From NCBI RefSeq assembly GCF_021654775.1, contig NZ_AP025343.1, forward strand, positions 3,563,501-3,627,500: a DNA stretch of 64,000 bases. The letters are read 5' to 3'. The DNA comes from Paenibacillus azoreducens (GTDB lineage: Bacteria; Bacillota; Bacilli; Paenibacillales; Paenibacillaceae). Of the stretch, positions 1 through 64,000 are shown in pieces. Each line of letters starts with the position of its first letter. Within the stretch, counting starts at the first letter, position 1. A program made the position numbers and the translations under genes. The notes under the pieces were generated by a model. That model saw only the letters and a program-made list of their open reading frames with translations, did no database searches and was not told the origin of the DNA.

Positions 1-42
1 ATTAAAGGCTCCCTTTCTGTTGTTATTTGCTGTAGCGGATGA

Positions 43-1437
43 TTTATTTTCACGATGCAACTCATTTATGGGGATAAGAAAACCGAAATAGGTGAAAATG
101 ATTAATTACTGGACGGTATTCTTTCAAACAGGAGGAATCTAATTGTGGGACATTTAGTCAACTGGTTAGAGCATTACGGATACCTTATTCTTTTTGTTGG
201 CCTCTTTCTTGAAATGCTTGCCTTACCGCTTCCGGGAGAAATACTAATGAGTTATGCGGGTCTTCTTGTTTTTCAAGGGAAGTTGAGTTGGTTCTTCTCC
301 ATTTTATCTTCTGGTCTTGGTGCTATATTCGGAATGACACTAGCCTATTGGATCGGTTCGCGATTAGGTACTCCATTTTTCGAAAAATATGGCTCATACA
401 TTCATTTGGGAACGGATAAACTTCATAAAGTTTCACACTGGTTTCAAAAGTACGGAAACAAGTTAATATTCATTGCCTTTTTCATTCCTGGAGTTCGCCA
501 TATCACGGGTTATTTTTCCGGTGTGACACGTATTTCGTTTCGAAAATATGCTCTTTTTGCTTATAGCGGCGCTTTCTTCTGGACTACTACCTTTATCTCC
601 TTCGGTAAAGTGCTGGGTCCAAAATGGGAGCTGTATCATCATAAATTTAGCAGGTATATGCTTATTGCCGGATTTATCGCGGCAGGCGTCGTTATCGTTT
701 TCTATCTGTATCGGAAGTATAAAGAGTCGTTAACAAGAAAATTGATAAATGCCTTGGAAAAGGGACTTCTACGATTTCAATCCTTAGGTAAAATTCGCTT
801 TTTTATTCTGGCCATGTTCACTTTATTTGTTACCTGTATTTCTCTCATGATCGGTTTAATTCAGGATTATTTAGCGAAGGAGTTTAGCGAGTTTGATGAA
901 ATCACTACTTTCATCATTCACAGTATATTTGGTCCAAGCTGGGGCGCATGGATGAATTATTTCACCCTTTTAGGAACCTACTACGTGTTTGTACCAATAA
1001 TCATCATAACAAGTCTGTGGATTTTGTTTAGGGGGAAAGATCGTTTGCTGGAATTAACATCCTTCGCATGGGTGATAGTAGGTGGAGAAGCGCTGGATGA
1101 AGGACTCCGTTTGCTGTTTCATCGCATTGGACCTGCCTCCATTGGCTCTAATTCGCCTTATACCTTTCCAAGCGAGCAAACGTTAATATCTATGACGGTA
1201 TGCGGATTTGCAGCTTATTTATTAATTCGGCATTACGGCAATGCTTTAATTCGGGCAGTAGCAATATTCTTTGTTGTTTTCCTATGTTTGCTTGTAGGCA
1301 TAAGTCGCGTCTACTTTAACATACAGTATCCAAGTGATGTTGTTTCTGGTTATGTATTTGGTGGGGCGTGGCTGAGCCTAAATATCATTCAATTAGAAGT
1401 TTTTCGGATACTTAAAAAAGATGCGAAATAACAATTC
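43..1437. repeat. Copy 1 of a segmental duplication (DedA-PAP2 region)
   Basis: This block, from about 100 bases before the DedA-PAP2 start to just past its stop, is repeated at about 45106-46228 in the same orientation with only scattered differences plus one internal deletion in the second copy. The left edge also carries a few codons, read on the minus strand, that match the ChrB-like remnant lying left of copy 2 (motif NELHREN here, DELHRVN there). The homology breaks off to the left of base 43 and to the right of about 1437. No transposase lies at either edge. Confidence 0.85.
145..1431 (+). CDS. DedA family / PAP2-like fusion membrane protein
   Basis: Two-domain integral membrane protein of 428 aa. 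Residues 1-200 are a DedA/VTT domain (PLPGE motif near residue 30, followed by a glycine- and arginine-containing GVRHITGYFSG stretch); known DedA proteins are implicated in lipid carrier or phospholipid transport across the membrane. Residues about 215-420 resemble a PAP2 lipid phosphatase with several membrane helices. The PAP2 signature is altered: the usual PSGH is PSEQ, and the histidine of SRx5H is glutamine (SRVYFNIQYPSD), so both catalytic histidine positions are Gln. The first motif is also weak (RLLFHRIGP). The start is GTG at 145, with GGAGG at 131-135. A decayed paralog lies at 45209. Fusion and family calls are confident; loss of phosphatase activity is inference. Confidence 0.85.
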   Translation: MGHLVNWLEHYGYLILFVGLFLEMLALPLPGEILMSYAGLLVFQGKLSWFFSILSSGLGAIFGMTLAYWIGSRLGTPFFEKYGSYIHLGTDKLHKVSHWFQKYGNKLIFIAFFIPGVRHITGYFSGVTRISFRKYALFAYSGAFFWTTTFISFGKVLGPKWELYHHKFSRYMLIAGFIAAGVVIVFYLYRKYKESLTRKLINALEKGLLRFQSLGKIRFFILAMFTLFVTCISLMIGLIQDYLAKEFSEFDEITTFIIHSIFGPSWGAWMNYFTLLGTYYVFVPIIIITSLWILFRGKDRLLELTSFAWVIVGGEALDEGLRLLFHRIGPASIGSNSPYTFPSEQTLISMTVCGFAAYLLIRHYGNALIRAVAIFFVVFLCLLVGISRVYFNIQYPSDVVSGYVFGGAWLSLNIIQLEVFRILKKDAK

Positions 1438-1578
1438 GTTGGGATTTAGCCACTGATTGCGAGGGATTCTTCGACCCGGAGTTGCCCAGGATCGGGAGTG
1501 TATCAGACGGCACGATCTCGACAAACGTAATGCTTACGTTTTGCCCCTGTTCCATCTTCGGCTTGCCATTTGTTTCGG
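1432..1578 (-). pseudogene. Unassigned coding-like remnant
   Basis: Read on the minus strand, an open frame continues from the break of the response-regulator fragment at 1579 and encodes a hydrophilic stretch containing QGQNVSITFVEIVPSDTLPI. It has no start of its own and runs into the end of the DedA-PAP2 gene. I do not recognise the family. It looks like the tail of another protein joined to the regulator fragment by a deletion. Confidence 0.25.
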
Positions 1579-1635
1579 GAGCTTAAGGTTTTTAGCGATT
1601 GCCTTATCGTCCTCAACCAAAAATATTCGTAGCAT
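1579..1635 (-). pseudogene. Response regulator, N-terminal fragment
   Basis: A good ribosome binding site (CGGAGG) precedes an ATG at 1635 and 19 codons beginning MLRIFLVEDDKAIAKN, the first beta strand and acidic pocket (EDD) of a response regulator receiver domain. After 'NLKL' the similarity stops and unrelated sequence follows, so only the first sixth of a receiver domain remains. It is a truncated relic of an OmpR-type two-component gene. Confidence 0.55.
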
Positions 1636-1757
1636 TAGCCAGACCTCCGTTTCCTTATCCATACTTGATAGTCCATTCCGAAAATTTCTTACTCGCCGCT
1701 TATGACAAAAAAACCGCATCCGTCAGACGCGGTTGTATCTCGTTGCATGCACGGGAA

Positions 1758-2035
1758 TCAGCGTACTTCCAGCCACTTGCGGATCACTTCGGCAAGCTGC
1801 TCCTTCTTGGCTATCACATCCGCCATATTTTTCAGCTTAACCGTTGCGCGGTCGGCGGCGGCCCATTTCAGCAAACCTGTCGTATCGTCAATCAAAGGCT
1901 CGTTGCCCGCCCGTTCCTTCACTTTCGCTCCGCAGTGAAACACGAGTAGAAATCCGTCTTTCCCCCGCAAATTGAATGTCACGCGGTCCTCACCTTGATA
2001 GCGGTAGCTGGGTGCGTTCCATTTGATATACAGCC
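1758..2035 (-). pseudogene. DUF1801 protein, 5'-truncated
   Basis: The minus-strand frame ends with a normal stop and encodes the C-terminal two-thirds of a DUF1801 (YdhG-like) domain: it contains KWNAPSYRYQGED, LVFHCGAKVKE and LLKWAAADRATVKL, typical of the family, whose function is unknown. The usual N-terminal part is missing. At about 2035 the sequence changes into the plus-strand DUF1330-type fragment, so neither gene has its start. The few residues before KWNAPSY are translation through the junction. Confidence 0.55.
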
Positions 2036-2341
2036 AATCCTGAACTAACACCGGAAGTCCCAATTAGCGGTGCCGAAGCATTCAACCACTATATTGAGCA
2101 CACCCTCCCATTTCTCCGTGAAAGCGGAGGTGAAATCGTGTTTCTTGGCGATGGCGGAGAGTTTCTTATCGGACCCGAGGACGAGAAATGGGATCTTGTC
2201 ATGCTTGTCCGCCAGTGCAGCGCGCAGTCATTTCTAGCTTTTTCAAGTCATCAAGACTACCTGGCCGGTATCGGTCACCGGACTGCAGCGATAGAAGATT
2301 CACGCCTTCTGCCTATGGCAGAACTTCCGAAACCGAATTAA
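2036..2341 (+). pseudogene. DUF1330-like protein, 5'-truncated
   Basis: A plus-strand frame without its own start encodes the C-terminal part of a DUF1330-type dimeric alpha-beta barrel protein (ANPELTPEVPISGAEAF, then GGEFLIGPEDEKWDLVMLVR and GHRTAAIEDSRLLP). The first third of the family is absent and the frame runs into the inverted DUF1801 remnant. The stop at 2339-2341 is only 17 bases before the hydrolase start, so the intact ancestor was probably translationally coupled to that hydrolase. Confidence 0.5.
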
Positions 2342-2358
2342 TTAAAGGAGAAAATACC

Positions 2359-3249
2359 ATGAACATTCTGAAAGTTAACGGTGTTGAATTGGCCTATGAC
2401 AGTTTCGGTAACGAAACTGACGAGGCTATTATCCTAATCGCCGGTCTTGGAACCCAGATGATTCGATGGACGGGTCCATTTTGTCGGATATTAGCAGCGC
2501 GGGGCTTTCGCGTAATTCGCTTTGACAATCGGGACGTAGGTTGCTCGACACATTTTAGCCATTATCCGGCGCTGGATTTTGACGCACTGGCAACTGCTCT
2601 CATGTCGGGAAAGCGACCGGACATCCCTTACACTCTCGATGACATGGCAGCCGACGCTATCGGACTGCTCGACGCCCTTTCAATTGACCGGGCACATTTC
2701 GTTGGCAGGTCGATGGGCGGAATGATCGCCCAGATTGCAGCCAGTGGTTACCCTGAACGGGTGTTATCACTCACCTCCATTATGTCTAGTTCCGGTAATC
2801 CCGCCCTTCCGCAAGCTTCCCAGGAAATCATGGCGATGATGACTACACCGGCGCCGAACCCCTTTGAGGATGAAGCTGGATTTTTGGCGCACAGTCTCTC
2901 TTTTGCCAAACGTATCGCCGGCACTGGCTATCCGTTTGAAGAAGACGCTTATCGTACGCTCATTCTGGAGGAAGTCCAGCGAGCCTACGATCCAGGCAGT
3001 ATCGGGCGACAAATTGCTGCGATCGCTGTCTCCGGTGATCGTCGTCCACGGCTGGCGACCATTAAAGTACCAGCTCTTGTCATTCATGGGGCGGACGATC
3101 CCCTGTTCGTCCCAGCATGTGGCGAGGACACGGCTTCTGCCATCCCGGGCGCCGAGCTAATGTTGATTGACGGCATGGGACACGACCTGCCGCACCAACT
3201 GTATAAAGTAACCGCTGATGGCATAGAGCGAACGGCTCGTCGCAATTGA
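2359..3249 (+). CDS. Alpha/beta hydrolase
   Basis: Alpha/beta-hydrolase fold enzyme of 296 aa, cytosolic (no signal or membrane segment). The nucleophile elbow is GRSMGG, the acid is probably the Asp of HGADDP, and the histidine is in DGMGHD near the C terminus. The RFDNRDVGCS stretch is typical of the esterase/haloperoxidase-like group that includes TAP-like and carboxylesterase hydrolases. AAAGGAG precedes the ATG at 2359 by a normal distance; a longer upstream frame belongs to the DUF1330 remnant. The substrate cannot be told. The gene seems intact although its operon partner is truncated. Confidence 0.8.
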   Translation: MNILKVNGVELAYDSFGNETDEAIILIAGLGTQMIRWTGPFCRILAARGFRVIRFDNRDVGCSTHFSHYPALDFDALATALMSGKRPDIPYTLDDMAADAIGLLDALSIDRAHFVGRSMGGMIAQIAASGYPERVLSLTSIMSSSGNPALPQASQEIMAMMTTPAPNPFEDEAGFLAHSLSFAKRIAGTGYPFEEDAYRTLILEEVQRAYDPGSIGRQIAAIAVSGDRRPRLATIKVPALVIHGADDPLFVPACGEDTASAIPGAELMLIDGMGHDLPHQLYKVTADGIERTARRN

Positions 3250-3301
3250 CACGCGCTTTCTGAATAGCAACCAGCCGGAGTCCCGCGGTGCCCAGGCCTA
3301 G

Positions 3302-3409
3302 GGGCGCAGCGCTGATCCATTTGCGCTCTTGGGGTTGGAAGCGGCGGTGCTCTTGGAACGGTTGTTAAAGCAGCTCCATTTGAACGTATATGTGGAAACG
3401 ATCGAATAA
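3302..3409 (+). pseudogene. Unassigned C-terminal gene fragment
   Basis: Between the hydrolase and the AraC-type regulator, a frame open after the stop at 3299 encodes 35 residues ending LLKQLHLNVYVETIE and a stop. It has no start codon or ribosome binding site and looks like the tail of a lost gene. The family is not recognised. Confidence 0.2.
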
Positions 3410-3528
3410 GCGCCGGTTTAGATTGGTTCCAGTCTACATGTCCAGCGATCATATACTTTTAGAACGTCAACAGGGTAGGCAGCGCTCTTTCCGTGACTCG
3501 ATCTCCTTCGGGTGCTAGTGTTCCAGAT

Positions 3529-4806
3529 TTAAGGACGCAGTTCATCCACGCCCGCATTGTATTCCTTACGGCGGGAACCGATCAGGCTCCGCCGCCTGTA
3601 CTCCTCGGGCGTAATGCCGTTCTGCTTTTTGAAAAAGCGAATAAACGCCATACTGGAATGATAGCCCGTCTTCTCTGCGATATCCTGAATTTTCATCGCG
3701 GGCCGCTGCAGCAGTTCCTTCGCCTTTGCGTTCCGAATGTCCGCGATGTAGTCCGACAACGCTTCTCCCGTCGTCTGCTTATAGAATCGGGAGAAGTAGG
3801 ACGGATTGAAATTGACGTGCGCCGCCAGTGTGGCCAAGGACAAATCATCCGCTAGATGCGTTTCGATATACGCATGGACTTTGTCGATAAAATCATGCGC
3901 ATTCACGTTCATCGCGCTCCGCTTGAACTCGAAAATCGACGCGGCTAAGTCCCGAAAGCGGCCCTCGATCGTCCTCCACGAGCTTTCCTCGCCAGACTGG
4001 ATGCGCTTGTACAGCGCCCGTAGTAGGGTCAACTCGTTCTGCAGCCCGCAAGCCGCCAGGCTCGGGACGTAAACGACGTTGAGCGCATGCAAGCATTCGA
4101 GCTTGTGCATATACCCTGTCTCGTCGCCGAGCAGGAACGTGCTCAGCTCGCCGAACAGCTTATCGAACTCGGCTTCGCGCCCGCTCTCCAAGTAGTCGCC
4201 CAGCAAGCGAACTTTATGCAACTGAAAATAGGCTTTGCCCGCCTGTCCAGACGTTTCCTCCGCTATCGGTTCCGTGGAGCCGGCTTGCTTTCGCTCGGCC
4301 GCAAGCCCCAGCTCGCGAAGCGTGCCGCGGACAGCTTCCGACCCGAACGGCACGTCACGCATGGCGCCCCCTCCGTCGGCATCCAGCAGTTCCCGGTACG
4401 CTTGCTGAATCAAGCTTCTGGCCACGTTTTCTTCATTCAGGCTATTGATCGCCCTTTCGATCGTCCGGATGATTTTTCGGTCGTCCTCGACCTTGAGAAT
4501 ATATTCAAACCCGCCCAGCGACATCGCGCTGCGGACATATTCGAAATCGTCGTATGCCGTTAGGAAGACGACTTTGCAATGCGGCCAGTGGAGCCGTATC
4601 TCCTTCAGCAAGTCGATCCCTTCCATACCGGGCATCCTTATGTCGCTCAGCACGATGTCGATCCGCTTGCTCCGCAAAATATCAAGCGCCGTCGAGCCGG
4701 AACACGCCTTATACAGTTCGACGTTCAGATGAACTGCTCCCCGCAGCAGTCCCTCAAGCCCGTCCGCCACGATCGGCATGTCGTCAACGATCAGTAACCG
4801 GTACAT
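3529..4806 (-). CDS. YesN-type AraC family response regulator
   Basis: Response regulator of 425 aa. The receiver domain (about residues 1-115) has acidic pocket DDMP and phospho-acceptor Asp in VLSDIRMPG. The C-terminal 100 residues form an AraC/XylS double helix-turn-helix (DLSLATLAAHVNFNPSYFSR and IQDIAEKTGYHSSMAFIRFF). The start at 4806 is preferred because AGGAGG is followed by exactly six bases and then ATG TAC; two upstream in-frame ATGs overlap or touch that site. The gene overlaps the end of the kinase by 23 bases and is translationally coupled to it. In this family the regulator activates a neighbouring sugar ABC transporter, here most likely the Lpl-type operon at 6787-10353. Confidence 0.9.
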   Translation of the reverse strand: MYRLLIVDDMPIVADGLEGLLRGAVHLNVELYKACSGSTALDILRSKRIDIVLSDIRMPGMEGIDLLKEIRLHWPHCKVVFLTAYDDFEYVRSAMSLGGFEYILKVEDDRKIIRTIERAINSLNEENVARSLIQQAYRELLDADGGGAMRDVPFGSEAVRGTLRELGLAAERKQAGSTEPIAEETSGQAGKAYFQLHKVRLLGDYLESGREAEFDKLFGELSTFLLGDETGYMHKLECLHALNVVYVPSLAACGLQNELTLLRALYKRIQSGEESSWRTIEGRFRDLAASIFEFKRSAMNVNAHDFIDKVHAYIETHLADDLSLATLAAHVNFNPSYFSRFYKQTTGEALSDYIADIRNAKAKELLQRPAMKIQDIAEKTGYHSSMAFIRFFKKQNGITPEEYRRRSLIGSRRKEYNAGVDELRP

Positions 4807-6553
4807 CGGCATCCTCCTCATACCATGGCCTTAGTTTAATTTGCACGTGCAGCCCGCCAAGCAGCGAGCGGTCGAACACGATGCCGCAGTCTTCCCCGTA
4901 CCGCAGCTGTATGCGCCGGTGAACGTTCGTGATGCCATTTGATTCCCCAAGTTCGTCTTCGCCCTGTCCCAGCCAGCCGTTCAAGCGCTCGATCGTCCAG
5001 TCGTCCAGCATGCTCCCGTTATCCTCCACGTGCACGAACAAAACGTCTCCATCCTTCTCCATATGAATCCATAGAAAGCCTTTATGCTCCTGCTTCTCGA
5101 ATACATGCTTATATGCGTTCTCGATAATCGGCTGTAGCACGAGACGGATGACCGTTCCGCCTTCGTCCAGCCAGTCGGGAACCTCGAATTCGACCCGAAC
5201 CCGCTCCCCGACACAGACAGACTGGATATCGAGGTAGGTTTGGGCGTGCTTGATCTCGAGCGCGAGCGGAATTTCATCGACCCGATCACGTGTCACATAC
5301 TGGAAATAATTCCCCATGTATGTGCAAAATTGATATGCCCGCTCCGTGTCAACCGTCTTGATCAGCCGGCACAGGACGAAAAAGCAATTGTACAGAAAAT
5401 GCGGGTTGATCTGTGATTGCAGCCGTTTCAATTCGGACCGTTGGCTGCGAATTTTCTGCTCGTACACTTCCTGAATCAGGCTTTTCAAGCGTTCGACCAT
5501 GTCGTTGAAGCCCCGGTATAAAAACCCGAATTCGTCTTTCCGATTCTCCGGCAAAGTCGGGTACGTCGGCATGTCCCCCATTCTATTGAAGGTGCGGACG
5601 AGTTTGTTCATCGGTCGACGAATGACGTTGTTGATCGAATAAGAGAACAGGATGATGATCAACACGGAAGCGGCGGACATGACCCAGAACCATTTTTTGA
5701 GCGTCGTCAGAGCGCCCAGCACGTATGTTTCGGGTGTGAACGTGACCAAATAAGAATTGATCGCCGGCGAAAAACGGTACGAGACGATCATTCGCTTGCC
5801 GTCCATGGACATCGTCGACATCCCGTTCCGATCCCCTTTGTCCTGGTGGATTTGCAAAAATCGCTTTAACTCCTCGACATTGGAAGCGCTAACATAATTA
5901 GAAACCGACCAATCCTGCTTCAGATTAATCAGCGCTGCACTCCCTTCGCCCGGGGTAACGACGGTAGCCAACATGTCGTTGACCTGTTTGATCGAAAGCT
6001 CGATGCCGAGGACGAAGATCGGCTTGCGCTTCGCGTTCGATGGATAGTCGAGGGCGAGGAACAGCCGATTATCCCAATATATGAGCGGCCCGCCGCTTTT
6101 TTGTCGTTGCAGCGCCTCGAATTCCGGCAGATCGATGTTTGCATCGTAGTTCGTGCTGGAGACGGTTCGGCCGATCAGCGGAATGTAGGCTTTGGCGTCG
6201 GCGATGAACAGGCTCGAGTATTTCATCAAGTAGAGTCGCCTCTGTAAGGCGTTGACAAGCTCCAGCCGCTCGTATTCGCTGATCTGGTTGCCGATCGCGC
6301 TCAGCTTCCGCAGGTCTTGATCGACGACATATTCCGGCATAGAGGCGGAAATCCGGTCGATCTCCCGCTCCAGCATGTTCATGAAGTAGTCGGTGCGCGC
6401 CTTGATCGATTCGGTCATTTCGTTCCGGATGCCCTCGGAGCCTTTTTTGATAATGCTGAGCGTGATCAAGTACAGTGGTGCGATCACGAGGAAAAACGTA
6501 AGAAACAGCTTCAAAAAAATCGAAGGATTTTTCAGTTTCTCGATCAGCTTCAT
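4784..6553 (-). CDS. YesM-type sensor histidine kinase
   Basis: Membrane sensor kinase of 589 aa. It has a first membrane helix at about residues 12-35, an extracellular sensor region of about 250 residues, a second helix at about 288-305, a HAMP domain to about 360, a His_kinase domain with the phospho-acceptor motif QINPHFLYN (about 382-390), and a HATPase domain with N-box PIIENAYKHVF. This is the standard architecture of kinases that pair with YesN-type regulators and usually sense an extracellular sugar or sugar-binding protein. It lies directly downstream of the transporter genes but after a terminator at 6662-6687, so it probably has its own promoter. Confidence 0.9.
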   Translation of the reverse strand: MKLIEKLKNPSIFLKLFLTFFLVIAPLYLITLSIIKKGSEGIRNEMTESIKARTDYFMNMLEREIDRISASMPEYVVDQDLRKLSAIGNQISEYERLELVNALQRRLYLMKYSSLFIADAKAYIPLIGRTVSSTNYDANIDLPEFEALQRQKSGGPLIYWDNRLFLALDYPSNAKRKPIFVLGIELSIKQVNDMLATVVTPGEGSAALINLKQDWSVSNYVSASNVEELKRFLQIHQDKGDRNGMSTMSMDGKRMIVSYRFSPAINSYLVTFTPETYVLGALTTLKKWFWVMSAASVLIIILFSYSINNVIRRPMNKLVRTFNRMGDMPTYPTLPENRKDEFGFLYRGFNDMVERLKSLIQEVYEQKIRSQRSELKRLQSQINPHFLYNCFFVLCRLIKTVDTERAYQFCTYMGNYFQYVTRDRVDEIPLALEIKHAQTYLDIQSVCVGERVRVEFEVPDWLDEGGTVIRLVLQPIIENAYKHVFEKQEHKGFLWIHMEKDGDVLFVHVEDNGSMLDDWTIERLNGWLGQGEDELGESNGITNVHRRIQLRYGEDCGIVFDRSLLGGLHVQIKLRPWYEEDADVPVTDR

Positions 6554-6661
6554 TTGCGTTGCACCGCCTCCGTCTAGATATTGTCTTCTTTAATAGTTGC
6601 ACATTTTAGGCGGTTTCGGCAAAGGGAACATTTTATGGACATCAGAGCAAACAAAAAAACA

Positions 6662-6687
6662 AAATAAGAGGAAGGGACCTCTTATTT
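6662..6687 (-). terminator. Intrinsic terminator of the Lpl-type transporter operon
   Basis: A perfect 10-bp stem AAATAAGAGG / CCTCTTATTT with a six-base loop. On the minus strand it is followed by a T-rich run. It separates the permease gene ending at 6787 from the kinase starting at 6553. A second, longer imperfect stem (CACAAAGT pairing with ACTTTGTG, about 6724-6771) lies nearer the permease stop. Confidence 0.75.
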
Positions 6688-6786
6688 TTCAACATATCAA
6701 AAAGTATAAACTTCCGGGGTCCCCACAAAGTAATCGGAATAAGCTTCAAAAGCTACACGTCACTTTGTGAGGTTATTTTATGCACT

Positions 6787-7671
6787 TTATTCTTTTACGC
6801 TCCCCATGACGATCCCTTTAATGAAGAACCGCTGCAGGAAGGGATAGACGATCAGAATGGGAAAAGCGGCGATAAAAATTTGCGCGGCCGTGCTCGTTCG
6901 GTCGGACAGCTGCCGCAAAATATCCAGCTCATCCGAGGAAATGAACCGAAAATCCTTCTTAATGATGATGGTCTGCAGGAACGTCTGCAGCGGGTAATTC
7001 TCGGGACGGTTCATCAAGATAAGCCCGTCGAACCAGCTGTTCCAGTGTCCCACAATCGTGAATAATCCAATCGTAGCCAGAGCCGGCGTCGATAACGGCA
7101 AATAAATTTTGAACAGCGTAACGAAATGGTTCGCCCCGTCGATTTTCGCCGACTCCTCCAGCTCTTTAGGTAGCCCGCGGTAAAAGTTGAGCAGCAGAAT
7201 GACGTTGAACACCGGTACGGCGCCCGGCAGGACAAGCGCCCAGATCGTATCCATCAGACCGGTCGCCTTGATCGTCATGTACCACGGAATGAGGCCCCCG
7301 CTGAACAAGATTGTGATGACGCAATACCAGGCATAGGCGGTGCGGAATTTGAATTGCGACGCTTCTTTCGATAACGGATATGCGGCCAGCACCGTAAGCA
7401 GCATGCTGATGGAAGTACCGAGCACCACCCGTTTGAGCGTCACCATGAACGCTGTAATATATTGCGGCTTGCTTATAATATTTTGGTAAGCGACGGTCGT
7501 AAACTCGACAGGCCACAGCGTCACTTTCCCGGCGGCGGCAGCGGAGCCCGAGCTGAATGACAAGGCCAGTATATGAATCATGGGCAAGATGCACATCAAG
7601 GAGAGAGCGCCGAGAAACAGGTAGTTGAGCAAGGTGAACGTCAGCCTGCCCGGGGTCGTGCGGGTTATCAA
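6787..7671 (-). CDS. LplC/YtcP-type carbohydrate ABC transporter permease
   Basis: Inner-membrane permease of 294 aa with six predicted membrane helices and the cytoplasmic EAA loop (ESAKIDGANHFVTLFKIYLP, around residue 190) that contacts the ATPase. Length and the ending IVMGSVKE are typical of the LplC/YtcP group of type I carbohydrate importers. It is the third gene of a minus-strand operon, 13 bases after the LplB-like gene. No ATPase gene is present; in this family a shared MsmX-type ATPase encoded elsewhere usually energises the transporter. Confidence 0.9.
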   Translation of the reverse strand: MITRTTPGRLTFTLLNYLFLGALSLMCILPMIHILALSFSSGSAAAAGKVTLWPVEFTTVAYQNIISKPQYITAFMVTLKRVVLGTSISMLLTVLAAYPLSKEASQFKFRTAYAWYCVITILFSGGLIPWYMTIKATGLMDTIWALVLPGAVPVFNVILLLNFYRGLPKELEESAKIDGANHFVTLFKIYLPLSTPALATIGLFTIVGHWNSWFDGLILMNRPENYPLQTFLQTIIIKKDFRFISSDELDILRQLSDRTSTAAQIFIAAFPILIVYPFLQRFFIKGIVMGSVKE

Positions 7672-7684
7672 TGGGCATCCCCCT

Positions 7685-8584
7685 TCAGAAAATTCTATAG
7701 TTGGCGAATCGGTAGGCGAGGAAATAAGACAACGAAATAAATATGAGAGACACGACCGATTTAAATAGTCCTACGGCCGTCGCCAAGCCATATTGAAACT
7801 GTTCCAGGCCCAATCTGTAAACGAGCGTGTCGATAATGTCGCCGCTCTCGTACACTTGCGGGCTGTACAGGTTGAAAATCTGGTCGAAGCCGGCGTTCAG
7901 CACGTTCCCCAGACTCAAGGTCGCAAGCAAGATGATTACGGGCATAATTCCAGGTAGCGTAATATGCCAAGTTTGTTTCCACCGGTTAGCACCGTCCATT
8001 TCAGCAGCTTCGTACAGCGATGGATTAATGCTCGTCAACGCGGCCAAATAAACGATCGTGCCGAAGCCGAATTCCTTCCATACGTCGGAAAACACGATAA
8101 CCACCGGAAACCAATGATTGCTCCCAAGAAAATAGATCGGATTGATGCCGACAAAGCTGAGCGCTTGGTTGACGATCCCCGTCGACGGCGACAAAATATC
8201 GATCAAAATGCCGCCGAGCAGCACCCACGAAAGGAAGTGCGGCAAATAGACGAGCGTTTGAAACACCCGCTTGAACAATTGCTTCCGAATTTCATTCAGC
8301 AGAATGGCGACGACGATCGGCACGATCAGGCCGACGATCATTTTCATGATCGCGATGCTGACTGTATTGTACATGATGCGTCCGATATCGGGATATTCGA
8401 GGAGCAGCTGGAAATTTTTCCAACCGACCTTCGGAGAATGCAAAACCCCTTTGGCCGGCATGAATTTTTCGAAAGCGATCGTAATGCCGACCATCGGAAT
8501 GTAACTGTAAATAAACAGAAGCACCACGCTCGGCAAAATCATTAGATGCAAAGGCCATTCCCTTATCCATCGTTTTTTTAGCAT
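7685..8584 (-). CDS. LplB-type carbohydrate ABC transporter permease
   Basis: Permease of 299 aa with six membrane helices and the EAA loop (YEAAEMDGANRWKQTWHITL, about residue 195). It carries typical LplB features, such as a VGWKNFQLLLEYPD stretch after the first helix and a short C terminus. It forms a heterodimer with the LplC-like protein to import an oligosaccharide or sugar derivative delivered by the lipoprotein encoded upstream. The gene follows the lipoprotein gene after a 92-base gap that holds a stem-loop. Confidence 0.9.
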   Translation of the reverse strand: MLKKRWIREWPLHLMILPSVVLLFIYSYIPMVGITIAFEKFMPAKGVLHSPKVGWKNFQLLLEYPDIGRIMYNTVSIAIMKMIVGLIVPIVVAILLNEIRKQLFKRVFQTLVYLPHFLSWVLLGGILIDILSPSTGIVNQALSFVGINPIYFLGSNHWFPVVIVFSDVWKEFGFGTIVYLAALTSINPSLYEAAEMDGANRWKQTWHITLPGIMPVIILLATLSLGNVLNAGFDQIFNLYSPQVYESGDIIDTLVYRLGLEQFQYGLATAVGLFKSVVSLIFISLSYFLAYRFANYRIF

Positions 8585-8617
8585 TCTTCCACCACCACAT
8601 GTTACAGGATAAAGACG

Positions 8618-8639
8618 GCAGGAGGGATAACCCCCCTGC
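8618..8639 (-). promoter_or_regulatory. Intercistronic stem-loop between binding protein and permease genes
   Basis: GCAGGAGGG and CCCCCCTGC form a nine-base stem with one mismatch around an ATAA loop, and no T-run follows on the minus strand. Such hairpins between a binding-protein gene and its permease genes commonly stabilise the upstream mRNA or cause partial termination, giving more binding protein than permease. Role inferred from position. Confidence 0.5.
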
Positions 8640-8676
8640 TATGTCGGACCGCCTGTGTTGCCACATAAAGCCATTC

Positions 8677-10353
8677 TTACTTCTGCTTCGCGTACCAGTC
8701 ATTGACTTCTTGCGTGATTTTGTCGCCACCGAGGCTCTTCCATTCGGCCACGAACTTGTCGAACTCGTCGATGGACACTTGGCCCATGATGATTTTGGTG
8801 AACGTTTCTTGTTCCTTCGCGTCGAGGATCGACTTTTTGTCCTGCATCGTCTCGGTAGGCGCGCCGAAGAACTCGTCTGGCTGATACCGATTTTCCTGCA
8901 AATACTGATTCATGATCGAGAATGAACCGCCCGGTTTAGCGATCATCCAGTGTAACCAGCCGCTCACATCGCCGTTCAAGTAGTGCAGCGAGGTATCATA
9001 CCGGTTCGTCCAATCCGGATCACCTTTCAGAAGGCTCGGATCTTTCTCCTGGATCGCTTTCGGCAGCACGGCACCGGCTTGCACGTTTCCGTCCTGTGAA
9101 TAGAGGCGGATCGGGTTGATTTTGAAGTACAGGTTCCCGTTTTCTTTCAGCCCTTTGCCGTTCATGTACAAGTTCCGCTCATCCGTCACGCCGTTTGAGT
9201 TGATTTTAACCCATTGGTTCAAAATTTGGATAACGGCTTCCGGGTTCTTGCAATTCTTCGAGATGACGACGTACCCGTTCAAACCGAGACCGACCTGGGA
9301 TTTGGCAGGCGATCCGTCGATCGACGGCAGGCCGTACACTTCCCATTCCTGCACCTGCTTGCCGTCTTTGATCACCGCTTTCTCAAGCGGCCATGCGCTC
9401 AGCCAAAATTCACCGTAGGCCATCCCGATTTGGTTGCCGGCAACCAGTTCGTTCTCTTTGTCCACATCCTTCGTGCCGAACTCCGGATCGATTTGACCCG
9501 ACTTATACATGTCTTGTAACTGCTTCAACGCGGTTTTCATTTGCGGCTGGATGCTGCCGTAGACCAGTTTGCCGTCAGCGTCTTTCTGCCACGTCTGCGG
9601 ATAAGCATGATAGCCGTTGAAGAAGCCGGTTAGTCCGTATGTTCCGTACAAGTCCTTGTTCATCGCCATTCCGAAAGACTTGCCCGCTGCGCCTCCAGGG
9701 TTCTGCTTCGCGAATGCCTCGGAAATGTTCAGCACGTCCTGCATCGTTTTTGGTTCCGGCAAGTTGAGCTTCTTCAGCCAATCCTTGCGCACCCATAAGT
9801 AATAGGAAGAGTTATATGGACTGTCCGCGAGCGGAATCGCCATTAGCTTGCCGTCAGATTTCGCCGACTTCATCTGGTTCCCGCCGTCTTTCGTAAACCA
9901 GGCTTTGGTTTCCGGAGTGGCGTATTTATCGAATACGTCGCTAATATCCATAATCATATCCGAGTCGATCAACTGCTGCAGTTGCATCTGGTCGCCTACC
10001 GAGAAGAAGTCGGGAATGTCGTTCGACGCGATCATCATGTTGAGCTTCTGATTAAACTGTTTCGAGTCGGCTACCCAAAGGTTCTTGATGTGAATGCCCA
10101 AATCTTTCTCATAGGCGTCATATACGGCATTCTTGTCCATCGACTCCCCTGGATCCCACTTGATGTCGGATGGGTTCGAGCGAACCGTCGTCAATTCCAC
10201 GATTCCTTTGGTGGAATCGGACGGCGGCGCCGATGCCGAAGATGAATCGCTTGGCGACACTTTCGAGCCGGAACTGGAGTTACTGCACGCACTTACAAGG
10301 ACAAGCGCGCTGCACATGATGCCGAAAGTCATTGATTTTAGCCATGTTCCCAC
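8677..10353 (-). CDS. Extracellular sugar-binding lipoprotein (LipO/LplA-type)
   Basis: Lipid-anchored extracellular solute-binding protein of 558 aa, the receptor component of the ABC importer. The N terminus has a signal peptide ending in a lipobox, LVSAC, with the lipidated cysteine at about residue 23, followed by a Ser-rich linker. Length (about 500-560) and the paired large domains fit the LplA/YtcQ family 1 binding proteins of Paenibacillus. The start is GTG at 10353, with AGGGGG eight bases upstream. It is the first gene of the operon and sits 32 bases downstream of a cre-like site. The ligand is unknown, probably a plant or microbial oligosaccharide. Confidence 0.9.
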   Translation of the reverse strand: MGTWLKSMTFGIMCSALVLVSACSNSSSGSKVSPSDSSSASAPPSDSTKGIVELTTVRSNPSDIKWDPGESMDKNAVYDAYEKDLGIHIKNLWVADSKQFNQKLNMMIASNDIPDFFSVGDQMQLQQLIDSDMIMDISDVFDKYATPETKAWFTKDGGNQMKSAKSDGKLMAIPLADSPYNSSYYLWVRKDWLKKLNLPEPKTMQDVLNISEAFAKQNPGGAAGKSFGMAMNKDLYGTYGLTGFFNGYHAYPQTWQKDADGKLVYGSIQPQMKTALKQLQDMYKSGQIDPEFGTKDVDKENELVAGNQIGMAYGEFWLSAWPLEKAVIKDGKQVQEWEVYGLPSIDGSPAKSQVGLGLNGYVVISKNCKNPEAVIQILNQWVKINSNGVTDERNLYMNGKGLKENGNLYFKINPIRLYSQDGNVQAGAVLPKAIQEKDPSLLKGDPDWTNRYDTSLHYLNGDVSGWLHWMIAKPGGSFSIMNQYLQENRYQPDEFFGAPTETMQDKKSILDAKEQETFTKIIMGQVSIDEFDKFVAEWKSLGGDKITQEVNDWYAKQK

Positions 10354-10384
10354 TTTGAATACCCCCTATAATATTAGGTCTCTA

Positions 10385-10400
10385 ATGAATACGCTTTCAT
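10385..10400 (-). promoter_or_regulatory. Candidate CcpA cre site
   Basis: On the minus strand the sequence ATGAAAGCGTATTCAT fits the degenerate catabolite-responsive element WTGNAANCGNWNNCWW at every fixed position. It lies 32-47 bases upstream of the lipoprotein GTG start, where it would overlap or follow the promoter, so CcpA-mediated repression by preferred sugars is likely. This is a sequence match only. Confidence 0.65.
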
Positions 10401-10878
10401 AATGATTATAAGCCCGCCGTTCGGCCGCAATCCATCTACAAGTTTTTACTTTGTATACCATTTGATACTTCTTTACTTTGTTGCTAAAGAACGCCCCGAT
10501 GATTTCAGAAGACCTTCATATGCCTGCGCACAATCTCCCCAAAGCTTGGGGTCTATTCGGTAATAGAACCAATGTTCTTGTCCTTTACGGCAAAACATGG
10601 TCATTGGAAGCAGGTGGGAGAACAGTTTTTGTTACGGGATCTTGTCCCTTAAAGCCGCACGTTCTCCCGGCTACCGCCATCTTAAAGCACCTACGAAAAT
10701 AAGCCAACCAGAAATCTCTGGCTGACCTAATAATACGAAAAAGCCGCAACTACGCGACTTTTAAGTATATAGTTCTTGTCACACAACATTTTTTCGATCA
10801 TTGTCGACTTCCCAGTATTTTCCTATTGGCAATTTGCTGTTGCCGAACCCTGCCTGTCATCTAAATACTTTTGTATTA
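10401..10878. other. Intergenic region with repeat and hairpins, no gene
   Basis: No convincing gene. The region holds a palindromic CCCCAAAGCTTGGGG (about 10537-10551), a CCAACCAG/CTGGCTGA hairpin near 10705-10725, and one copy of a dispersed repeat that begins TTCTTGTCCTTTACGGCAA and ends with an AAAGCCGC...GCGACTTT stem. The related copy is near 35537. Confidence 0.5.
10573..10765. repeat. Dispersed repeat, long copy
   Basis: It begins TTCTTGTCCTTTACGGCAA and ends with AATAATACGAAAAAGCCGC followed by a short loop and GCGACTTT. The shorter copy at about 35537-35612 has the same beginning and end with only some 20 bases between them, so the two differ by an internal insertion or deletion. 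No coding capacity is seen. Confidence 0.6.
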
Positions 10879-11079
10879 TTAGTTATTATTATTCGTAACT
10901 TGATTAACGATGTTTTGAGTTGCTTTCTGAGTTTTATTCGCGACATTTTTCGCGGCATCCGTCGTCGATTTAATCGCATTTTGAGCTGCATTCGTTGCGG
11001 TGTTTATAGCATTTCCTATGGCATTGGTATTTGTTTGTCCTATATTTTGTTTATTATTATTCTGGGTTCGTTGTATGCC
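10879..11079 (-). pseudogene. Asn/Thr/Ala-rich small protein, 5'-truncated
   Basis: The minus-strand frame encodes about 66 residues built from short amphipathic units (NAINTATNAAQNAIKSTTDA and similar) and ends in four asparagines. An in-frame stop lies just upstream of the first residue and there is no start codon, so the 5' end has been lost. The composition recalls small acidic or stress-type helical repeat proteins, but the family is not identified. Confidence 0.35.
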
Positions 11080-11109
11080 CGGTCATGATCGGTTTCGGCC
11101 TGCTTCGGT

Positions 11110-11345
11110 CTATGCGGTCAAAAAACGATCCAACCGCTCGATGATCCGCTCATGCGCCTGCAAAAATACTCCATGTCCGGCGTCCGGCACCATTAAGAGC
11201 TGGGCATCCGGGATGCGTTGAGCCAAAGTTTCTGCGTGGGCGGGGGTGAAAATCCAGTCCGCTTCTCCGTGAATGATCAGTGTTGGAACAGAGATGGCAG
11301 GCAAACGATCGTTAGAATCGAAGCTTTGATAGGCAGCGTCATGAA
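11110..11345 (-). pseudogene. Alpha/beta hydrolase, C-terminal remnant
   Basis: The frame encodes the last 75 or so residues of an alpha/beta hydrolase: the acid-bearing strand VPTLIIHGEADWIFTP and the catalytic histidine in VPDAGHGVF. The nucleophile region and everything upstream are missing; similarity stops near 11345. It lies just downstream of the TOMM enzyme operon, so it could once have belonged to that locus, but nothing proves this. Confidence 0.6.
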
Positions 11346-11737
11346 TGGATGAGGAAGATAGATGCAATCAATACACTCAAAAGCTTCATCTTCAAAAGCG
11401 CTGGATTTGGAAGTGCCTCCCCATAGTTCTTTTTTATTTCTGGAGAAGAATACTGTTTATCCAGGAAAGTATAAAAATCATCCTCGTCAATATTCATATA
11501 TGTAAACTCATTCCGACAGTTCTCAACAGTTCAGAAATTGTCTTTATTTTTTCTGCATACCTACCTATAAATAGATCATAGAGAAAACCATTGGCAAAAA
11601 GCCAATGGGTAAGGTTTAGACTTTTATATGAGTGTTATAAGGTTGCTGATAAGGCTATGCAAAAATCTGCATCGTCCATTTAACTTCCTGACGACATGAC
11701 CGTTTGCGTCAATGTCGTTAGCAATGATTTTTTTATT
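11346..11737. other. Intergenic region after the TOMM operon
   Basis: No convincing gene was seen here. The only clear structure is the terminator at 11588-11608. A plus-strand frame at 11345-11581 lacks a ribosome binding site and recognisable motifs. Confidence 0.5.
11588..11608 (-). terminator. Intrinsic terminator of the TOMM enzyme operon
   Basis: A perfect eight-base stem CCATTGGC / GCCAATGG with an A5 loop, followed on the minus strand by TTTTCTC. It lies 130 bases downstream of the SagB-type gene, the last gene of the operon. Confidence 0.7.
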
Positions 11738-13330
11738 TTAACGGCTCAAACTACCCGCCAACCGCAAACGTTGACGATAGGGACCGACCGGTATAAAAAT
11801 CAGCCCCGTTTCATCCCGAGAAGCCGTCCGATAAAGCGCATCGCTGGAATTGGCGTCAAACCCGAGAAGCGGACGTCCTCCCATCCCGAGGGCGGATGCC
11901 GCCAGCAATAATCGGTGCACGAGCATCCCTGCTTCCATTTGTTGTATGCGGTATCCCCGCTTGCCGAGCTGCGATTGAAAGAAACTCCTCTTCCCAGCCA
12001 CATGAAAGCTGAGCGGCACTTGAAACAAATTGATATTGGGCAGCGACATTCCCTCCTGCATCCGTTGCCGGTGATCTCCAAGACTAACCGGCTGCAGCGC
12101 ATGCGCGGCGTCATCGTACCGATAAGCGCCATCCGGAATGTCATCTACTCCATAGAAACAGCCATATAGGCATACACGCGGTTCCGGCCGCTCATGCGGG
12201 CCATCCAGGTCATTGCGATACGAGAAGGAAACCGTCGCTTCCCGAAGCAGAGCTGCAAGCCGGGAAAGAGCGATCGGCTTCAAGATAAATTCCGTCTCGG
12301 GCGAGAACCGGTTGCGGCAAACCGTCGCCAAATCATACGACAAGCGCTCTACAGGCGGCAGAGGCAGTGCGAGCGCTTGATCCGGGATTGCTTGTTCATC
12401 CCTTACGAACTCTCGAAACGATCGCGCCGAATCCAGTCGGGACGCTTCGCTCATTCGAAGCAGCAACGGATAATCTGCGATTCTCCGTGACCTGACATAG
12501 TGATCATGCCTGACAGTCGACAACTCCCGGCACAGCTCGGAGGCGGAAACCGTGTCCTCATCCTCGTTCCCGCTTTCCATCCACCGGATCACCGGATCAG
12601 TCGATAACGGGATAACCGCATACACACTCTCCTCTTGTTCTGATAGTCCGAGCAGATGATTGACGGCTTGATCGAGAAATTGAAAATGCACGCTAGACGA
12701 AAATCCGAATCGTTTCGCGATTTCAAGCAGCTGTCCGATCAAAATGCCAGCATCTAGTCCCTGCAGCCGGTAGGCAAAATTATTGTATTTGTAAAAATTT
12801 TTCCAGTAAACCGTAGATACGAACGCGGCTGCGAAGCAACCGTTCGTGTCGCGGCGATTCCCGAGCGACCTCGCTAAATAATCATCGAAATTTCCTTCGC
12901 GCAGCAACGCCAACCGATGATGCGCCGCATCATAATGGTATATGCCGGCAGGCAACTCACCAAGCTTCAGATAGAGATACAGTTCACTCGGATATAGCCC
13001 TCCTCCGGAAGGAACGAAGCGCCGGCACATCTGCAAGACGCCTACCGATTCTTTCGATGGTTCCCGTTCCATGACGGATTGGGTCAATTGCGTAAGCCCG
13101 AATGCATAGTAAAGGAAATGTCCGATATCGCGAAGGATAGGCACGCCGGTCGTATCCCTGCCTTCGAGCGTTGCCGGCACTTCCCTGGATAGCGGAAACA
13201 TTGGCAAACCGCGATAAAGCTTGTAAGGAAGTGGTGCGTCATCCCAATCCGTCTCCCAATCCAAGGGCTTGACCTTATCCGGATCATATTGCAAACGGTG
13301 AAGAAAAACGTCCAAATTCATAAGACTCAT
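11738..13330 (-). CDS. SagB-type FMN dehydrogenase, TOMM biosynthesis
   Basis: Nitroreductase-fold flavoenzyme of about 530 aa with two SagB-like halves. In thiazole/oxazole-modified peptide pathways SagB oxidises azolines, made by the YcaO cyclodehydratase, to aromatic azoles. The first half has the family motif RRFVPSGGGLYPSELYLYL (about residues 105-125 of the longer frame) and IYHYDAAHHRL; the second half repeats the plan in degenerate form (GAYRYDDAAHALQPV) and ends GLIFIPVG. AAGGAGG six bases before ATG fixes the start at 13330, seven codons inside the longest frame. It is the last gene of the operon, 42 bases after the YcaO gene. Which half binds FMN cannot be settled from sequence alone. 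Confidence 0.88.
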   Translation of the reverse strand: MSLMNLDVFLHRLQYDPDKVKPLDWETDWDDAPLPYKLYRGLPMFPLSREVPATLEGRDTTGVPILRDIGHFLYYAFGLTQLTQSVMEREPSKESVGVLQMCRRFVPSGGGLYPSELYLYLKLGELPAGIYHYDAAHHRLALLREGNFDDYLARSLGNRRDTNGCFAAAFVSTVYWKNFYKYNNFAYRLQGLDAGILIGQLLEIAKRFGFSSSVHFQFLDQAVNHLLGLSEQEESVYAVIPLSTDPVIRWMESGNEDEDTVSASELCRELSTVRHDHYVRSRRIADYPLLLRMSEASRLDSARSFREFVRDEQAIPDQALALPLPPVERLSYDLATVCRNRFSPETEFILKPIALSRLAALLREATVSFSYRNDLDGPHERPEPRVCLYGCFYGVDDIPDGAYRYDDAAHALQPVSLGDHRQRMQEGMSLPNINLFQVPLSFHVAGKRSFFQSQLGKRGYRIQQMEAGMLVHRLLLAASALGMGGRPLLGFDANSSDALYRTASRDETGLIFIPVGPYRQRLRLAGSLSR

Positions 13331-13372
13331 CGCTTTCCTCCTTGTCTTCAACTGCGCCGCCCATAGCCGTGA

Positions 13373-15322
13373 TTATGGGAACGGGTGCGGGTATGGATTA
13401 AGCTGCTCGGGAGACAAGGGCTTCAGCGAATAAGACAGCTCTGCAGGGACCCTGAGCACTCTATCCAGTCCCGTCAAACGGATGAGATGATGCCCGAACG
13501 TCATCGGCAGCATGCCGGGAATGAGCACTTTCACGCAATGGAGTCCGTTGCGACGCGTCTCCGGGGTTGACTGGTCGATCACGATCACTTCAAGATTCAA
13601 TTGGCGAAAAACATGCAGCATGCCCTTCAGATCATCGGTCAGATCTGCGTTCCAGTCCCTCGGTTCAAACGCTTCGTCGAACGTTTGCATCGGACGATCG
13701 TCATTCAGCAGGAAATCGAGCCGTTCCTCCGCTTGTTTCAACCCGTACAGCATGGAATGGTCCTCCATCTGACGGACCTGGTACGGATCGAGAAGCATCC
13801 GTTCATACTGCTGACGGTTCTCCTCGAATTTCTCGCTGACCGTGAGCAGCATGCCCGCCACCTCGTGGATCGCGCTCTTGGCCGCGCGGATCGGATCCGG
13901 ATGGGCGCCCGCCGCGCAGATGAGATTCACACCCCGCTCTTTCTTGTTTTTCGCGAGCGCCCACACGCTCGGTATGCCGTGCTCCATTGTCGATTTATAC
14001 AAATGCACGTCATAGCCCGCCAAGGCCTCTATACGATCAATCATCCATCTCATTTCCCGGTCCTGTACCGAACGGTGGTCCAGACGCGGCAGGGGCAGCC
14101 GCGCATACCAGGTCATGAGGAAGGAGTCGCGTTCCACCACTTCCAGCATCCCGTAGAAAATCGCTTCCTCCAGACTGCCGCCCAGCGCGCAGCCATTGGA
14201 CGTTTCGTAGACGAATCCGTGTCCGCAGCCCGCACTGTAATAAGCCAGCAGTTCCGGTACGAGAATCGGACGCTGCTGCAGGAACGAATAACCCCATACC
14301 CAATCGATCGGCCGTTCGGGATCGAATGGTTTGAACGGGAAGCCGGAGCGTTCATACTGTTCCTTCGCATGGACGCCTACGCGGAGTGGATCGAGCGCCT
14401 GGTCTTGCACATTGATGAAACTGTCATGAACGACGGATCGTTTGCCGCGGGGCGACAGACCGCAATAACGCTCCAGTCCCTCCAGAATGGCCGTCATTTC
14501 GCTATCCGCATAGGAGTGGGTCCGACCTGCGCAAGCCTCGTCTCCGCCAAACAAGGGCAAATTGATGCTCGCATCGGCAAAAGGAGACACAAGGTCAATC
14601 ATTTTCCCGTTCAGTAAACCGGTCCTGGCATCGAGGTATTCTTTGGCCAAAACATCCTTCAGCTCATCCATCGAACGGCTGCGATACGTTTCGACGCTGA
14701 TTTTCAGGCTTGGCTGCAGCGCAACGCGGGCCGTCTCCGCATCGTCTTCCGGCAATCGCCCGCAGATCGGACATAGCGGATCGGGCAGGAAGAAGTGCAA
14801 TGAGCTTTTCATCGTACGCAGATTGATCAAGTACATCCGGCCTTCAATCTCCGGCTGAATGCCCAACAGCACCTTAACGGCTTCTGCCGCGACAACGTGC
14901 GCCACCTGCAATAATCCCGTACGCGACGCCCATGCGTCCCGGGCGATTCCCCCAAGCGACGCCAGCTTTTGCTGAAGGTCCCACGATTCCCTTCGGTCGC
15001 TTCCAGCCAGCAGGAGCCGGATATCCGCGCATTGCGAGCACCCTTGCCCCTCCGGGCGAACCAGCGGACCGACAATCCCCTCACCGAATGCAACAAAACC
15101 GCGCAGCCAGGGCGTTCCCGACTGTCGGAACCGAGCCTCCGCAGCAGCATGAACGGAAGGATCCCATGCATCGTTCAACATCAGCGCCAAGTCTCCTGTT
15201 GTCGCCTCTCCAGATTCAATGCTCTTCTGCCGGATCAGCCGATAGCGGTCATCCGCAGACAATAACTTGCTTACCAAATCCGCGAGCTGTCCTTCCCCGA
15301 TGACCGTCACGATCGCGTTCAA
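13373..15322 (-). CDS. YcaO cyclodehydratase with fused leader-binding region (SagCD-like)
   Basis: 649 aa enzyme that would cyclise Cys (or Ser/Thr) of the precursor to azolines with ATP. Residues 1-190 form a TOMM leader-peptide-binding/E1-like region with a four-cysteine zinc site (CSQC about 95, CPIC about 184). Residues about 200-640 are the YcaO domain, with ATP/Mg motifs SYADSEMTAILEGLERYCG (about 270) and SNGCALGGSLEEA...EVVERDSF (about 375-400). The C terminus is Pro-rich, PYPHPFP, as in azoline-forming YcaO proteins. The start is TTG at 15322, whose TTGA overlaps the stop of the preceding gene; GAGGAGG lies seven bases upstream. Family SagD/TIGR03604-like. Confidence 0.93.
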   Translation of the reverse strand: MNAIVTVIGEGQLADLVSKLLSADDRYRLIRQKSIESGEATTGDLALMLNDAWDPSVHAAAEARFRQSGTPWLRGFVAFGEGIVGPLVRPEGQGCSQCADIRLLLAGSDRRESWDLQQKLASLGGIARDAWASRTGLLQVAHVVAAEAVKVLLGIQPEIEGRMYLINLRTMKSSLHFFLPDPLCPICGRLPEDDAETARVALQPSLKISVETYRSRSMDELKDVLAKEYLDARTGLLNGKMIDLVSPFADASINLPLFGGDEACAGRTHSYADSEMTAILEGLERYCGLSPRGKRSVVHDSFINVQDQALDPLRVGVHAKEQYERSGFPFKPFDPERPIDWVWGYSFLQQRPILVPELLAYYSAGCGHGFVYETSNGCALGGSLEEAIFYGMLEVVERDSFLMTWYARLPLPRLDHRSVQDREMRWMIDRIEALAGYDVHLYKSTMEHGIPSVWALAKNKKERGVNLICAAGAHPDPIRAAKSAIHEVAGMLLTVSEKFEENRQQYERMLLDPYQVRQMEDHSMLYGLKQAEERLDFLLNDDRPMQTFDEAFEPRDWNADLTDDLKGMLHVFRQLNLEVIVIDQSTPETRRNGLHCVKVLIPGMLPMTFGHHLIRLTGLDRVLRVPAELSYSLKPLSPEQLNPYPHPFP

Positions 15323-17277
15323 AGCGTTTCCTCCTCTCGCAGCGATACGCCAAACACGCCTGCCAGTTCTTCCTGCATAAACGGTTCTGTCGACAGATCA
15401 ACGACCGCGATCCTCTTACGGTTCGATTGCAGGATCTGCTGGACGGATTGCAGTGTCATGCCGTATTCCGACTGATCAAAGCTGTGAATCGTCAGGTTCT
15501 GCGGCAAGGCATCTTCCACCTTGACCGAAGAGCGCTCCAGGATTTGGCCTTGGATGTCCATCGCATCGTTTTGGGTCCTCATCAGCGCCTGTCGAAGCGC
15601 TTCTCGTAGCGCCATCGTGCGGTTAACTCCGACCCCGCCGTACCAGTACCCGTTAGTACCGACCCAGACGACCGGAAAACCCGCTGCTTCTTGACCCAGA
15701 CCGATTACCGGGGCGTCCCGCATCGTACTCAATACGCGCAAGTAATAGCGTGTGATACCATCATCAACCTCGCTGAGCTCGATTCGATAAATGGAGGGCA
15801 TGCTGGATTCGGAACGGCTCTTCAGCTCCTCGAACAGACATTTCTGCAGTCCGCGGAGGACCGCTTCCGCTACCGTCTCTCCCGCTCCAATCCCTACATA
15901 TTCATGTGGCTGAGACTCGGTCGGACTTGTGGTATCCGGCTGCGCAGGACTGGCCGCCTTCAGAACCCCGGCCAGTCGCGACACGTACGCCTCGATGCCA
16001 GCCAAGCCCGCTTCCTTCCTGGCTTCATGATGCGTCATTCCCGAACAGATGATCTGCGGCAGCAGCTCGGCGGGGCCTTCCGATAACGGGTCAACTGCCT
16101 GGACGCGACACTGTGAGAGCGGAAGCTGTTTCGAGTCCCCTTCCTCCCAGCAGTGAAGAATACCGGTCTCCGCCGAAGTCAAGCGATTGAAATACGAGAG
16201 GAGACGCTCCGTCTCCTGTTTCTCTGTATGCCGATCGACTGGAAGTTCGAACGGGTCCGTAGGCTCAGCCGGACGAAGACCTCTGACCAGCGGATGGGGA
16301 AGGAACGAATGCCACTCGCCTTCTAACGTCTCCGGATTCAACAGGAACAGCTTTCCATTCAATTCGGAAACCGTCGCCCCCGAAACGGTCTTAAACCATT
16401 CGAATACGACCACATTCGCGAGCATGGCTTCCGACGTAGTAGAGACGGCAGTCGGCCGATCCGCATCGCCAAGGGCGGTTCGGTGTATCCTGCGCCATGC
16501 GGATTCGAAGCAGACGTCCGAATCCGGGTGCACCAACGGCCCTGCTATGCCCAACTGTCGGAAGTAGATGGCAGGCAGCAGCAGCTTCTTCGCGTCCCTG
16601 CAGGCCGCATGCAGTGCTCTAAGCTCTCCGGGATCGTCATCCTGAGCGACGTAGAGAACGGAATCCGCCAGCCGCACGACCTCCGGCCAATCGGGGAAGC
16701 CGTCATTCGACGGAAAGATCTCCTCGACCTCGATCTCGTGGTCCGATAGACGCGCGGTCGCCGTCAGCTCGGAGATCCGCTGGCGATCCGTGGTCGCCCG
16801 GTTCATGATCAGCATACGAAACCGAGGCAATCCAGATTCCAATAAAGCCGCAACGAGCGAGACAAATATCGGACCGGAACCGACGGCAATCGGATTAGCC
16901 TGGCGATAGGCTTGAAAGCAGTGAGCGCCCGAACCGCCAAAGCTGTCCAGAAATTCGATCTGTGCGGCATACTTCCGTTCGATCGCTTCCGGGAGGCTGT
17001 GTGGGCGGTCTTGGCTGGTATCCCGGACAAAGCCGTTATTGAGCAGTACTTCCGCTATTTCATAAACCCGTACCCTGTGCGGTTCTGGCAGCCCGTCCGT
17101 CAGATCCGCCATGGAATAATCCCCACTCCACATGGGCATCAATTTTTCGATCCACAGATCGACCATGTCACCTTCCATTCGGAACGAACCCGTATTGTTG
17201 CGAAAATAGACGCCTCCATTCGAGTCGGGGAGAAAGAACGTATCCCCTTTCACTTTCAGACGCATAGAAGGGTTCAA
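15319..17277 (-). CDS. ThiF-like thiazole-containing bacteriocin maturation protein
   Basis: 652 aa protein resembling the 'ocin_ThiF_like' family (TIGR03693), which accompanies YcaO enzymes in heterocycloanthracin-type clusters and is thought to act with the cyclodehydratase in precursor recognition. The N-terminal 90 residues look like a peptide-clasp (RRE-like) segment (LKVKGDTFFLPDSNGGVYFR), then a Rossmann-type E1-like region (IAVGSGPIFVSLVAALLESG) and a long C-terminal domain. No catalytic Cys pair is seen. The start is TTG at 17277, with GGAGG nine bases upstream; a later ATG is too far from it. First gene of the enzyme operon, coupled to YcaO by a TTGA overlap. Confidence 0.9.
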   Translation of the reverse strand: MNPSMRLKVKGDTFFLPDSNGGVYFRNNTGSFRMEGDMVDLWIEKLMPMWSGDYSMADLTDGLPEPHRVRVYEIAEVLLNNGFVRDTSQDRPHSLPEAIERKYAAQIEFLDSFGGSGAHCFQAYRQANPIAVGSGPIFVSLVAALLESGLPRFRMLIMNRATTDRQRISELTATARLSDHEIEVEEIFPSNDGFPDWPEVVRLADSVLYVAQDDDPGELRALHAACRDAKKLLLPAIYFRQLGIAGPLVHPDSDVCFESAWRRIHRTALGDADRPTAVSTTSEAMLANVVVFEWFKTVSGATVSELNGKLFLLNPETLEGEWHSFLPHPLVRGLRPAEPTDPFELPVDRHTEKQETERLLSYFNRLTSAETGILHCWEEGDSKQLPLSQCRVQAVDPLSEGPAELLPQIICSGMTHHEARKEAGLAGIEAYVSRLAGVLKAASPAQPDTTSPTESQPHEYVGIGAGETVAEAVLRGLQKCLFEELKSRSESSMPSIYRIELSEVDDGITRYYLRVLSTMRDAPVIGLGQEAAGFPVVWVGTNGYWYGGVGVNRTMALREALRQALMRTQNDAMDIQGQILERSSVKVEDALPQNLTIHSFDQSEYGMTLQSVQQILQSNRKRIAVVDLSTEPFMQEELAGVFGVSLREEETL

Positions 17278-17433
17278 GTTTTTATTCCTCCTTAAAGTTT
17301 TGCCGGACGCAAAACCGTTTCGTAGGTAAAAACTAAATTTTTGCCGGTGAAAACCGCATTGTACGCAGGCTTTCGGTTTTCCCTCATTTTTAAGTTATGT
17401 AGAGCGTTTTGTCCGTCATGCCTAAAAGTGCGT

Positions 17434-17599
17434 GTTCAAAAAGGTCGGTTTTCAGCACCGAGAAGGTTGGATGAAGCTAGGGACAGAGGAGCGGAGCGTA
17501 CGTTAGGTACGTGAGCACCGGAAGTCCCGGGTGAATTCAAGATTCGATGCCGAGTCACTTCTTGATTCGCTTCGTGATCAAAAGCGGACTTTTTGAACA
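17434..17599. mobile_element. MITE-like element with terminal inverted repeats
   Basis: A 166-bp non-coding block bounded by GTTCAAAAAGGTCGGTTTT on the left and the near-exact reverse complement AAAAGCGGACTTTTTGAAC on the right (16 of 19 positions pair). The homology with an internally deleted copy at 47675-47708 extends outward to AAGTGCGT on the left and AACCTCT on the right. No transposase is present. It is inserted between the bacteriocin precursor and its maturation genes. Confidence 0.7.
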
Positions 17600-17611
17600 A
17601 CCTCTAAAACT

Positions 17612-17654
17612 AAAAAAGGAACAGCCCCTGCAAGACGAGACATTTGCAGGGGCA
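17612..17654 (-). terminator. Terminator directly after the TOMM precursor gene
   Basis: GCCCCTGCAA and TTGCAGGGGC form a perfect ten-base stem with a ten-base loop, followed on the minus strand by TTCCTTTTTTAG. It lies 38 bases after the precursor stop, so most precursor transcripts should end here. Any read-through would feed the enzyme operon. Confidence 0.85.
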
Positions 17655-17691
17655 TACCGTTTTGCGGATCGCCAAGCAAGCTTTTCGGTGC

Positions 17692-17943
17692 TCAACGGCA
17701 GCGTGCGCAGCTTCCGCAACGTGCGCAGCCACTGCAGCTGGCGCAGTTGAAGCAGCTACTGCAGCGGACACAGTTGCTGCATGAACAAAACCCGCCGCAA
17801 AAGCCGGCGCAAAAAAAGCAAATACCAACACATAAACGGGGATCCACCTGATAGTACTGATTTTGCCCCGACGTAGGTGTCATCCCCGTCGAATTGAACT
17901 GGCCGACATTCAAGTTTTGCAGATCCTTCTGGAAATCGTTCAT
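17692..17943 (-). CDS. Heterocycloanthracin/sonorensin-type bacteriocin precursor
   Basis: 83-residue TOMM precursor. Residues 1-36 are a hydrophilic leader (MNDFQKDLQNLNVGQF, then a QYYQVDP stretch just before the first Cys). Residues 37-83 are the core, with 15 cysteines: the first five at 38, 42, 45, 49 and 53 are irregularly spaced in Gly/Phe-rich sequence, and from Cys55 to Cys82 there is a Cys at every third position (ten in a row). The residues between are small or polar (Ser, Asn, Ala, Gly, Arg). This is the hallmark of the CXX-repeat bacteriocin family, whose cysteines become thiazoles. GGAGGG precedes the ATG at 17943. The neighbouring ThiF-like, YcaO and SagB genes support the call strongly. 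Confidence 0.93.
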   Translation of the reverse strand: MNDFQKDLQNLNVGQFNSTGMTPTSGQNQYYQVDPRLCVGICFFCAGFCGGFCSCSNCVRCSSCFNCASCSGCARCGSCARCR

Positions 17944-18206
17944 TTTATACCCTCCGAATCATTCATTTCCCTGCATGGGACAATTGTTATACGAGAATGT
18001 TTAGATCTGGATCCGACCGGCATACAAGCCCATCCCCCCTTCTCGACTAGATAATTTATGAAATTAATTCCACTAGTGTTCCTATGACATCCGCCTACCA
18101 AATAAAAAAGAACCCAGCAGACTTCTTCTGGTAGCCGGATTGAACGTAACCGCCCGTGGAACTTGATCCTGAGGGCTATAGTGTTCCCCCTACTAGTTAT
18201 GACCAT
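17944..18206. other. Upstream region of the precursor gene, no gene
   Basis: About 260 bases that must contain the promoter of the precursor gene (minus strand). I see no clear -35/-10 pair. A minus-strand frame at 17940-18206 has no recognisable motif and is treated as chance. Confidence 0.4.
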
Positions 18207-18575
18207 ATATCTATACCGATCCGTTTTACTCTTTGCCGTTATATAAGCTTGTTTACAACGATTCAGTGATCACTACGCATCATTGGGAATGGGGAAGCCT
18301 TAAGATAAAGGACGAAATCGGAAGCAGGATGCTTTCAGAGCTTCTCTACAACGTCCCGCCGCTTTATCATATTGATCAGGACAGCTGGAAAAAGAACAAG
18401 AAATTAATTACGGGTAATCTGAAGGTGTAAGTCCACCTCCTACGGCGATCAACTGCGGATTACCGTCAATTTTTCAGGCAAAGACTTTGCGTATAAGCAG
18501 CAAACAATTCCAGCCAAATCGGCCGTGATCGAAGACGGCGCCAAGGTGACGACCTTCCGTACACCGAATATCTAA
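18207..18575 (+). pseudogene. Glycosidase-like gene, 3' remnant (paralog of 23537-25855)
   Basis: Plus-strand remnant of a second copy of the 772-residue secreted protein encoded at 23537. It starts near YTDPFYSLPLYKLVYNDSV (full gene: YLDPAYSLPLFKLVYNNSV), runs through HHWEWGSLKIKDE to NLKV, then hits a stop. After a deletion of roughly 27 codons the last 40 residues follow in another frame (ITVNFSGKDF ... IPAKSAVIEDG), ending at a stop at 18573-18575. Identity to the intact gene is high but clearly not recent. The first 600 codons are gone. Confidence 0.8.
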
Positions 18576-18630
18576 AATGCAGCTTGAATTCTCGTTCAGG
18601 AAAGTGTAAGTCGTTTTACTCCCAAAAAAA

Positions 18631-18665
18631 CAGCCCTTATTCTGCTTCATGTAGAATAAGGGCTG
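18631..18665 (-). terminator. Terminator overlapping the end of the kinase gene
   Basis: CAGCCCTTATTCT and AGAATAAGGGCTG form a perfect 13-base stem, followed on the minus strand by seven T residues. The kinase stop codon (18647-18649) lies within the hairpin, so the last codons of the gene double as the ascending arm of the terminator. Confidence 0.85.
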
Positions 18666-20038
18666 TTTTCTTTGAAATAGATGTAAAAGCGGATCGTTTG
18701 ATCCTTTGTCTCTATATGGCAGCGAAAGCCGTGCCGTTCCAGAACCGTTTTGACAATCGCAAGCCCGAGGCCTGTGCCAGACACCGCTTTATGCCGCGAG
18801 CTTTCCTCCACGTAAAAGGGCTCCCACAGCTGGGATGCATCGGCGATCTCTCCCGCAAAGTGGTTGCTCATCGCAAATACGATCTCCTCATCCTGCTTCC
18901 CGAAATGCACGTCAATCCGTTCGCCTGCCGCATATTTTACCGCATTGCCGAGCAGGTTATGAAACACCATCCGGATTTTGTCCGGATCCGCTTCAATCAG
19001 AGGATTCCCTGGTAGCTCATCGCGAATCACGAACTGCAAATGCCTGGACTTCAGCTCAATGCCGAATTTTTCTGCACATTCATGGAACAAATCCTTCACG
19101 GCAACAGGCTTAAGTTCAAGCTCGTCCCTTTCGATTTTCGAAAAATTCAAAAACTCGTCAATGAGCCTAGCCATGTTCTCATTCTGGCGCAAAATCGTAG
19201 CCGCATAACTGCCGTCGTCAAGCCCGTCTTGAATCCCTTCGGCATAAGCCTGAATGAGTGAAACCGGCGTTTTCAGCTCATGCGTCATATCTGACATAAA
19301 CCGCTTTAAGCTCACGTTTTTTCTGGATAAATCCGCGTGCGCAGCGCTCAGCTTGTCGCTCATGGCGTTGATACTCTCCGCCAGCTCTCCGATTTCATCC
19401 CGGGTATCGACTCTGGCTTTTCGGAAACGAAGCTCCGATATGTCCTTCGCCACCTGCCCTAGTTCTTTCAGCGGTTTGGTCATCCGATATGACAAAAGCC
19501 AGACCACCGACACGATAATCAGCACCGAACAAAGCGCCAGGATCAAAATGAATTCATTGATCATCCGGATCGTATCGCTGATATAAGCCATCGAAAGCCC
19601 GATCAGGACGATGGTTTCGCCCTTCGGGATAAAACTTGCGTAAAAGCTGGATTTGAGCTTGCCTTGATCGTATATTATATTGACCCTGGTACCTGCTTTA
19701 ACCTTCAACAGCGATTCGTCCGTAATCCAGAACTTGTTCAGCGTCACTCTCTTTGTCGCGAGCTGCTGTTTGAACGATTCATTCAGATCATTTTCCGACT
19801 TCCGCAAATTGTCATACACAATCGTCACGCGGTATTGCTGCTCAAGCTGCGGGATCGCAACTGCCCAGTTAGCTTCCTGAAGGGCGGAAATCGTTTTCAC
19901 GGCTTCCCCGAGCTGTTCTTTCGTTTTGTATATATAATATTTCGGCATAAACAGGTTCGCCAGAAGTACGAACATGACGAAAATAAGCAGGACGGCAACC
20001 GTTATGCTTGTAAACAGTTTGCGTCCCAGCTTATTCAT
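18647..20038 (-). CDS. Sensor histidine kinase (OmpR-partner type)
   Basis: Membrane kinase of 463 aa. It has a first membrane helix at about residues 10-32, an extracellular segment of about 130 residues, a second helix near 165-185, then HAMP, HisKA with SDMTHELKTPVSLIQAYAEG (phospho-His), and HATPase with N-box VFHNLLGNAVKYA and GTGLGLAIVK. The ligand is unknown. A start at 20038 is preferred because GGAGG lies six bases upstream and it overlaps the regulator stop by eight bases; the longest frame starts eight codons earlier. It forms an operon with the OmpR-type gene. Confidence 0.88.
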   Translation of the reverse strand: MNKLGRKLFTSITVAVLLIFVMFVLLANLFMPKYYIYKTKEQLGEAVKTISALQEANWAVAIPQLEQQYRVTIVYDNLRKSENDLNESFKQQLATKRVTLNKFWITDESLLKVKAGTRVNIIYDQGKLKSSFYASFIPKGETIVLIGLSMAYISDTIRMINEFILILALCSVLIIVSVVWLLSYRMTKPLKELGQVAKDISELRFRKARVDTRDEIGELAESINAMSDKLSAAHADLSRKNVSLKRFMSDMTHELKTPVSLIQAYAEGIQDGLDDGSYAATILRQNENMARLIDEFLNFSKIERDELELKPVAVKDLFHECAEKFGIELKSRHLQFVIRDELPGNPLIEADPDKIRMVFHNLLGNAVKYAAGERIDVHFGKQDEEIVFAMSNHFAGEIADASQLWEPFYVEESSRHKAVSGTGLGLAIVKTVLERHGFRCHIETKDQTIRFYIYFKENSPYST

Positions 20039-20687
20039 CGCCGGCCTCCACGCTGTAGCCAAGTCCCCGATGCGTTTTGATCATGTTTTCGCCAACTTTC
20101 TCTCGCAGCCTGCGAACATGAGTATCCACCGTTCTTGCATCACCGAAATAATCGAGCCCCCACACGAAGTCCAGTAGCTGCTGCCGAGACAGAATCTGGC
20201 CTCTGTGGCGGACAAGGGAGCACATAAGCTCAAATTCCGTTTTTGTTAACTGCAAATCTATACCGTCCTTATATATTTTATTGCCTTCCGGATCGATTCG
20301 CAGGGATTGATAGCGCAGTCCCTTTTCGTCGCCCAGCAGCTTTTTGGCCCGGAGAACGAGAATCTTCGGGTGAAACGGCTTGCGGATATACTCGTCCGCA
20401 CCGATGCTGAGCGCCTTCAGTTCATCTTCTTCTTCGCTTTTTGCTGTCAAAATCAGCACTTTTTTGTCCGAACGCGCTTTGATTTCCCGGCATACTTCTA
20501 TCCCGCTTTGTTTCGGCATCATCCAGTCAAGAATGGCAAGATCGACTTTCTCACGATAAAAAACATCCAATGCTTCCTCGCCGTTTTCGGCCGTACACAC
20601 TTCGTAACCTTCTTTTTTGAAGTACGCCGATAAAATCCGCAGCATATCCTGTTCATCGTCTGCAATTAATATCCGCACAGCAATCAC
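20031..20687 (-). CDS. OmpR-family response regulator
   Basis: 218 aa regulator with a receiver domain (DDE pocket near the N terminus, phospho-Asp in LAILDWMMPK, conserved Lys in LTAKSEEED) and a C-terminal winged helix (LTKTEFELMCSLVRHRGQILS and DARTVDTHVRRLREKVG). It would be phosphorylated by the kinase encoded immediately downstream. Two GTG starts are possible, 20687 and 20678; AAGGGTG lies six bases before the second, so 20678 is at least as likely. The target genes are not evident from the neighbourhood. Confidence 0.88.
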   Translation of the reverse strand: MIAVRILIADDEQDMLRILSAYFKKEGYEVCTAENGEEALDVFYREKVDLAILDWMMPKQSGIEVCREIKARSDKKVLILTAKSEEEDELKALSIGADEYIRKPFHPKILVLRAKKLLGDEKGLRYQSLRIDPEGNKIYKDGIDLQLTKTEFELMCSLVRHRGQILSRQQLLDFVWGLDYFGDARTVDTHVRRLREKVGENMIKTHRGLGYSVEAGDE

Positions 20688-20792
20688 CCTTATCCTAATT
20701 GATTCTTAAGTCTTGAAACATCGTTATTCTCTATAATAACTGCTTCTACCTTCAAATTCCTTCATGGCTTCATGTCATCGAATCAGCTCTCA

Positions 20793-20990
20793 TTAAGCGG
20801 GAGAGCACTTTGGCCATTTCGGCTGTTTATGGACTTGACGATAAGTGCCATTGTGTTCCTTCTTTATATCTAGCAGTCCTTGTTTCTCGCCAATCATCAG
20901 CATTCCGTTTCTAGTTTCTTTAAATGTAAAAGCGAAATAGAAATCGAATAAGAGTGCTACAATCGTAAATAAATGTACTATTTTCCGCAT
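20793..20990 (-). CDS. Small hypothetical protein with N-terminal hydrophobic helix
   Basis: 65 aa protein with a hydrophobic N-terminal stretch (residues 5-23) and a basic, Lys- and Pro-rich tail, so probably membrane-anchored or secreted. GGAG lies seven bases before the ATG at 20990, which supports it as a real gene. No family recognised. It is isolated, upstream of the two-component operon and on the same strand. Confidence 0.45.
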   Translation of the reverse strand: MRKIVHLFTIVALLFDFYFAFTFKETRNGMLMIGEKQGLLDIKKEHNGTYRQVHKQPKWPKCSPA

Positions 20991-21245
20991 TTTTTATCTC
21001 CATTTGTTGATCATGTTTATATAATTAAGGAGAGCATAGGAAAATAATTCATTAATTTGAATTCGATTACCTATTATTACATAGGTGTAAGAATACATTA
21101 TGGACAAGCCCATGAGATTTACTGAGTGCAGACTGATTAACTAAGGATTCATTTTAAACACTGCCAAGCTTATTATTATAAGCCAAAATAAGAAGAATCA
21201 GGACGAGCAGAGCGTAAGCAACAAGTAGTATTTTAGGAAAAAACC
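20991..21245. other. Intergenic region, nothing identified
   Basis: AT-rich stretch between the small hypothetical gene and the end of the MurG-like gene. No coding or structured signal could be supported. Confidence 0.4.
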
Positions 21246-22346
21246 TCAACCCCCTGTCCCCTCCTTCTGTTTATGAACCGCCATCTCAATGAGTGTCAGC
21301 ACCTTGTCAACTGCCCCATCCATCTTGCTAGCCTTCATCGCGTCCACAAATGATTTCTGATTACTGTAAGTAACATCCACTGCTTTGAGAAAGGTTTCTT
21401 TCGTTAGATCAGCTTCATACAATACCTCTGCATACCCTGCGTCCTTAAAATATTCCGCATTTAATGTTTGCCCTGTTCGAGTTCCGCCGATGGCATGTGG
21501 AATCAATAACATCGGTTTTCGTAAAAGCAGCCATTCATGGATCGCATTCGAACCCGCCCTCGACACGACTATATCGGCCATCGCCATCAGATCAGGAAGC
21601 TCTTCACGAGCATACTCCAACTGTCTATAACCAGCATAGTGACCAAAAGAAAGATCCATCTTCCCGATTCCGCAAATATGGACGACTTGATAACCCTTTA
21701 ACAACTTCGGGAGTGCTTCCCTGACAATGCGATTGATTCGCTCTGCTCCTTGACTGCCTCCCATGATCAGAAGAATTGGCTTTTCTTCGTTGAATCCGCA
21801 AATTCCGATGCCGCGTGCGCGACTGCCCAGCTTCAGCTCCTCCCTAACAATCGGACCGACGTGTACCATTTTCCCGTCAACATTCCGGTCAAAAGCAGAA
21901 GACTTATTGAAGGTTGTACACATTACTTGCGCAAATTTTCGTGATATCCGATTCGCAAGCCCGGGGTGGAGATCAGGCTCAAAAATGATTACCGGAACTC
22001 CGTTCAAGGCGGCACCTACCACGACGGGAACTGCGACGAATCCGCCCAAGGAAAACATAACCCCTGGCTTAATCCGAAAAAGGAGTAGGAACGCCTGTAC
22101 AATACCTAGCAAAAGCTTAAATAGATCCGTTACATTCGCCCATGCCCAATACCGTCTTAGTTTCCCCGTACTAATCGGGTAATAACGAACGTTCTTCAAA
22201 CAGGCAACTAGTTCGCGCTCGATACCGTACTTGGAGCCAATGTAGTGGATATCCCAGCCTTCCTCTAACAAGCGAGAAATTAGTACAAGATTAGCTGTGA
22301 CATGACCGGCGGATCCGCCGCCCGTTAGCACAATTCTCCGTTGCAT
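21246..22346 (-). CDS. MurG-like glycosyltransferase
   Basis: GT28-type glycosyltransferase of 366 aa, related to MurG, which adds GlcNAc to lipid I on the inner membrane face. It shows the N-terminal glycine loop (LTGGGSAGHV), the FSLGGFVAVPV acceptor-side motif and the C-terminal donor motif LIMGGSQGAERIN. It lies outside a cell-division (dcw) cluster and overlaps a sugar-nucleotide dehydratase-like gene by 22 bases, which suggests a paralog for a surface glycan rather than the essential housekeeping MurG. The start ATG at 22346 has GGGGGG upstream. Which sugar it transfers is not known. Confidence 0.85.
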   Translation of the reverse strand: MQRRIVLTGGGSAGHVTANLVLISRLLEEGWDIHYIGSKYGIERELVACLKNVRYYPISTGKLRRYWAWANVTDLFKLLLGIVQAFLLLFRIKPGVMFSLGGFVAVPVVVGAALNGVPVIIFEPDLHPGLANRISRKFAQVMCTTFNKSSAFDRNVDGKMVHVGPIVREELKLGSRARGIGICGFNEEKPILLIMGGSQGAERINRIVREALPKLLKGYQVVHICGIGKMDLSFGHYAGYRQLEYAREELPDLMAMADIVVSRAGSNAIHEWLLLRKPMLLIPHAIGGTRTGQTLNAEYFKDAGYAEVLYEADLTKETFLKAVDVTYSNQKSFVDAMKASKMDGAVDKVLTLIEMAVHKQKEGTGG

Positions 22347-23320
22347 CCTATAAGCCCCCCTTTCCGAAGCAGTTGTTCGATTTCTTTAAGTGACATCATG
22401 CAATCCTCCGAATGATAACCTCGACGGGCATCGCAGATTTGAGTTACATTCACCCCTAGCGAGTCTTTTGAGTCTTCGGGCATAATCATAAAGTATTGAT
22501 CATGAATATCGTTCACCCGACTGCTCTCCGATTCCGTAATCAATGTTTCATGAAGTTTCTCTCCCGAACGAATGCCTACGTAACGAATTTTGATGTGCTT
22601 TGAATTAGAGTGATTAATTAATACCTGTGCAAGATCCGTTATTCGACAAGCTGCCATTTTTGCAACGAATATTTCGCCCCCGAGGCTGTTCTCCATCGAT
22701 GTCAGCAAAATTCGAACAGCGTCCTCCAAAGTAAGAAAGAAACGCGTCATTCTTGGATCAGTTACGCTGAGATCTCTCTCCTCTTTGAGTTGCTGTTTAA
22801 ATAAAGGCACAACGCTTCCAGTCGTTCCGAGAACATTGCCGCTTCTAAAACAAGCAAACTTTGTAGCTGATCTTCCATTAGCGTATATGATAAGCTTCTC
22901 TCCGATCGCTTTCGTCATACCGTAAGTGTTTGTTGGGTTGGCTGCTTTATCAGTTGAAACATACATCACTTTCCGCACGCGGTTTTCAATTGCTGCATCG
23001 ATCACATTTTGCGTTCCAATTATGTTTGTTTTGAGCGCACTCTCGGGCTGATTCTCACAAATCGGAACATGTTTTAGCGCCGCCAGGTGATAAACCTCGT
23101 CTACACTGCTGCAGGCAAGGGCCAATTCCGCTTTATCCCGAATATCGCCAATTATGAATTTTAATCTGGGATCCCCAATTTTTTGATGCATTTGAACTTG
23201 CAGCGACTCGTTCCGGGAGAATATCCGAATCTCCTTCGGTTGTTTTTGCAATAGCTGCGTGACTAGTTCCACTCCCCACGAGCCAGTGCCGCCTGTAATT
23301 AAAATCGTTTTATTTGTCAT
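22325..23320 (-). CDS. CapD/PseB-like UDP-GlcNAc 4,6-dehydratase family SDR
   Basis: Extended short-chain dehydrogenase of 331 aa. The Rossmann motif is ITGGTGSWG at the N terminus, followed by HLAALKHVP and the catalytic Tyr/Lys in TYGMTKAIGEKL. The C-terminal part (RSGEKLHETLI) matches the polysaccharide-biosynthesis dehydratases (CapD/FnlA/PseB type) that start the synthesis of unusual amino sugars from UDP-GlcNAc. The start at 23320 is chosen because GGAGGGG lies six bases upstream; five codons of the longest frame precede it. It is the first gene of a two-gene operon with the MurG-like transferase, supporting a role in a cell-surface polymer. Confidence 0.85.
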   Translation of the reverse strand: MTNKTILITGGTGSWGVELVTQLLQKQPKEIRIFSRNESLQVQMHQKIGDPRLKFIIGDIRDKAELALACSSVDEVYHLAALKHVPICENQPESALKTNIIGTQNVIDAAIENRVRKVMYVSTDKAANPTNTYGMTKAIGEKLIIYANGRSATKFACFRSGNVLGTTGSVVPLFKQQLKEERDLSVTDPRMTRFFLTLEDAVRILLTSMENSLGGEIFVAKMAACRITDLAQVLINHSNSKHIKIRYVGIRSGEKLHETLITESESSRVNDIHDQYFMIMPEDSKDSLGVNVTQICDARRGYHSEDCMMSLKEIEQLLRKGGLIGCNGELC

Positions 23321-23373
23321 CTTTTTCCCCTCCATAACTTGCTCCTATCTGACACCACTATCTTGAGTTCGTT

Positions 23374-23428
23374 CTGTTACACCAGTGTGACAATTTGAGA
23401 TTTTAGCCTTGTAACACTGGTGTAACAG
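23374..23428. promoter_or_regulatory. Paired operator-like inverted repeat in a divergent promoter region
   Basis: CTGTTACACCAGTGT (23374-23388) and its exact reverse complement ACACTGGTGTAACAG (23414-23428) face each other 25 bases apart. Each arm, with one or two following bases, is itself close to a 16-bp palindrome (GTTACAC/GTGTGAC and GTAACAC/GTGTAAC), so this looks like two dimer sites about 39 bases apart. It lies between the divergent CapD-like gene (54 bases away) and the glycosidase-like gene (109 bases away). The regulator is unknown. Confidence 0.65.
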
Positions 23429-23536
23429 ATAGTCACTATGATTATCATGCATTCCTGAGTTGATTCCAGTATGGAAGTACTAACTTGAGAATCATCTTAT
23501 CTTCAGGAACAAACAACTCATTTTTGGAGGTTGCAC

Positions 23537-25855
23537 ATGAAAAAGACATTATTGACCGTACTATCAATCGCGACTGCGCTTAGTTTATTCGCCGGAAGCA
23601 GTCAAACTCTTGCCGCAAAAGCATGGACAGGACAAGCAGTGAAGAGTAGCGCATCTGTTGCGTACCATGATTTCAAATATAAGGTGGATCCGACCACCTT
23701 CGATATCGTGGTCGAAAGAGAAGGAATAAAGGAACATGTATCTGTGCCGTTAAAGCCCCGGGCCGTGCGCGATGTGAAGAAGACAGTAGATCGGATTGAA
23801 TGGACGTACCCGAATGACAAGGTAAAAGTGATTGTTCAGAAAAAGAATAATAAATATTTGGACATCCGCATTCAGTCTATTGGAGCGGAACAATTTGCTT
23901 GGCCAACTGTGCAAGCCGACAACTATATGCTTCCACTTGGGGAAGGCAAACGGATTCCTGCCAACGATAAGAATTGGAAGCAATTTCTGAAGGAGGAGAA
24001 GATGACATGGGGCGAATCGTTCTCAATGAATTTCATGGCTTTGAACAAAAAGCATTACTCACTTCTCTTTATCATTGAAAATCCGTTCAACAATGAAGTA
24101 TCGTTCCAGACGAAGCAGAAGATCGGCATGACATTCGAGCACGAATTTCCATCTATCAATCCGAAAAAGGAGTATGGCTTCCGGCTGTATATAACTGACA
24201 ACGATCCTGTGGCAGTCGCGAAGCAGTACAAAGAATATGTAAAGGAACATCAAGGCTTTAAGTCATTAGAAGACAAGGCGAAGGATAATCCGGAAATCAA
24301 GAAGCTGTTCGGAGCTCCGCATATATACTTGTGGAACAACCAAGCTCTAGAGTCAGGCAATATTCGTTGGCAGAAGATAAAGAATAAGCTGAATGAGCCC
24401 ATCTGGTCCTGGATCGCGGAGCTTGCTGAACGTTATGCTGGAGGTGAAGCCGAACAATTAGACAGCGTATTGAATGAAATGAAACAACAGCAATTCGCGA
24501 ACAACTACCAAAAACGAATTATTGTAGATACTCTTAACCAAGTATTGAAGCTAAAGCAGCTCTACCTTTCAGACTATTTTCCTGTACTTGACGATGCTGC
24601 CAAACAAGCTGTAGCTGGCGGCGTGGAGAAGTTAAGTGAGCAAAAGCTATACGAGCTGAATAAAAACCTACTCAAGAGCGTTTTCCAGGACGCTATTGAT
24701 GATCCTGAGGAATGGGGACGTGACCAGTCTAATGTGTTGGAGGAAATGCGTCAGATGGGCATAGAGAAGGCATGGATTGGCCTACCGAACTGGTCGAATG
24801 GGCTGATGAATCCTGCTTTCGTCGCGAAGGCGAATAAGCAAGGATACCTAATTGGGCCGTATGATTCTTACCACTCTATCCAGAAAAATGAGGATAAGGA
24901 GTGGAACACAGCATTTTTCCCGGACTCGACACTTTATGAACAAGCAACGATCTCAAATAAGAAAGGAGTGAAAATCGGCGGCTTCCTCGATCGGGGGCGG
25001 AAATTAAATCCTACTTTTTCACTTCCAAGCGTGAAGCAGCGTGTTGAGGATATTTTGCAGGACGGCATCCTTTACAACTCATGGTTTATTGATTGCGATG
25101 CAACAGGAGAGGTTTACGATGACTATACGCCAGACCACATTACAACACAGGAGCAAGATGAGGCAGCACGCTTGAATCGAATGGACTATATCGCGAAAGA
25201 GAAGCATATGGTCATCGGTTCGGAAGGTGGTCATGACTTCGCGAGCAGCACGATCGCATTTGCCCATGGCATTGAGACGCCAGTGATCAAATGGAACGAT
25301 AAAGATATGCGCGAAAACAAGGAAAGCCCGTACTATGTCGGCGGGTATGGCGCAGCCCAAGGGAGCATACCTGAACGATATGTGAAACAGGTACCTGTTA
25401 AAGAGTTGTATCAGCATGTATACCTCGATCCTGCCTACTCACTGCCGCTGTTCAAACTTGTATACAACAATTCAGTTATTACGACCCATCACTGGGAATG
25501 GGGGAGTCTGAAGATTAAAGATGAAGTCGGCTCACGTATGCTCTACGAGCTACTCTATAATGTTCCACCTCTTTACCATTTGGATAGTCAGGAATGGGAT
25601 AATCACAAGGAACTGATTTCTTCCTACTTGAAAGTCTGGTCACCGTTCCATGCCAAAGCCGTAACGCAGGAGATGACGGCATTTAAAGTACTGACACCGG
25701 ATCGACTTTTACAATCCGCAGAGTACGGTCCAAACTTGAAGGTCATTGTGAACTTCTCTAATAAAGACTTGAAGCATGGACATGAAACTATAAAGGCAAG
25801 GTCCGCAGTAATCTATGACGGTAAGAAACGCGTTACGTTTAACGGGAATATGTAA
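23537..25855 (+). CDS. Secreted glycoside hydrolase-like protein
   Basis: Secreted protein of 772 aa with a Sec signal peptide (MKKTLLTVLS... cut after SQTLAA, about residue 27). The body fits a (beta/alpha)8 glycosidase with flanking beta domains, distantly like the GH101/DUF5696 endo-alpha-GalNAcase-type proteins found in Paenibacillus. Candidate catalytic acids are Asp in YNSWFIDCDATGE and Glu in VIGSEGGHDF; this is inference. The C-terminal 80 residues form a beta-rich domain. ATG at 23537 is preferred: GGAGG is six bases upstream, while the longer frame would start with TTG inside that spacer. It lies divergent from sugar-polymer genes. A truncated paralog is at 18207-18575. Confidence 0.7.
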   Translation: MKKTLLTVLSIATALSLFAGSSQTLAAKAWTGQAVKSSASVAYHDFKYKVDPTTFDIVVEREGIKEHVSVPLKPRAVRDVKKTVDRIEWTYPNDKVKVIVQKKNNKYLDIRIQSIGAEQFAWPTVQADNYMLPLGEGKRIPANDKNWKQFLKEEKMTWGESFSMNFMALNKKHYSLLFIIENPFNNEVSFQTKQKIGMTFEHEFPSINPKKEYGFRLYITDNDPVAVAKQYKEYVKEHQGFKSLEDKAKDNPEIKKLFGAPHIYLWNNQALESGNIRWQKIKNKLNEPIWSWIAELAERYAGGEAEQLDSVLNEMKQQQFANNYQKRIIVDTLNQVLKLKQLYLSDYFPVLDDAAKQAVAGGVEKLSEQKLYELNKNLLKSVFQDAIDDPEEWGRDQSNVLEEMRQMGIEKAWIGLPNWSNGLMNPAFVAKANKQGYLIGPYDSYHSIQKNEDKEWNTAFFPDSTLYEQATISNKKGVKIGGFLDRGRKLNPTFSLPSVKQRVEDILQDGILYNSWFIDCDATGEVYDDYTPDHITTQEQDEAARLNRMDYIAKEKHMVIGSEGGHDFASSTIAFAHGIETPVIKWNDKDMRENKESPYYVGGYGAAQGSIPERYVKQVPVKELYQHVYLDPAYSLPLFKLVYNNSVITTHHWEWGSLKIKDEVGSRMLYELLYNVPPLYHLDSQEWDNHKELISSYLKVWSPFHAKAVTQEMTAFKVLTPDRLLQSAEYGPNLKVIVNFSNKDLKHGHETIKARSAVIYDGKKRVTFNGNM

Positions 25856-26297
25856 GCTAGGATTGCAATAAGCATAGAGATTAATTTACATGTCTCACTT
25901 ACGATTTGTCCACTGCAAGTAAACATGCGACGCAACTCGCTCTGATGCTAGCTTCTAACACAATCTTATCATTACTTGCTAATGGAAATAGGCGCTCTTA
26001 ATCATTTGTAAATGTGAACCCTCCATATAATCAGTTACTTAAGCGAAGAAGCTTGACGAATCAGGGCTGGAATGCCTGAAGAAGATTGTGGCGGCGCTTT
26101 AATCTTAGATCCGAAAAACGACTAAATGCATATTCTTCCACTAAATACGCCCCTTTCATCTGTTATTCGATTTGGGGGCAACACAAAAGAAAGTGTTGAA
26201 CTTTCCTGTCCGTTAGTTGAAAAAAGGCAGCCGATCAAAAAGCCGGCTGCCTTCAAATGTCTTTATTGAGCTATCATACCCGTTAGCGTAATTCATT
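25856..26297. other. Intergenic region with hairpin repeat
   Basis: No intact gene. A short plus-strand stretch near 26044-26101 (KKLDESGLECLKKIVAAL) could be the tail of a lost gene. Toward the right lies a dispersed repeat: GTTGAAAAAAGGCAGCCGAT with its hairpin, followed by CCCGTTAGCGTAATTCA at about 26280-26296. Similar motifs occur near 42028 and 56155. Confidence 0.45.
26226..26251 (-). terminator. Hairpin terminator / repeat-borne stem-loop
   Basis: GGCAGCCG and CGGCTGCC pair perfectly; on the minus strand the stem is followed by six T residues. It lies just downstream of the broken aminopeptidase gene. A relative with the same GTTGAAWAAAGGCAGC start is found at 56158-56195, so the hairpin is part of a dispersed repeat. 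Confidence 0.6.
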
Positions 26298-26769
26298 TTA
26301 TTTTAAGTTCTCAGGATTTAGTCCAAGCAAAGTTTCAGGAATGAATATCCCATCTTTGCGGATTAATATATCATCGAACCACATCTCTCCTCCACCATAT
26401 TCAGGTCTTTGAATATTCACAATATCCCAGTGTAGTTCCGACCAATTATCATTTCCAGGCGAGCTAAAAGGGACACAACCCGGAGTAAAGTGGTAACTGC
26501 CAAATATCTTCTCATCGAATAAAGTATCTTTCATCGGATTCTCTATATAGGGGTTCAGACCAATTCCGAATTCACCAAAATATCGTGCTCCTTGATCTGT
26601 ATTCAACAATGCGTTTATTCGAACTGGATCGTTCGCAGTTGCATGAATAATCTTGCCATCCGTTGATCATTTGTAAATAATGTTTTCGATATAACCCCAT
26701 TTTCTCAGGAGAAACACGACTTAATTCACTCATATTATCTCCAGCTCGAATGAGGCTATAGGCTTGCAT
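26298..26769 (-). pseudogene. M29 (AmpS/PepS-type) aminopeptidase, broken
   Basis: Two pieces of a thermophilic-type metallo-aminopeptidase. The upstream piece (about 26650-26769) reads AYSLIRAGDNMSELSRVSPE, an early part of the family. The downstream piece is the C-terminal region with ARYFGEFGIGLNP, TLFDEKIFGSYHF and the metal-binding ELHWDIVNI, ending at a stop at 26298. The pieces are joined at about 26665 by a large deletion and frame change, so roughly half the usual 400-residue enzyme is lost. Confidence 0.7.
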
Positions 26770-26948
26770 ATGTGTTATTAGACAACCGGTCTATAGCTCT
26801 GAAACAATTTATATTCTCACTGTAGATTTCATCAGATAACTCAACACAAGAAGAAAAATCTCTCCTTTTTGATGGTTTATAATTAATTTTGTATCTAATG
26901 CTTGGTTCAGCGCTAAATAAGTTTATTCTAAATAATCGTAATGAAGAA

Positions 26949-26974
26949 CAGCTCTTGCCTAAGGACAAGAGCTG
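26949..26974 (-). terminator. Terminator of the acyl-CoA operon
   Basis: CAGCTCTTG and CAAGAGCTG form a perfect nine-base stem with an eight-base loop, 13 bases after the carboxylase stop. The T-tract on the minus strand is modest (TTCTTCATT). Confidence 0.6.
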
Positions 26975-26986
26975 ACTGTTTGTTTC

Positions 26987-28537
26987 TTATACAGGATATA
27001 CTGGATGTTTACGTGTTGCAGATACCGCCCCACGCAAGGAATAGGCTGCAAACCGTTTGATCAGCTCCTCTCGCAGTTCCCCTGCAGGGATAATTCCGTC
27101 AATTACCATATCAGAAGCGAGTCGATATAAATCAATATTTTTACGGTAATCTTCTTGCTTTTCGGCGATGAATTCTGCACGTTCAGACTCTGCTACCTCG
27201 GCAATCTTATTCGCATATACCGCATTTACCGCAGCTTCGGGTCCCATAACGGCAATTTGCGCTGAAGGCAATGCAAGGCAGCAATCAGGCTCAAATGCAG
27301 GTCCAGCCATTGCATATAAGCCAGCGCCATACGCTTTGCGGACAATAACCGATATTTTGGGAACAGTAGCTTCGGAAACCGCCGCGATCATTTTGGCGCC
27401 ATGACGAATAATCCCTGCCTGTTCGACTTTGGTGCCGACCATAAATCCTGGGACATCGACGAGGAATAACAGCGGTATGTGGAAGGCATCGCATAAACAA
27501 ATGAACTTGGCTGCCTTATCGGCAGAATCGTGAAACAGGATACCTCCTTTGGCACGTGGTTGATTCGCAATAATTCCGATCGTCTTTCCATCTAAACGCG
27601 CAAATCCTGTGATCAATTCCTTGGCAAACAGCCTTTTGATTTCAAAAAAAGAACCCTCATCGATCAGACGATCAATTAATTCATACATGTCAAAAGAAGT
27701 ATACTGATTGCCTGGAATAATTTCTTCAATGGTTAGCTCATGTTCTTTAATCGGTAGTGCTTCATATACGGGAGGCTTATTCTTGCAATTGGAAGGCAAA
27801 TAGCTGAGATAGTCCCTTGCAAGCTCAATAGCTTTTTCTTCACTATAGGCAAGCACGTCCCCGCACCCGGAAATAGAGCAATGCATTTTGGCTCCGCCAA
27901 GCTCTTCAAGCGTCGCCTTTTCACCGACAACGATTTCAACGATTCTAGGAGAACCCAGGTACATGGATGCATTCCCATCCACCATGATGACAATATCACA
28001 AAACGCTGGTATATAAGCTCCACCTGCTGCAGAGGGCCCAAATAAGAGGCACACTTGTGGAATTACGCCCGAAAGCTTCACCTGATTATAGAAAATTCGC
28101 CCCGCACCTCTGCGTCCCGGATACATCTCCACCTGATCCGTAATTCGCGCTCCTGCGGAGTCGACTAAGTAAAGCAGCGGTACTTGCATTTTCTCTGCCG
28201 TTTCTTGCATGCGAATCATTTTCTCAACGGTTCGAGCACCCCAAGAGCCAGCCTTGACGGTTGAATCATTGGCGATAACGCATACCGTTTGTCCATTTAT
28301 TTTGCCGATCGCTGTTACGACACCATCTGCTGGCAGGTCGGGATCCGTGCAGTTCGCAAAAAGCGCATCTTCAAATTCACAATCATCGTCAAATAACAAT
28401 TTTAATCGATCACGAACAAATAATTTCCCTTGGTCTGAATTTTTCTCGTGATACTTGGGAGCACCGCCTTGCTCAATCTGCTCTATACGTTGCCGTAATC
28501 TATCCTCCTGCTCTTCATAACCCCTTGTCATCTTCAT
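26987..28537 (-). CDS. Acyl-CoA carboxylase beta (carboxyltransferase) subunit
   Basis: 516 aa carboxyltransferase of the methylcrotonyl/propionyl-CoA carboxylase type (YngE-like). It moves CO2 from carboxybiotin to an acyl-CoA. Both crotonase-like halves are present, with oxyanion loops GPSAAGGAYIPAF and RKAYGAGLYAMAG and the CoA-binding region MYPGRRGAGRIF. It is the last gene of a five-gene operon and directly abuts the enoyl-CoA hydratase gene. No biotin carboxylase or biotin carrier gene is in the operon, so the alpha subunit must be encoded elsewhere if the enzyme works. Confidence 0.9.
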   Translation of the reverse strand: MKMTRGYEEQEDRLRQRIEQIEQGGAPKYHEKNSDQGKLFVRDRLKLLFDDDCEFEDALFANCTDPDLPADGVVTAIGKINGQTVCVIANDSTVKAGSWGARTVEKMIRMQETAEKMQVPLLYLVDSAGARITDQVEMYPGRRGAGRIFYNQVKLSGVIPQVCLLFGPSAAGGAYIPAFCDIVIMVDGNASMYLGSPRIVEIVVGEKATLEELGGAKMHCSISGCGDVLAYSEEKAIELARDYLSYLPSNCKNKPPVYEALPIKEHELTIEEIIPGNQYTSFDMYELIDRLIDEGSFFEIKRLFAKELITGFARLDGKTIGIIANQPRAKGGILFHDSADKAAKFICLCDAFHIPLLFLVDVPGFMVGTKVEQAGIIRHGAKMIAAVSEATVPKISVIVRKAYGAGLYAMAGPAFEPDCCLALPSAQIAVMGPEAAVNAVYANKIAEVAESERAEFIAEKQEDYRKNIDLYRLASDMVIDGIIPAGELREELIKRFAAYSLRGAVSATRKHPVYPV

Positions 28538-29320
28538 CTACTCCCCTTTGAAAATCGGGCGGCGCCGCTCCCGAAATGCTCGCAATCCTTCCAAGCGATC
28601 TTTCGTAGGTACAGTAACTTCATAGGCTATTTGTTCAATGGAAAGCCCCGTTCGAATGTCTTTCCCCCATCCGTGATCAATTGCGATTTTTGCCTGCGAC
28701 ACCGCAATTGGGGCATTCCTTGCAATCTGTTCGGCGATAGCAAGCGCCCGTTCGAGTAAAGCTTCAGGCGGCGTAACATATTCGACAAGACCGATGCGAA
28801 GCGCTTCCTCGGCTTCGATCTTGCGCGCTGTATAGATCAGCTCTTTGGCACGCCCTGTGCCAATAAGCCTAGGCAGGCGCTGTGTTCCGCCTGCTCCTGG
28901 GATAATGCCAAGCGAAGTTTCGGTTAGACCGAGCTTGGCTGTCTGCGCTGCGATCCGAATATCGCAGGCGAGCGCTATTTCTAACCCTCCGCCGAATGCA
29001 GCGCCATTAATGGCTGCAATGACTGGCTTCGCAAGTGATTCCAACTGGTTGATTGTATCGCGAATGAGCGTAACGGCAGCATACACTTCCGTTTCACTCA
29101 TGTCCATTCGCTCTTTTAAGTCCGCTCCAGCACAGAAAACCTTATCCCCTTCTCCGATGAGAATGACAGAGCGTACAGACGGATTTGATTGACACTCGGC
29201 TATAGCACTTTGCAGTTGAATTAGCATCTGTTTGGATAATGAATTGGCAGCTTGTGGGCGATTCAACTTCAGGATGGCGACACCCTGACTGTTAATTGAA
29301 ACCAGAACGGTTTGTTCCAT
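28538..29320 (-). CDS. Enoyl-CoA hydratase/isomerase family protein
   Basis: Crotonase-fold enzyme of 260 aa (YngF-like). The oxyanion hole is formed by CAGADLKE and INGAAFGGGLEIAL, and LGIIPGAGGTQRL carries a typical active-site Glu/Gly region nearby. It hydrates enoyl-CoA, in this context possibly methylglutaconyl-CoA or a terpene-derived acyl-CoA. It starts 12 bases after the acyl-CoA dehydrogenase stop and abuts the carboxylase start. The exact substrate is inferred only from operon context. Confidence 0.9.
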   Translation of the reverse strand: MEQTVLVSINSQGVAILKLNRPQAANSLSKQMLIQLQSAIAECQSNPSVRSVILIGEGDKVFCAGADLKERMDMSETEVYAAVTLIRDTINQLESLAKPVIAAINGAAFGGGLEIALACDIRIAAQTAKLGLTETSLGIIPGAGGTQRLPRLIGTGRAKELIYTARKIEAEEALRIGLVEYVTPPEALLERALAIAEQIARNAPIAVSQAKIAIDHGWGKDIRTGLSIEQIAYEVTVPTKDRLEGLRAFRERRRPIFKGE

Positions 29321-29332
29321 AACTAAATCCGC

Positions 29333-30475
29333 CTAACATCCAATTTGACTTGCGATTACCATTCGCTGAACCTCCGAAGTGCCTTCCCCAATCTCAAGCA
29401 GCTTTGCATCACGAAAGAATCGCTCGACCTCATACTCCCGCATATAGCCATATCCTCCATGCGTTTGCACAGCTTGATTGCATACACTCATGCACATTTC
29501 CGTTGCAAAAAGCTTCGCCATAGCTGCTTCTTTCTTGAACGATCTTCCTTTATCTTTGAGCCATGCCGCTTTATAGACCATGTTGCGGGCCAGCTCGATA
29601 TTCATTGCCATATCCGCCAGCTTAAATCGAATCGCTTGAAATGCCGACAAGTTTCGGCCAAATTGCTTGCGCTGCTTGGCATATTCAAGTGTTTTCTCAA
29701 AAGCGCCTTGGGCGATTCCAACAGCCATCGCGCCGATGCCAATTCGTCCTCCGTCAAGCGTGGCGAGAAATTGCTTGTAGCCGTTGCCAAGGGTGCCGAG
29801 CAAGTTATGTTTAGGCACGCGAACCTGATCAAATATCAGCTCGGTTGTGTCAGATGCATGCAGTCCCATTTTTTCATAGTTGTTTATCACTGTAAATCCA
29901 GGCGTATCTGACGGTACAATAAAGGCGCTAATCCCATTCGTGCCTTGGGATCGGTCCGTTACTGCGGTAAGTACGATATGTCGTGCATAACTGGCATTAG
30001 TAATAAAGCATTTTGTGCCATTAATAACCCACTCTTCACCATCTAACACGGCTGTTGTGCGCGTTCCTCCCGCATCCGATCCTGCGTCGGGCTCTGTTAG
30101 TCCGAATGCGCCTAGCGATTCACCGCTGCATATTTTTGTCAAGTAGCTTTCTTTCTGCTCATGGGTTCCAAATAAATGAAGTGGCGCGCCTCCCAAAGAA
30201 ATGTGAGCGGAATACGTAATCCCTGTCGATGCACAAACCCGACTCAATTCTTCTACCACGATGGCGAAACTAATCGTATCCGCCCCTCCGCCTCCATATG
30301 CTTCTGGAAAAGGCAGGCCCATCAGCCCCAGTTTGGCTAATTTATCGCAGATATCTTTCGGGAAATTGCCTGTTCGGTCTCTGTCAATCGCACCCGGCGC
30401 TACTTCTTCGTCTGCAAACTCATGGATTAAATTCCGAATCATCAGCTGTTCTGTTGTCAGATCGAAATGCATCAC
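29333..30475 (-). CDS. Acyl-CoA dehydrogenase
   Basis: FAD-dependent acyl-CoA dehydrogenase of 380 aa (YngJ-like, isovaleryl/short-chain type). FAD and substrate motifs GAFGLTEPDAGSDAGG and INGTKCFITNASYA are present, with QTHGGYGYMREYEVERFFRD and the EIGEGTSEVQ C-terminal motif. The gene sits between the small AtuA-like gene and the enoyl-CoA hydratase, which fits oxidation of a branched acyl-CoA before carboxylation and hydration. Length and motifs look complete. Confidence 0.92.
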   Translation of the reverse strand: MMHFDLTTEQLMIRNLIHEFADEEVAPGAIDRDRTGNFPKDICDKLAKLGLMGLPFPEAYGGGGADTISFAIVVEELSRVCASTGITYSAHISLGGAPLHLFGTHEQKESYLTKICSGESLGAFGLTEPDAGSDAGGTRTTAVLDGEEWVINGTKCFITNASYARHIVLTAVTDRSQGTNGISAFIVPSDTPGFTVINNYEKMGLHASDTTELIFDQVRVPKHNLLGTLGNGYKQFLATLDGGRIGIGAMAVGIAQGAFEKTLEYAKQRKQFGRNLSAFQAIRFKLADMAMNIELARNMVYKAAWLKDKGRSFKKEAAMAKLFATEMCMSVCNQAVQTHGGYGYMREYEVERFFRDAKLLEIGEGTSEVQRMVIASQIGC

Positions 30476-30505
30476 TCCACAACCTTTCTTTTAGAACTCG
30501 CACTT

Positions 30506-30847
30506 TTAGGATTTGGGGAGATCAACGCTGTCATCTATTTCGACTTCCATGCGTAATAAATTGGATGCGAAGCATTTGCCGAGATTATCCAACCTCATCG
30601 TTGCTGAACCTCCGCCAGAAAGCGCATCTTTGCACACAAAGTTCATCGCATATAAATTAGGTAAGGTATATCGAATGACCTCACCTTTCACGAGTCCGCT
30701 AAAATGTTCTTTTACCCTCTGAGGAGTTACTTCCAGAAGTAAGGTATCATACAATTGCTTATTGGGTGCGAATATTGCGATGTTCACCGTATTTCCTTTA
30801 TCGCCTGAACGCGCTTGCACCAGATTGCGGAGCCGTACCTTTGTCAT
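30506..30847 (-). CDS. AtuA-like small ferredoxin-fold domain protein
   Basis: 113 aa protein matching the small domain found C-terminal to, or beside, AtuA proteins: LVQARSGDKGNTVNIAIFAP near the N terminus and DALSGGGSATMRLDNLGKC later. In many bacteria this domain is fused to AtuA; here it is a separate gene overlapping the AtuA stop by four bases (ATGA). It is presumably a subunit partner of AtuA. Its biochemical role is not known. Confidence 0.8.
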   Translation of the reverse strand: MTKVRLRNLVQARSGDKGNTVNIAIFAPNKQLYDTLLLEVTPQRVKEHFSGLVKGEVIRYTLPNLYAMNFVCKDALSGGGSATMRLDNLGKCFASNLLRMEVEIDDSVDLPKS

Positions 30848-32214
30848 AGCCGCACCTCCGAAACCGTTACCTTGACATTTGATTCAATAACTTCTCGAGG
30901 TACAAGACATGACCACATTCCGAGCAATTCACGCGGTTTCATGAGACCGAGAAAACCACCCATCGATGGTGGTCCGTTCAACATGAGAGGCGGAAATAGT
31001 CTGCCTAGCTTGGCTGCTTCCTCTTTGCTATCCGTCCGTACAGCAAGCCGCAAATAGACTTCGTTCAATTCTTGCGCAGGTTCTGTAGCGAGTGGTCCAT
31101 GCAGAGAGTTATAACCGAGGTAGTCTGTTTGCACCTTTGCTGCCTGTAATCCGATTCGCTCAATCTGCCTCCGAATGATTCGATCCGCTGCTTGTGCCTT
31201 GGCTAAAGCATCCGGCCACGAATAACCACATATGGCTTGCCCGAGCCAGCCGTCTGCATAACCCATAACCACTTTTAGATCATCGGGCCGTTTCGTTCCC
31301 CTTGCACCTTTTAAAAGAACACGATTCGATCCTATATTCGTCAGATTTACTTGCTGCAGATCCAATACGACATCAGGAGTTAAATAGGCAGACGGGTCAT
31401 GGATTTCATACAGCAATTGCTCCTTGACCGTATCAACGGAGACAAGGCCCCCTGTTCCTTCTGTTTTGGTCAGAACGAATTCCCCATCCTCACGCATTTC
31501 CGCAATTGGAAAGCCTATGCGATCCATATCCTCGATGGATGCCCAATCGCCGCTGAAGTTGCCGCCTGATGCTTGCCCCGAGCATTCCATCAAATGTCCC
31601 ATGAGAATGCCTTGCCCAAGCCGATCCCAATCATCTGGCCGCCAATTAAATTCATAAATGAGCGGAGCAAGGAAAAGTGCAGAGTCAGTCGTCCGGCCTG
31701 TTATCACAACATCTGCTTCCTGACGCAGCGCTGTTACGATAGGTTCAGAACCCAAATATGCGTTTGCAAACAGGATTTTGTCGCTCACAAGCTCGAAGCT
31801 TCTTCCATCTTCTTGATGCGTCAAGGGTATTCCTTGCCGTCTCCAACGATCTAACTGATCAAGCACGTCATCCCCCGTTACAATCGCTACCTTCAATCCT
31901 TCTAAACCTAGCTCCCGCGCGATTCGAATAACTTCTTGCCCCGCACCAATAGGGTTCATGCCTCCTGCATTGGTCAGCAACTTAACCCCTTTCTCCTTTA
32001 CATAAGGAAGCAGCTTTCGCATGGTTTGCGAGATATCTGCCGCATACCCTCTCGTTGAATCTTTTTGCCTATCCTTTTGCAATATGGCAAGCGTCAATTC
32101 CGCTAGACTATCAAAACAAAGATACTGAATACCCCCTCTCTCCGCTGTTTCGATTGCAGGTAGAAGGGTATCGCCGTAAAAACCTTGCCCTGCTCCAATA
32201 CGAATTGTTCTCAT
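30844..32214 (-). CDS. AtuA family protein (DUF1446)
   Basis: 456 aa protein of the AtuA/DUF1446 family, first described from acyclic terpene (citronellol/geraniol) utilisation but widespread. Family features include IRIGAGQGFYGD at the N terminus, GGMNPIGAGQEVIRIARELG and DVVITGRTTDSALFLAPL. It is the first gene of the operon with acyl-CoA dehydrogenase, enoyl-CoA hydratase and a carboxylase beta subunit, so a role in catabolism of a branched or terpenoid acid is likely. The start ATG at 32214 has a GGGG-type ribosome binding site. Confidence 0.85.
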   Translation of the reverse strand: MRTIRIGAGQGFYGDTLLPAIETAERGGIQYLCFDSLAELTLAILQKDRQKDSTRGYAADISQTMRKLLPYVKEKGVKLLTNAGGMNPIGAGQEVIRIARELGLEGLKVAIVTGDDVLDQLDRWRRQGIPLTHQEDGRSFELVSDKILFANAYLGSEPIVTALRQEADVVITGRTTDSALFLAPLIYEFNWRPDDWDRLGQGILMGHLMECSGQASGGNFSGDWASIEDMDRIGFPIAEMREDGEFVLTKTEGTGGLVSVDTVKEQLLYEIHDPSAYLTPDVVLDLQQVNLTNIGSNRVLLKGARGTKRPDDLKVVMGYADGWLGQAICGYSWPDALAKAQAADRIIRRQIERIGLQAAKVQTDYLGYNSLHGPLATEPAQELNEVYLRLAVRTDSKEEAAKLGRLFPPLMLNGPPSMGGFLGLMKPRELLGMWSCLVPREVIESNVKVTVSEVRL

Positions 32215-32410
32215 TGCATCCCCCGTGAATCGTTATTCGGTCTTGCCTGTAACAATATATGGGTTGGAAGCTTGTTCTATTCGATTGAATAATGTGAGCC
32301 TTTATAAAAATAGAGCCTCCGTTATTAAGAACGGTAGACTCTTGATGATTGCGCTTTCCTGTCTCTTAGCTAAACAAAAATGGCGTCTATTCAACTTGCC
32401 TGTTGAATGA

Positions 32411-32457
32411 AAAACCTCCATCGCCACCGTAAGGAGCAAAGTGGCTGTGGAGGTTTT
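32411..32457. terminator. Bidirectional hairpin terminator
   Basis: AAAACCTCCA pairs with TGGAGGTTTT, and inside it CCAC pairs with GTGG. It lies just downstream of the small secreted protein gene on the minus strand, with T residues on both sides. Confidence 0.7.
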
Positions 32458-32462
32458 AACGT

Positions 32463-32837
32463 TTAATTATAGCCCAGATAGGCAACGACGGTGAAATCAC
32501 CCGGCGAGTCCAGGACAAGTCTATACTGTCCGTCGGGTTGATTCGAAGCCAAAGGAACATTGAGACGTGCAGATTGACCGGCCTTAATGGTACTCGTTGA
32601 ATTACTTCCTACCAGCACATCTCCGGTTGGGGTAACCCGGTACAGATTAAAATTAACCCCGACGCTGATCTGCCCGTTGTTAATGAAGTTGCCTTCGATA
32701 TAAATATTGCCATGGGCTTGGACCGGCGCCCAAGTATTGTTGCCTGTACCCGGTCCGCTCGAGGCCGCCAAACCAGTAGAAGCAAAACTGAACAGCAGAA
32801 CAAGCATGAAAGCGATAGACACGATTTTTCTTTTCAT
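32463..32837 (-). CDS. Small secreted protein, predicted beta-sandwich
   Basis: 124 aa preprotein with a clear Sec signal peptide (MKRKIVSIAFMLVLLFSF, cut after GLAA at about residue 25) and a mature part rich in Gly, Asn, Thr and Val that alternates like beta strands (NIYIEGNFINNGQISVGVNF). No Cys and no cell-wall anchor. AAGGAG lies about 11 bases upstream of the ATG; a nearer ATG runs into a stop. The gene is single, with terminator hairpins downstream. Function unknown; an extracellular structural or exoprotein role is a guess. Confidence 0.65.
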   Translation of the reverse strand: MKRKIVSIAFMLVLLFSFASTGLAASSGPGTGNNTWAPVQAHGNIYIEGNFINNGQISVGVNFNLYRVTPTGDVLVGSNSTSTIKAGQSARLNVPLASNQPDGQYRLVLDSPGDFTVVAYLGYN

Positions 32838-33062
32838 CCCATCTCAAGCTCCTTTTATTATAGAGTGAACTCGACAAGCACTTTCTTTGTACCAGGCGGA
32901 TGGCTTTTACGTTTCGAATTCGCTTTCAAATTGAATGTCGTAGGTTGGCCGAACACCTCCCAATAGTGGAATTAATTGGGATATTCTGGGCTGTGTCATA
33001 AATATACATTACCTTTTTTACCAATGTCCATTAATATTCCCTTAATTTTATATGAGTTTTTT

Positions 33063-33158
33063 ATGAATGCTCTTGCCCAATGGGCTATTCTACTCATACT
33101 GATTCTAGCTGTTGCCAACTCACCACTCCTACTACGCCGGAAAAGCAAAATAAGATAA
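33063..33158 (+). CDS. Possible small membrane peptide
   Basis: 31 codons encoding a hydrophobic helix (AQWAILLILILAVANSPLLL) followed by a basic tail RRKSKIR, a form typical of small membrane peptides. There is no convincing ribosome binding site, and the surrounding longer frame starts in non-coding-looking sequence. Could be chance. Confidence 0.25.
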   Translation: MNALAQWAILLILILAVANSPLLLRRKSKIR

Positions 33159-33257
33159 TACCCATTCGGCTATGATTACGGGTTCTTGTCCCTCCGACAG
33201 GCATTCAGGCACGGATCGTGGTCACGGAGCGGGCGATGAAAAGAAATTAAATAAAAG

Positions 33258-33273
33258 GCCGCCCTTGGGCGGC
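33258..33273 (-). terminator. Terminator of fbp
   Basis: GCCGCCC / GGGCGGC with a two-base loop, followed on the minus strand by CTTTTATTTAATTTC. It lies 24 bases after the fructose-bisphosphatase stop. Confidence 0.8.
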
Positions 33274-33296
33274 TCTTTATACCTTTAGCAGCTGCT

Positions 33297-35249
33297 TCAT
33301 TTCATGTAGCGATATTCCAGGAGATTCTTCAGATTTGAGATTTTCTGCAGAAGCTTCTCCCCGACATTGGTTTCCCTCACCAGCTTCCGCTCCAGTTCTT
33401 TGTCCACCAGTCTTTTTACAGACAATACGTCTGTTCCGTTACATAACACATCTTCTTTTGAATTAAATTTCTTATGGGCGACGAGCTGCATCCCAAAGGA
33501 ATTATACAACAAGGTATATCCGGCGATGCCCGTTGTGGATTGATAGGCTTTGGAAAAACCGCCGTCAATGACGAGCATTTTCCCGTTAGCTTTAATCGGG
33601 TTCTCTCCACGAATTTCTTTAACCGGAGTGTGGCCGTTAATGATATGTCCATAATCCGGATTCAAATCAAACTCCAGCAGGATTTTCCGGCAGATTTCTT
33701 CATTTTCACGCAAATGGTAGTAAGGGTTCTTTCTCTCCTTATGGGTTTCTTTATCTTGGATAAAGTACCGTTCAAAGGTGGTCATTTCTCTCTTTCCAAA
33801 GAGCGAGGAGTATTCCCCTGTCCAGATGTACCATACCATATCCGTAGCCAGATCATCCGTCTCCTCCGGATGCGCAAAGGCGTAACGTAAATAATACTCA
33901 AAGACATCGATCAGCTGGCGGCCCGAATACGTCTTGTCTTCAATCTGCATTTCTTCCATGTTTCCTTCTTCATTCAAAGGTATACAGCCGTGGATTAACA
34001 GATTCCCGTTGTATTTTAAATAAAAACTGCCTTTCTTCATAAGAAAATTCATATGTCTGGCCAGCTTTTCGGAATGCTGAACGGAGAATAGCAGCTTTTC
34101 CATCACCTGCTGCTCTTCATCCAGCAATTGTTCAGGCTGCTGCGGATTTACGGCCCTGAAACAGGTGTTTTCCAGCGGGTAAGTTTTTCCGCGTATCTTG
34201 ATTTCATTTTTGTCGTAATCGATCTTCTCAAGCAAAAGCCTTTCAGACATATTAAAATATGGCCGTCGCTTTATAATCGGGATTTCAAGCTTAAACTGGA
34301 TCATGGCAATGGCTTGATGAATTTTGGTAATCTGCAGGATTTCCTGCTCTGATACGTTATGGCCTTGCTGCAGCTTCGGTCTGAAGGCCGGATTATCATC
34401 ATAGTACTTCTCCGCCAAGTTCAGCAGTGGGCGAAGATTGATTCCGTATACGTCTTCGATGATGTCCAGATTGTCGTATCTGGCGCAGATCCGGATAATA
34501 TTCGCAAGACAGACCAGGGAGCCCGCATAGGCGCCTATCCACAGGACATCATGATTTCCCCACTGAATGTCTACGGAATGGTAGTTGATCAGCGTGTCCA
34601 TAATTTTATCGGGGTCAGGCCCGCGGTCATAGATATCTCCGACCACATGAAGATGGTCAACCACCAGACGCTGGGTCGTATAAGCAAGGCCGATAATGAG
34701 CTTGTCCGCCTGGCCCAAGGAGATAATTTGCCGGTATATTTCCTCATAATAAGGATCCTTATTGTTGGTCGAATCCGTCTTGTATAGAAGCTCTTCTACA
34801 ATATATACAAACTGCTCCGGCAGAGCTTTACGCAATTTCGAGCGCGTATATTTGGAAGAGGCATAAGAAATGAGCTTAAGCATGTGTTCAATCGTTTGTC
34901 TATACCACCGGTTCAAGGCTTGGTTATTGCACAGGTCTGCTTTTACAAGCTGTATTTTTTCTTCCGGATAATAAACTAACGCCGCAAATTCATTGATTTC
35001 ATTATCCGTCCAAACCTCACGGAATAAGTCTTTGATTTTCTCTTTGACATTACCCGAACCGTTTCTTAGTACATGCTGAAAAGCCTGGAACTCCCCGTGC
35101 AAATCACTGACAAAATGCTCTGTACCCTTGGGAAGATTGGAGATCGCTTCAAGGTTGATGATCTCTGTTATGACTTTTTCTTCCGTATCGTATTTTTGGG
35201 CCAATAAATCTAGAAACTGCGCTTCCAAAACAGATGTCCCCCTTTTCAT
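33297..35249 (-). CDS. fbp: Fructose-1,6-bisphosphatase class III
   Basis: Gluconeogenic enzyme converting fructose-1,6-bisphosphate to fructose-6-phosphate, of the Firmicute-type class III (about 640-670 aa). Metallophosphatase motifs are visible: [28 protein letters not shown] and [11 protein letters not shown], plus NGHTPVKEI in the C-terminal half. The longest frame has 50 extra N-terminal residues of poor, Cys/Pro-rich composition that do not fit the family. The ATG at 35249 (650 aa) or a TTG at 35231 (preceded by AGGGGG) is preferred. Single gene with its own terminator. Confidence 0.92.
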
Positions 35250-35714
35250 TACCGAATCGGTTCGGGGAGCCACGGGCCAATGTGCACTTTCCCTATTCTT
35301 TCGTGCCGACTTCTGCAGATTATCGGGGCAGCGATTGGTTACCATTTTGCATGAATACGCCTTCGGCTCCTCCAAACGTTCGGGATGCATGTCGCACACC
35401 CTAAAAATACGTCCTGCACTGCATCATTTGGACTCTTACTAACAGCTATTATAACTGAAACTACATTATCCTACCCGATCAGAAACTATCCGAATAGACA
35501 AATTCTTTATTCTCAATAAATCTCAAGGTATTTATTCTTGTCCTTTACGGCAATCGGGACAATTGTTCCGATAATACAAAAAAGCCGCTAAATTAGCGAC
35601 TTTCTAATAGGACTTAATTTACAGTTAAATCTATACAATCATGTCGGCTTTCTTGGGTCTCGGTCTAAAAACGTAAATCTGTACCTTTCCTCCGGCGAGA
35701 AGTGATTAGAATGT
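35250..35714. other. Upstream region of fbp with dispersed repeat
   Basis: No gene. Contains a dispersed repeat at 35537-35612 and presumably the fbp promoter near the right end of the fbp frame. The ATCGGGACAATTGTTCCGAT near-palindrome (about 35551-35570) lies inside the repeat. Confidence 0.45.
35537..35612. repeat. Dispersed repeat, short copy
   Basis: Starts TTCTTGTCCTTTACGGCAA and ends with the stem AAAGCCGCTAA / TTAGCGACTTT (one mismatch). The long copy is at 10573-10765. The end stem resembles a terminator. Confidence 0.6.
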
Positions 35715-36173
35715 TTACGCTTGTTCTGCCCAGTTAGCCGGATATGTTACATAGATAAATCGTGCATATTCTGGCACAGAAAATTGAATCTTACTTCCTG
35801 TCGGAATCAGGATCACTTCTCCTGGACCAGCTGACACCTTTGTACCATCAATGATAACATCCAGATGTCCCTCAATCACATAATCAATTTCATCATAGTT
35901 AAGTGTCCAGTCAAAGGTTGTTTCTTTCATCTCCATGATACCGCAGCCAAGTCTTGGACTTTCCTTTAGCGAAAAAAGATCTTTACAATAGACGACATCA
36001 TTAGGGTTGCCTGTATCGAGACGATCCTCTTCTGTTACTTTCATATTTGGCACTTTAACAGAAGTAATCCCCCCAGGACCTCTATGAATGTTCTGTTCAA
36101 TAGCATCAGCCCCTACTTTTTCCATGATGATTTTACGAACCATCTCTTCAATCATCTTTTTATCGATACTCAT
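35715..36173 (-). CDS. EutQ-like cupin protein
   Basis: 152 aa protein closely resembling EutQ, the cupin-fold (acetate kinase-like in Salmonella) protein of ethanolamine-utilisation microcompartments. A short N-terminal helix (IEEMVRKIIMEKVGA) resembles shell-targeting peptides, followed by the core KVPNMKVTEEDRLDTG and the cupin YDEIDYVIEGHLDVIIDG. No other eut, pdu or shell-protein gene lies in the window, so it is an orphan here. GGAGGG-type site precedes the ATG at 36173. Whether it still works with a microcompartment encoded elsewhere is unknown. Confidence 0.82.
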   Translation of the reverse strand: MSIDKKMIEEMVRKIIMEKVGADAIEQNIHRGPGGITSVKVPNMKVTEEDRLDTGNPNDVVYCKDLFSLKESPRLGCGIMEMKETTFDWTLNYDEIDYVIEGHLDVIIDGTKVSAGPGEVILIPTGSKIQFSVPEYARFIYVTYPANWAEQA

Positions 36174-36545
36174 GGGTACCCTCCTCTACCTCTTAGGTGC
36201 AGTTTTTTGGAACCATTTTACTTGCAATGAGCATAGCAACCATTACAGCTGTGATACACTTTTGAACATCGATTCTGTTCTCGGCTAAAAATTTCCTCAT
36301 CGCCCATTCCAGAAAATAAACACAAAAAGGCCTAAAGTTATACCGCTTCCTATCAAGTAGGAATGCTATAACCTTAAGCCTCTTTGCTTTAGAAAGACTA
36401 CGCCTTTGTAGTCCTCTATTACATTTTAAACGTGAATGAAACTGTTGTTCCACACGCTGTAGATTCAAATTACATGCTCCATTTTAGTTTATCCTCTACA
36501 TAACTATTTACAATAGATAAACCTGAACTTTTTTGTGAACATTCT
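36174..36545. other. Intergenic region with long hairpin
   Basis: No gene; the only structure is the 54-base hairpin at 36328-36381. Confidence 0.4.
36328..36381. repeat. Long imperfect hairpin
   Basis: AGGCCTAAAGTTATA and TATAACCTTAAGCCT pair with two mismatches, and within the loop TTCCTA pairs with TAGGAA. It could act as a bidirectional terminator between the EutQ-like gene and the hydrolase gene, or be a mobile hairpin repeat. Confidence 0.5.
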
Positions 36546-37466
36546 TCAACGTTGAATGATTTCCATATTTGCTTGTATAACGTCCACCCAATTTGTATTA
36601 TGCATCATCTCGGAAGAATCCCCATAGAATGCCTTTATGGCTTCCTGATCATCAAGCAGCTGATATCTCATCCAAGCCGTCAAGTAACCCCTATGATTGC
36701 CACCATCACCTTCAATCGCTGTATGTGCTGCACCTTTTGCCATCCCCATCATAACAGGCGTGCTTGCGTTAGTATTATGCAAGGCTAATTGATTCGTCGA
36801 TACCGGTGAGATTAGAAAATCTCGTGTACCGCCCATAATGAGGAAAGGAACGGTAATACGTGCTGTATCGTACACATCTTCTGGATCGCAATACTTCAAA
36901 TTCGGGAGAGCAATGGATACAACCGTCTTAATCAACGATCCACTTGTATAGTTGGTATGGGCATTAATGACCCCGGTAGCCCCTTGAGAATGTCCAGCTA
37001 CACCAATTTGCTCCATTTGTATTTTTTGATAAAACAAGCTGTTTGCTAGTTGGTTTTCATTTTTTAAATAATCAATAGCCTCCACAATTTCTTTGCCTGT
37101 TCCCGTTGTCTTGCTATAGGAATCAATTACAATGAATCCCCAGCTAGCAAGATGAGTTAAGAGCCCATCATAGCGATCTGGCGTGGCATCAGTTCCATTC
37201 CCCCAAGAAATAACAGGATAGGATTCGTCTGCTTGAAATGCCGGGTAGTATATTCTAAATAAGGCCTCTCCGCTCGCATTCTTAACTTCTTTTACCTTTA
37301 CATGATAGCTTCCTCGCTGTGCATACCGCTGCTCAATGCTTCCTTCTGCAAGTTCTGGTACATTAGAATGAATGATTATTTGCATGAAAATTGTTATTGG
37401 AACTGCAACGATAAGGAGTAAGGCTGACAACCATAAAATCCACTTTCGTTTTTTCAAAACCGACAT
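36546..37466 (-). CDS. Membrane-anchored alpha/beta hydrolase
   Basis: Extracytoplasmic hydrolase of 306 aa anchored by an N-terminal helix (about residues 8-30). The fold resembles chlorophyllase/dienelactone hydrolase-type enzymes: nucleophile elbow GVAGHSQGATG, oxyanion region ISWGNGTDATPDRY, acid in MGGTRDFLISP, histidine in KGAAHTAIEGDGG. The start at 37466 is chosen because GAGG lies seven bases upstream and the membrane helix follows at once; the longest frame adds 36 unsupported residues. The substrate is unknown. It follows the DUF3841 gene at about 100 bases. Confidence 0.75.
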   Translation of the reverse strand: MSVLKKRKWILWLSALLLIVAVPITIFMQIIIHSNVPELAEGSIEQRYAQRGSYHVKVKEVKNASGEALFRIYYPAFQADESYPVISWGNGTDATPDRYDGLLTHLASWGFIVIDSYSKTTGTGKEIVEAIDYLKNENQLANSLFYQKIQMEQIGVAGHSQGATGVINAHTNYTSGSLIKTVVSIALPNLKYCDPEDVYDTARITVPFLIMGGTRDFLISPVSTNQLALHNTNASTPVMMGMAKGAAHTAIEGDGGNHRGYLTAWMRYQLLDDQEAIKAFYGDSSEMMHNTNWVDVIQANMEIIQR

Positions 37467-37564
37467 AACGTGACCTCTACGATAGTCTATAGGTTTCTCT
37501 ATCGTTTTCTCTGTTAAAATTATGAAACTAAAGGGATATACGTTAAAGATGTAGTTATGTTTCA

Positions 37565-38095
37565 TTACATCCATTTTGGCTGTTGTCGGGCCACAAAGTG
37601 TTCAACTTTTTTAACTTTATCCAAAGTCACTTTGCCAGTTACTCCTTGCAGTACCCTTGGTGCATCCCCCGACCAGATGGGGTCTCGCTGAAGCTCCAGA
37701 TCGAATATTCTTTCCCAGCTTTGTTCTTTAGTCATTTGTAGCTCACCGGCATAAAACTTATCCCATTCGTCTTCACTTACAGCGTTAAAAGTGTTGTTCA
37801 AAATACAGTGCCAATCATCAAAATCAGATAAGAGGACATCTTCAGGATCCAGATCCAGAGTTAAGCGCACGCACTTTCCACCACCTTCAAAATGGTTGTT
37901 TCCCCTCATATCAGGCTTCTTTAACCAAACCCACACAGGGTAACTACCATCGTAATTCGGTAGGCGCTTGCTCATCCGAGCAATCATCCATTTATACTCT
38001 TCAGGGTACATTAGGTAATCTTTGTTGCCCTCCAGATATCCGGAATTTTCGGCTTCTTCCCAAGATTCTAAAGCTTGTATCGTCCAGTACCGCAA
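37565..38095 (-). CDS. DUF3841 family protein
   Basis: 176 aa cytosolic protein matching DUF3841: it starts MRYWTIQALESWEEAENSGYL, contains YPVWVWLKKPDMRG and VLLSDFDDWHCILNN, which are family landmarks. DUF3841 proteins are uncharacterised; the Trp- and acid-rich pattern is conserved across Firmicutes. Adjacent genes give no functional clue. Confidence 0.8.
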   Translation of the reverse strand: MRYWTIQALESWEEAENSGYLEGNKDYLMYPEEYKWMIARMSKRLPNYDGSYPVWVWLKKPDMRGNNHFEGGGKCVRLTLDLDPEDVLLSDFDDWHCILNNTFNAVSEDEWDKFYAGELQMTKEQSWERIFDLELQRDPIWSGDAPRVLQGVTGKVTLDKVKKVEHFVARQQPKWM

Positions 38096-38676
38096 GTACT
38101 CTCCCCTCGATTCTACAGTGTTGAATTCATTTTAATATGACCCCTCTTTTCACTGCCTATCATGAGGGAATAATACCATAGTTCCGGCTTTCTTAACATT
38201 TAATATGTAGGTAACTTTGTTTCATTGGACATTAACTGCGACACCGCGATGAACATTCGTGAAAATACTCATCTTCCCCGCTACTTTTGCCAGCATACCT
38301 TGTATAAAGCCACCGATCATGACGATCCCGCATCATCATAAATCTCCCATTTTCCAGGCATCCACTATGGCCTTCTCTCATTCCATTGTTTAAAATCCAT
38401 CTGCGAATTTAATACTGGTACTTCTTTGGAGACTTAGGTATCCGCACAATCCTGAGCAGAGACTGAAGCGTATGTATGTGAATACAGAAGTCCGGATCAT
38501 TGCTTAGATTAATTTGTTAGGCAAGATTCACCGAGCCACTGTGACGGGAGCCGATCTGAACTATGTTGGAAACATAATAAGCTTGCTTTCTTTCTATAAC
38601 TTCATTTCTCTTTAGCCTTAGGGCTAGAAATATGAATGATTTTTATACTTCTGCGAAGCAATTGGAGGTAGATTAT
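38096..38676. other. Long intergenic region with possible gene tail
   Basis: About 580 bases without an intact gene. On the minus strand near 38220-38320 a frame reads VMIGGFIQGMLAKVAGKMSI and ends in a stop, suggesting the C-terminal end of a lost gene; the family is not recognised. The plus-strand promoter of the YheC/YheD-type gene should lie near the right end. Confidence 0.35.
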
Positions 38677-39417
38677 GTGAAGAAGGAAAAATATAAAATG
38701 GGGAAATTAGGAAAATATAAATTCATGAAGAAATATAAAATGATACGCAAATTTTTGCCGGACACTCGAACAGCAACTCTGTCAAACCTTAAAATCATGC
38801 TGAAGTTGTATAGATCAGTTTACTTAAAACCCGATGAGGGAACAGGCGGCCATGGGATATATAAAATCAACAGGGGCGAGAACAGCTTTGTTTTACGCAC
38901 TGGTTCGAATTCACGTATGTTTAGCTCATTAAATGACTTATATGCTTCAATTCAAAGTATTCTAATTAGGGATAAATATGTTGTTCAAGAAGGGATTGAA
39001 CTGTTAAAACACAATAATCGTCCGTTTGATATCAGAGTTATGGTACAAAAGAATGGAAAAGGAACATTAGATGTCACCGGAATTATCGGAAGACAAGCGA
39101 AGCGTAATAAAGTAGTAACGAATTTTCATTCTGGAGGAACTCCCTTATCTATTAACACCTTACTCAAATCACATCTGAATGGCGAATCAAGGAAACAGTA
39201 CATTCAATCACTTGAGAGATTAGGGAAAGATGCAAGCACGGTCCTTGGTAAAAGTTATAGAAGTAAACGAGCATTCGGAGTTGATATAGCCATTGATAAT
39301 AAAATGAATCCCTGGGTATTGGAAATTAATACCAAGCCTGATATGAGCATTTTTAACACTTTGAGGAACAAAACGATGTACAATAGGATTCTAAGATACT
39401 CAAAAATTAAAGGATAA
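38677..39417 (+). CDS. YheC/YheD family ATP-grasp protein
   Basis: 246 aa ATP-grasp protein of the YheC/YheD group, which includes Bacillus endospore coat-associated proteins of unknown ligation activity. Motifs: LKPDEGTGGHGIYKI (ATP lid), NNRPFDIRVMVQKNGKGTLDVTG, and the metal-binding end WVLEINTKPDMSIF. GTG at 38677 is preferred because GGAGG lies eight bases upstream; the longest frame, starting with ATG at 38632, lacks a site. The gene is shorter than full YheD (about 450 aa), keeping only the ATP-grasp core, which is common in Paenibacillus. Confidence 0.8.
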   Translation: MKKEKYKMGKLGKYKFMKKYKMIRKFLPDTRTATLSNLKIMLKLYRSVYLKPDEGTGGHGIYKINRGENSFVLRTGSNSRMFSSLNDLYASIQSILIRDKYVVQEGIELLKHNNRPFDIRVMVQKNGKGTLDVTGIIGRQAKRNKVVTNFHSGGTPLSINTLLKSHLNGESRKQYIQSLERLGKDASTVLGKSYRSKRAFGVDIAIDNKMNPWVLEINTKPDMSIFNTLRNKTMYNRILRYSKIKG

Positions 39418-39544
39418 GCAATAAGTTAGGACGAAGTTCTCAATCCCATCTACAGAAGAGCAGCCGTATACTTGATAATAAATGACGTCACGTTATTCTT
39501 TCCTTCATCCCGTTTTCGGGTAAATAGGAGAAATATAGAACAAA

Positions 39545-39566
39545 TCCCTGGCTGAACGGCCAGGGA
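39545..39566 (-). terminator. Terminator of the TVP38-like gene
   Basis: TCCCTGGC / GCCAGGGA with a six-base loop; on the minus strand TTTGTTC follows. Confidence 0.65.
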
Positions 39567-39619
39567 GCGTAATCATCATTGTTCTTTTACATAAATTAAC
39601 TCCAAGTTCTCTCCGCGCC

Positions 39620-40255
39620 TTATTCCATGGTGTCCGCGGGCTCGGGCGTCACAGCCGCCGAGGACGTAAAATATGCTTGCAACTTCCGGTTCAACCATAG
39701 GGAAACCGCGATAAAAAACGCCACTCCGATAAACTTGATGGGCTGGTCGATAAAATCGGACAGATGCGTTCCGATATAGGAAACGCAGAATACCATGACT
39801 CCTTTGCCTAGAGCTACAGCTGCCGCAAAAGAAAGCGTCGGCATTCGCGTTAATCCCGCTGCCATGTTAATGACGACGAACGGCCCCATCGGGAACAGGC
39901 TTAAGAGAAAAACGAAGCTAAACCCGTTCCTCTGCGCCCACACCATGGCTTTCTGTACTTTCGGCTTGGCCGCCCAGCGCCGAATAAAGGGTGTATTGGA
40001 CGCTTTGCGAATCAGCCAGAACGTAAGCAAGCTGCCCATGACGAGCCCGATCCACGAATATAAAAAACCCAGCCACAACCCATAGATGGCGGCATTAGCC
40101 CCAACGATCACGATGGTAGGCAGTGGCGGAACAAATGATTTCAGAAAAGTCAGCAGCACGCCGGGCAGCGGCCCCAGCGAGCGAAAACGCTCCAAAAAGA
40201 GTTCGATGTTTTGCTCCGTAAAATACTCCATTAAGCTGATCTCAGCGCCAACCAT
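39620..40255 (-). CDS. TVP38/TMEM64 family membrane protein
   Basis: About 211 aa membrane protein with five to six helices and the VTT (DedA-superfamily) core: FVPPLPTIVIVGANAAIYG and SLFPMGPFVVINMAAGLTRM. VTT proteins are linked to lipid scrambling or export, but bacterial TVP38 members are poorly defined. GGAGGG lies about ten bases before ATG at 40255, so the first nine codons of the longest frame are dropped. It begins 43 bases after the stop of a gene fragment on the same strand. Confidence 0.82.
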   Translation of the reverse strand: MVGAEISLMEYFTEQNIELFLERFRSLGPLPGVLLTFLKSFVPPLPTIVIVGANAAIYGLWLGFLYSWIGLVMGSLLTFWLIRKASNTPFIRRWAAKPKVQKAMVWAQRNGFSFVFLLSLFPMGPFVVINMAAGLTRMPTLSFAAAVALGKGVMVFCVSYIGTHLSDFIDQPIKFIGVAFFIAVSLWLNRKLQAYFTSSAAVTPEPADTME

Positions 40256-40297
40256 TGAAAGCGATCCCTCCTCTAACTCCAAGTGATTTCATTATAC

Positions 40298-40437
40298 TAC
40301 AGGTTTTGCTGATTGAAGCACTCACGCAATCTCTTGATAATCTTCCTGTGTACCGCCGTGCTGTTCATTGGTCCGTCATAAGGCGCAATTTTCCCCGACT
40401 CTTTTCCTTTGCTGAATAAAGCTCTATCCGAAAAAAC
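40298..40437 (-). pseudogene. Unassigned C-terminal fragment upstream of the TVP38-like gene
   Basis: Minus-strand frame encoding about 45 residues (ALFSKGKESGKIAPYDGPMN, then HRKIIKRLRECF) and a stop. No start or ribosome binding site; probably the tail of a lost operon partner of the TVP38-like gene. Family not recognised. Confidence 0.3.
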
Positions 40438-40453
40438 AGGCGGTTCTAAGTAC

Positions 40454-40492
40454 TTGATCCTTACTTCTAGATGATGTATATTAATTTTACAT
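40454..40492 (+). promoter_or_regulatory. Promoter and operator of the TetR-MetAP operon
   Basis: A sigma-A type promoter is visible: TTGATC (40454-40459), 17-base spacer, TATATT (40477-40482). An imperfect palindrome ATGTATATTAATTTTACAT (40474-40492) covers the -10 box, a classical place for TetR autorepression. The TetR start is at 40526. Confidence 0.65.
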
Positions 40493-40525
40493 TGACATTA
40501 CTGCAGGTCTAAAAAAGGAGGAGCC

Positions 40526-41128
40526 ATGTCACCACGTACCAAAGAACAGAATGAAGCGATCCGGGAGATGCGGATGAACCAAATTATGCAAGCGGCTGCG
40601 GAAGTATATTTGGAGAAGGGCATTCAATTGGAAATACGCGATGTTGCGGTCAAGGCAGAGCTCGGCTACGGAACCGTGTATCATTACTACAAAAATAAGC
40701 ACATGCTTTTGGAAGATTTACTGTGGGATGCCCTATATCGAACGGAGTCGGCAGTACTGCCCGCTTTGACGGAGGACGGCGGCAGTTTGCATAAAGCTGA
40801 GTCTTTCTCCAGACTGCTCCTGCGGATGTGCATCCAGGATCCTTCCGTATTTATTTTGCTTAAAACGGTTGCGGATAATTTTCATCACTTCCCGGGAAAC
40901 CGGTTCATCAAGCTGTCTGACAATTTTCAGCAACGGATCTATTTGCCGTTTGTGGAATTGATTCGTGAAGGAATCGGTTCCAAATCACCGGAGAAAACAG
41001 CTAATCTGATATTTGGCTCGCTTGTTGGCTGCACAGCATTGAACATCCACCACAATATGCAAAGCGAGATGGATGTGGAAGGCATCGTCGATATGATCTT
41101 TTCAGGCATACAGGCAAAGGAGAGATAA
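40526..41128 (+). CDS. TetR family transcriptional regulator
   Basis: 200 aa repressor with an N-terminal TetR helix-turn-helix (RMNQIMQAAAEVYLEKG, then VAVKAELGYGTVYHYYKNKH) and a ligand-binding C-terminal domain of about 140 residues. AAAGGAGGAG precedes the ATG at 40526. It is followed five bases later by a methionine aminopeptidase gene, so it probably controls itself and that enzyme through the palindrome at 40474-40492. Its inducer is unknown. Confidence 0.85.
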   Translation: MSPRTKEQNEAIREMRMNQIMQAAAEVYLEKGIQLEIRDVAVKAELGYGTVYHYYKNKHMLLEDLLWDALYRTESAVLPALTEDGGSLHKAESFSRLLLRMCIQDPSVFILLKTVADNFHHFPGNRFIKLSDNFQQRIYLPFVELIREGIGSKSPEKTANLIFGSLVGCTALNIHHNMQSEMDVEGIVDMIFSGIQAKER

Positions 41129-41133
41129 ATGGA

Positions 41134-41880
41134 ATGGTCATCCTGAAATCAAAAGCTGAAATTGAAGAAATGAAAAAAGCCGGCCGAATCGTCGCTGCTT
41201 TTCATCAAGCCATCGCAGGCATGATCCGGCCGGGTGTCACGACGCTCGATATCGAGTCGTTTGCGGTACGGTTCCTGAAGGAGAATGGCGCCAAGGCTTA
41301 TACGATAGGCTACAACGGTTATCCGTTTGCAACATGTGCGTCAGTCAACGACGTCATTGCGCATGGTTTTCCGAGCCGGAAGCCGCTCCAGGAAGGCGAC
41401 ATTGTCACCATCGACATCGTAGCGGAAGCGGACGGCTGGGTCGGCGATTCTGCTTGGAGTTATCCGGTCGGCGAAGTCTCGGAAGAAGCCCGTAATCTGA
41501 TGCAGGTAACGAAGGAATGCTTATATCTTGGCATCGAAAAAGCGGTAGTCGGTAACCGGATCGGCGATGTGATGCACGCGGTTCAATCCCACGCCGAGCG
41601 AAACGGATTTTCGGTGGTGCGCGATCTGCTCGGACATGGCGTAGGAAGAGAGATGCACGAGGAACCGAATTATCCCCACGTCGGGAATCCAGGCAAAGGA
41701 TTCCGCCTGAAGGAAGGGATGGTTCTTACGATCGAGCCGATGATCAATGCCGGAAAAGCGTTCATGACGGTTGATGCCGACGGATGGACCGCCAGAACCG
41801 CTGACGGCTCGCTTTCCGCACAGTACGAGCATACGATCGCTATTACTGCGGATGGCCCGATTATATTGACCGAACAATAG
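41134..41880 (+). CDS. map: Methionine aminopeptidase, type I
   Basis: Metalloprotease of 248 aa that removes the initiator Met from nascent proteins. Metal ligands are all visible: Asp pair in IDIVAEADGWVGD, His in GHGVGREMHEEP, Glu in TIEPMI and Glu in QYEHTIAI. Length fits the type Ia enzymes. It lies directly behind a TetR gene rather than in the ribosomal-protein operon where the housekeeping map gene usually sits, so this is probably an accessory paralog under specific control. AAGGAGAG near the TetR stop is its ribosome binding site. Confidence 0.92.
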   Translation: MVILKSKAEIEEMKKAGRIVAAFHQAIAGMIRPGVTTLDIESFAVRFLKENGAKAYTIGYNGYPFATCASVNDVIAHGFPSRKPLQEGDIVTIDIVAEADGWVGDSAWSYPVGEVSEEARNLMQVTKECLYLGIEKAVVGNRIGDVMHAVQSHAERNGFSVVRDLLGHGVGREMHEEPNYPHVGNPGKGFRLKEGMVLTIEPMINAGKAFMTVDADGWTARTADGSLSAQYEHTIAITADGPIILTEQ

Positions 41881-42340
41881 AATTCAATCTTTTTATTTAA
41901 ATTCCAGATTTCAAGCAAAAAAATCGGCCGCTGTTCGCATGTTTGTGAAAGGGCCGATTTATGTTTTTCTTGAATTGCTTCGGATCTCTCCCTGGTTATG
42001 CTCCAGAAGATCCGAACATATAAGCTAACGTGTCCCGTTAGCGCAATTCAGGGAAGGTATTATTACTTTTCCTCGTTCCCCTGCCCGTTCGAACAGAGTG
42101 AACGATATATGTTCTTGTCGTATACCTCAACCGGGTCTTATTCTTCCAAGCTCCTCTTCCATCGGAGTTCTATAGGAAGTACAATTCGGCAGATATCGGC
42201 CTGGCAAACGATACCGATATTTTTCATAGCTTTCCTTCCCTATTGTTACGTTTTATCATCCTGCATATTGTACAGTTTTTCCAATAAGAGAAGAAAACCC
42301 CTTACAGTTCAACTTTCGACTGTAAAGGGAAGAAACTCGT
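41881..42340. other. Intergenic region, no gene
   Basis: Contains the map terminator, a TTCGGATC/GATCCGAA inverted repeat (about 41979-42018), a CCCGTTAGCGCAATTCA motif near 42028 that recurs at 26280, and a hairpin (42298-42329) that would terminate minus-strand transcription from the MFS remnant. No gene was supported. Confidence 0.45.
41921..41960 (+). terminator. Terminator of the TetR-MetAP operon
   Basis: AAATCGGCC / GGCCGATTT, perfect nine-base stem with a 22-base loop, followed by ATGTTTTTC. It begins 40 bases after the map stop. Confidence 0.75.
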
Positions 42341-42604
42341 TTATTTATCTAATACCTCTTTGTTTACAACGACGGAGCCTCTTCCTTCCTCAAGGAGAGT
42401 CTTTTGGAAGTTTCCAAGATCCTGAATTCCTACCAGATGCCGGAGGAGCCGGAGACTTGTTGGACAGACATTCATGTTGACGCCTCTGTTTTCCGTTTTC
42501 GCAGGTTTCTCTTTTCGGCTGAACAAAGCAAGCACAATCACAACGAGTGCAACAATAGCACCAAACCAGAAGGCATGGTTTATACCATCCCCCCAGTCCG
42601 TTGA
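42341..42604 (-). pseudogene. MFS transporter, C-terminal remnant
   Basis: The minus-strand frame starts abruptly next to the LysR stop and encodes the last membrane helix of a DHA2-type drug exporter (WGDGINHAFWFGAIVALVVI, then VLALFSRKEKP) followed by a tail of doubtful sequence to the stop at 42341. Thirteen of fourteen helices are missing. Confidence 0.55.
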
Positions 42605-43537
42605 CTATTTCCTCAGCAGACTTCCGGTCACTTGTTTATTCTCCTCCTCTATAGCGAGAACCTCCCTTGCCGCTTCTATAAAAGATAATATGATGGGTGA
42701 AAGCCACTTGTCTTTATGCCATGACATCTGTGTATACACGTGCAAGTCCGGAATTTGCCACGGAAGGGCAACAAGTTCGCCCCGTTCAACTTCGGCTTCC
42801 GCTACGATTTGAGGAAGAAAGGCAATACCGATTCCCGAAATTGCGCATTGTTTAATGGCTTCGGCGCTTTGAAACTCTAAATACGTAATGCTATCAATGC
42901 CCTCTTTCTCAAATGACCGGTCAAACATGGTTCGATAGGGACAACCCTTTTCATTCGTCAAGAATACTTCTCCATGAAAATCTTCAAGCTGTAGCACATT
43001 TCGTTTTACGAGCGGATGATCTGGAGCAGCGAATAAGCGGAAAGTTTCTTCCACCAACGATTCCACTGCAAGTCCGCTCGAGCGAATGGGCTCGTCCAAC
43101 ATAAAGACAACATCCGCAGTTCCCTCAAAGAGTGTTTGCTTGAGCTCTTGATTGGGGACGGAGCGGAAGATGAGACGAACTCCCGGATGCTGCGAACGAA
43201 ATCGTTGAAAGACAGCTGGAAGCCGATAAGCGCAAATAACCTCATTGGCACTGATCGTTAGGGTGCCGCTTAAATTTTCATTGTCATGTACGACGCTACG
43301 AGCTTCATCCAATTTGTTTAGAACGTCTTCGATATGAGTTAAAAAGCGCTTGCCTTCCGTTGTGAGAACGAGCTGTTTGCTCAAGCGGTCAAAAAGCCGG
43401 ACACCAAGCTCATCCTCTAATGCTTTTATTTGCATCGTGACATTGGAGGGAACATAGTTCAGCACTTCCGCAGCCCGACTGAAATTTAATGTTGATGCAA
43501 CCGTGCGGAACGTAATCAGTTGGCGCAATTCCATCAT
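42605..43537 (-). CDS. LysR family transcriptional regulator
   Basis: 310 aa regulator with an N-terminal winged helix (MMELRQLITFRTVASTLNFSR, LNYVPSNVTMQIKALEDELG) and a periplasmic-binding-protein-like effector domain. The start is one of two adjacent ATGs at 43537/43534, behind AAAGGGGGA. It is divergent from the MetX-like hydrolase gene at 43674, and two perfect palindromes lie between them, which fits LysR autoregulation plus activation of the neighbour. Downstream it runs into the MFS remnant. Confidence 0.88.
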   Translation of the reverse strand: MMELRQLITFRTVASTLNFSRAAEVLNYVPSNVTMQIKALEDELGVRLFDRLSKQLVLTTEGKRFLTHIEDVLNKLDEARSVVHDNENLSGTLTISANEVICAYRLPAVFQRFRSQHPGVRLIFRSVPNQELKQTLFEGTADVVFMLDEPIRSSGLAVESLVEETFRLFAAPDHPLVKRNVLQLEDFHGEVFLTNEKGCPYRTMFDRSFEKEGIDSITYLEFQSAEAIKQCAISGIGIAFLPQIVAEAEVERGELVALPWQIPDLHVYTQMSWHKDKWLSPIILSFIEAAREVLAIEEENKQVTGSLLRK

Positions 43538-43553
43538 ACGGTCCCCCTTTATT

Positions 43554-43589
43554 TTCAATATTATTGAATACTGATTTGAATATTATTCA
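43554..43589. promoter_or_regulatory. Twin palindromes, candidate LysR operators
   Basis: TTCAATATTATTGAA (43554-43568) and TGAATATTATTCA (43577-43589) are each perfect palindromes of the T-N11-A LysR type, with centres 22 bases apart, two helical turns on the same DNA face. They sit 17 bases upstream of the LysR start and 85 bases from the MetX-like start. Confidence 0.7.
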
Positions 43590-43673
43590 CTTTTATTGAG
43601 AGTAGCACAGATCTATACTAACAACAAGAAATACATTCTTAATGTATGGTTTGATTTTGAAGGGAGAGACAAT

Positions 43674-44693
43674 ATGATGGATTATGAGATTTTTGATTTG
43701 GGTGACGTAACCTTGCAATCAGGAGTGACTTTACCGAGCGCTTTTCTTGCTTACAAGACTTTTGGAAGATTGAATGAAAAGAAAGATAATGTCATCGTAT
43801 ATCCAACTGCTTTTGGCGACCAGCATGTTCAGAATGAATGGTTGATTGGAAACGGCATGGCACTAGATCCGCGAGAATATTTCATTATCGTTCCAAATTT
43901 GCTGGGCAACGGATTATCTTCGTCTCCCAGTAACACGCCTCCCCCATTCGACCGGGCTAATTTTCCGCAGGTAACCATCTATGACAACGTTAAATTTCAG
44001 CATCGGCTGATGACCGAAAAATTCGGTATTCAAAAAATCGCTCTCGTCGTTGGTTGGTCCATGGGAGGCATTCAAGCATTCCAATGGGGAGCAAGTTATC
44101 CAGATATGGTGGAACGTATTGCACCTTTCGCCGGAGTAGCCAAGACTTGGCCCCAAACGTATGTGGTCCTGGAAGGAATGAAAGCTCCGCTCATGGCTGC
44201 AGCCCGCTTCGATGCAAGTAAACTAAACCAGTTGACTTCTGCGGACATGCGCGCCGTCGGCCGTGTCTATGCGGGATGGGGCGTATCGGACGCGTTTTAC
44301 AGAGAGGAACTTTATCGTGAGCTGGGATTTGACTCATTGGCAGATTTTATAGTTGGCGTCTGGGAAGAGAGCTTTATGAAGATGGATCCGCACAATGTCC
44401 TGGCCATGTTATGGACAGGCCAAAATGCAGATATTAGTGCAAACCCCGCTTATAACGGAGATTTCGATAAGGCGCTGGGAAGCATTAAAGCGCTTGCCTG
44501 CGTCATGCCAGGGAGCACGGATATCTTCTGCCCGGCGGACGATAACGAATACGAAGCTAAGCTTATGCCTAATGCTGTTTTTAATCCTATCGAGTCGATT
44601 TGGGGCCATTTTGCCGGTCGCGGAATCAACAGTGCCGATAATCAATTTATTGATGACAACTTAAAACGCTTGTTGGCGCTTAGTACAAATTGA
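43674..44693 (+). CDS. MetX-like alpha/beta hydrolase (homoserine acetyltransferase family)
   Basis: 339 aa protein of the homoserine O-acetyltransferase superfamily. The nucleophile is in VVGWSMGGIQAFQWG, the acid probably Asp in MPGSTDIFCP, and the histidine in SIWGHFAGRG. Early residues DLGDVTLQSGVTLPSAFLAY match the family. True MetX enzymes usually have GHDSFL or similar at the histidine; here it is GHFAG, as in the family members of unassigned substrate. AGGGAGAG lies upstream of ATG at 43674; the 26 residues before it in the longest frame have no support. Probably controlled by the divergent LysR protein. Confidence 0.82.
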   Translation: MMDYEIFDLGDVTLQSGVTLPSAFLAYKTFGRLNEKKDNVIVYPTAFGDQHVQNEWLIGNGMALDPREYFIIVPNLLGNGLSSSPSNTPPPFDRANFPQVTIYDNVKFQHRLMTEKFGIQKIALVVGWSMGGIQAFQWGASYPDMVERIAPFAGVAKTWPQTYVVLEGMKAPLMAAARFDASKLNQLTSADMRAVGRVYAGWGVSDAFYREELYRELGFDSLADFIVGVWEESFMKMDPHNVLAMLWTGQNADISANPAYNGDFDKALGSIKALACVMPGSTDIFCPADDNEYEAKLMPNAVFNPIESIWGHFAGRGINSADNQFIDDNLKRLLALSTN

Positions 44694-44722
44694 ATTGACT
44701 ATCCTGCCCCGATCTATTATGA

Positions 44723-44755
44723 GGTCACCGGAACTTACTGGTTGACCTTCTTTTT
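44723..44755 (+). terminator. Terminator of the MetX-like gene
   Basis: GGTCACCGG pairs with CTGGTTGACC (mismatched) around a short loop, followed by TTCTTTTTAT. Similar GGTCAGCCAG hairpins occur near 10705 and 51861. Confidence 0.65.
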
Positions 44756-44805
44756 ATGTGGTCGTGCTTGCTGAGCAATTCTGCCCGTTTGCTTAACGAT
44801 GGCAG

Positions 44806-45140
44806 CTATGAGCCGCCATGAAATATTTCACCCTCAATTTTTCCTTCAGATCGGTATACTTGGTCTGTGAAATGAGCTAATTTGATCTCACAATTATCTA
44901 ATTGATTTCTCGCCAAAGGAGCATGAGCACTTTTGAAAAAATCCCTCTTTTCGATCTTGCGAAACCATCATTTTAATTTCATTAGATCAGCTTCATCTTC
45001 TTCCACTTCGTGATATGTGAAATTTCCCTTTTGCGTTTCGTTCTCCAATTCATTCAGAAACAGATTGCATCCTTCCAAAAATTCGTCGTATTCCTTGTCC
45101 CTTTGTTTATTTACACGATGTAACTCATCAATGGGGAACA
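44806..45140 (-). pseudogene. ChrB-like (chromate resistance) protein, broken
   Basis: The minus-strand frame encodes a ChrB N-terminal-domain-like sequence: DELHRVNKQRDKEYDEFLEG, then GNFTYHEVEEDEADLMKLK, an in-frame TGA-adjacent stop, and after it WFRKIEKRDFF and a conserved C-terminal part ending at the stop at 44806. The 5' end is missing: similarity ends near 45140, close to the DedA copy. The ChrB assignment rests on the pattern of conserved residues and is moderate. The same few N-terminal residues are seen at the left edge of copy 1 (base 43 onward). Confidence 0.5.
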
Positions 45141-46228
45141 AGAAAACCGAAATAGGTGAAAATGATTAATTACAGGCGGTAGTTCTTTCAAACAGGAGGA
45201 ATCTAATTGTGGGACATCTAGTCAACTGGTTAGAGCATTACGGATACTTTGTTCTTTTTTGGGCCTCTTTCTTGAAATGCTAGCCTTACCGCTTCCAGGA
45301 GAAATATTAATGAGTTATGCGGGGCTTCTTGTTTTTCAGGGGAAGTTGAGTTGGTTCTTCTCCATTTTATCTTCTGGTCTTGGTGCTGCATCCGGAATGA
45401 CATTAGCCTATTGAATCGGTTCTCGATTAGGTACTTCATTTTTCGAAAAATATGGCTCATACGTTCATTTGGGAACGGATAAACTTCATAAAGTTTCACG
45501 CTGGTTTCAAAAGTACGGAAACAAGGTCATATTCATTGCCTTTTTCATTCCTGGAGTTCGCCATATCACGGGTTATTTTTCCGGTGTGACACGTATTTCG
45601 TTTCGAAAATATGCTCTTTTTGCTTATAGCGGCGCTTTCTTCTGGACTACTACCTTTATCTCCTTCGGTAAAGTGCTGGGTCCAAAATGGGAACTGTATC
45701 ATCATAAATTTAACAGGTATATGCTTATTGCCGGATTTATCGCTGCAGGAGCCATCATTATTTTCTATCTGTATCGGAAGTATAAAGAGCCATTAACAAA
45801 ACAAGCATTTGGATTTTGTTTATGGGAAAAGATCGTCTGCTGGAATTAACATCATTCGCATGGGTGGTAATAGGTGGAGAAGCGCTGGATGAAGGACTCC
45901 GTTTGCTGTTTCATCGCATTGGACCTGCCTCCATTGGCTCTAATTCGCCTTATACCTTTCCAAGCGAGCAAACATTAATATCTATGACGGTATGCGGATT
46001 TGCAGCTTATTTATTAAATTCGGCATTATGGCAATGCTTTAATTCGGATAGCAGCAATATTCTTTGTTGTTTTCATATGTTTGCTTGTAGGCATATGTCG
46101 CATCTACTTTAACATACAGTATCCAAGTGATGTTGTTTCTGGTTATGTATTTGGTGGGGCGTGGCTGAGCCTAAATATCATTCAATTGGAGATTTTTCGG
46201 ATATCAAAAAAGATACGGAGTGACAATT
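45106..46228. repeat. Copy 2 of the DedA-PAP2 segmental duplication
   Basis: Same orientation as 43-1437 and nearly identical outside an internal deletion of about 270 bases, which removed the segment equivalent to about 745-1015 of copy 1. Confidence 0.85.
45209..46223 (+). pseudogene. DedA-PAP2 fusion gene, decayed second copy
   Basis: A copy of the gene at 145 with the same GTG start and GGAGG site but several lesions: a frameshift near 45255 (extra T in the TTTTTTGGG run), a stop at about 45413 (TGA for TGG of the AYWIGS motif), a roughly 270-base deletion after the KYKE codons (near 45795), and an extra A near 46015. The PAP2 remnant keeps the PSEQ and IQYPSD variants, so those His-to-Gln changes predate the duplication. 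No functional product is expected. Confidence 0.9.
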
Positions 46229-46283
46229 CATTGGATGGATGACAAATCAGTTAGTGCATTCTTAAATCTCTTGAGCAATTTAG

Positions 46284-46322
46284 AAAAGGCCCGTCCTACA
46301 AAAATGTAGGATTGGCCTTTTT
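46284..46322 (+). terminator. Hairpin terminator after the DedA-PAP2 pseudogene
   Basis: AAAAGGCC...TCCTACA / TGTAGGA...GGCCTTTTT, a 15-base stem with a two-base bulge on each side and a T-run. Confidence 0.75.
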
Positions 46323-46453
46323 AATTTCCATGCGGAAAAATTGGAGATAATGAGAAACCATGGACAACTGTTCCGGTTTTTACCGAAATGCCCTTACCAA
46401 AATTTAATTAATCCATAAGATAAATTGTAATTTAATTTAAGGAGGAGTAAGAA

Positions 46454-46570
46454 ATGAGTGGAGCTGTTGCAGGAGTAGGTTATGGCCATTGTTGTTTTGG
46501 CACAAATATTGGAGCGATTCTGGTTCTCTTCATTTTGCTGGTTATCATTCTTAGAGCTTTTTGCTGGTAA
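46454..46570 (+). CDS. YjcZ-like small sporulation protein
   Basis: 38-residue protein, too short for usual gene calling. GGAGGAG lies seven bases before the ATG. The N-terminal half is Gly-rich (MSGAVAGVGYGHCCFGTN) and the C-terminal half is a hydrophobic helix (ILVLFILLVIILRAF), the typical layout of the YjcZ/small-sporulation-protein family of Bacillales. A terminator follows at 46609. Single gene. Two Cys replace the usual Gly pair in the glycine-rich part. Role in spores is inferred from family. Confidence 0.8.
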   Translation: MSGAVAGVGYGHCCFGTNIGAILVLFILLVIILRAFCW

Positions 46571-46608
46571 GTAAATTTTTCGTGAAAATGGACTGAACAT
46601 TGTTCTTT

Positions 46609-46638
46609 AAATCCTGCTAGCTTATGCTGGCGGGATTT
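46609..46638 (+). terminator. Terminator of the YjcZ-like gene
   Basis: AAATCCTGCTAGC / GCTGGCGGGATTT (G-T wobbles at two positions), followed by ATTTGTTTTTTT. Confidence 0.75.
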
Positions 46639-46753
46639 ATTTGTTTTTTTGGAGCGTTTTGAATAACCGATGCATATAATGTAGCGTAACTTTAACCGCC
46701 AAAACAAGAAGTTCATCCATTCTTAAGGTAAGTCGCCTATCCTTCTAACTAAA

Positions 46754-46791
46754 AAATTCCCATTCTGCTTTTGGAGAATGGGAATTTTTTT
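46754..46791. terminator. Strong bidirectional hairpin terminator
   Basis: AAATTCCCATTCT and AGAATGGGAATTT form a perfect 13-base stem with an eight-base loop and T/A runs on both sides. It could end both the YjcZ transcript read-through and minus-strand transcription from the TetR gene. Confidence 0.75.
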
Positions 46792-46884
46792 ATATTTGAT
46801 AAAGAGCGATAATTGCGTAATTTTCCTGCAATAATCATGAGATAATCCTCCTCAGAATCCATTCAGGGAGGATATTATTCATGG

Positions 46885-46938
46885 CCAGAAGATATACAAA
46901 AGAAGTGGGAAGCCCGCATTGCCGCTTTTCGTTCCAGG
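46885..46938 (+). pseudogene. IS66-type TnpA scrap
   Basis: A plus-strand frame reads PEDIQKKWEARIAAFRS, similar to the start of IS66-family TnpA accessory proteins (W-x-x-R-I-x-x-F pattern). It has no start codon and ends in sequence that is antisense to the TetR gene. If right, it marks an old IS66 insertion; the match is too short to be certain. Confidence 0.3.
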
Positions 46939-46961
46939 TGGCGAAAGAGCAACAAAATATT

Positions 46962-47555
46962 TTAGCTGGCTGTTTGCTCCCAAAAAGGGGCCAACTGGAC
47001 GGATATAACTTCAATGACTTCTTCAAACATCGTTTCCACTGAGCGATTTTGAGGGTACCGGCTCCACTGCAAAGCCGATCCGAATATGCCCCAACTGATA
47101 ACGAGTGCCATCGCTTCCAATTTTTCTTGCGAAAAGCCCTGTGTGTCCACTTCATTTACCCGTTTAAGCAGAAGCCGATGAAGATCCTGATGCATGGCAT
47201 TTTCAAACATCGCTTCAAACTGCTTATCTCCGGGCGTACGACATTGTTGAAACTGCAAAAGAAAATCGAATATGGTTTGAATAAGGATTCGCAAATTGTC
47301 GGCATTGCATGTTGTTTCTTCCGGCAGTCTATCCCTTATAGTCATTTGGAACTTTTCCGTCATCCAATATTCAAGAAAGTCATGTTTATCCTGAAAATGC
47401 GCATAAAATGTTGTGCGATTTACGGTTGCTTGATTTGTGATATCATGCACAGAAATGGAATAGATGTTTCTCTTTTTCCCAACCAAATCGTTAAAAGCCT
47501 GCACGAACAATTGACGGGTTCTTTTAACACGCGGATCCTCGGGATTTACCGACAT
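46962..47555 (-). CDS. TetR/AcrR family regulator
   Basis: 197 aa regulator. The N-terminal helix-turn-helix reads RVKRTRQLFVQAFNDLVGKK ... SVHDITNQATVNRTTFYAHFQDK, typical of the TetR members with a C-terminal TetR_C-type domain found in Firmicutes. AGAGGGG five bases before ATG at 47555 decides the start; the 31 earlier residues of the longest frame are Cys-rich and unsupported. It is divergent from an NmrA-type reductase gene (47787), its likely target. Confidence 0.85.
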   Translation of the reverse strand: MSVNPEDPRVKRTRQLFVQAFNDLVGKKRNIYSISVHDITNQATVNRTTFYAHFQDKHDFLEYWMTEKFQMTIRDRLPEETTCNADNLRILIQTIFDFLLQFQQCRTPGDKQFEAMFENAMHQDLHRLLLKRVNEVDTQGFSQEKLEAMALVISWGIFGSALQWSRYPQNRSVETMFEEVIEVISVQLAPFWEQTAS

Positions 47556-47674
47556 TTTATCCCCTCTTTCTCTTGAACTCCAATAACAGACAAAAGGACA
47601 AAAATGTTGGGAACACAACAAAAACAGCTTTTTGCAGGTTGTTCGCATAACTCAATCCTTTTATCTTTTACATA

Positions 47675-47708
47675 AGAGGTTGTTCAAAAAGTCACTGAAC
47701 ACGCACTT
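47675..47708. mobile_element. Internally deleted MITE-like element
   Basis: AGAGGTTGTTCAAAAAGT joined to CACTGAACACGCACTT. These are the two outer ends of the element at 17434-17599 (in inverted orientation) with almost all the interior missing. It sits in the divergent promoter region between the TetR and reductase genes. Confidence 0.65.
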
Positions 47709-47786
47709 ATACGGTTATGATTGCACAAACCAAATCGTATGGCAAGAAACTCATGATCTGATTTGCAAACGAAAGGATGAGTAGAA

Positions 47787-48644
47787 ATGATTGTTGTTAC
47801 AGGAGCGAATGGAAAATTAGGTCGGAAGGTCGTAGAGGAACTTCTCAAACGTGTTCCTGCCGGAGATATTGGCGTAAGTGTCCGTGATGTGCACAAGGCA
47901 CAGGATCTAAAAGAACTCGGAGTTCGTGTTCGGCAAGGAAGTTTCGATGATTCCGAAAGTCTTCTTCACGCCTTTGAGGAAGCCTCTCAGGTTCTCATGA
48001 TCTCGTCCCACTCCTTGGGAGAAGTTGCTGTTCGTCATCATCAAACCGCAATTGACTCGGCAAAGAAAGCCGGTGTTCGTCGACTGCTGTACACTAGCCA
48101 AATGTTTTCGCCTGCAACGTCGCATTTTCCTCCCATGGACGTTCATGCTGCTACAGAAGAGTTGCTAAAATCTTCGGGAATGCCTTTCACGTCGCTGCGA
48201 AACGGCTTTTATGCCGCATCAGCGATCATGTGGATGGGGGATGCCTTGAAAACAGGGGAATTGATTGCTCCGGAAGATGGTCCTGTTGCCTGGACCGCCC
48301 ATTCCGACCTGGCTGAAGCCACAGCGGTCATCCTGACAGAGCAGAGATATGACGGTATAACTCCTAACCTTACGGCTCCCGAAGCGATTGACATGGATGG
48401 AATCGCATCGATTGCTTCCAAGATCATGGACCGACCGATTCGGCGAATGGTCGTGTCGGACGATGAATATCGGAACCGCTTACTGTCCCGAGGACTCCCG
48501 GAAGCGATGGTCGGCATGCTTACGGGGATGTTTCAGGCAAGCCGACAGGGAGATTTCTCGCAAACCAATCCCGCCTTGGAAAACCTGATTGGCAGATCCC
48601 CAGTGAATTTTGCGGACTTTTTAAAAGACTCGATTTCTCAATAA
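47787..48644 (+). CDS. NmrA-like / QorB-type NAD(P)H reductase
   Basis: 285 aa atypical short-chain dehydrogenase. The Rossmann loop VTGANGKLGRKVV opens the protein, and VSVRDVHKAQDL and VRVRQGSFDDSESL match the NmrA/QorB (YtfG) group, which includes NADPH-quinone reductases and redox-sensing regulators. The Tyr/Lys catalytic pair of classical SDRs is not evident, which is usual in this group. Divergent from a TetR gene that probably represses it. A sound start at 47787 follows AAAGGATGAG. Confidence 0.83.
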   Translation: MIVVTGANGKLGRKVVEELLKRVPAGDIGVSVRDVHKAQDLKELGVRVRQGSFDDSESLLHAFEEASQVLMISSHSLGEVAVRHHQTAIDSAKKAGVRRLLYTSQMFSPATSHFPPMDVHAATEELLKSSGMPFTSLRNGFYAASAIMWMGDALKTGELIAPEDGPVAWTAHSDLAEATAVILTEQRYDGITPNLTAPEAIDMDGIASIASKIMDRPIRRMVVSDDEYRNRLLSRGLPEAMVGMLTGMFQASRQGDFSQTNPALENLIGRSPVNFADFLKDSISQ

Positions 48645-48988
48645 CACGTTAACACTGACTTGTTTTGTAACATCGGAAGAGGGGTGTACACTATGGATGC
48701 TCTGATCCGTCCTTGACAAAAGGCGGGTACCGTGTTGAAAAAAAGTTATTAAAACCCGGCTGCTATGGTAGGGACAATGAACAATATTTCGTATAAGATG
48801 AGAGATTACTGTTTGATTTACGATACTCTGTATCTCCCTATGCTTTTTCGCTTTCGTATACGACATGTTGTTTACGACAAACAGGCCACTCCGATAGAGT
48901 GGCCCTCGTTCCTAATCATGTGTCTGTAACCCCGAGGATATTAAAGGCCTTTTGATGCAAGTGGTTAGTCCCACCATGACCATTCTCT
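48645..48988. other. Intergenic region, no gene
   Basis: Only a perfect GGCCACTC / GAGTGGCC hairpin (48884-48904, five-base loop) stands out; it may act as a terminator for the reductase gene or for the TetR remnant. Confidence 0.45.
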
Positions 48989-49515
48989 TCAAACATTTCT
49001 AACCCTCTGCTCTATTCCATCAAGTAATAAGAGAATTCCGGAATTAAAGAGTACATCAGAACCCATCAATTTAAACATATCTTCTTCGTGCATCCGTTGA
49101 AGCAATGTAAATTGCGATAGATCCTCATGGGTATTCTCGTTATGATCCTCCTCTAATGATATCTGCAACATACGTTGTTCATATTCTTCAACGACAAAAT
49201 GGATGACGTAGTTAAAAAAATGGGTTGTATATGAAGATTTTTGTTTATCCGTCAATGAAGTAGGTTCGATTATCTGCAATAGACATTCGAACAATTCCAT
49301 AAAGTCAGCCTCTGGCCTTGACTTCATCAGAAGCTGACCGGAACAAGGGAATTGCTGAAGCTTGCTCCGAATAACAGTTGCGCTGATCTGTTACTCTTGA
49401 AGTACCAGTAGATCGTGGGGGCTTGAACATTCAACTCCTTGGAGAGGTTTCTCATAGTGAAATTTTCGATTCCTTGGTCTGAGAGAAGCTTCCATGGGGC
49501 TGCTATTATTTTCCA
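48989..49515 (-). pseudogene. TetR (tetracycline-repressor type) regulator, broken
   Basis: The upstream piece (about 49370-49515) reads WKLLSDQGIENFTMRNLSKE and VQAPTIYWYFKS, a TetR helix-turn-helix. It then shifts frame, and a stop follows at about 49326. The C-terminal piece, 48989-49327, reads LFECLLQIIEPTSLTDKQK ... LMGSDVLFNSGILLLLDGIEQR, the ligand-binding domain of TetR class regulators. Part of the middle is lost. It lies just behind the broken FAD-monooxygenase gene, the usual partner of such repressors. Confidence 0.7.
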
Positions 49516-49539
49516 AACGAAATTAAAAAATAAACTTAG

Positions 49540-50444
49540 TTATTCCTCCAATTCTACATCTTCAGTGGGCAACGGCTTCTGGTTGAACATACTTTCTCCT
49601 GCTTTCGAGGAAAGCCGAACATCCCTCATCCCACGTTCAATGGCACTCACTTCATAATCGCGAAAAGCGGCCAAAAGTTCCTTTTCCCCGTTATTCACTT
49701 TGATTAATTCCTTCGAGAGCTCATAGGCATCAAAGAGAGCCGCATTCCCACCGATCTCTGCCGGTGTCATGGGATGCAGGGCGTCTCCCAGCAAAACCAG
49801 ATTGGTCGTTTCTTTCCAAGGCTTATACGGCAGAACGTTACGAAGGTGATAAACAGCCGTTTTCTCAGGCTCCGCTAATTCCAGCATCCGTTTTACTTGT
49901 GGGTGCCAATGTTTGGTTTTCGCTTGAGCAAAAGACAACAATTCAAAACCTTCAATTGGAAGAGCTGCTCGTCAGGAATCCCGAACCACTCAGGCGAGCA
50001 CGCAAATACAGCATACAGGTAATCCTGTTGAGGAGAAATTTTCACATTAAGGGACATGGATTCCGGAAATTGTTCAATATTCGGCTTGAAAGCTATGTCT
50101 TCAAGAAGAAGGGAAAACGGAGCATCTACTTCTGGATTTATAAGGCATCTCATGCTGCCATCCCCAATGAGCATGTTCAATTCCTTTCTCCGCTCATCAT
50201 CCAGAAATACCTTGGTATAAAGAGCCCTGCCCCCAGTATCGAAAGTTTTCACCTCAGGTTTGTACTGATGCCGGACTTTGGATCCTCCACCGTCATCACC
50301 GACCAGGACATCCGCATCCATATGCTCCCCATTATCGAACCACACTCTTAAGCGTCCGTTTTCTAACCTTTCATAGTGGGTAAATCGGTATCCGAAACTG
50401 ATCTTGTCACCTAGTTCGCCATGTACGTGGAGCTTTACCGACAT
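49540..50444 (-). pseudogene. FAD-dependent monooxygenase (FAD_binding_3), broken
   Basis: Two frames of one protein. The upstream piece (50444 to about 49945) holds VLVGDDGGGSKVRHQY, the middle of a group A flavin monooxygenase. The downstream piece (about 49945 to 49540) holds LVLLGDALHPMTPAEIGGNA, the second FAD-binding motif (GD). A one-base frameshift near 49945 separates them. The N-terminal Rossmann GXGXXG segment is absent. Related proteins hydroxylate aromatic compounds or inactivate antibiotics (TetX-like). Not functional as it stands. Confidence 0.75.
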
Positions 50445-50690
50445 CGATAAAGAAGATAGACAAAAAAACTGCCGACTTTATCGACAGTCTGGAGCATCCT
50501 AATTGGATGATCTAGATTCGGGGACGGGCCGTCCCGGGGCATGTAACCCCATCCGTTCTTCGAAAACGTGCCGAGGCAAGACAGCGAATTGGGATCGTGC
50601 GCAGGGAATAAGGCGATCTCTTTCCAGTTAATGACTTGATCTGTATAGTTATATATAATAGATTGATAGTCATTAATAATGGAGGAGGAA
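50435..50690 (-). pseudogene. Unassigned coding-like remnant
   Basis: On the minus strand a frame reads [20 protein letters not shown] and MPRDGPSPNLDHPIRMLQTV before drifting into the broken monooxygenase region. It starts in the promoter region of the M42 peptidase, without a ribosome binding site. It looks protein-derived but the family is not recognised. Confidence 0.25.
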
Positions 50691-50695
50691 TATTC

Positions 50696-51781
50696 TTGGA
50701 CTCTACCTTGCAAATGTTAAAAGCTCTAACGGACGCCAACGGCGTACCAGGTCACGAAGACGAAGTGCGCGACGTTATGCGGGAGCACATTGCTCCTTAC
50801 GCTGACGAAGTGACGGTTGATCATCTCGGCAGCTTGATTGCCAAAAAAACGGGCACGACTCCGGACGGCCCTAAAATTATGGTAGCCGGACATTTGGATG
50901 AGATCGGTTTCATGGTGACGCGGATCGACGACAATGGCTTCCTATACTTTCAACCGCTAGGCGGATGGTGGGAGCAAGTGATGCAAGCGCAGCGTGTGAC
51001 TGTCATGACGCGCAAGGGGAACATTCCCGGCGTGATCGGCTCGAAACCGCCGCATATTTTATCGCCGGAAGCCCGCAAAAATTCAGTTGACAAAAAAGAG
51101 ATGTTCATCGATATCGGCGCGGAAAGCAGAGAGCAAGCTACGGAGTTCGGTGTTCGCCCGGGCGACTCCATCGTACCGGTTTGCGAATTTACCGTGATGA
51201 AAAATGAAAAGATGCTGATGGCCAAAGCATGGGACAACCGCATCGGCTGTGCCATTGCGATCGATGTGCTGAAGCAGCTGAAAGACGTCGAGCATCCGAA
51301 TACCGTATACGGCGTCGGCACCGTTCAAGAGGAAGTCGGCTTACGCGGAGCGAAAACGGCCGCAAATGTCATTCAACCGGATATCGGTTTCTCGGTTGAC
51401 GTAGGAATTGCCGGCGATACGCCGGGTGTGACCGAGAAGGACGCCCTGGCCAAAATGGGCAAAGGGCCGCAAATTCTCATTTATGACGGATCGATGATCT
51501 CGCATCGCCGTCTGCGCAACTTCATTACCGACACAGCGGATGAGCTCGGCATTCCTTATCAATTCGACTATGTCGCAGGAGGCGGCACCGACGCCGGCGC
51601 CATTCACGTGACAGCCGGGGGCGTACCGTCGCTTGCGATTTCGATTGCAACGCGATACATTCATACGCATGCGGCGATTCTCCACCGCGATGATTTCGAA
51701 AACGCCGTGAAGCTGATCACCGAAGTCATCAAACGATTGGATAAAAACAAAGTGAAGGAACTTACATTCGGCCAAGGGTAG
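50696..51781 (+). CDS. M42 family glutamyl aminopeptidase (YsdC-like)
   Basis: Dinuclear zinc aminopeptidase of 361 aa (PepA/FrvX/YsdC type; often labelled endoglucanase M). Ligands and catalysis: His in [12 protein letters not shown], Asp in [10 protein letters not shown], Glu pair in [10 protein letters not shown], Asp in [13 protein letters not shown] and His near [13 protein letters not shown] at 50696 is the start because GGAGGAGG lies five to seven bases upstream; the longest frame adds 20 residues with no site. YsdC-like proteins are 361 aa, matching this choice. Single gene with two hairpins downstream. Confidence 0.9.
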
Positions 51782-51860
51782 GGAGCGACTGCGTCCCCTC
51801 TTCCTATTTGGTGCCATGTGCGATCAAAGAATTGAACTATCTTACTCCTTCGAATTATCA

Positions 51861-51886
51861 GGTCAGCCAGTTTTTACTGGTTGACC
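51861..51886 (+). terminator. Terminator of the M42 peptidase gene
   Basis: GGTCAGCCAG / CTGGTTGACC (one mismatch), six-base loop, then TCTTTTATT. Confidence 0.75.
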
Positions 51887-51888
51887 TC

Positions 51889-51990
51889 TTTTATTATGGC
51901 TTAAACCATAATAAAAATAGCAGGTTGCGGTAGCCTGCCTGTTCAACAATATTTGTTATTCAACTATCGTACTCTTTAGTTTAATGCTCG
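51889..51990. repeat. Hairpin cluster with dispersed-repeat motif
   Basis: TTTTATTATGG / CCATAATAAAA (51889-51916) is a perfect 11-base stem with a six-base loop. It is followed by GCAGG...CCTGC and by TTCAACTATCGTACTCTTTAG, a motif similar to TTGAGCTATCATACCCGTTAG near 26266. The grouping of hairpins and this motif resembles the repeat near 26160-26296. Confidence 0.5.
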
Positions 51991-52010
51991 ATGATACTTG
52001 CATGCTGCTT

Positions 52011-52394
52011 CTAGGGTTTTAACCGTTTAATAATGGACGCCAATTTTCTGGCAAATACTATTGGGTTCTCTACTGACTCTACATGTACATACATGAGACG
52101 AGGCGTATCGAATAACCAATGGTTGTGAACCGCTGTTACTTTTAGCCCAAGTCTAGCTGCCTGCCGTATAAATTGCTGAACTTCTCGCTGCAACAAAGTA
52201 ATTTCGCCTGTATTCAGGGATTTTCCATTTTTTAAGGATTGGATCACGATCTCATGCTCAGTGTCATATTTTTTGCCTAGTATCTTTGCGTTGAGATTGC
52301 GTTTTACCATGATTGAGCACTCGTTGTTTTCGTGCTGCCCTTTTCCACCTAGGATTTGGGCTAAACGCCGACAAAGAGATTCAGTAATAGCCAT
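52011..52394 (-). CDS. DUF1259 (LppY/LpqO-like) family protein
   Basis: 127 aa protein, one copy of the DUF1259 domain named after mycobacterial LppY/LpqO lipoproteins. Landmarks are LCRRLAQILGGKG near the start and VTAVHNHWLFDTPRLMYVHV. The domain usually occurs twice in longer proteins; here only one is present, which is common in Bacillales. No signal peptide. ATG at 52394 is preferred, since GAGGGGAG lies about seven bases upstream. Function unknown; the conserved His-rich pair suggests metal binding (inference). Confidence 0.78.
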   Translation of the reverse strand: MAITESLCRRLAQILGGKGQHENNECSIMVKRNLNAKILGKKYDTEHEIVIQSLKNGKSLNTGEITLLQREVQQFIRQAARLGLKVTAVHNHWLFDTPRLMYVHVESVENPIVFARKLASIIKRLKP

Positions 52395-52626
52395 ATATGT
52401 CTCCCCTCTCATTTTGAGTAATATATATTATTCAACAAGAGAGAAGAGGATTGGACTTATATGACGCTGGATGGATAATTTTGGGTTGATTAGTTGAAAG
52501 AAAAAAGGTATATTATGTTGGGGTTAATAGAGCGGATGTTCGTGTTCGATATGTGTTATTGGGAAAACGCGCAATTCGGGATATACGTTCACTCTCATAG
52601 TATTTATATTTGGGGAGGGTGTCTGC

Positions 52627-53439
52627 ATGGACAAAAATTCTGTTTATAGAACAAACATTATAGGCGCTGGCGAGGTTGGCGTCGCCATCTCGGTCGACAT
52701 GGATAAGAATGTTGTTCATAAAACAAACAGCTTATTTTGGGATACAAAAGGAAATGATGTTTTGGGAGCAACCTCACTTCCTCTTTATGGAGCATTTGTC
52801 TCAGAAGAAAAATGCCAGCTTTTTGGCGATGTCACGGGGAAAAAGATGCTGGAGATAGGCTGTGGAAGCGGTCGATCTTTGCAATATCTGGGGGAACGCA
52901 ACGCATCTGAACTATGGGGTATGGATATATCGGAAAACCAACTCGAAAAAACAAAGCAACATTTGACGGCGTGCGGTCTTTCAGCAAAATTGATCTGTTC
53001 TCCCATGGAAGAAAAATGTGGCATACCGGAGGATTATTTTGACTTTGTTTATTCGATTTATGCCATCGGCTGGACAACCGACCTTGAGGGTACTTTTTCC
53101 CGGATTGCTTCTTACCTAAAAAAAGACGGCGTATTTATTTTCAGTTGGTCTCACCCCATACATAAATGTGTTGTTGCAGAAAATGATATGCTTGTTTTTA
53201 AAAAATGTTACTTCGATGAATCTTGGTATTCGGTATCTCTTGCCGAAAGTACGCTAACATTATCGGACCGTAAACTATCAACCTATGTGAATGCGCTCTC
53301 AAAGGCGGGATTTGTCATTGAGCAAATGATTGAGCAATCGGATGATGATATGATGCAATCGCGGGACGATATCAGCGATTTTGCAAAAAAAGCAAAGATG
53401 CTTCCTGTAACTTTTGTAATCAAGGCAAGAAAACTATAA
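52627..53439 (+). CDS. SAM-dependent methyltransferase (class I)
   Basis: 270 aa cytosolic methyltransferase. SAM-binding motif I is MLEIGCGSGRSLQYLG (about residue 75), then LWGMDISENQLEKTKQHL and a YFDFVYSIYAIGWTTDLEG post-motif; this matches the UbiE/Methyltransf_11 type. The N terminus is odd: the first ten residues (MDKNSVYRTN) recur in altered form at about residue 25 (MDKNVVHKTN), which then leads into the normal start NSLFWDTKGNDVLG. GGGGAGGG precedes the first ATG at 52627. The second copy may represent the ancestral start, at about 52699. Substrate unknown. Confidence 0.82.
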   Translation: MDKNSVYRTNIIGAGEVGVAISVDMDKNVVHKTNSLFWDTKGNDVLGATSLPLYGAFVSEEKCQLFGDVTGKKMLEIGCGSGRSLQYLGERNASELWGMDISENQLEKTKQHLTACGLSAKLICSPMEEKCGIPEDYFDFVYSIYAIGWTTDLEGTFSRIASYLKKDGVFIFSWSHPIHKCVVAENDMLVFKKCYFDESWYSVSLAESTLTLSDRKLSTYVNALSKAGFVIEQMIEQSDDDMMQSRDDISDFAKKAKMLPVTFVIKARKL

Positions 53440-53716
53440 TATCCGATAGCTTATCTTCCTATTTTCATCAATCAAAACGTGATAATTTTGTTTTCGAACA
53501 GGTAGCGAACCTTTGGCCACGTTGCGGTCATATTTCTATTTTAACGTGCTTTTGTATCATGATCCTACAATGTAGGCACGTTTGTGTCATTAGACATCTT
53601 GAGCAATCCGGCTTGCAAGCTGATCGAATACCTTTTCAACTAACGTGCAGGATTTCCCTCCCAAAAAATAGCGGCTCTGGACAAAATCCAGAGCCGCTAG
53701 CCGATGGTTGGATCAT
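53440..53716. other. Intergenic region, no gene
   Basis: Nothing coding is supported. The only clear structure is the terminator at 53669-53699. Confidence 0.45.
53669..53699 (-). terminator. Terminator of the thioredoxin-reductase-like gene
   Basis: TAGCGGCTCTGGA / TCCAGAGCCGCTA, a perfect 13-base stem with a five-base loop, followed on the minus strand by TTTTTTGGG. It lies 18 bases after the gene's stop. Confidence 0.88.
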
Positions 53717-54628
53717 TTATTGTGTATTCTGCCAAGCTTCCAGATTTAATTCTCCATTTATTGCTGCCGCGGCTTTAGCCCCTGATGCGGCTGCCGCAAT
53801 GGATTGATGCATTAGTGAAGATGCGTCACCCGCTGCGTAAACGCCAGGGACACTGGATTTTCCAAATTCGTCGACGGCAATTACCCCCGAATCCGATATG
53901 CGGCAGCCAAGGGACTGCGGCAAATCCGTTCCCGGAACCAGTTCCGACTTGAAGAAGATTCCCGTACACGGAATTTCTGTCCCATCCTCAAGCGCAACAT
54001 GGTTCACCATACCCTCGCGGGATACAATGGCACGAATCGGCGCATCGAATAGCGGAATATGATGGTCCCGCAATTCATCGCGTTCAGCCTCGCTCAATTC
54101 ATCGGGGCCATTCGTGCAGACGACAAACCGCTTCGTCCACCCCGACAACAATGGAGCGAAATGCATGAGTGCCGCTCCTCTGCTAATGACAACCAGTGGC
54201 TCATCTCTTAATTCCCAACCATCGCAATACGGGCAAACAAACGCACTCTTTCCGTAGACCTCGGCCAATCCCGGAATCTCAAGCTTGCGATCCTTCATGC
54301 CTACGGCAAACAGCAGCTTTTTACTGGCGATCTTCACCCCTGTGGCCGTCTCCAGTAAGAAGTATCCGTCCTCCCCCGAGATTGACACTACGGTATCTTC
54401 CGCCTGGGCAACCGACGGATAGGCGCGCAGCTGCTCCTTCGCAATACGTCGGAATTCACTCGGGCTGATTCCGTCCCGCGTCAAAAACCCGTGCGCCTCC
54501 CGGGTCACGGCATTGCGGGGACGTCCCTCATCAATGACAATCGTCTGCTTCCTCGCCCGTCCCAGCGTAAGTCCGGCGCTCAAACCGGCGGGACCTCCCC
54601 CGATAATCGCTACATCCACTTTGTTCAT
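53717..54628 (-). CDS. Thioredoxin reductase-like NAD(P)/FAD oxidoreductase
   Basis: 303 aa flavoprotein of the TrxB class. FAD motif AIIGGGPAGLSAGL at the N terminus, redox-active cysteines in CPYCDG (about residue 135), and the C-terminal FAD motif GVYAAGDASS. The usual NAD(P) loop GGGDSA is replaced by ISRGAALMHF, so the cofactor site differs from housekeeping TrxB. Closest in type to the YcgT/alkylhydroperoxide-type or bacillithiol-related small flavoproteins found next to Rrf2-type regulators in Bacillales. An Rrf2 gene lies 900 bases upstream on the same strand. Confidence 0.85.
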   Translation of the reverse strand: MNKVDVAIIGGGPAGLSAGLTLGRARKQTIVIDEGRPRNAVTREAHGFLTRDGISPSEFRRIAKEQLRAYPSVAQAEDTVVSISGEDGYFLLETATGVKIASKKLLFAVGMKDRKLEIPGLAEVYGKSAFVCPYCDGWELRDEPLVVISRGAALMHFAPLLSGWTKRFVVCTNGPDELSEAERDELRDHHIPLFDAPIRAIVSREGMVNHVALEDGTEIPCTGIFFKSELVPGTDLPQSLGCRISDSGVIAVDEFGKSSVPGVYAAGDASSLMHQSIAAAASGAKAAAAINGELNLEAWQNTQ

Positions 54629-54666
54629 AAATATTTAAACCTCCTCGTTAGTATGCTATTCGTTAT

Positions 54667-54936
54667 TTATGGCGACCGCAGGATACGGTCTTCTCTGTCG
54701 TACATATGCTGACTGTCGTTGTTTTCATTTCCCGAGCCACCAACGTCCTTCAGCCAGTTCATAATCCATCTAGCCCTTCGCCTGCCTTCTTCGCTAAACA
54801 CCTCCTTATCGAACGGCTTGGCTGATGAATCAAATGAATGCGCTGGATCGACGCCTGCCCTCTTCAGCTTGTTTACTCCCGTGTACGGATCTTCCTTCCA
54901 GGCTTTTTCCCCATACCGCCGAATCAAACAGTTCAT
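54667..54936 (-). pseudogene. Unassigned hydrophilic protein or fragment
   Basis: The frame encodes 89 residues with conserved-looking AGVDPAHSFDSSAKPFDKEV and SEEGRRRARWIMNWL, suggesting a real protein family, but there is no ribosome binding site at its first ATG and the sequence just upstream is non-coding. I regard it as the C-terminal part of a lost gene upstream of the flavoprotein. Family not identified. Confidence 0.35.
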
Positions 54937-55515
54937 TTTTGGTTATATTTATCACCTGTTTTTTTATAATAATCGAGAGAATTTCCTCATAAGACAAGGG
55001 CCTTGGTACCAAGAACGGCTTGGTAATCGTCAATATATTCTGGATATATAGCATTCCAAACAGAAGATAAATATAGACATTAGAGGCATTAGATATCCTT
55101 AATAAGCGAAAAAATAAATATTATATAAGCATTCATACATTTTGCCGCTCCGCAACTGATTTACATCCATTGGTTTTTGTGGAGTAGCCGCATCTAGAAA
55201 GAGCATCTATGGAGGGCATAGGCCTTGAAAACAGGAATCGTTGCCGTACCCATCAGGGGTTGATTCAAACTTTGAAACGCATCTCCATGAAATCATTAAG
55301 GTTTAACGAGGTTCATTTTCGGCGGGATATACCCGAGTTGCCTGCCCATTTTTACAATTTGTCCTCTATGATGAAATTGGCTCTCGAATACATTCATCTT
55401 CTCACTCTCCTTTTGATAATAAGGTGTACATTCTTTCATCTGTAATATCCGCATATCAATCGATTATCGAGTTTAAAGATATTGGTTATCTTTAATAGGC
55501 TTAAAAAAAGAGGTA
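54937..55515. other. Intergenic region with Rrf2 scrap
   Basis: AT-rich region without an intact gene. It holds the Rrf2-like scrap at 55139-55235. Other frames here have no support. Confidence 0.45.
55139..55235 (-). pseudogene. Rrf2 gene scrap (partial duplicate)
   Basis: About 95 bases resembling the 5' part of the Rrf2 gene at 55810-55905: both share CTATGGAGGGCAT-like and CATTGGTTTTTGTGGAGTAGCCGC-like stretches in the same orientation. The remnant carries stops and codes for nothing. It shows that part of the regulator was duplicated about 650 bases downstream on the minus strand. Confidence 0.6.
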
Positions 55516-55917
55516 TTATATGACTATATTCAGATCCCGCACAAGATCAGACATCTTCTGATTTCTCAACTCTTCTTCCATCTTCTCTTCTGCCGATAAC
55601 ACTACCTTTTGAATCGGACATCCTGGTCCATGTTCGAAACTGCAATCGAACAAGGAGGCCGAGCCTTCAATCGCATGAATGATATCTAGGAACGAAATAT
55701 TTTCCCAATTTCGTTTGAGTCGATAGCCGCCATTTACCCCCGTTATCGATTCAATCATGCCCGCCTTCACCAATTTGGTCAGTATTTTGGACAAATAGGT
55801 TGGAGACACATTTTGTCGCTCCGCCAACTGCTGTACACCTATTGGTTTTTGAGGAGTCGCCGCAGTAAGAAAGAGCATTGTATGGAGGGCATAATCGGTA
55901 GCCTTGGAGAACTTCAT
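55516..55917 (-). CDS. Rrf2 family transcriptional regulator
   Basis: 133 aa regulator with the Rrf2 winged helix (MKFSKATDYALHTMLFLTAA, then LAERQNVSPTYLSKILTKLV). The redox loop has two Cys, FDCSFEHGPGCPIQ, whereas Fe-S Rrf2 proteins (NsrR, IscR) have three, so a thiol switch or no cluster is more likely. A 6-2-6 palindrome lies 36 bases upstream. The nearest likely target is the thioredoxin-reductase-like gene at 53717-54628; a fragment of the regulator is duplicated at 55139. Confidence 0.87.
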   Translation of the reverse strand: MKFSKATDYALHTMLFLTAATPQKPIGVQQLAERQNVSPTYLSKILTKLVKAGMIESITGVNGGYRLKRNWENISFLDIIHAIEGSASLFDCSFEHGPGCPIQKVVLSAEEKMEEELRNQKMSDLVRDLNIVI

Positions 55918-55952
55918 TACGTAATCACCTCAAACACAGACTTAATAAATCT

Positions 55953-55966
55953 ATAATAACTATTAT
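55953..55966. promoter_or_regulatory. Candidate Rrf2 operator
   Basis: ATAATAACTATTAT, a 6-2-6 palindrome 36-49 bases upstream of the Rrf2 start, where it would overlap the promoter. Autoregulation is inferred. Confidence 0.5.
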
Positions 55967-56157
55967 GTTTCATTCCGTCAAGGATAAACCATACCTGCGT
56001 ATTTCTTGAAAAAGTAGGCCATTCTAATCCAAGTGCCTTAACGCTTCAATGAGTTGATGAGCTTGTCTGGAGGTTCCTGCTAAAATGCTTCCATAGGTTC
56101 GAGCAGCTCATGTCACTTCCCTACCTCGCTCGCAGCATGTGCGTCCTTTTTTATTAG

Positions 56158-56195
56158 TTGAATAAAGGCAGCTGATCAAAGTGATCGCTGCCTTT
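56158..56195. repeat. Dispersed hairpin repeat
   Basis: GTTGAATAAAGGCAGCTGAT followed by AAAGTGATCGCTGCCTTT; the stem AAAGGCAGC / GCTGCCTTT is perfect and its inner arms GATCA/TGATC also pair. It is a relative of the hairpin at 26217-26251 (GTTGAAAAAAGGCAGCCGAT). Confidence 0.6.
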
Positions 56196-56335
56196 GCCGT
56201 TGCATATTTCACTGTCCGCTTCCATAAAGGTGTGTTTGCGTCAACACAAGTGTTTTTTAGCCAAACCCTTTCTGCAAATTCAAATACACCGATTCTGTAG
56301 GTACGAAATATGAGTTGCTTCATATCAGGAAAGAC

Positions 56336-56899
56336 TCATTTTCTTATCATATTACTTATCCAACAACTGATAATATTTTTCGATATGCCCTCTAGATGTT
56401 TACCATTAATGACTATATCGGCAAAATTTTTAGTACGCAGTACAAATTCGACTTCTCTATGTTTTGCTGCATCTAAGTAATATGTTGCAACTTCATCAAG
56501 ACCTACCCCCCAATTTTTCATATTTCTGCTTATCCTACGATACATGCGTTCGTCTGAATCAAGATCAACAAAGATCTTTAAATCTAACATTTTTCTTAAC
56601 TCTTCAAAGTAAAGTGTGAAAATGCCTTCTAAGATAACTACTTCAGGATGCACTTCAGTACTCAGTAAGTTGTTTATGTATTCCACTAATTTGTTATAGT
56701 CCAATGCATCTGGATGGTTAAAATCGTCGTATTCCACATTTGATACAGGCGATATCATCTTTGGCAAATCTTTTTTATAGAAATCGTCTGTTGAGATAAC
56801 AGCTACTTGATAATCTTTAAGTTCCTTAACTAAAATTTCGCAGTAAGTTGATTTCCCACTGCCCGAACCGCCTGCAATTCCTACTATAATAGGTTTCAA
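56336..56899 (-). CDS. Uridine kinase-like P-loop kinase
   Basis: 187 aa nucleoside kinase-fold protein. The Walker A loop is GIAGGSGSGKSTYC at the N terminus, the acidic DDFYKKDLP and the NHPDALDYNKLVEYI stretch match uridine kinase/phosphoribulokinase family members, and IVFEGIF-like VVILEGIFTLYF is present. It is shorter than typical Udk (about 210 aa) and more divergent, so it is probably a paralog rather than the housekeeping enzyme. AGAGGAG precedes the ATG at 56899. No operon partner. Confidence 0.8.
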   Translation of the reverse strand: MKPIIVGIAGGSGSGKSTYCEILVKELKDYQVAVISTDDFYKKDLPKMISPVSNVEYDDFNHPDALDYNKLVEYINNLLSTEVHPEVVILEGIFTLYFEELRKMLDLKIFVDLDSDERMYRRISRNMKNWGVGLDEVATYYLDAAKHREVEFVLRTKNFADIVINGKHLEGISKNIISCWISNMIRK

Positions 56900-56986
56900 T
56901 TCTACCAGCTCCTCTTTTGTATTTAAGACTTTCCATAGTAAAGTAATAATATTCTACCAACTGCAAGTAAATCCTTCGCACATAAT

Positions 56987-57070
56987 TTACGATTCATTTA
57001 CGTCAAATTTATTACCATCCGGATCGTAAAATACAAAGTTTTCTTCTGTAGACACTGGATAAACAACGCG
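56987..57070 (-). pseudogene. Glyoxalase/VOC family, C-terminal remnant
   Basis: About 27 codons ending VSTEENFVFYDPDGNKFDVN and a stop: the last metal-binding strand of a VOC-superfamily protein, with the conserved F-Y-DPDGN motif. Everything upstream is lost. Confidence 0.55.
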
Positions 57071-57142
57071 CCTCTCGGGGCAATGGCATTGGCCTGCATA
57101 CGAGATCAATATTGGATGCAGATGTGTGATTCATATTGAAAA

Positions 57143-58039
57143 CTAGTTGCCAGGCAGTTGGATGCCACGCCAGCCGCCTACATCGCATTGGCCATATTCA
57201 TTATTACCCACAGCCACCACCGTACCATCCGATTTAAGTCCGAGAGTATGAGCGCAACCTGCCGCAACGGCCACAATATCGCGCCAGCCGCTTACATCAC
57301 ATTGGCCATGCTTATTCCAACCCACAGCCACCACCGTACCATCCGATTTAAGTCCGAGAGTATGAGCGCAACCTGCCGCAACGGCCACAATATCGCGCCA
57401 GCCGCTTACATCGCATTGGCCATACTTATTCCAACCCACAGCCGCTACCGTGCCGTCCGATTTAAGGCCGATCGTATGATGACTACCCGCCGCTATCGCC
57501 ACAATACCTCGCCAGCCGCTTACATTGCATTGGCCATACCGATTATTACCCACAATCGTCACCGTGCCGTCCGATTTAAGCCCGACGGTATGCCAGTCAC
57601 CCGCCGCTATCGCCAGCATATCACGCCAGTCGCTTACATTGCATTGGCCTTCATTATTTCGACCCACAGCCATCACCGTGCCATCCGATTTAAGCCCGAC
57701 GGTACGACGCCAACCCGCTGCAACCGCTACAATATCGCACCAGTCGTTTACTTCGCATTGGCCATGCTTATTCCAACCCACAGCCACCACCGTGCCGTCA
57801 GATGTAAGACCGATCGTATGAGCATTACCCGTGTTTGTCGCCATATGAACATTACCCGCCGCGACCGCTACAATATCGCGCCAGCCGCTTACATCGCATT
57901 GGCCATGTTTATTATCACCCACGGCCGTCACCGTACCGTCCGATTTAAGAGCAATGGTATGACGGCGGCCCGCCGCTATGGTATTTTTGGGCCACCTTTT
58001 CGCCTTTAACGCCGCTTCTTTCGGTGTAATGTAATCCAT
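57143..58039 (-). CDS. RCC1-repeat protein (seven tandem repeats)
   Basis: 298 aa protein made almost wholly of seven RCC1-type beta-propeller blades of about 38 residues (HTIGLKSDGTVAAVGWNKYG, then QCDVSGWRDIVAVAAG). This would form a complete seven-bladed propeller, presumably a protein- or ligand-binding platform. There is no signal peptide or anchor. A 30-residue leader (MDYITPKEAALKAKRWPKN) precedes blade 1. Blades 5 and 6 are nearly identical in DNA (two differences in 112 bases), showing recent tandem duplication. Its first neighbour upstream is a DUF6273-like gene on the same strand, 79 bases away; the two are probably co-transcribed. Confidence 0.85.
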   Translation of the reverse strand: MDYITPKEAALKAKRWPKNTIAAGRRHTIALKSDGTVTAVGDNKHGQCDVSGWRDIVAVAAGNVHMATNTGNAHTIGLTSDGTVVAVGWNKHGQCEVNDWCDIVAVAAGWRRTVGLKSDGTVMAVGRNNEGQCNVSDWRDMLAIAAGDWHTVGLKSDGTVTIVGNNRYGQCNVSGWRGIVAIAAGSHHTIGLKSDGTVAAVGWNKYGQCDVSGWRDIVAVAAGCAHTLGLKSDGTVVAVGWNKHGQCDVSGWRDIVAVAAGCAHTLGLKSDGTVVAVGNNEYGQCDVGGWRGIQLPGN

Positions 58040-58118
58040 GTCTTACCTCCTTGAAATCAAGACCTAACTCCTTCACTTTACAATCATCGTTGGCTGGGTA
58101 TTTTCTCGTTTTCCATCT

Positions 58119-58805
58119 TTATCGTGAAAGATTCATTTTTAAAGCAGGACGCACACCATAACCGTCTATACTGTTGTTTCCATAGCTGCGGATACTGCAA
58201 TCTGTACCTACAAAAAACGCACGTGAAGGTTTGTTTCCTTGTGTTCGCAGCCACCACCAGGAACAGCCGACTTCTTCGCCGTCTCTGATGAGATAGTTAT
58301 CTTTGTTCGTTTTATCATATACATATAAGCTGCATCCATCGGGCCTTTTCGTCTTGGCAAAATCGGTTCCAACCGCGCGCCTCAAATCCTTGCCGTGGAT
58401 CTCAGATAAATCTTTTATCTCGGCAGCGCTAAGCAGAAAGACCTTGTCCTCCGTATCCGGGCAGCCCTCTCCGTTGTCCGTGCAATGAGTGGTCTTTATG
58501 AATTGTTTTTCGGCGTCACTGAACGCAGCGTTATAGAATACATCATTCAACCACTCGCGCAAATCGCAGTCATGCCACGTCATTTCCATGCTATCGCGCC
58601 ACTTCAGATCCGCGTTCTTGCCGTGATACCTCTTGCAGTCCAAAATATACTCACTCAAAACAAACAGCTCGCTTCCTGAATTTTGAAGAACACGCCATTT
58701 AATCGCCAGTTTTTTACCGTCAACAGACTGCGGATACGTGCCGAACGTAATGAATTCGCCGGGCTTTAGGTTACGGTACGTTAAAGCCAAATGACCCTTT
58801 TCCAT
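58119..58805 (-). CDS. DUF6273-like protein
   Basis: 228 aa protein. LKPGEFITFGTYPQSVDGKKLAIKWRVLQ near the start, LREWLNDVFYNAAFSDAEKQFI in the middle and GCSWWWLRTQGNKPSRAFFV plus GYGVRPALKMNL at the end match DUF6273, a Trp-rich domain common in gut and soil Clostridia and Bacilli and resembling formylglycine-generating-type (SUMF) or phage tail-associated domains. No signal peptide. GGAGG lies eight bases upstream of ATG at 58805. It is the first gene of a two-gene unit with the RCC1-repeat protein. Function unknown. Confidence 0.78.
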   Translation of the reverse strand: MEKGHLALTYRNLKPGEFITFGTYPQSVDGKKLAIKWRVLQNSGSELFVLSEYILDCKRYHGKNADLKWRDSMEMTWHDCDLREWLNDVFYNAAFSDAEKQFIKTTHCTDNGEGCPDTEDKVFLLSAAEIKDLSEIHGKDLRRAVGTDFAKTKRPDGCSLYVYDKTNKDNYLIRDGEEVGCSWWWLRTQGNKPSRAFFVGTDCSIRSYGNNSIDGYGVRPALKMNLSR

Positions 58806-58886
58806 TAAGTTTTCCTCCTCGATTTTTTATTTCAACTTCGATCATATAACATTCATGCAAGATTTCGTTTGATATACCAGGAATCC

Positions 58887-58915
58887 TTGTGTGGTCGGCT
58901 ATTGTCTCCTATAAT
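58887..58915 (+). promoter_or_regulatory. Promoter of the double-MerR regulator gene
   Basis: TTGTGT, 17-base spacer, TATAAT; 46 bases before the ATG at 58962. Good sigma-A match. Confidence 0.6.
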
Positions 58916-58961
58916 GTTGTTGCCGTACTTTATAGTTTGACTTTAAGGAAGGTGCCTGCAG

Positions 58962-59669
58962 ATGGACAAAACCTATACGCCGAAACGGATGGCCCAAAGA
59001 CTTCATGTCAGCACCACGACCTTGCGAAGATATGAAAGCCTCGATTTGGTGCCTGACGTACCTCGGACATCCAGTAATAGAAGATATTATACAGCGATCC
59101 ATGCTCAAGCTTTCATAGCTTTACGATCCTTGATCAAAGGATTCGAACTGCCTATCGCCTACGAAGTCATGAGCTTATTAAAAAAAGGTCGCGTCGAACA
59201 AGCACTTTGGAAGATCAATTTACAACAGTACAACATTCAGGTAGAGAAACAACGTGTCGAGGAGGTCATGAGTCTCATTCATCAAACTGATTTCTCGATG
59301 TATAGGAATATTCAGGTCACGGATGAATTGAAAATCGGGGAGGTCGCCGTTATCGCTGGTGTAAACCCATCCGCTATTCGACATTGGGAAAAGGAGGGGC
59401 TTATTCGTGCTAAGCGTAATCCGGAAAACGGATATAGAGTCTTTACATCGCGGGAATTAAAAAAGATTATTGTGCTGAGCAGTTTAAGGAAAACCGTCTT
59501 TTTCATTGAAAGCATGAAACAGTTGCTTGAGGCTTTAGAGACACATGATCTGACTACGATTGAACGCTCCTTTAAAGTAGCTCTTCAGAAGCTGAATGAG
59601 CAATTGGAAAAGCAAATGAATGGCATATCAGAAATGATGAGATATATACAACTTTGCAAAATAGAATAA
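58962..59669 (+). CDS. Regulator with two MerR-type DNA-binding domains
   Basis: 235 aa protein with two MerR winged-helix regions in one chain. The first (residues 3-65) reads TPKRMAQRLHVSTTTLRRYE and RRYYTAIHAQAFIALRSLIK. The second (about 120-185) reads LKIGEVAVIAGVNPSAIRHWE and NGYRVFTSRELKKIIVLSSLR. A coiled-coil helix ends the chain. Normal MerR proteins have one such domain and dimerise; here one chain could mimic a dimer or bridge two sites. It lies 270 bases upstream of the MFS exporter operon on the same strand, which may be its target. Confidence 0.85.
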   Translation: MDKTYTPKRMAQRLHVSTTTLRRYESLDLVPDVPRTSSNRRYYTAIHAQAFIALRSLIKGFELPIAYEVMSLLKKGRVEQALWKINLQQYNIQVEKQRVEEVMSLIHQTDFSMYRNIQVTDELKIGEVAVIAGVNPSAIRHWEKEGLIRAKRNPENGYRVFTSRELKKIIVLSSLRKTVFFIESMKQLLEALETHDLTTIERSFKVALQKLNEQLEKQMNGISEMMRYIQLCKIE

Positions 59670-59788
59670 ATGGTAAAAATCCTTGTTTAACTTTTCCGCT
59701 TGCTAACGAATATGGGCCCAAAGTGTGAATGATTTGATGGATCGGTCTCTTTTCTGAAGACAGGACGCTGACCCTACGGATATTTGAT

Positions 59789-59817
59789 TTGACATATTTC
59801 TGCCGGCTCGATAGAAT
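59789..59817 (+). promoter_or_regulatory. Strong promoter of the MFS operon
   Basis: TTGACA, 17-base spacer, TAGAAT; five of six -10 positions and all six -35 positions match the sigma-A consensus. Confidence 0.75.
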
Positions 59818-59823
59818 GAATTT

Positions 59824-59865
59824 GGAATGACTGATGAGTTTTATATAAAACTAATAGGTCATTTC
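59824..59865. promoter_or_regulatory. Large operator-like palindrome downstream of the MFS promoter
   Basis: The centre AGTTTTATATAAAACT is a perfect 16-base palindrome. It is flanked symmetrically by GGAATGAC and GTCATTTC, which pair at seven of eight positions, giving a 42-base dyad just downstream of the -10 box. Bound repressor here would block transcription. Candidates are the TetR at 63513 and the double-MerR protein at 58962. Confidence 0.75.
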
Positions 59866-59937
59866 GAGTTGGGCGTGCCTTTCTCAAGGGGAAAAAGGCT
59901 TTCCGCCCGATGATTTTACAGAAAGCAGGGTGAACAT

Positions 59938-61404
59938 ATGTCAAACAAATTCGCAGCTCAAACCCTTAACGAGCCGGGAGGGTTCTCAATGAAGAGAATC
60001 GTCGCCTCCCTTCTTGCCGTCGTGATCGGCACCTTCATGGTTATTCTTGACAGCACGGTCGTGAACGTCGCCATTCCTACGCTGGTCGACAATTTTGACA
60101 GTACGCTGCATACCATTCAATGGTCCGTAACCGCTTATACGCTGTCCTTATCCGCCGTTATTCCCCTTGCCGGTTGGATGTCGGATAAATTCCGTGCCAA
60201 ACGCGTATTCCTGGTCTCCATCGGCCTGTTTACCTTCGGTTCGGTCCTGTGTGCTTTTGCTCAAACTCCCTCCCAGTTGATCATTTTCCGTATTCTTCAG
60301 GGGCTGGGCGGCGGCATGGTATCTCCGATCGGAATGGCCATGGTTTACCGCATTGCGCCTCCGGAGAAAAGAGGCACAATTATCGGAATGTTCGGAATTC
60401 CGATGCTTCTGGCTCCCGCCCTTGGGCCCGTTTTATCCGGCTGGCTCGTTGAATACGTTAGCTGGCAGTGGATATTCTTGATCAATCTGCCTATCGGCAT
60501 TCTCGGCATTGTGATTGGAAACAAGTTTTTGCCAAACTTTCCGGGGCATGAGGCACCGCATTTGGATATTTTAGGTATGATTTTAGGACCGATTGCCTTT
60601 GCCTTGATCACGTTCGGCATCAGCGAAGGAAGCGTCAGCTGGACATCGGACCGGGCATTGTCCGGTCTCATCATCGGAGGTGCCGCACTGGCAGCGTTTA
60701 TCGTATCGTGTCTGATCAAAGAGCAGCCATTGCTGGAGCTTAGGGTGTTTAAATCTTTGGATTTCACCCGCGGCATCGTGGCCTCGTGGATCATGCAAAC
60801 CGCTTTGTTTGGTACGGTGCTTCTTTTTCCGCTCCTGCTTCAGCAGGTTAAGCACTACTCGCCGCTGGCAACGGGGCTCATCTTGCTGCCACAGGCTGCC
60901 GGTTCGATGATTTTCATGCCGCTCGCCGGCCGTATTTTTGATAAAGTGGGGGCTCGTCCACCCCTGATTGCCGGGATGACGTTGATTACGGGCGGGCTGT
61001 TCTTTATGTCTTTCCTGCAGTCCGATACCCCGTTGGCATATATGATGATGACCTTGTTCTTACTCGGATCGGGGATGGGTCTGTCCATGATGTCATTGAA
61101 CACCCATGTGCTGAACGCGACTCCGCGTCATTTGGTCAGCCGGGTCACTCCCCTGACAAGCGCTTCGCAGCAGGTCGTGACTTCGCTTGCCATCGCAGGC
61201 TTTACTGGGTACTTATCATCACGGATGACGGTCCATCTAAGTCGGGTGTCGGCGAAGCAAGGCATGCTGGAAGCTGGCATAGCCTCTTTCCGAGAGACCT
61301 TTTTTGCAGCTGCATTCATCGCGTGCGCTGGACTTGTCCTAAGCTTCTTTATCCGCAAACCCAAGCCGGTTCCGGCAGAAGCATCCGAGCCCGAGATGGC
61401 CTGA
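59938..61404 (+). CDS. DHA2 family MFS drug exporter (EmrB/QacA-type)
   Basis: 488 aa, 14-helix proton antiporter for drugs or toxic compounds. The first helix carries the DHA2 motif LDSTVVNVAIPTLV, and motif A-like SDKFRAKRVF and the LQGLGGGMVSPIG (motif C-like GxxxG) follow. Two starts are possible: ATG at 59938, weak site, and ATG at 59989, with a strong GGGAGGG six bases upstream; the latter removes a 17-residue cytosolic tail. It is expressed from a strong promoter under a large operator-like palindrome. Downstream genes encode a small membrane protein and a lipase-like enzyme. Confidence 0.9.
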   Translation: MSNKFAAQTLNEPGGFSMKRIVASLLAVVIGTFMVILDSTVVNVAIPTLVDNFDSTLHTIQWSVTAYTLSLSAVIPLAGWMSDKFRAKRVFLVSIGLFTFGSVLCAFAQTPSQLIIFRILQGLGGGMVSPIGMAMVYRIAPPEKRGTIIGMFGIPMLLAPALGPVLSGWLVEYVSWQWIFLINLPIGILGIVIGNKFLPNFPGHEAPHLDILGMILGPIAFALITFGISEGSVSWTSDRALSGLIIGGAALAAFIVSCLIKEQPLLELRVFKSLDFTRGIVASWIMQTALFGTVLLFPLLLQQVKHYSPLATGLILLPQAAGSMIFMPLAGRIFDKVGARPPLIAGMTLITGGLFFMSFLQSDTPLAYMMMTLFLLGSGMGLSMMSLNTHVLNATPRHLVSRVTPLTSASQQVVTSLAIAGFTGYLSSRMTVHLSRVSAKQGMLEAGIASFRETFFAAAFIACAGLVLSFFIRKPKPVPAEASEPEMA

Positions 61405-61516
61405 AAGGGTTCCGTGCGAATACGATGCTTTTCATGAGTGTCCCCTTGTCCCGATTGGCGATGGGATGCAATGCGGATCCGGTGTCGGGAAATTCAAATT
61501 GCTGGAGGGATGGATC

Positions 61517-61795
61517 ATGAGTCCGTTTGCTGAATTCAAGGTAACGACTGTCGTTGTTGTCCTTTCTTTTTTATTATCGATTGCCGTGATGGGTTTTTGT
61601 CCCCTTCACATTCCGATTCATTTTAACGGTGGACATGCCGATCGGTTCATTAATAAGTATGTTGGACTGTATATCTTTCCGGTGCTGATGGCCATCGCGC
61701 TGCTTCTGCAGAAATTGGAGTTCAAAACGGTCTGGGGAATCTACTTCTGCGGGCTGCTCCATCTCTATCTGCTCTACAATGCCGTCGTCATTTGA
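61517..61795 (+). CDS. DUF1648-like small membrane protein
   Basis: 92 aa membrane protein with three hydrophobic helices. IPIHFNGGHADRFINKYVGL matches the DUF1648 signature (P-x-H-F/W-N-x-x-G) that is seen at the N terminus of SdpI-type immunity and sensor proteins. It is only the N-terminal third of an SdpI-type protein. GGAGGG seven bases upstream supports the ATG at 61517. It lies between the MFS and hydrolase genes with short gaps, so probably in one operon. Confidence 0.65.
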   Translation: MSPFAEFKVTTVVVVLSFLLSIAVMGFCPLHIPIHFNGGHADRFINKYVGLYIFPVLMAIALLLQKLEFKTVWGIYFCGLLHLYLLYNAVVI

Positions 61796-61840
61796 CTTTT
61801 GCAATGACTACAAATACGATAACTTGGAGGATGGAAGACT

Positions 61841-63319
61841 TTGAGGTTTTTCGAAATTATTCTTGTGTTGCTGATTTTCTTTCTTCCGATGCTGTTCATA
61901 TGGAAACCACGCTTTGTCCAAATATCCCGATCGTTTGCGTTTGCTTCGCTTTTGGCTGCATTGATTTTACAGATGGTTGTGGATGGGTACCGATTGCAGA
62001 TGGTCCCTGCGTATGCAGCTGCAATTGTCATGATACTGATCCTATGCATAACCTGGAGAAAACCGCAGCGAGCCGAGAGCAGCCGGAGGGGTTGGAAAGC
62101 CACCCTTTGGACAATCGTGGTTCTTATATCCTTTGGGGTTATGGCTGCTCCTCCAATGCTTATGCCCGTTTTCGCCTTTGAAAATCCGACCGGCCCCTAT
62201 CAGGTGGGGACGACGGTATTGCATTGGACGGATTTTGGCCGGAAGGACGAAAACGCATCTGATTCTAATGCGCATCGGGAGCTGATGGTACAGTTATGGT
62301 ATCCTGCAGCTACAACAGATTCTATGCGGATTGAACCTTATATCCGTCACGTGAAGGCCGTAACCCAAGGACTCGAAAGCGCCCTTTCCTTTCAGTCGTG
62401 GACGCTTGAACACCTGAGTCTTGTACAGTCGCATGCTTATACGGACGCCCCTTTGTCCGATGTCGAGAACCGGTATCCCGTCTTGATCTTTTCCCACGGC
62501 ATGACGGGCTTTCGAAACCAGAATACGTTTCAGGTCGAAGAGCTGGCCAGCCATGGATATATCGTGGTTGGCATCGATCACGCATATGATGCGGCGGCGA
62601 CCGTTTATCCGGACGGAAGGGAAATTTTGATGAAGAAAAGCAACTTGAGCGGATTCGGCGATTTTGACCGCCATATGCCCCTTTGGGTCGGCGACGTGAC
62701 TTTTGTATTGAACCAACTGCAAAACCTGAACAACAATGGGTACAAAGGGAAATTCAAAGACCGCCTCGATCTGACCCGCACCGGGATGTTTGGGCACTCC
62801 TACGGCGGCGCCGCCGCGGCACAAATGCTCTTGAAGGATTCGCGCATATTGGCAGCTATCAACATGGATGGAACGCTTTATGGCGGTCCACCTCCTGAAA
62901 GCGGTATGACGAAGCCATATTTGCAAATGAATGGAGAACAAAGCATCGATAAGTCCGTGTTCGAAAGGTCGCTGGACAAGGCGATCGCGCGGAGCGGAAA
63001 ATCCAGGGGATCCTATGAAGCGTTTTGGGATGAGACCGTAAGACGCCGGAACCTTGCCTTGCAAAGCGGCGGCTACACGATGACGATCCCGAATACGTCC
63101 CATATGAGTTTTACGGATTTTCATCTGTTTTCTCCGCTTCTATCCGGTAAGAAAGAACAACCACGTGAGGTGCATCGAATCATCAACGAGGTGAGCCTAG
63201 CCTTTTTTGACCAATATGTCAAAGGTAAAGGCCATTCAGAGATGAACGAAGTGTCCAAGAAGTATCCGCAAATTCATTTGATTCAGCCGAATCATGAACG
63301 GAATGCCTCCAATCTTTAG
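61841..63319 (+). CDS. PAF-acetylhydrolase-like alpha/beta hydrolase with membrane N terminus
   Basis: 492 aa. The first 115 residues contain three to four hydrophobic helices; the remainder is a serine hydrolase of the platelet-activating factor acetylhydrolase (isoform II) type. VLIFSHGMTGFRNQN is the oxyanion strand, GMFGHSYGGAAAA the nucleophile elbow, and IPNTSHMSFTD the His loop. It is probably an extracytoplasmic lipase or esterase. The start TTG at 61841 is ten bases after GGAGG. Likely co-transcribed with the MFS gene. Confidence 0.83.
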   Translation: MRFFEIILVLLIFFLPMLFIWKPRFVQISRSFAFASLLAALILQMVVDGYRLQMVPAYAAAIVMILILCITWRKPQRAESSRRGWKATLWTIVVLISFGVMAAPPMLMPVFAFENPTGPYQVGTTVLHWTDFGRKDENASDSNAHRELMVQLWYPAATTDSMRIEPYIRHVKAVTQGLESALSFQSWTLEHLSLVQSHAYTDAPLSDVENRYPVLIFSHGMTGFRNQNTFQVEELASHGYIVVGIDHAYDAAATVYPDGREILMKKSNLSGFGDFDRHMPLWVGDVTFVLNQLQNLNNNGYKGKFKDRLDLTRTGMFGHSYGGAAAAQMLLKDSRILAAINMDGTLYGGPPPESGMTKPYLQMNGEQSIDKSVFERSLDKAIARSGKSRGSYEAFWDETVRRRNLALQSGGYTMTIPNTSHMSFTDFHLFSPLLSGKKEQPREVHRIINEVSLAFFDQYVKGKGHSEMNEVSKKYPQIHLIQPNHERNASNL

Positions 63320-63512
63320 ATCGCTGGGACAAAATGCAGATGCTTCCCTTCCGCAAATCCAGACTTAGATGATCGGAAGTAGTGATGACATAGGCAAAAA
63401 GCGTTAAGATAGATTCGATGTATCAAAAAATTTTGACCTGAACCTTGTGTTCGGAAACATACCTAAGCTTGATATGAATTCTTATTAGACGTCACTGAAG
63501 GAGGCGGCACGG

Positions 63513-64000
63513 ATGAGTGTGCTGAAGGAGAAGATTTTGCAGTCGGCGATTCGGCTGTTTACGGAACAAGGGTATCAGGCGACATCCATACAGGATATCG
63601 CCGATGATTGCAGCATTGCCAAGGGTTCGCTTTACAAGCATTTCAGCTCGAAAGAAGAACTGTACATCAGTATTTTGGAGAGGCGTCAGCGGGACATGAT
63701 CGATGCGGTGGATCGAATCCGAAAAATGCAGCTGCCCAAAAGGGAAACCTACTTGGAGGAGCTTGCCTACCAATTCGATTTTTACGTGGAGCACGGCTAT
63801 TATATTTCGCGCGATCATAACGAGCTCCCTCCCGTCAACAACGATAAAATCGAAAACGTTCTGAGCATGATGAGAAGAAGCATGTTTCTGTATTATCAAG
63901 ATATGCTGACAAGGCAGTACGGGGCGGACATCGACCAATGGAAATGGGATGCCACCGCTTTGCTTAACGGCCTCATCCGGGAATATACGTTTCACCTGTT
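63513..64000 (+). CDS. TetR family regulator, cut by the window end
   Basis: N-terminal 162 residues of a TetR/AcrR regulator: LKEKILQSAIRLFTEQGYQA and IADDCSIAKGSLYKHFSSKE form the helix-turn-helix. The C terminus lies beyond base 64000. AAGGAGG eight bases before the ATG at 63513 is an excellent site. It follows the exporter/hydrolase genes by 190 bases and is a plausible repressor of that operon through the palindrome at 59824-59865. Confidence 0.88.
   Translation, partial: MSVLKEKILQSAIRLFTEQGYQATSIQDIADDCSIAKGSLYKHFSSKEELYISILERRQRDMIDAVDRIRKMQLPKRETYLEELAYQFDFYVEHGYYISRDHNELPPVNNDKIENVLSMMRRSMFLYYQDMLTRQYGADIDQWKWDATALLNGLIREYTFHL

Follow-up and report, generated by a model that had tools for sequence, protein, structure and literature searches.

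How could a peptide antibiotic be put to use by a cell whose biosynthetic locus carries no visible exporter, protease or immunity gene? The window analysed here, 64,000 nucleotides of the Paenibacillus azoreducens contig NZ_AP025343.1 (positions 3,563,501 to 3,627,500; coordinates below are those of the window), raises this question. On its minus strand, from 17943 to 11738, are four open genes, for a precursor, an F protein, a C-D YcaO cyclodehydratase and a SagB dehydrogenase.

A minimal heterocycloanthracin cassette

The precursor (17692..17943, minus strand) has 83 amino acids, 15 of them cysteines, the final ten at every third residue. It is of the heterocycloanthracin/sonorensin type and scores 44.4 bits against TIGR03601 in a profile search (cut-off 35). 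The F protein (15319..17277, minus strand) is ocin-ThiF-like with an N-terminal leader-binding (RRE) domain, and reaches 671.7 bits against TIGR03693 (cut-off 561.9). The next gene (13373..15322, minus strand) encodes a fused C-D cyclodehydratase with the C-terminus NPYPHPFP; the spans of TIGR03882 (149.4 bits at residues 70-237) and TIGR03604 (424.4 bits at 266-649), both above cut-off, show a shortened C part, truncated and E1-like, fused to the YcaO half. The B gene (11738..13351, minus strand; the true start is likely the ATG at 13330) encodes a SagB dehydrogenase with a duplicated nitroreductase-type domain. Its match to TIGR03605 (191.6 bits) falls in two stretches, so the description "two-halved" is correct. 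The original prediction had named this family, a Cys-X-X precursor and these three enzymes on the minus strand, and the profile scores bear it out on each.

It had also raised the possibility of an inactivating frameshift in one of the enzymes. The C-D protein is 649 amino acids long here and in its 12 closest relatives, the B protein 536-542 across the same cassettes, and the F protein has the same length among the closest relatives, alternative starts aside. Compared with seven relatives, dN/dS is 0.16-0.28 for F, C-D and B, so we see neither an inactivating frameshift nor a sign of decay. The precursor gives 0.23-0.98 from few sites, which indicates loose constraint. TIGR03601 (E up to 10) and TIGR03693 (E up to 0.001) each match a single place in the whole genome, in this cassette, and only 3 of 72,556 plasmid records have a partial or distant match to the F protein. 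Judged by its genes, the locus is a complete, minimal heterocycloanthracin cassette, and we predict a thiazole-bearing antibacterial product.

One assignment has to be moved. The original prediction called the YcaO protein leader-binding. In the PDB comparison the solved PbtF domain (8t19) aligns with residues 9-85 of the F protein (E 1.1e-06), and the YcaO protein resembles TruD, LynD and MusD only across its YcaO half; for these reasons leader binding is probably not the task of the YcaO protein. Cox 2015 (PMC4603692) agrees, giving this role in the heterocycloanthracin family to the F protein and not to the YcaO protein. By analogy with published work on relatives, the F protein would bind the precursor leader and deliver the precursor to the C-D enzyme, which would convert core cysteines to thiazolines, and the B enzyme would oxidise these to thiazoles.

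Flanks, neighbours and other TOMM genes

The cassette lies between two gene remnants, as had been described: an ORF at 11110-11367 that matches alpha/beta hydrolases just at their C-terminus, and another at 18233-18430 (plus strand) that matches just positions 231-291 of 324 of GH129, a glycosidase family. Between them, the window ORFs and profile searches reveal no exporter, protease or immunity gene, again as claimed, and nothing in Rfam reaches the gathering threshold in 11000-19000. Across the 36 loci compared, any one neighbouring gene family recurs in at most 7. The commonest Pfam families match 5 of 130 near-neighbour ORFs and ABC_tran matches 2 (135 ORFs were listed; five, cut by a contig end or very long, were omitted). 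There is no conserved local export gene across these loci. Haft 2009 (PMC2674419) notes that such clusters may be accompanied by transporters, immunity proteins and proteases, "but none is required", and Cox 2015 gives the fused C-D, F and B proteins as the sole components common to all HCA clusters. Because of these statements and the lack of a recurring neighbour, the missing exporter, protease and immunity gene are the family norm and no peculiarity of this locus.

The suggestion that the missing functions are "encoded elsewhere or lost" therefore holds in part. Some needed gene may lie elsewhere, but the suggestion read a family norm as a local peculiarity and left out a third option, indicated by the promoter: that the genes are expressed during sporulation in the mother cell, which may have no need of export or immunity. 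The genome contains three further YcaO genes, two at about 3.058-3.081 Mb (L043/L044), within a thiopeptide-like cluster 0.5 Mb from the cassette, and the third near 0.88 Mb (L042), within a LanB-like cluster. A TOMM-linked transporter, which the original prediction had proposed to seek elsewhere in the genome, may be present in the thiopeptide-like cluster as an ABC ATPase with a likely permease (judged by eye; no NCBIfam match). It is untied to the cassette, and we found no link between the cassette and any of these YcaO loci. We also considered the cassette itself as a thiopeptide cluster and rejected this, as no pyridine synthase-like or LanB-type dehydratase gene occurs between the flanking remnants.

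A candidate sporulation-type promoter and rival readings

The region before the precursor appears to contain a sigma-K-type promoter. A -35 element AAC (18078..18080, minus strand) is followed after 17 bases by the -10 element CATAAATTA (18052..18060, minus strand), the first base of which is 117 bases upstream of the start codon of the precursor. This AAC-N17-CATA arrangement (18080-18057) has the same spacing as in dpaA and yabG of relatives and fits mAC-N16/17-CATAnnnT (AAC-N17-CATAAATTA, 18080-18052). The GerE consensus box near the -35 element is RWWTRGGYNNYY, the RWW of which is that of the form RWWTRGGY. Read in this form, a GerE-type box would start 20 bases before the AAC; the window keeps the core TAGGC (TRGGY; 18093..18097, minus strand) only, RWW being absent here and in most of its Paenibacillus clade. 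Promoters of similar form that depend on sigK are described in B. thuringiensis (PMC4750369), for example CAC-N16-CATATGTTA, from which transcription starts 120 bp ahead of the gene. Assignment of the precursor promoter to the sigma-K class is supported by sequence.

The same form recurs before related precursors. These came from set A, where a precursor was recognised at 33 of 36 loci, set B, where a leader was recognised at 24 of 29 loci (L045-L073), and set C (30 loci, L168-L197, 28 kept; L184 and L197 had no usable start and were dropped). The sets consist of related sequences, overlap partly, hold 68 distinct promoter cores and include no known precursor of the B. cereus group, the type case. 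Controls were the upstream regions of all 359 ORFs of at least 250 amino acids in the 36 loci, taken mechanically and including cassette enzymes and chance ORFs; shuffles preserved single-base composition alone. Within 300 bp upstream, AAC-N16/17-CATA precedes 62 of 85 precursors versus 8 of 359 other ORFs (set A 29/33; set B, gathered afterwards, 24/24; set C 9/28). TRGGY-N28..36-CATA, a range set after set C was seen, precedes 66/85 versus 6/359; with RWW added the figures are 50/85 and 1/359, and each of the 50 has a gap of 31-33 bases. In set C, 19 of the 28 precursors depart from the strict spacing; of these, nine fit N14-18, likewise chosen after set C was seen and less specific (25/359 other ORFs), and six more fit by TRGGY and CATA alone. 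Five of the 85 precursors have neither looser form. Among control genes of relatives, mAC-N15..18-CATA precedes the sigma-K genes dpaA (23/24) and yabG (22/22) versus 4/24 for the sigma-E gene spoIVA (dpaA counts used 24 of 30 loci, limited to one for each genome; yabG counts used 22 of 24 and spoIVA counts 24 of 24).

The genome has the regulators that such a promoter would use. It carries sigK (367.9 bits, cut-off 298.65) and gerE, the product of which is 76% identical to the B. subtilis GerE sequence used as query. All 67 precursor-bearing genomes have dpaA, a gene present in 242 of 398 Bacilli genomes. Together, sigma-K and GerE activate the terminal mother-cell gene class, and the GerE stage also turns on the mother-cell lysis enzymes cwlC and cwlH.

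After the precursor there is a hairpin with a T-run (17612..17653, minus strand), likely a partial terminator, which a script finds in 12 of 14 Paenibacillus-group loci. Between it and the F gene is a dispersed repeat (17433..17599) with 26-nt terminal inverted repeats. A search for mAC-N15..18-CATA up to 400 bp before F finds no sigma-K promoter in the window's clade, so we infer the timing of F, C-D and B here; they are probably transcribed from the precursor promoter by read-through of the weak terminator. Matches occur before F at 6 of the 36 loci, and four of these (L030, L032, L033, L036), about 100 bases before the gene, may mark an additional promoter that other Bacilli use.

We propose that the cassette makes a terminal mother-cell heterocycloanthracin, expressed under sigma-K and GerE and then released by lysis or laid on the spore, and put the probability of this at roughly two in three. 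Such a promoter would be active in the mother cell during the final stage of sporulation. A product freed at mother-cell lysis, or deposited on the spore, would make an exporter, a dedicated leader protease and immunity dispensable; timing, release and activity are what we infer. It is also probable that the heterocycloanthracin family as a whole consists of sporulation RiPPs, controlled by sigma-K and GerE in a doomed mother cell and delivered by its programmed lysis or at the surface of the spore, which would explain why the cassette occurs across Bacilli with no gene for export, leader removal or immunity.

With the same sigma-K/GerE expression, the thiazole peptide could instead be purely a spore-surface component, a coat or crust constituent or a protectant. 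We regard this as possible but doubtful. The promoter fits it, as sigma-K with GerE drives exosporium and basal-layer genes in B. thuringiensis (PMC4750369) besides the terminal mother-cell class generally, and so does a short, cysteine-rich precursor; loose constraint on the precursor, the word "strain-variable" in Haft 2009 and the antibacterial activity reported for sonorensin (PMC4544038) point rather to antagonism. It is unlikely that the peptide is an ordinary secreted bacteriocin, made in stationary phase, carried out of the cell by a general or unlinked transporter and freed of its leader by housekeeping proteases. Several TOMM families have ABC transporters, as perhaps does another TOMM cluster of this genome, and sonorensin of Bacillus sonorensis is described as an active bacteriocin, which fits release by lysis too. 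Against it, the neighbourhoods of the 36 loci share no conserved transporter family, and both the promoter form and the presence of dpaA in every carrier are those expected of sporulation.

The remnants on either side, and a repeat that is missing at the same place in 13 aligned relatives, would suit a decaying, silent cluster that had lost its export and immunity genes along with its neighbours. This is very improbable: the four genes are open and under purifying selection, promoter and terminator are conserved, and the relatives have no conserved export or immunity genes beside them either. We give still less credence to an ECF-sigma promoter. The -35 sequences GGAAC and GTAAC resemble that of ECF sigma factors (GAAC-type -35, CG-type -10), and AAC-N15..18-CGW precedes 11/33 precursors in set A and 11/24 in set B, figures that have no control count. 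The conserved -10 element is CATA and not CG, its form and spacing are like those of dpaA and yabG of relatives, and the GerE-type box stands at a near-fixed distance from CATA.

Relation to known systems

If the promoter reading is true, it accounts for the lack of export and self-protection genes throughout a family of peptide antibiotics, suggests why the products would be hard to find in growing cultures, and points to a weapon or spore protectant timed to mother-cell death, a delivery otherwise known for the crystal proteins of B. thuringiensis.

Thiopeptide and micrococcin machinery (TclI/TclJ/TclN, PMC10634744; PbtF) resembles the cassette in that an F-type RRE protein hands the leader to a cyclodehydratase and dehydrogenase; the difference is that the cassette has no pyridine-synthase-like or LanB-like gene. 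Sonorensin shares the precursor family by name, from a different organism, and the words export, transporter, leader and immunity are absent from its paper (PMC4544038). The sigma-K/GerE regulon (Eichenberger 2004, PMC517825; B. thuringiensis exosporium genes, PMC4750369) shares the promoter anatomy and a long 5' leader, and the excerpts of those papers mention no RiPP gene, unlike the present case. The closest likeness is to the heterocycloanthracins as presented in the available text of Haft 2009 and Cox 2015, which have TIGR03601, TIGR03693, a truncated C-D YcaO protein and a B dehydrogenase in common with the cassette and, like it, no universal exporter, protease or immunity gene. The precursor adjoins the enzymes, as in B. 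licheniformis (Haft 2009) and as for the 14 precursors that Cox 2015 located within 10 kb among 254 clusters, whereas in the B. cereus group it is far away. Those excerpts do not mention a spore-stage promoter, and the cassette has a candidate one. The cassette itself is one of hundreds; what is new is a candidate reason for the missing export genes.

The cassette and its enzymes

The cassette consists of four minus-strand genes, in transcription order a precursor (17943-17692), an F protein (17277-15319), a fused C-D cyclodehydratase (15322-13373) and a B dehydrogenase (13351-11738), each matching its NCBI family above the curated cut-off. The genome that carries it is a single contig of 7.32 Mb. 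The B protein contains two SagB stretches, in keeping with the two-halved dehydrogenase of the original prediction, and the flanking ORFs are remnants, as had been proposed. The 83-residue precursor contains 15 cysteines, every one beyond residue 37, and the final ten sit at exact 3-residue spacing. F protein identity is 85-92% in 12 of the 35 fetched loci, all 12 of which are Paenibacillus records. C-D length is identical across the 12 closest relatives and B length nearly so. Against seven relatives, dN/dS ranges are 0.18-0.28 (F), 0.16-0.21 (C-D) and 0.19-0.24 (B); constraint on the precursor is looser (0.23-0.98, calculated from few sites). Judged by its sequence, the cassette is intact.

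The N-terminus of the F protein matches PbtF, a solved leader-binding domain, and matches of the C-D protein to TruD, MusD and LynD are confined to its YcaO half. With the PbtF-like domain located in F, these matches are consistent with the published F-dependent scheme and not with the leader-binding YcaO that was originally suggested. Of 73 distinct leaders, nearly all retain the motif F-[QK]-x-x-L-x-x-L, a count biased upward because the rows were chosen with a similar pattern.

Other TOMM-related matches were seen. A large thiopeptide-like cluster (L043/L044, about 3.058-3.081 Mb in the same genome) lies ~0.5 Mb from the cassette. Besides two YcaO genes it carries SagB and pyridine-synthase-like genes, and an ABC ATPase is present together with a probable permease. 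At about 0.87-0.88 Mb of this genome (L042:8442-13909), a YcaO gene stands next to a polyprenyl-synthase-like gene and to one whose protein weakly matches pyridine synthase; this may be a prenylated TOMM cluster. A 21.6-kb Paenibacillus larvae plasmid (NZ_CP019653.1, 8333-9187) has 58.7% identity to the F protein, over its first 286 residues only.

Export, protease and immunity genes across the family

The original prediction stressed the lack of a visible exporter, protease or immunity gene. The local absence stands, but it is not a peculiarity of this locus. Haft 2009 (PMC2674419) describes transporters, immunity proteins and proteases as possible in such clusters, none being obligatory, and reports that in B. 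anthracis and B. cereus the precursor is invariably encoded far from the enzymes. We compared the window with 35 relatives from Paenibacillus, several Bacillaceae genera, Aneurinibacillus, Brevibacillus, Alicyclobacillus and one Thermoactinomycetaceae bin. All 36 loci yielded F and B, 35 yielded C-D and 33 a recognised precursor. Leaving out the cassette and the frames that overlap it, no ORF family occurs in more than 7 of the 36 loci. A Pfam scan of 130 ORFs close to the cassettes gave MFS_1 and Abhydrolase_1 as the most frequent families (5 matches each); ABC_tran and BPD_transp_1 have 2 each. The lack of these genes is the norm of the heterocycloanthracin family.

A sigma-K-type promoter and putative GerE-type element

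We aligned 350 bp upstream of the precursor from the window and 13 Paenibacillus loci. Conservation in all 14 starts at the block TGTCATAGGAACACTAG...TTTCATAAATTATC and continues to the precursor gene; farther upstream, sequence is common to only some loci. The block reads AAC-N17-CATAAATTA, with CATA 117 bp upstream of the precursor ORF, and is close to sigma-K promoters. Passages of Eichenberger 2004 (PMC517825) describe these as having a 5-base -35 and a 10-base -10 separated by 14-16 bases. The B. thuringiensis bclA promoter, CAC-N16-CATATGTTA, is described in parts of PMC4750369 as sigK-dependent, with a start site 120 bp upstream of the ORF. The window promoter has a spacing of 17, as do nearly all copies of our control genes dpaA and yabG.

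Counts were taken in the 300 bp upstream of the precursor, in loci where the motif was first noticed (set A), from a later order-wide family search (set B) and class-wide (set C). These upstreams are mutually related, a few are shared between sets, and there are 68 distinct promoter cores. AAC-N16/17-CATA is present in 29/33, 24/24 and 9/28 respectively, versus 8/359 control regions preceding other ORFs (250 aa or longer), and single-base shuffles average 1.5, 1.0 and 1.2. The motif is also found in relatives whose F protein is just 46-60% identical. Nine of the 19 set C failures match with N14-18, and a further 6 by TRGGY plus CATA only. With N14-18, a range picked after inspection, the counts are 30/33, 24/24 and 18/28 versus 25/359 controls. 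Five of the 85 upstreams (L031, L170, L178, L179 and L196) have neither looser form.

Of the 53 set A and B upstreams with AAC-N16/17-CATA, 29 have a AAATAGGC-like element in the 40 bases preceding AAC, and this element appears to fit the GerE consensus, RWWTRGGYNNYY. It starts exactly 20 bases upstream in 26 of these 29, 21 in two and 40 in one. RWWTRGGY-N28..36-CATA occurs upstream of 50/85 precursors, invariably at a distance of 31-33 bases, versus 1/359 controls; the shorter TRGGY-N28..36-CATA is in 66/85 versus 6/359. In the window, and in most members of its clade, the TAGGC core alone is retained at this place. The -35/-10 spacer of several precursor promoters (e.g., L020, L022 and L177) contains CCTAA or CCCAA, resembling the reverse complement of the TRGGY core and perhaps a second, inverted GerE half-site.

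A hairpin with a T-run follows the precursor in 12/14 Paenibacillus-group loci and 26/33 of set A (by a permissive script), so F, C-D and B are probably expressed by read-through. Between the precursor and F gene, the window has a repeat of about 167 bp (17433-17599) whose 26-nt terminal inverted repeats are 81% complementary; among the 14 aligned loci, this genome alone has it there. At least 40 copies lie across the genome, with scoring covering 40 of 173 initial candidates, and the element resembles a MITE or another dispersed repeat. At a near-identical place ~100 bases upstream of the F gene, L030, L032, L033 and L036, which all fall outside the window's clade, have CAC-N15/16-CATAA[TG]GG, which may be an additional sigma-K promoter driving the enzymes there.

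Proposed expression in the terminal mother cell

We scanned for mAC-N15..18-CATA upstream of dpaA, yabG and spoIVA in relatives, presuming the timing known from B. subtilis, with dpaA and yabG taken as sigma-K and spoIVA as sigma-E. The motif precedes dpaA in 23/24 and yabG in 22/22, nearly always as N17 and at a gene distance similar to that of the precursor promoter; spoIVA has it in 4/24, 244-278 bases from the gene. The cassette-bearing genome encodes sigK above the family cut-off, and its GerE shares 76% identity with the B. subtilis protein. Precursors occur in 67/398 sampled Bacilli genomes (at E up to 1e-6, with 64 exceeding the family cut-off), all among the 242 with dpaA. The hypergeometric chance of this is 5e-17, which is only supportive of a sporulation link because the carriers are related. 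Two of the genomes (G469 and G479) have six TIGR03601 precursor matches each, suggesting that a single machinery may serve many precursors.

In passages of Eichenberger 2004 (PMC517825), sigma-K with GerE defines the terminal class of mother-cell genes, and enzymes lysing the mother cell are also GerE-activated. We propose that the peptide is made in the mother cell at this stage. An exporter would be dispensable because the cell opens itself, and immunity because the producer dies while its spore lies dormant; a dedicated leader protease may be dispensable too. The product may be either a bacteriocin acting at spore release or a spore-surface part; the variable precursor and the antibacterial activity reported for sonorensin (PMC4544038) favour the bacteriocin. 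In B. cereus biofilm cells, an HCA-type gene and sporulation genes are reported to be up, the latter falling at 72 h, which agrees weakly with sporulation timing.

We found no report of a sigma-K-type promoter before heterocycloanthracin precursors in the literature searched on heterocycloanthracin, RiPP, YcaO or bacteriocin with sporulation, including portions of PMC6962202 and PMC10745906, with subscription journals mostly outside the search. Terminal mother-cell expression would offer a new and testable reason for the family-wide lack of export and immunity genes. The cassette itself is an ordinary member of a known family, in which the "missing" genes are the norm.
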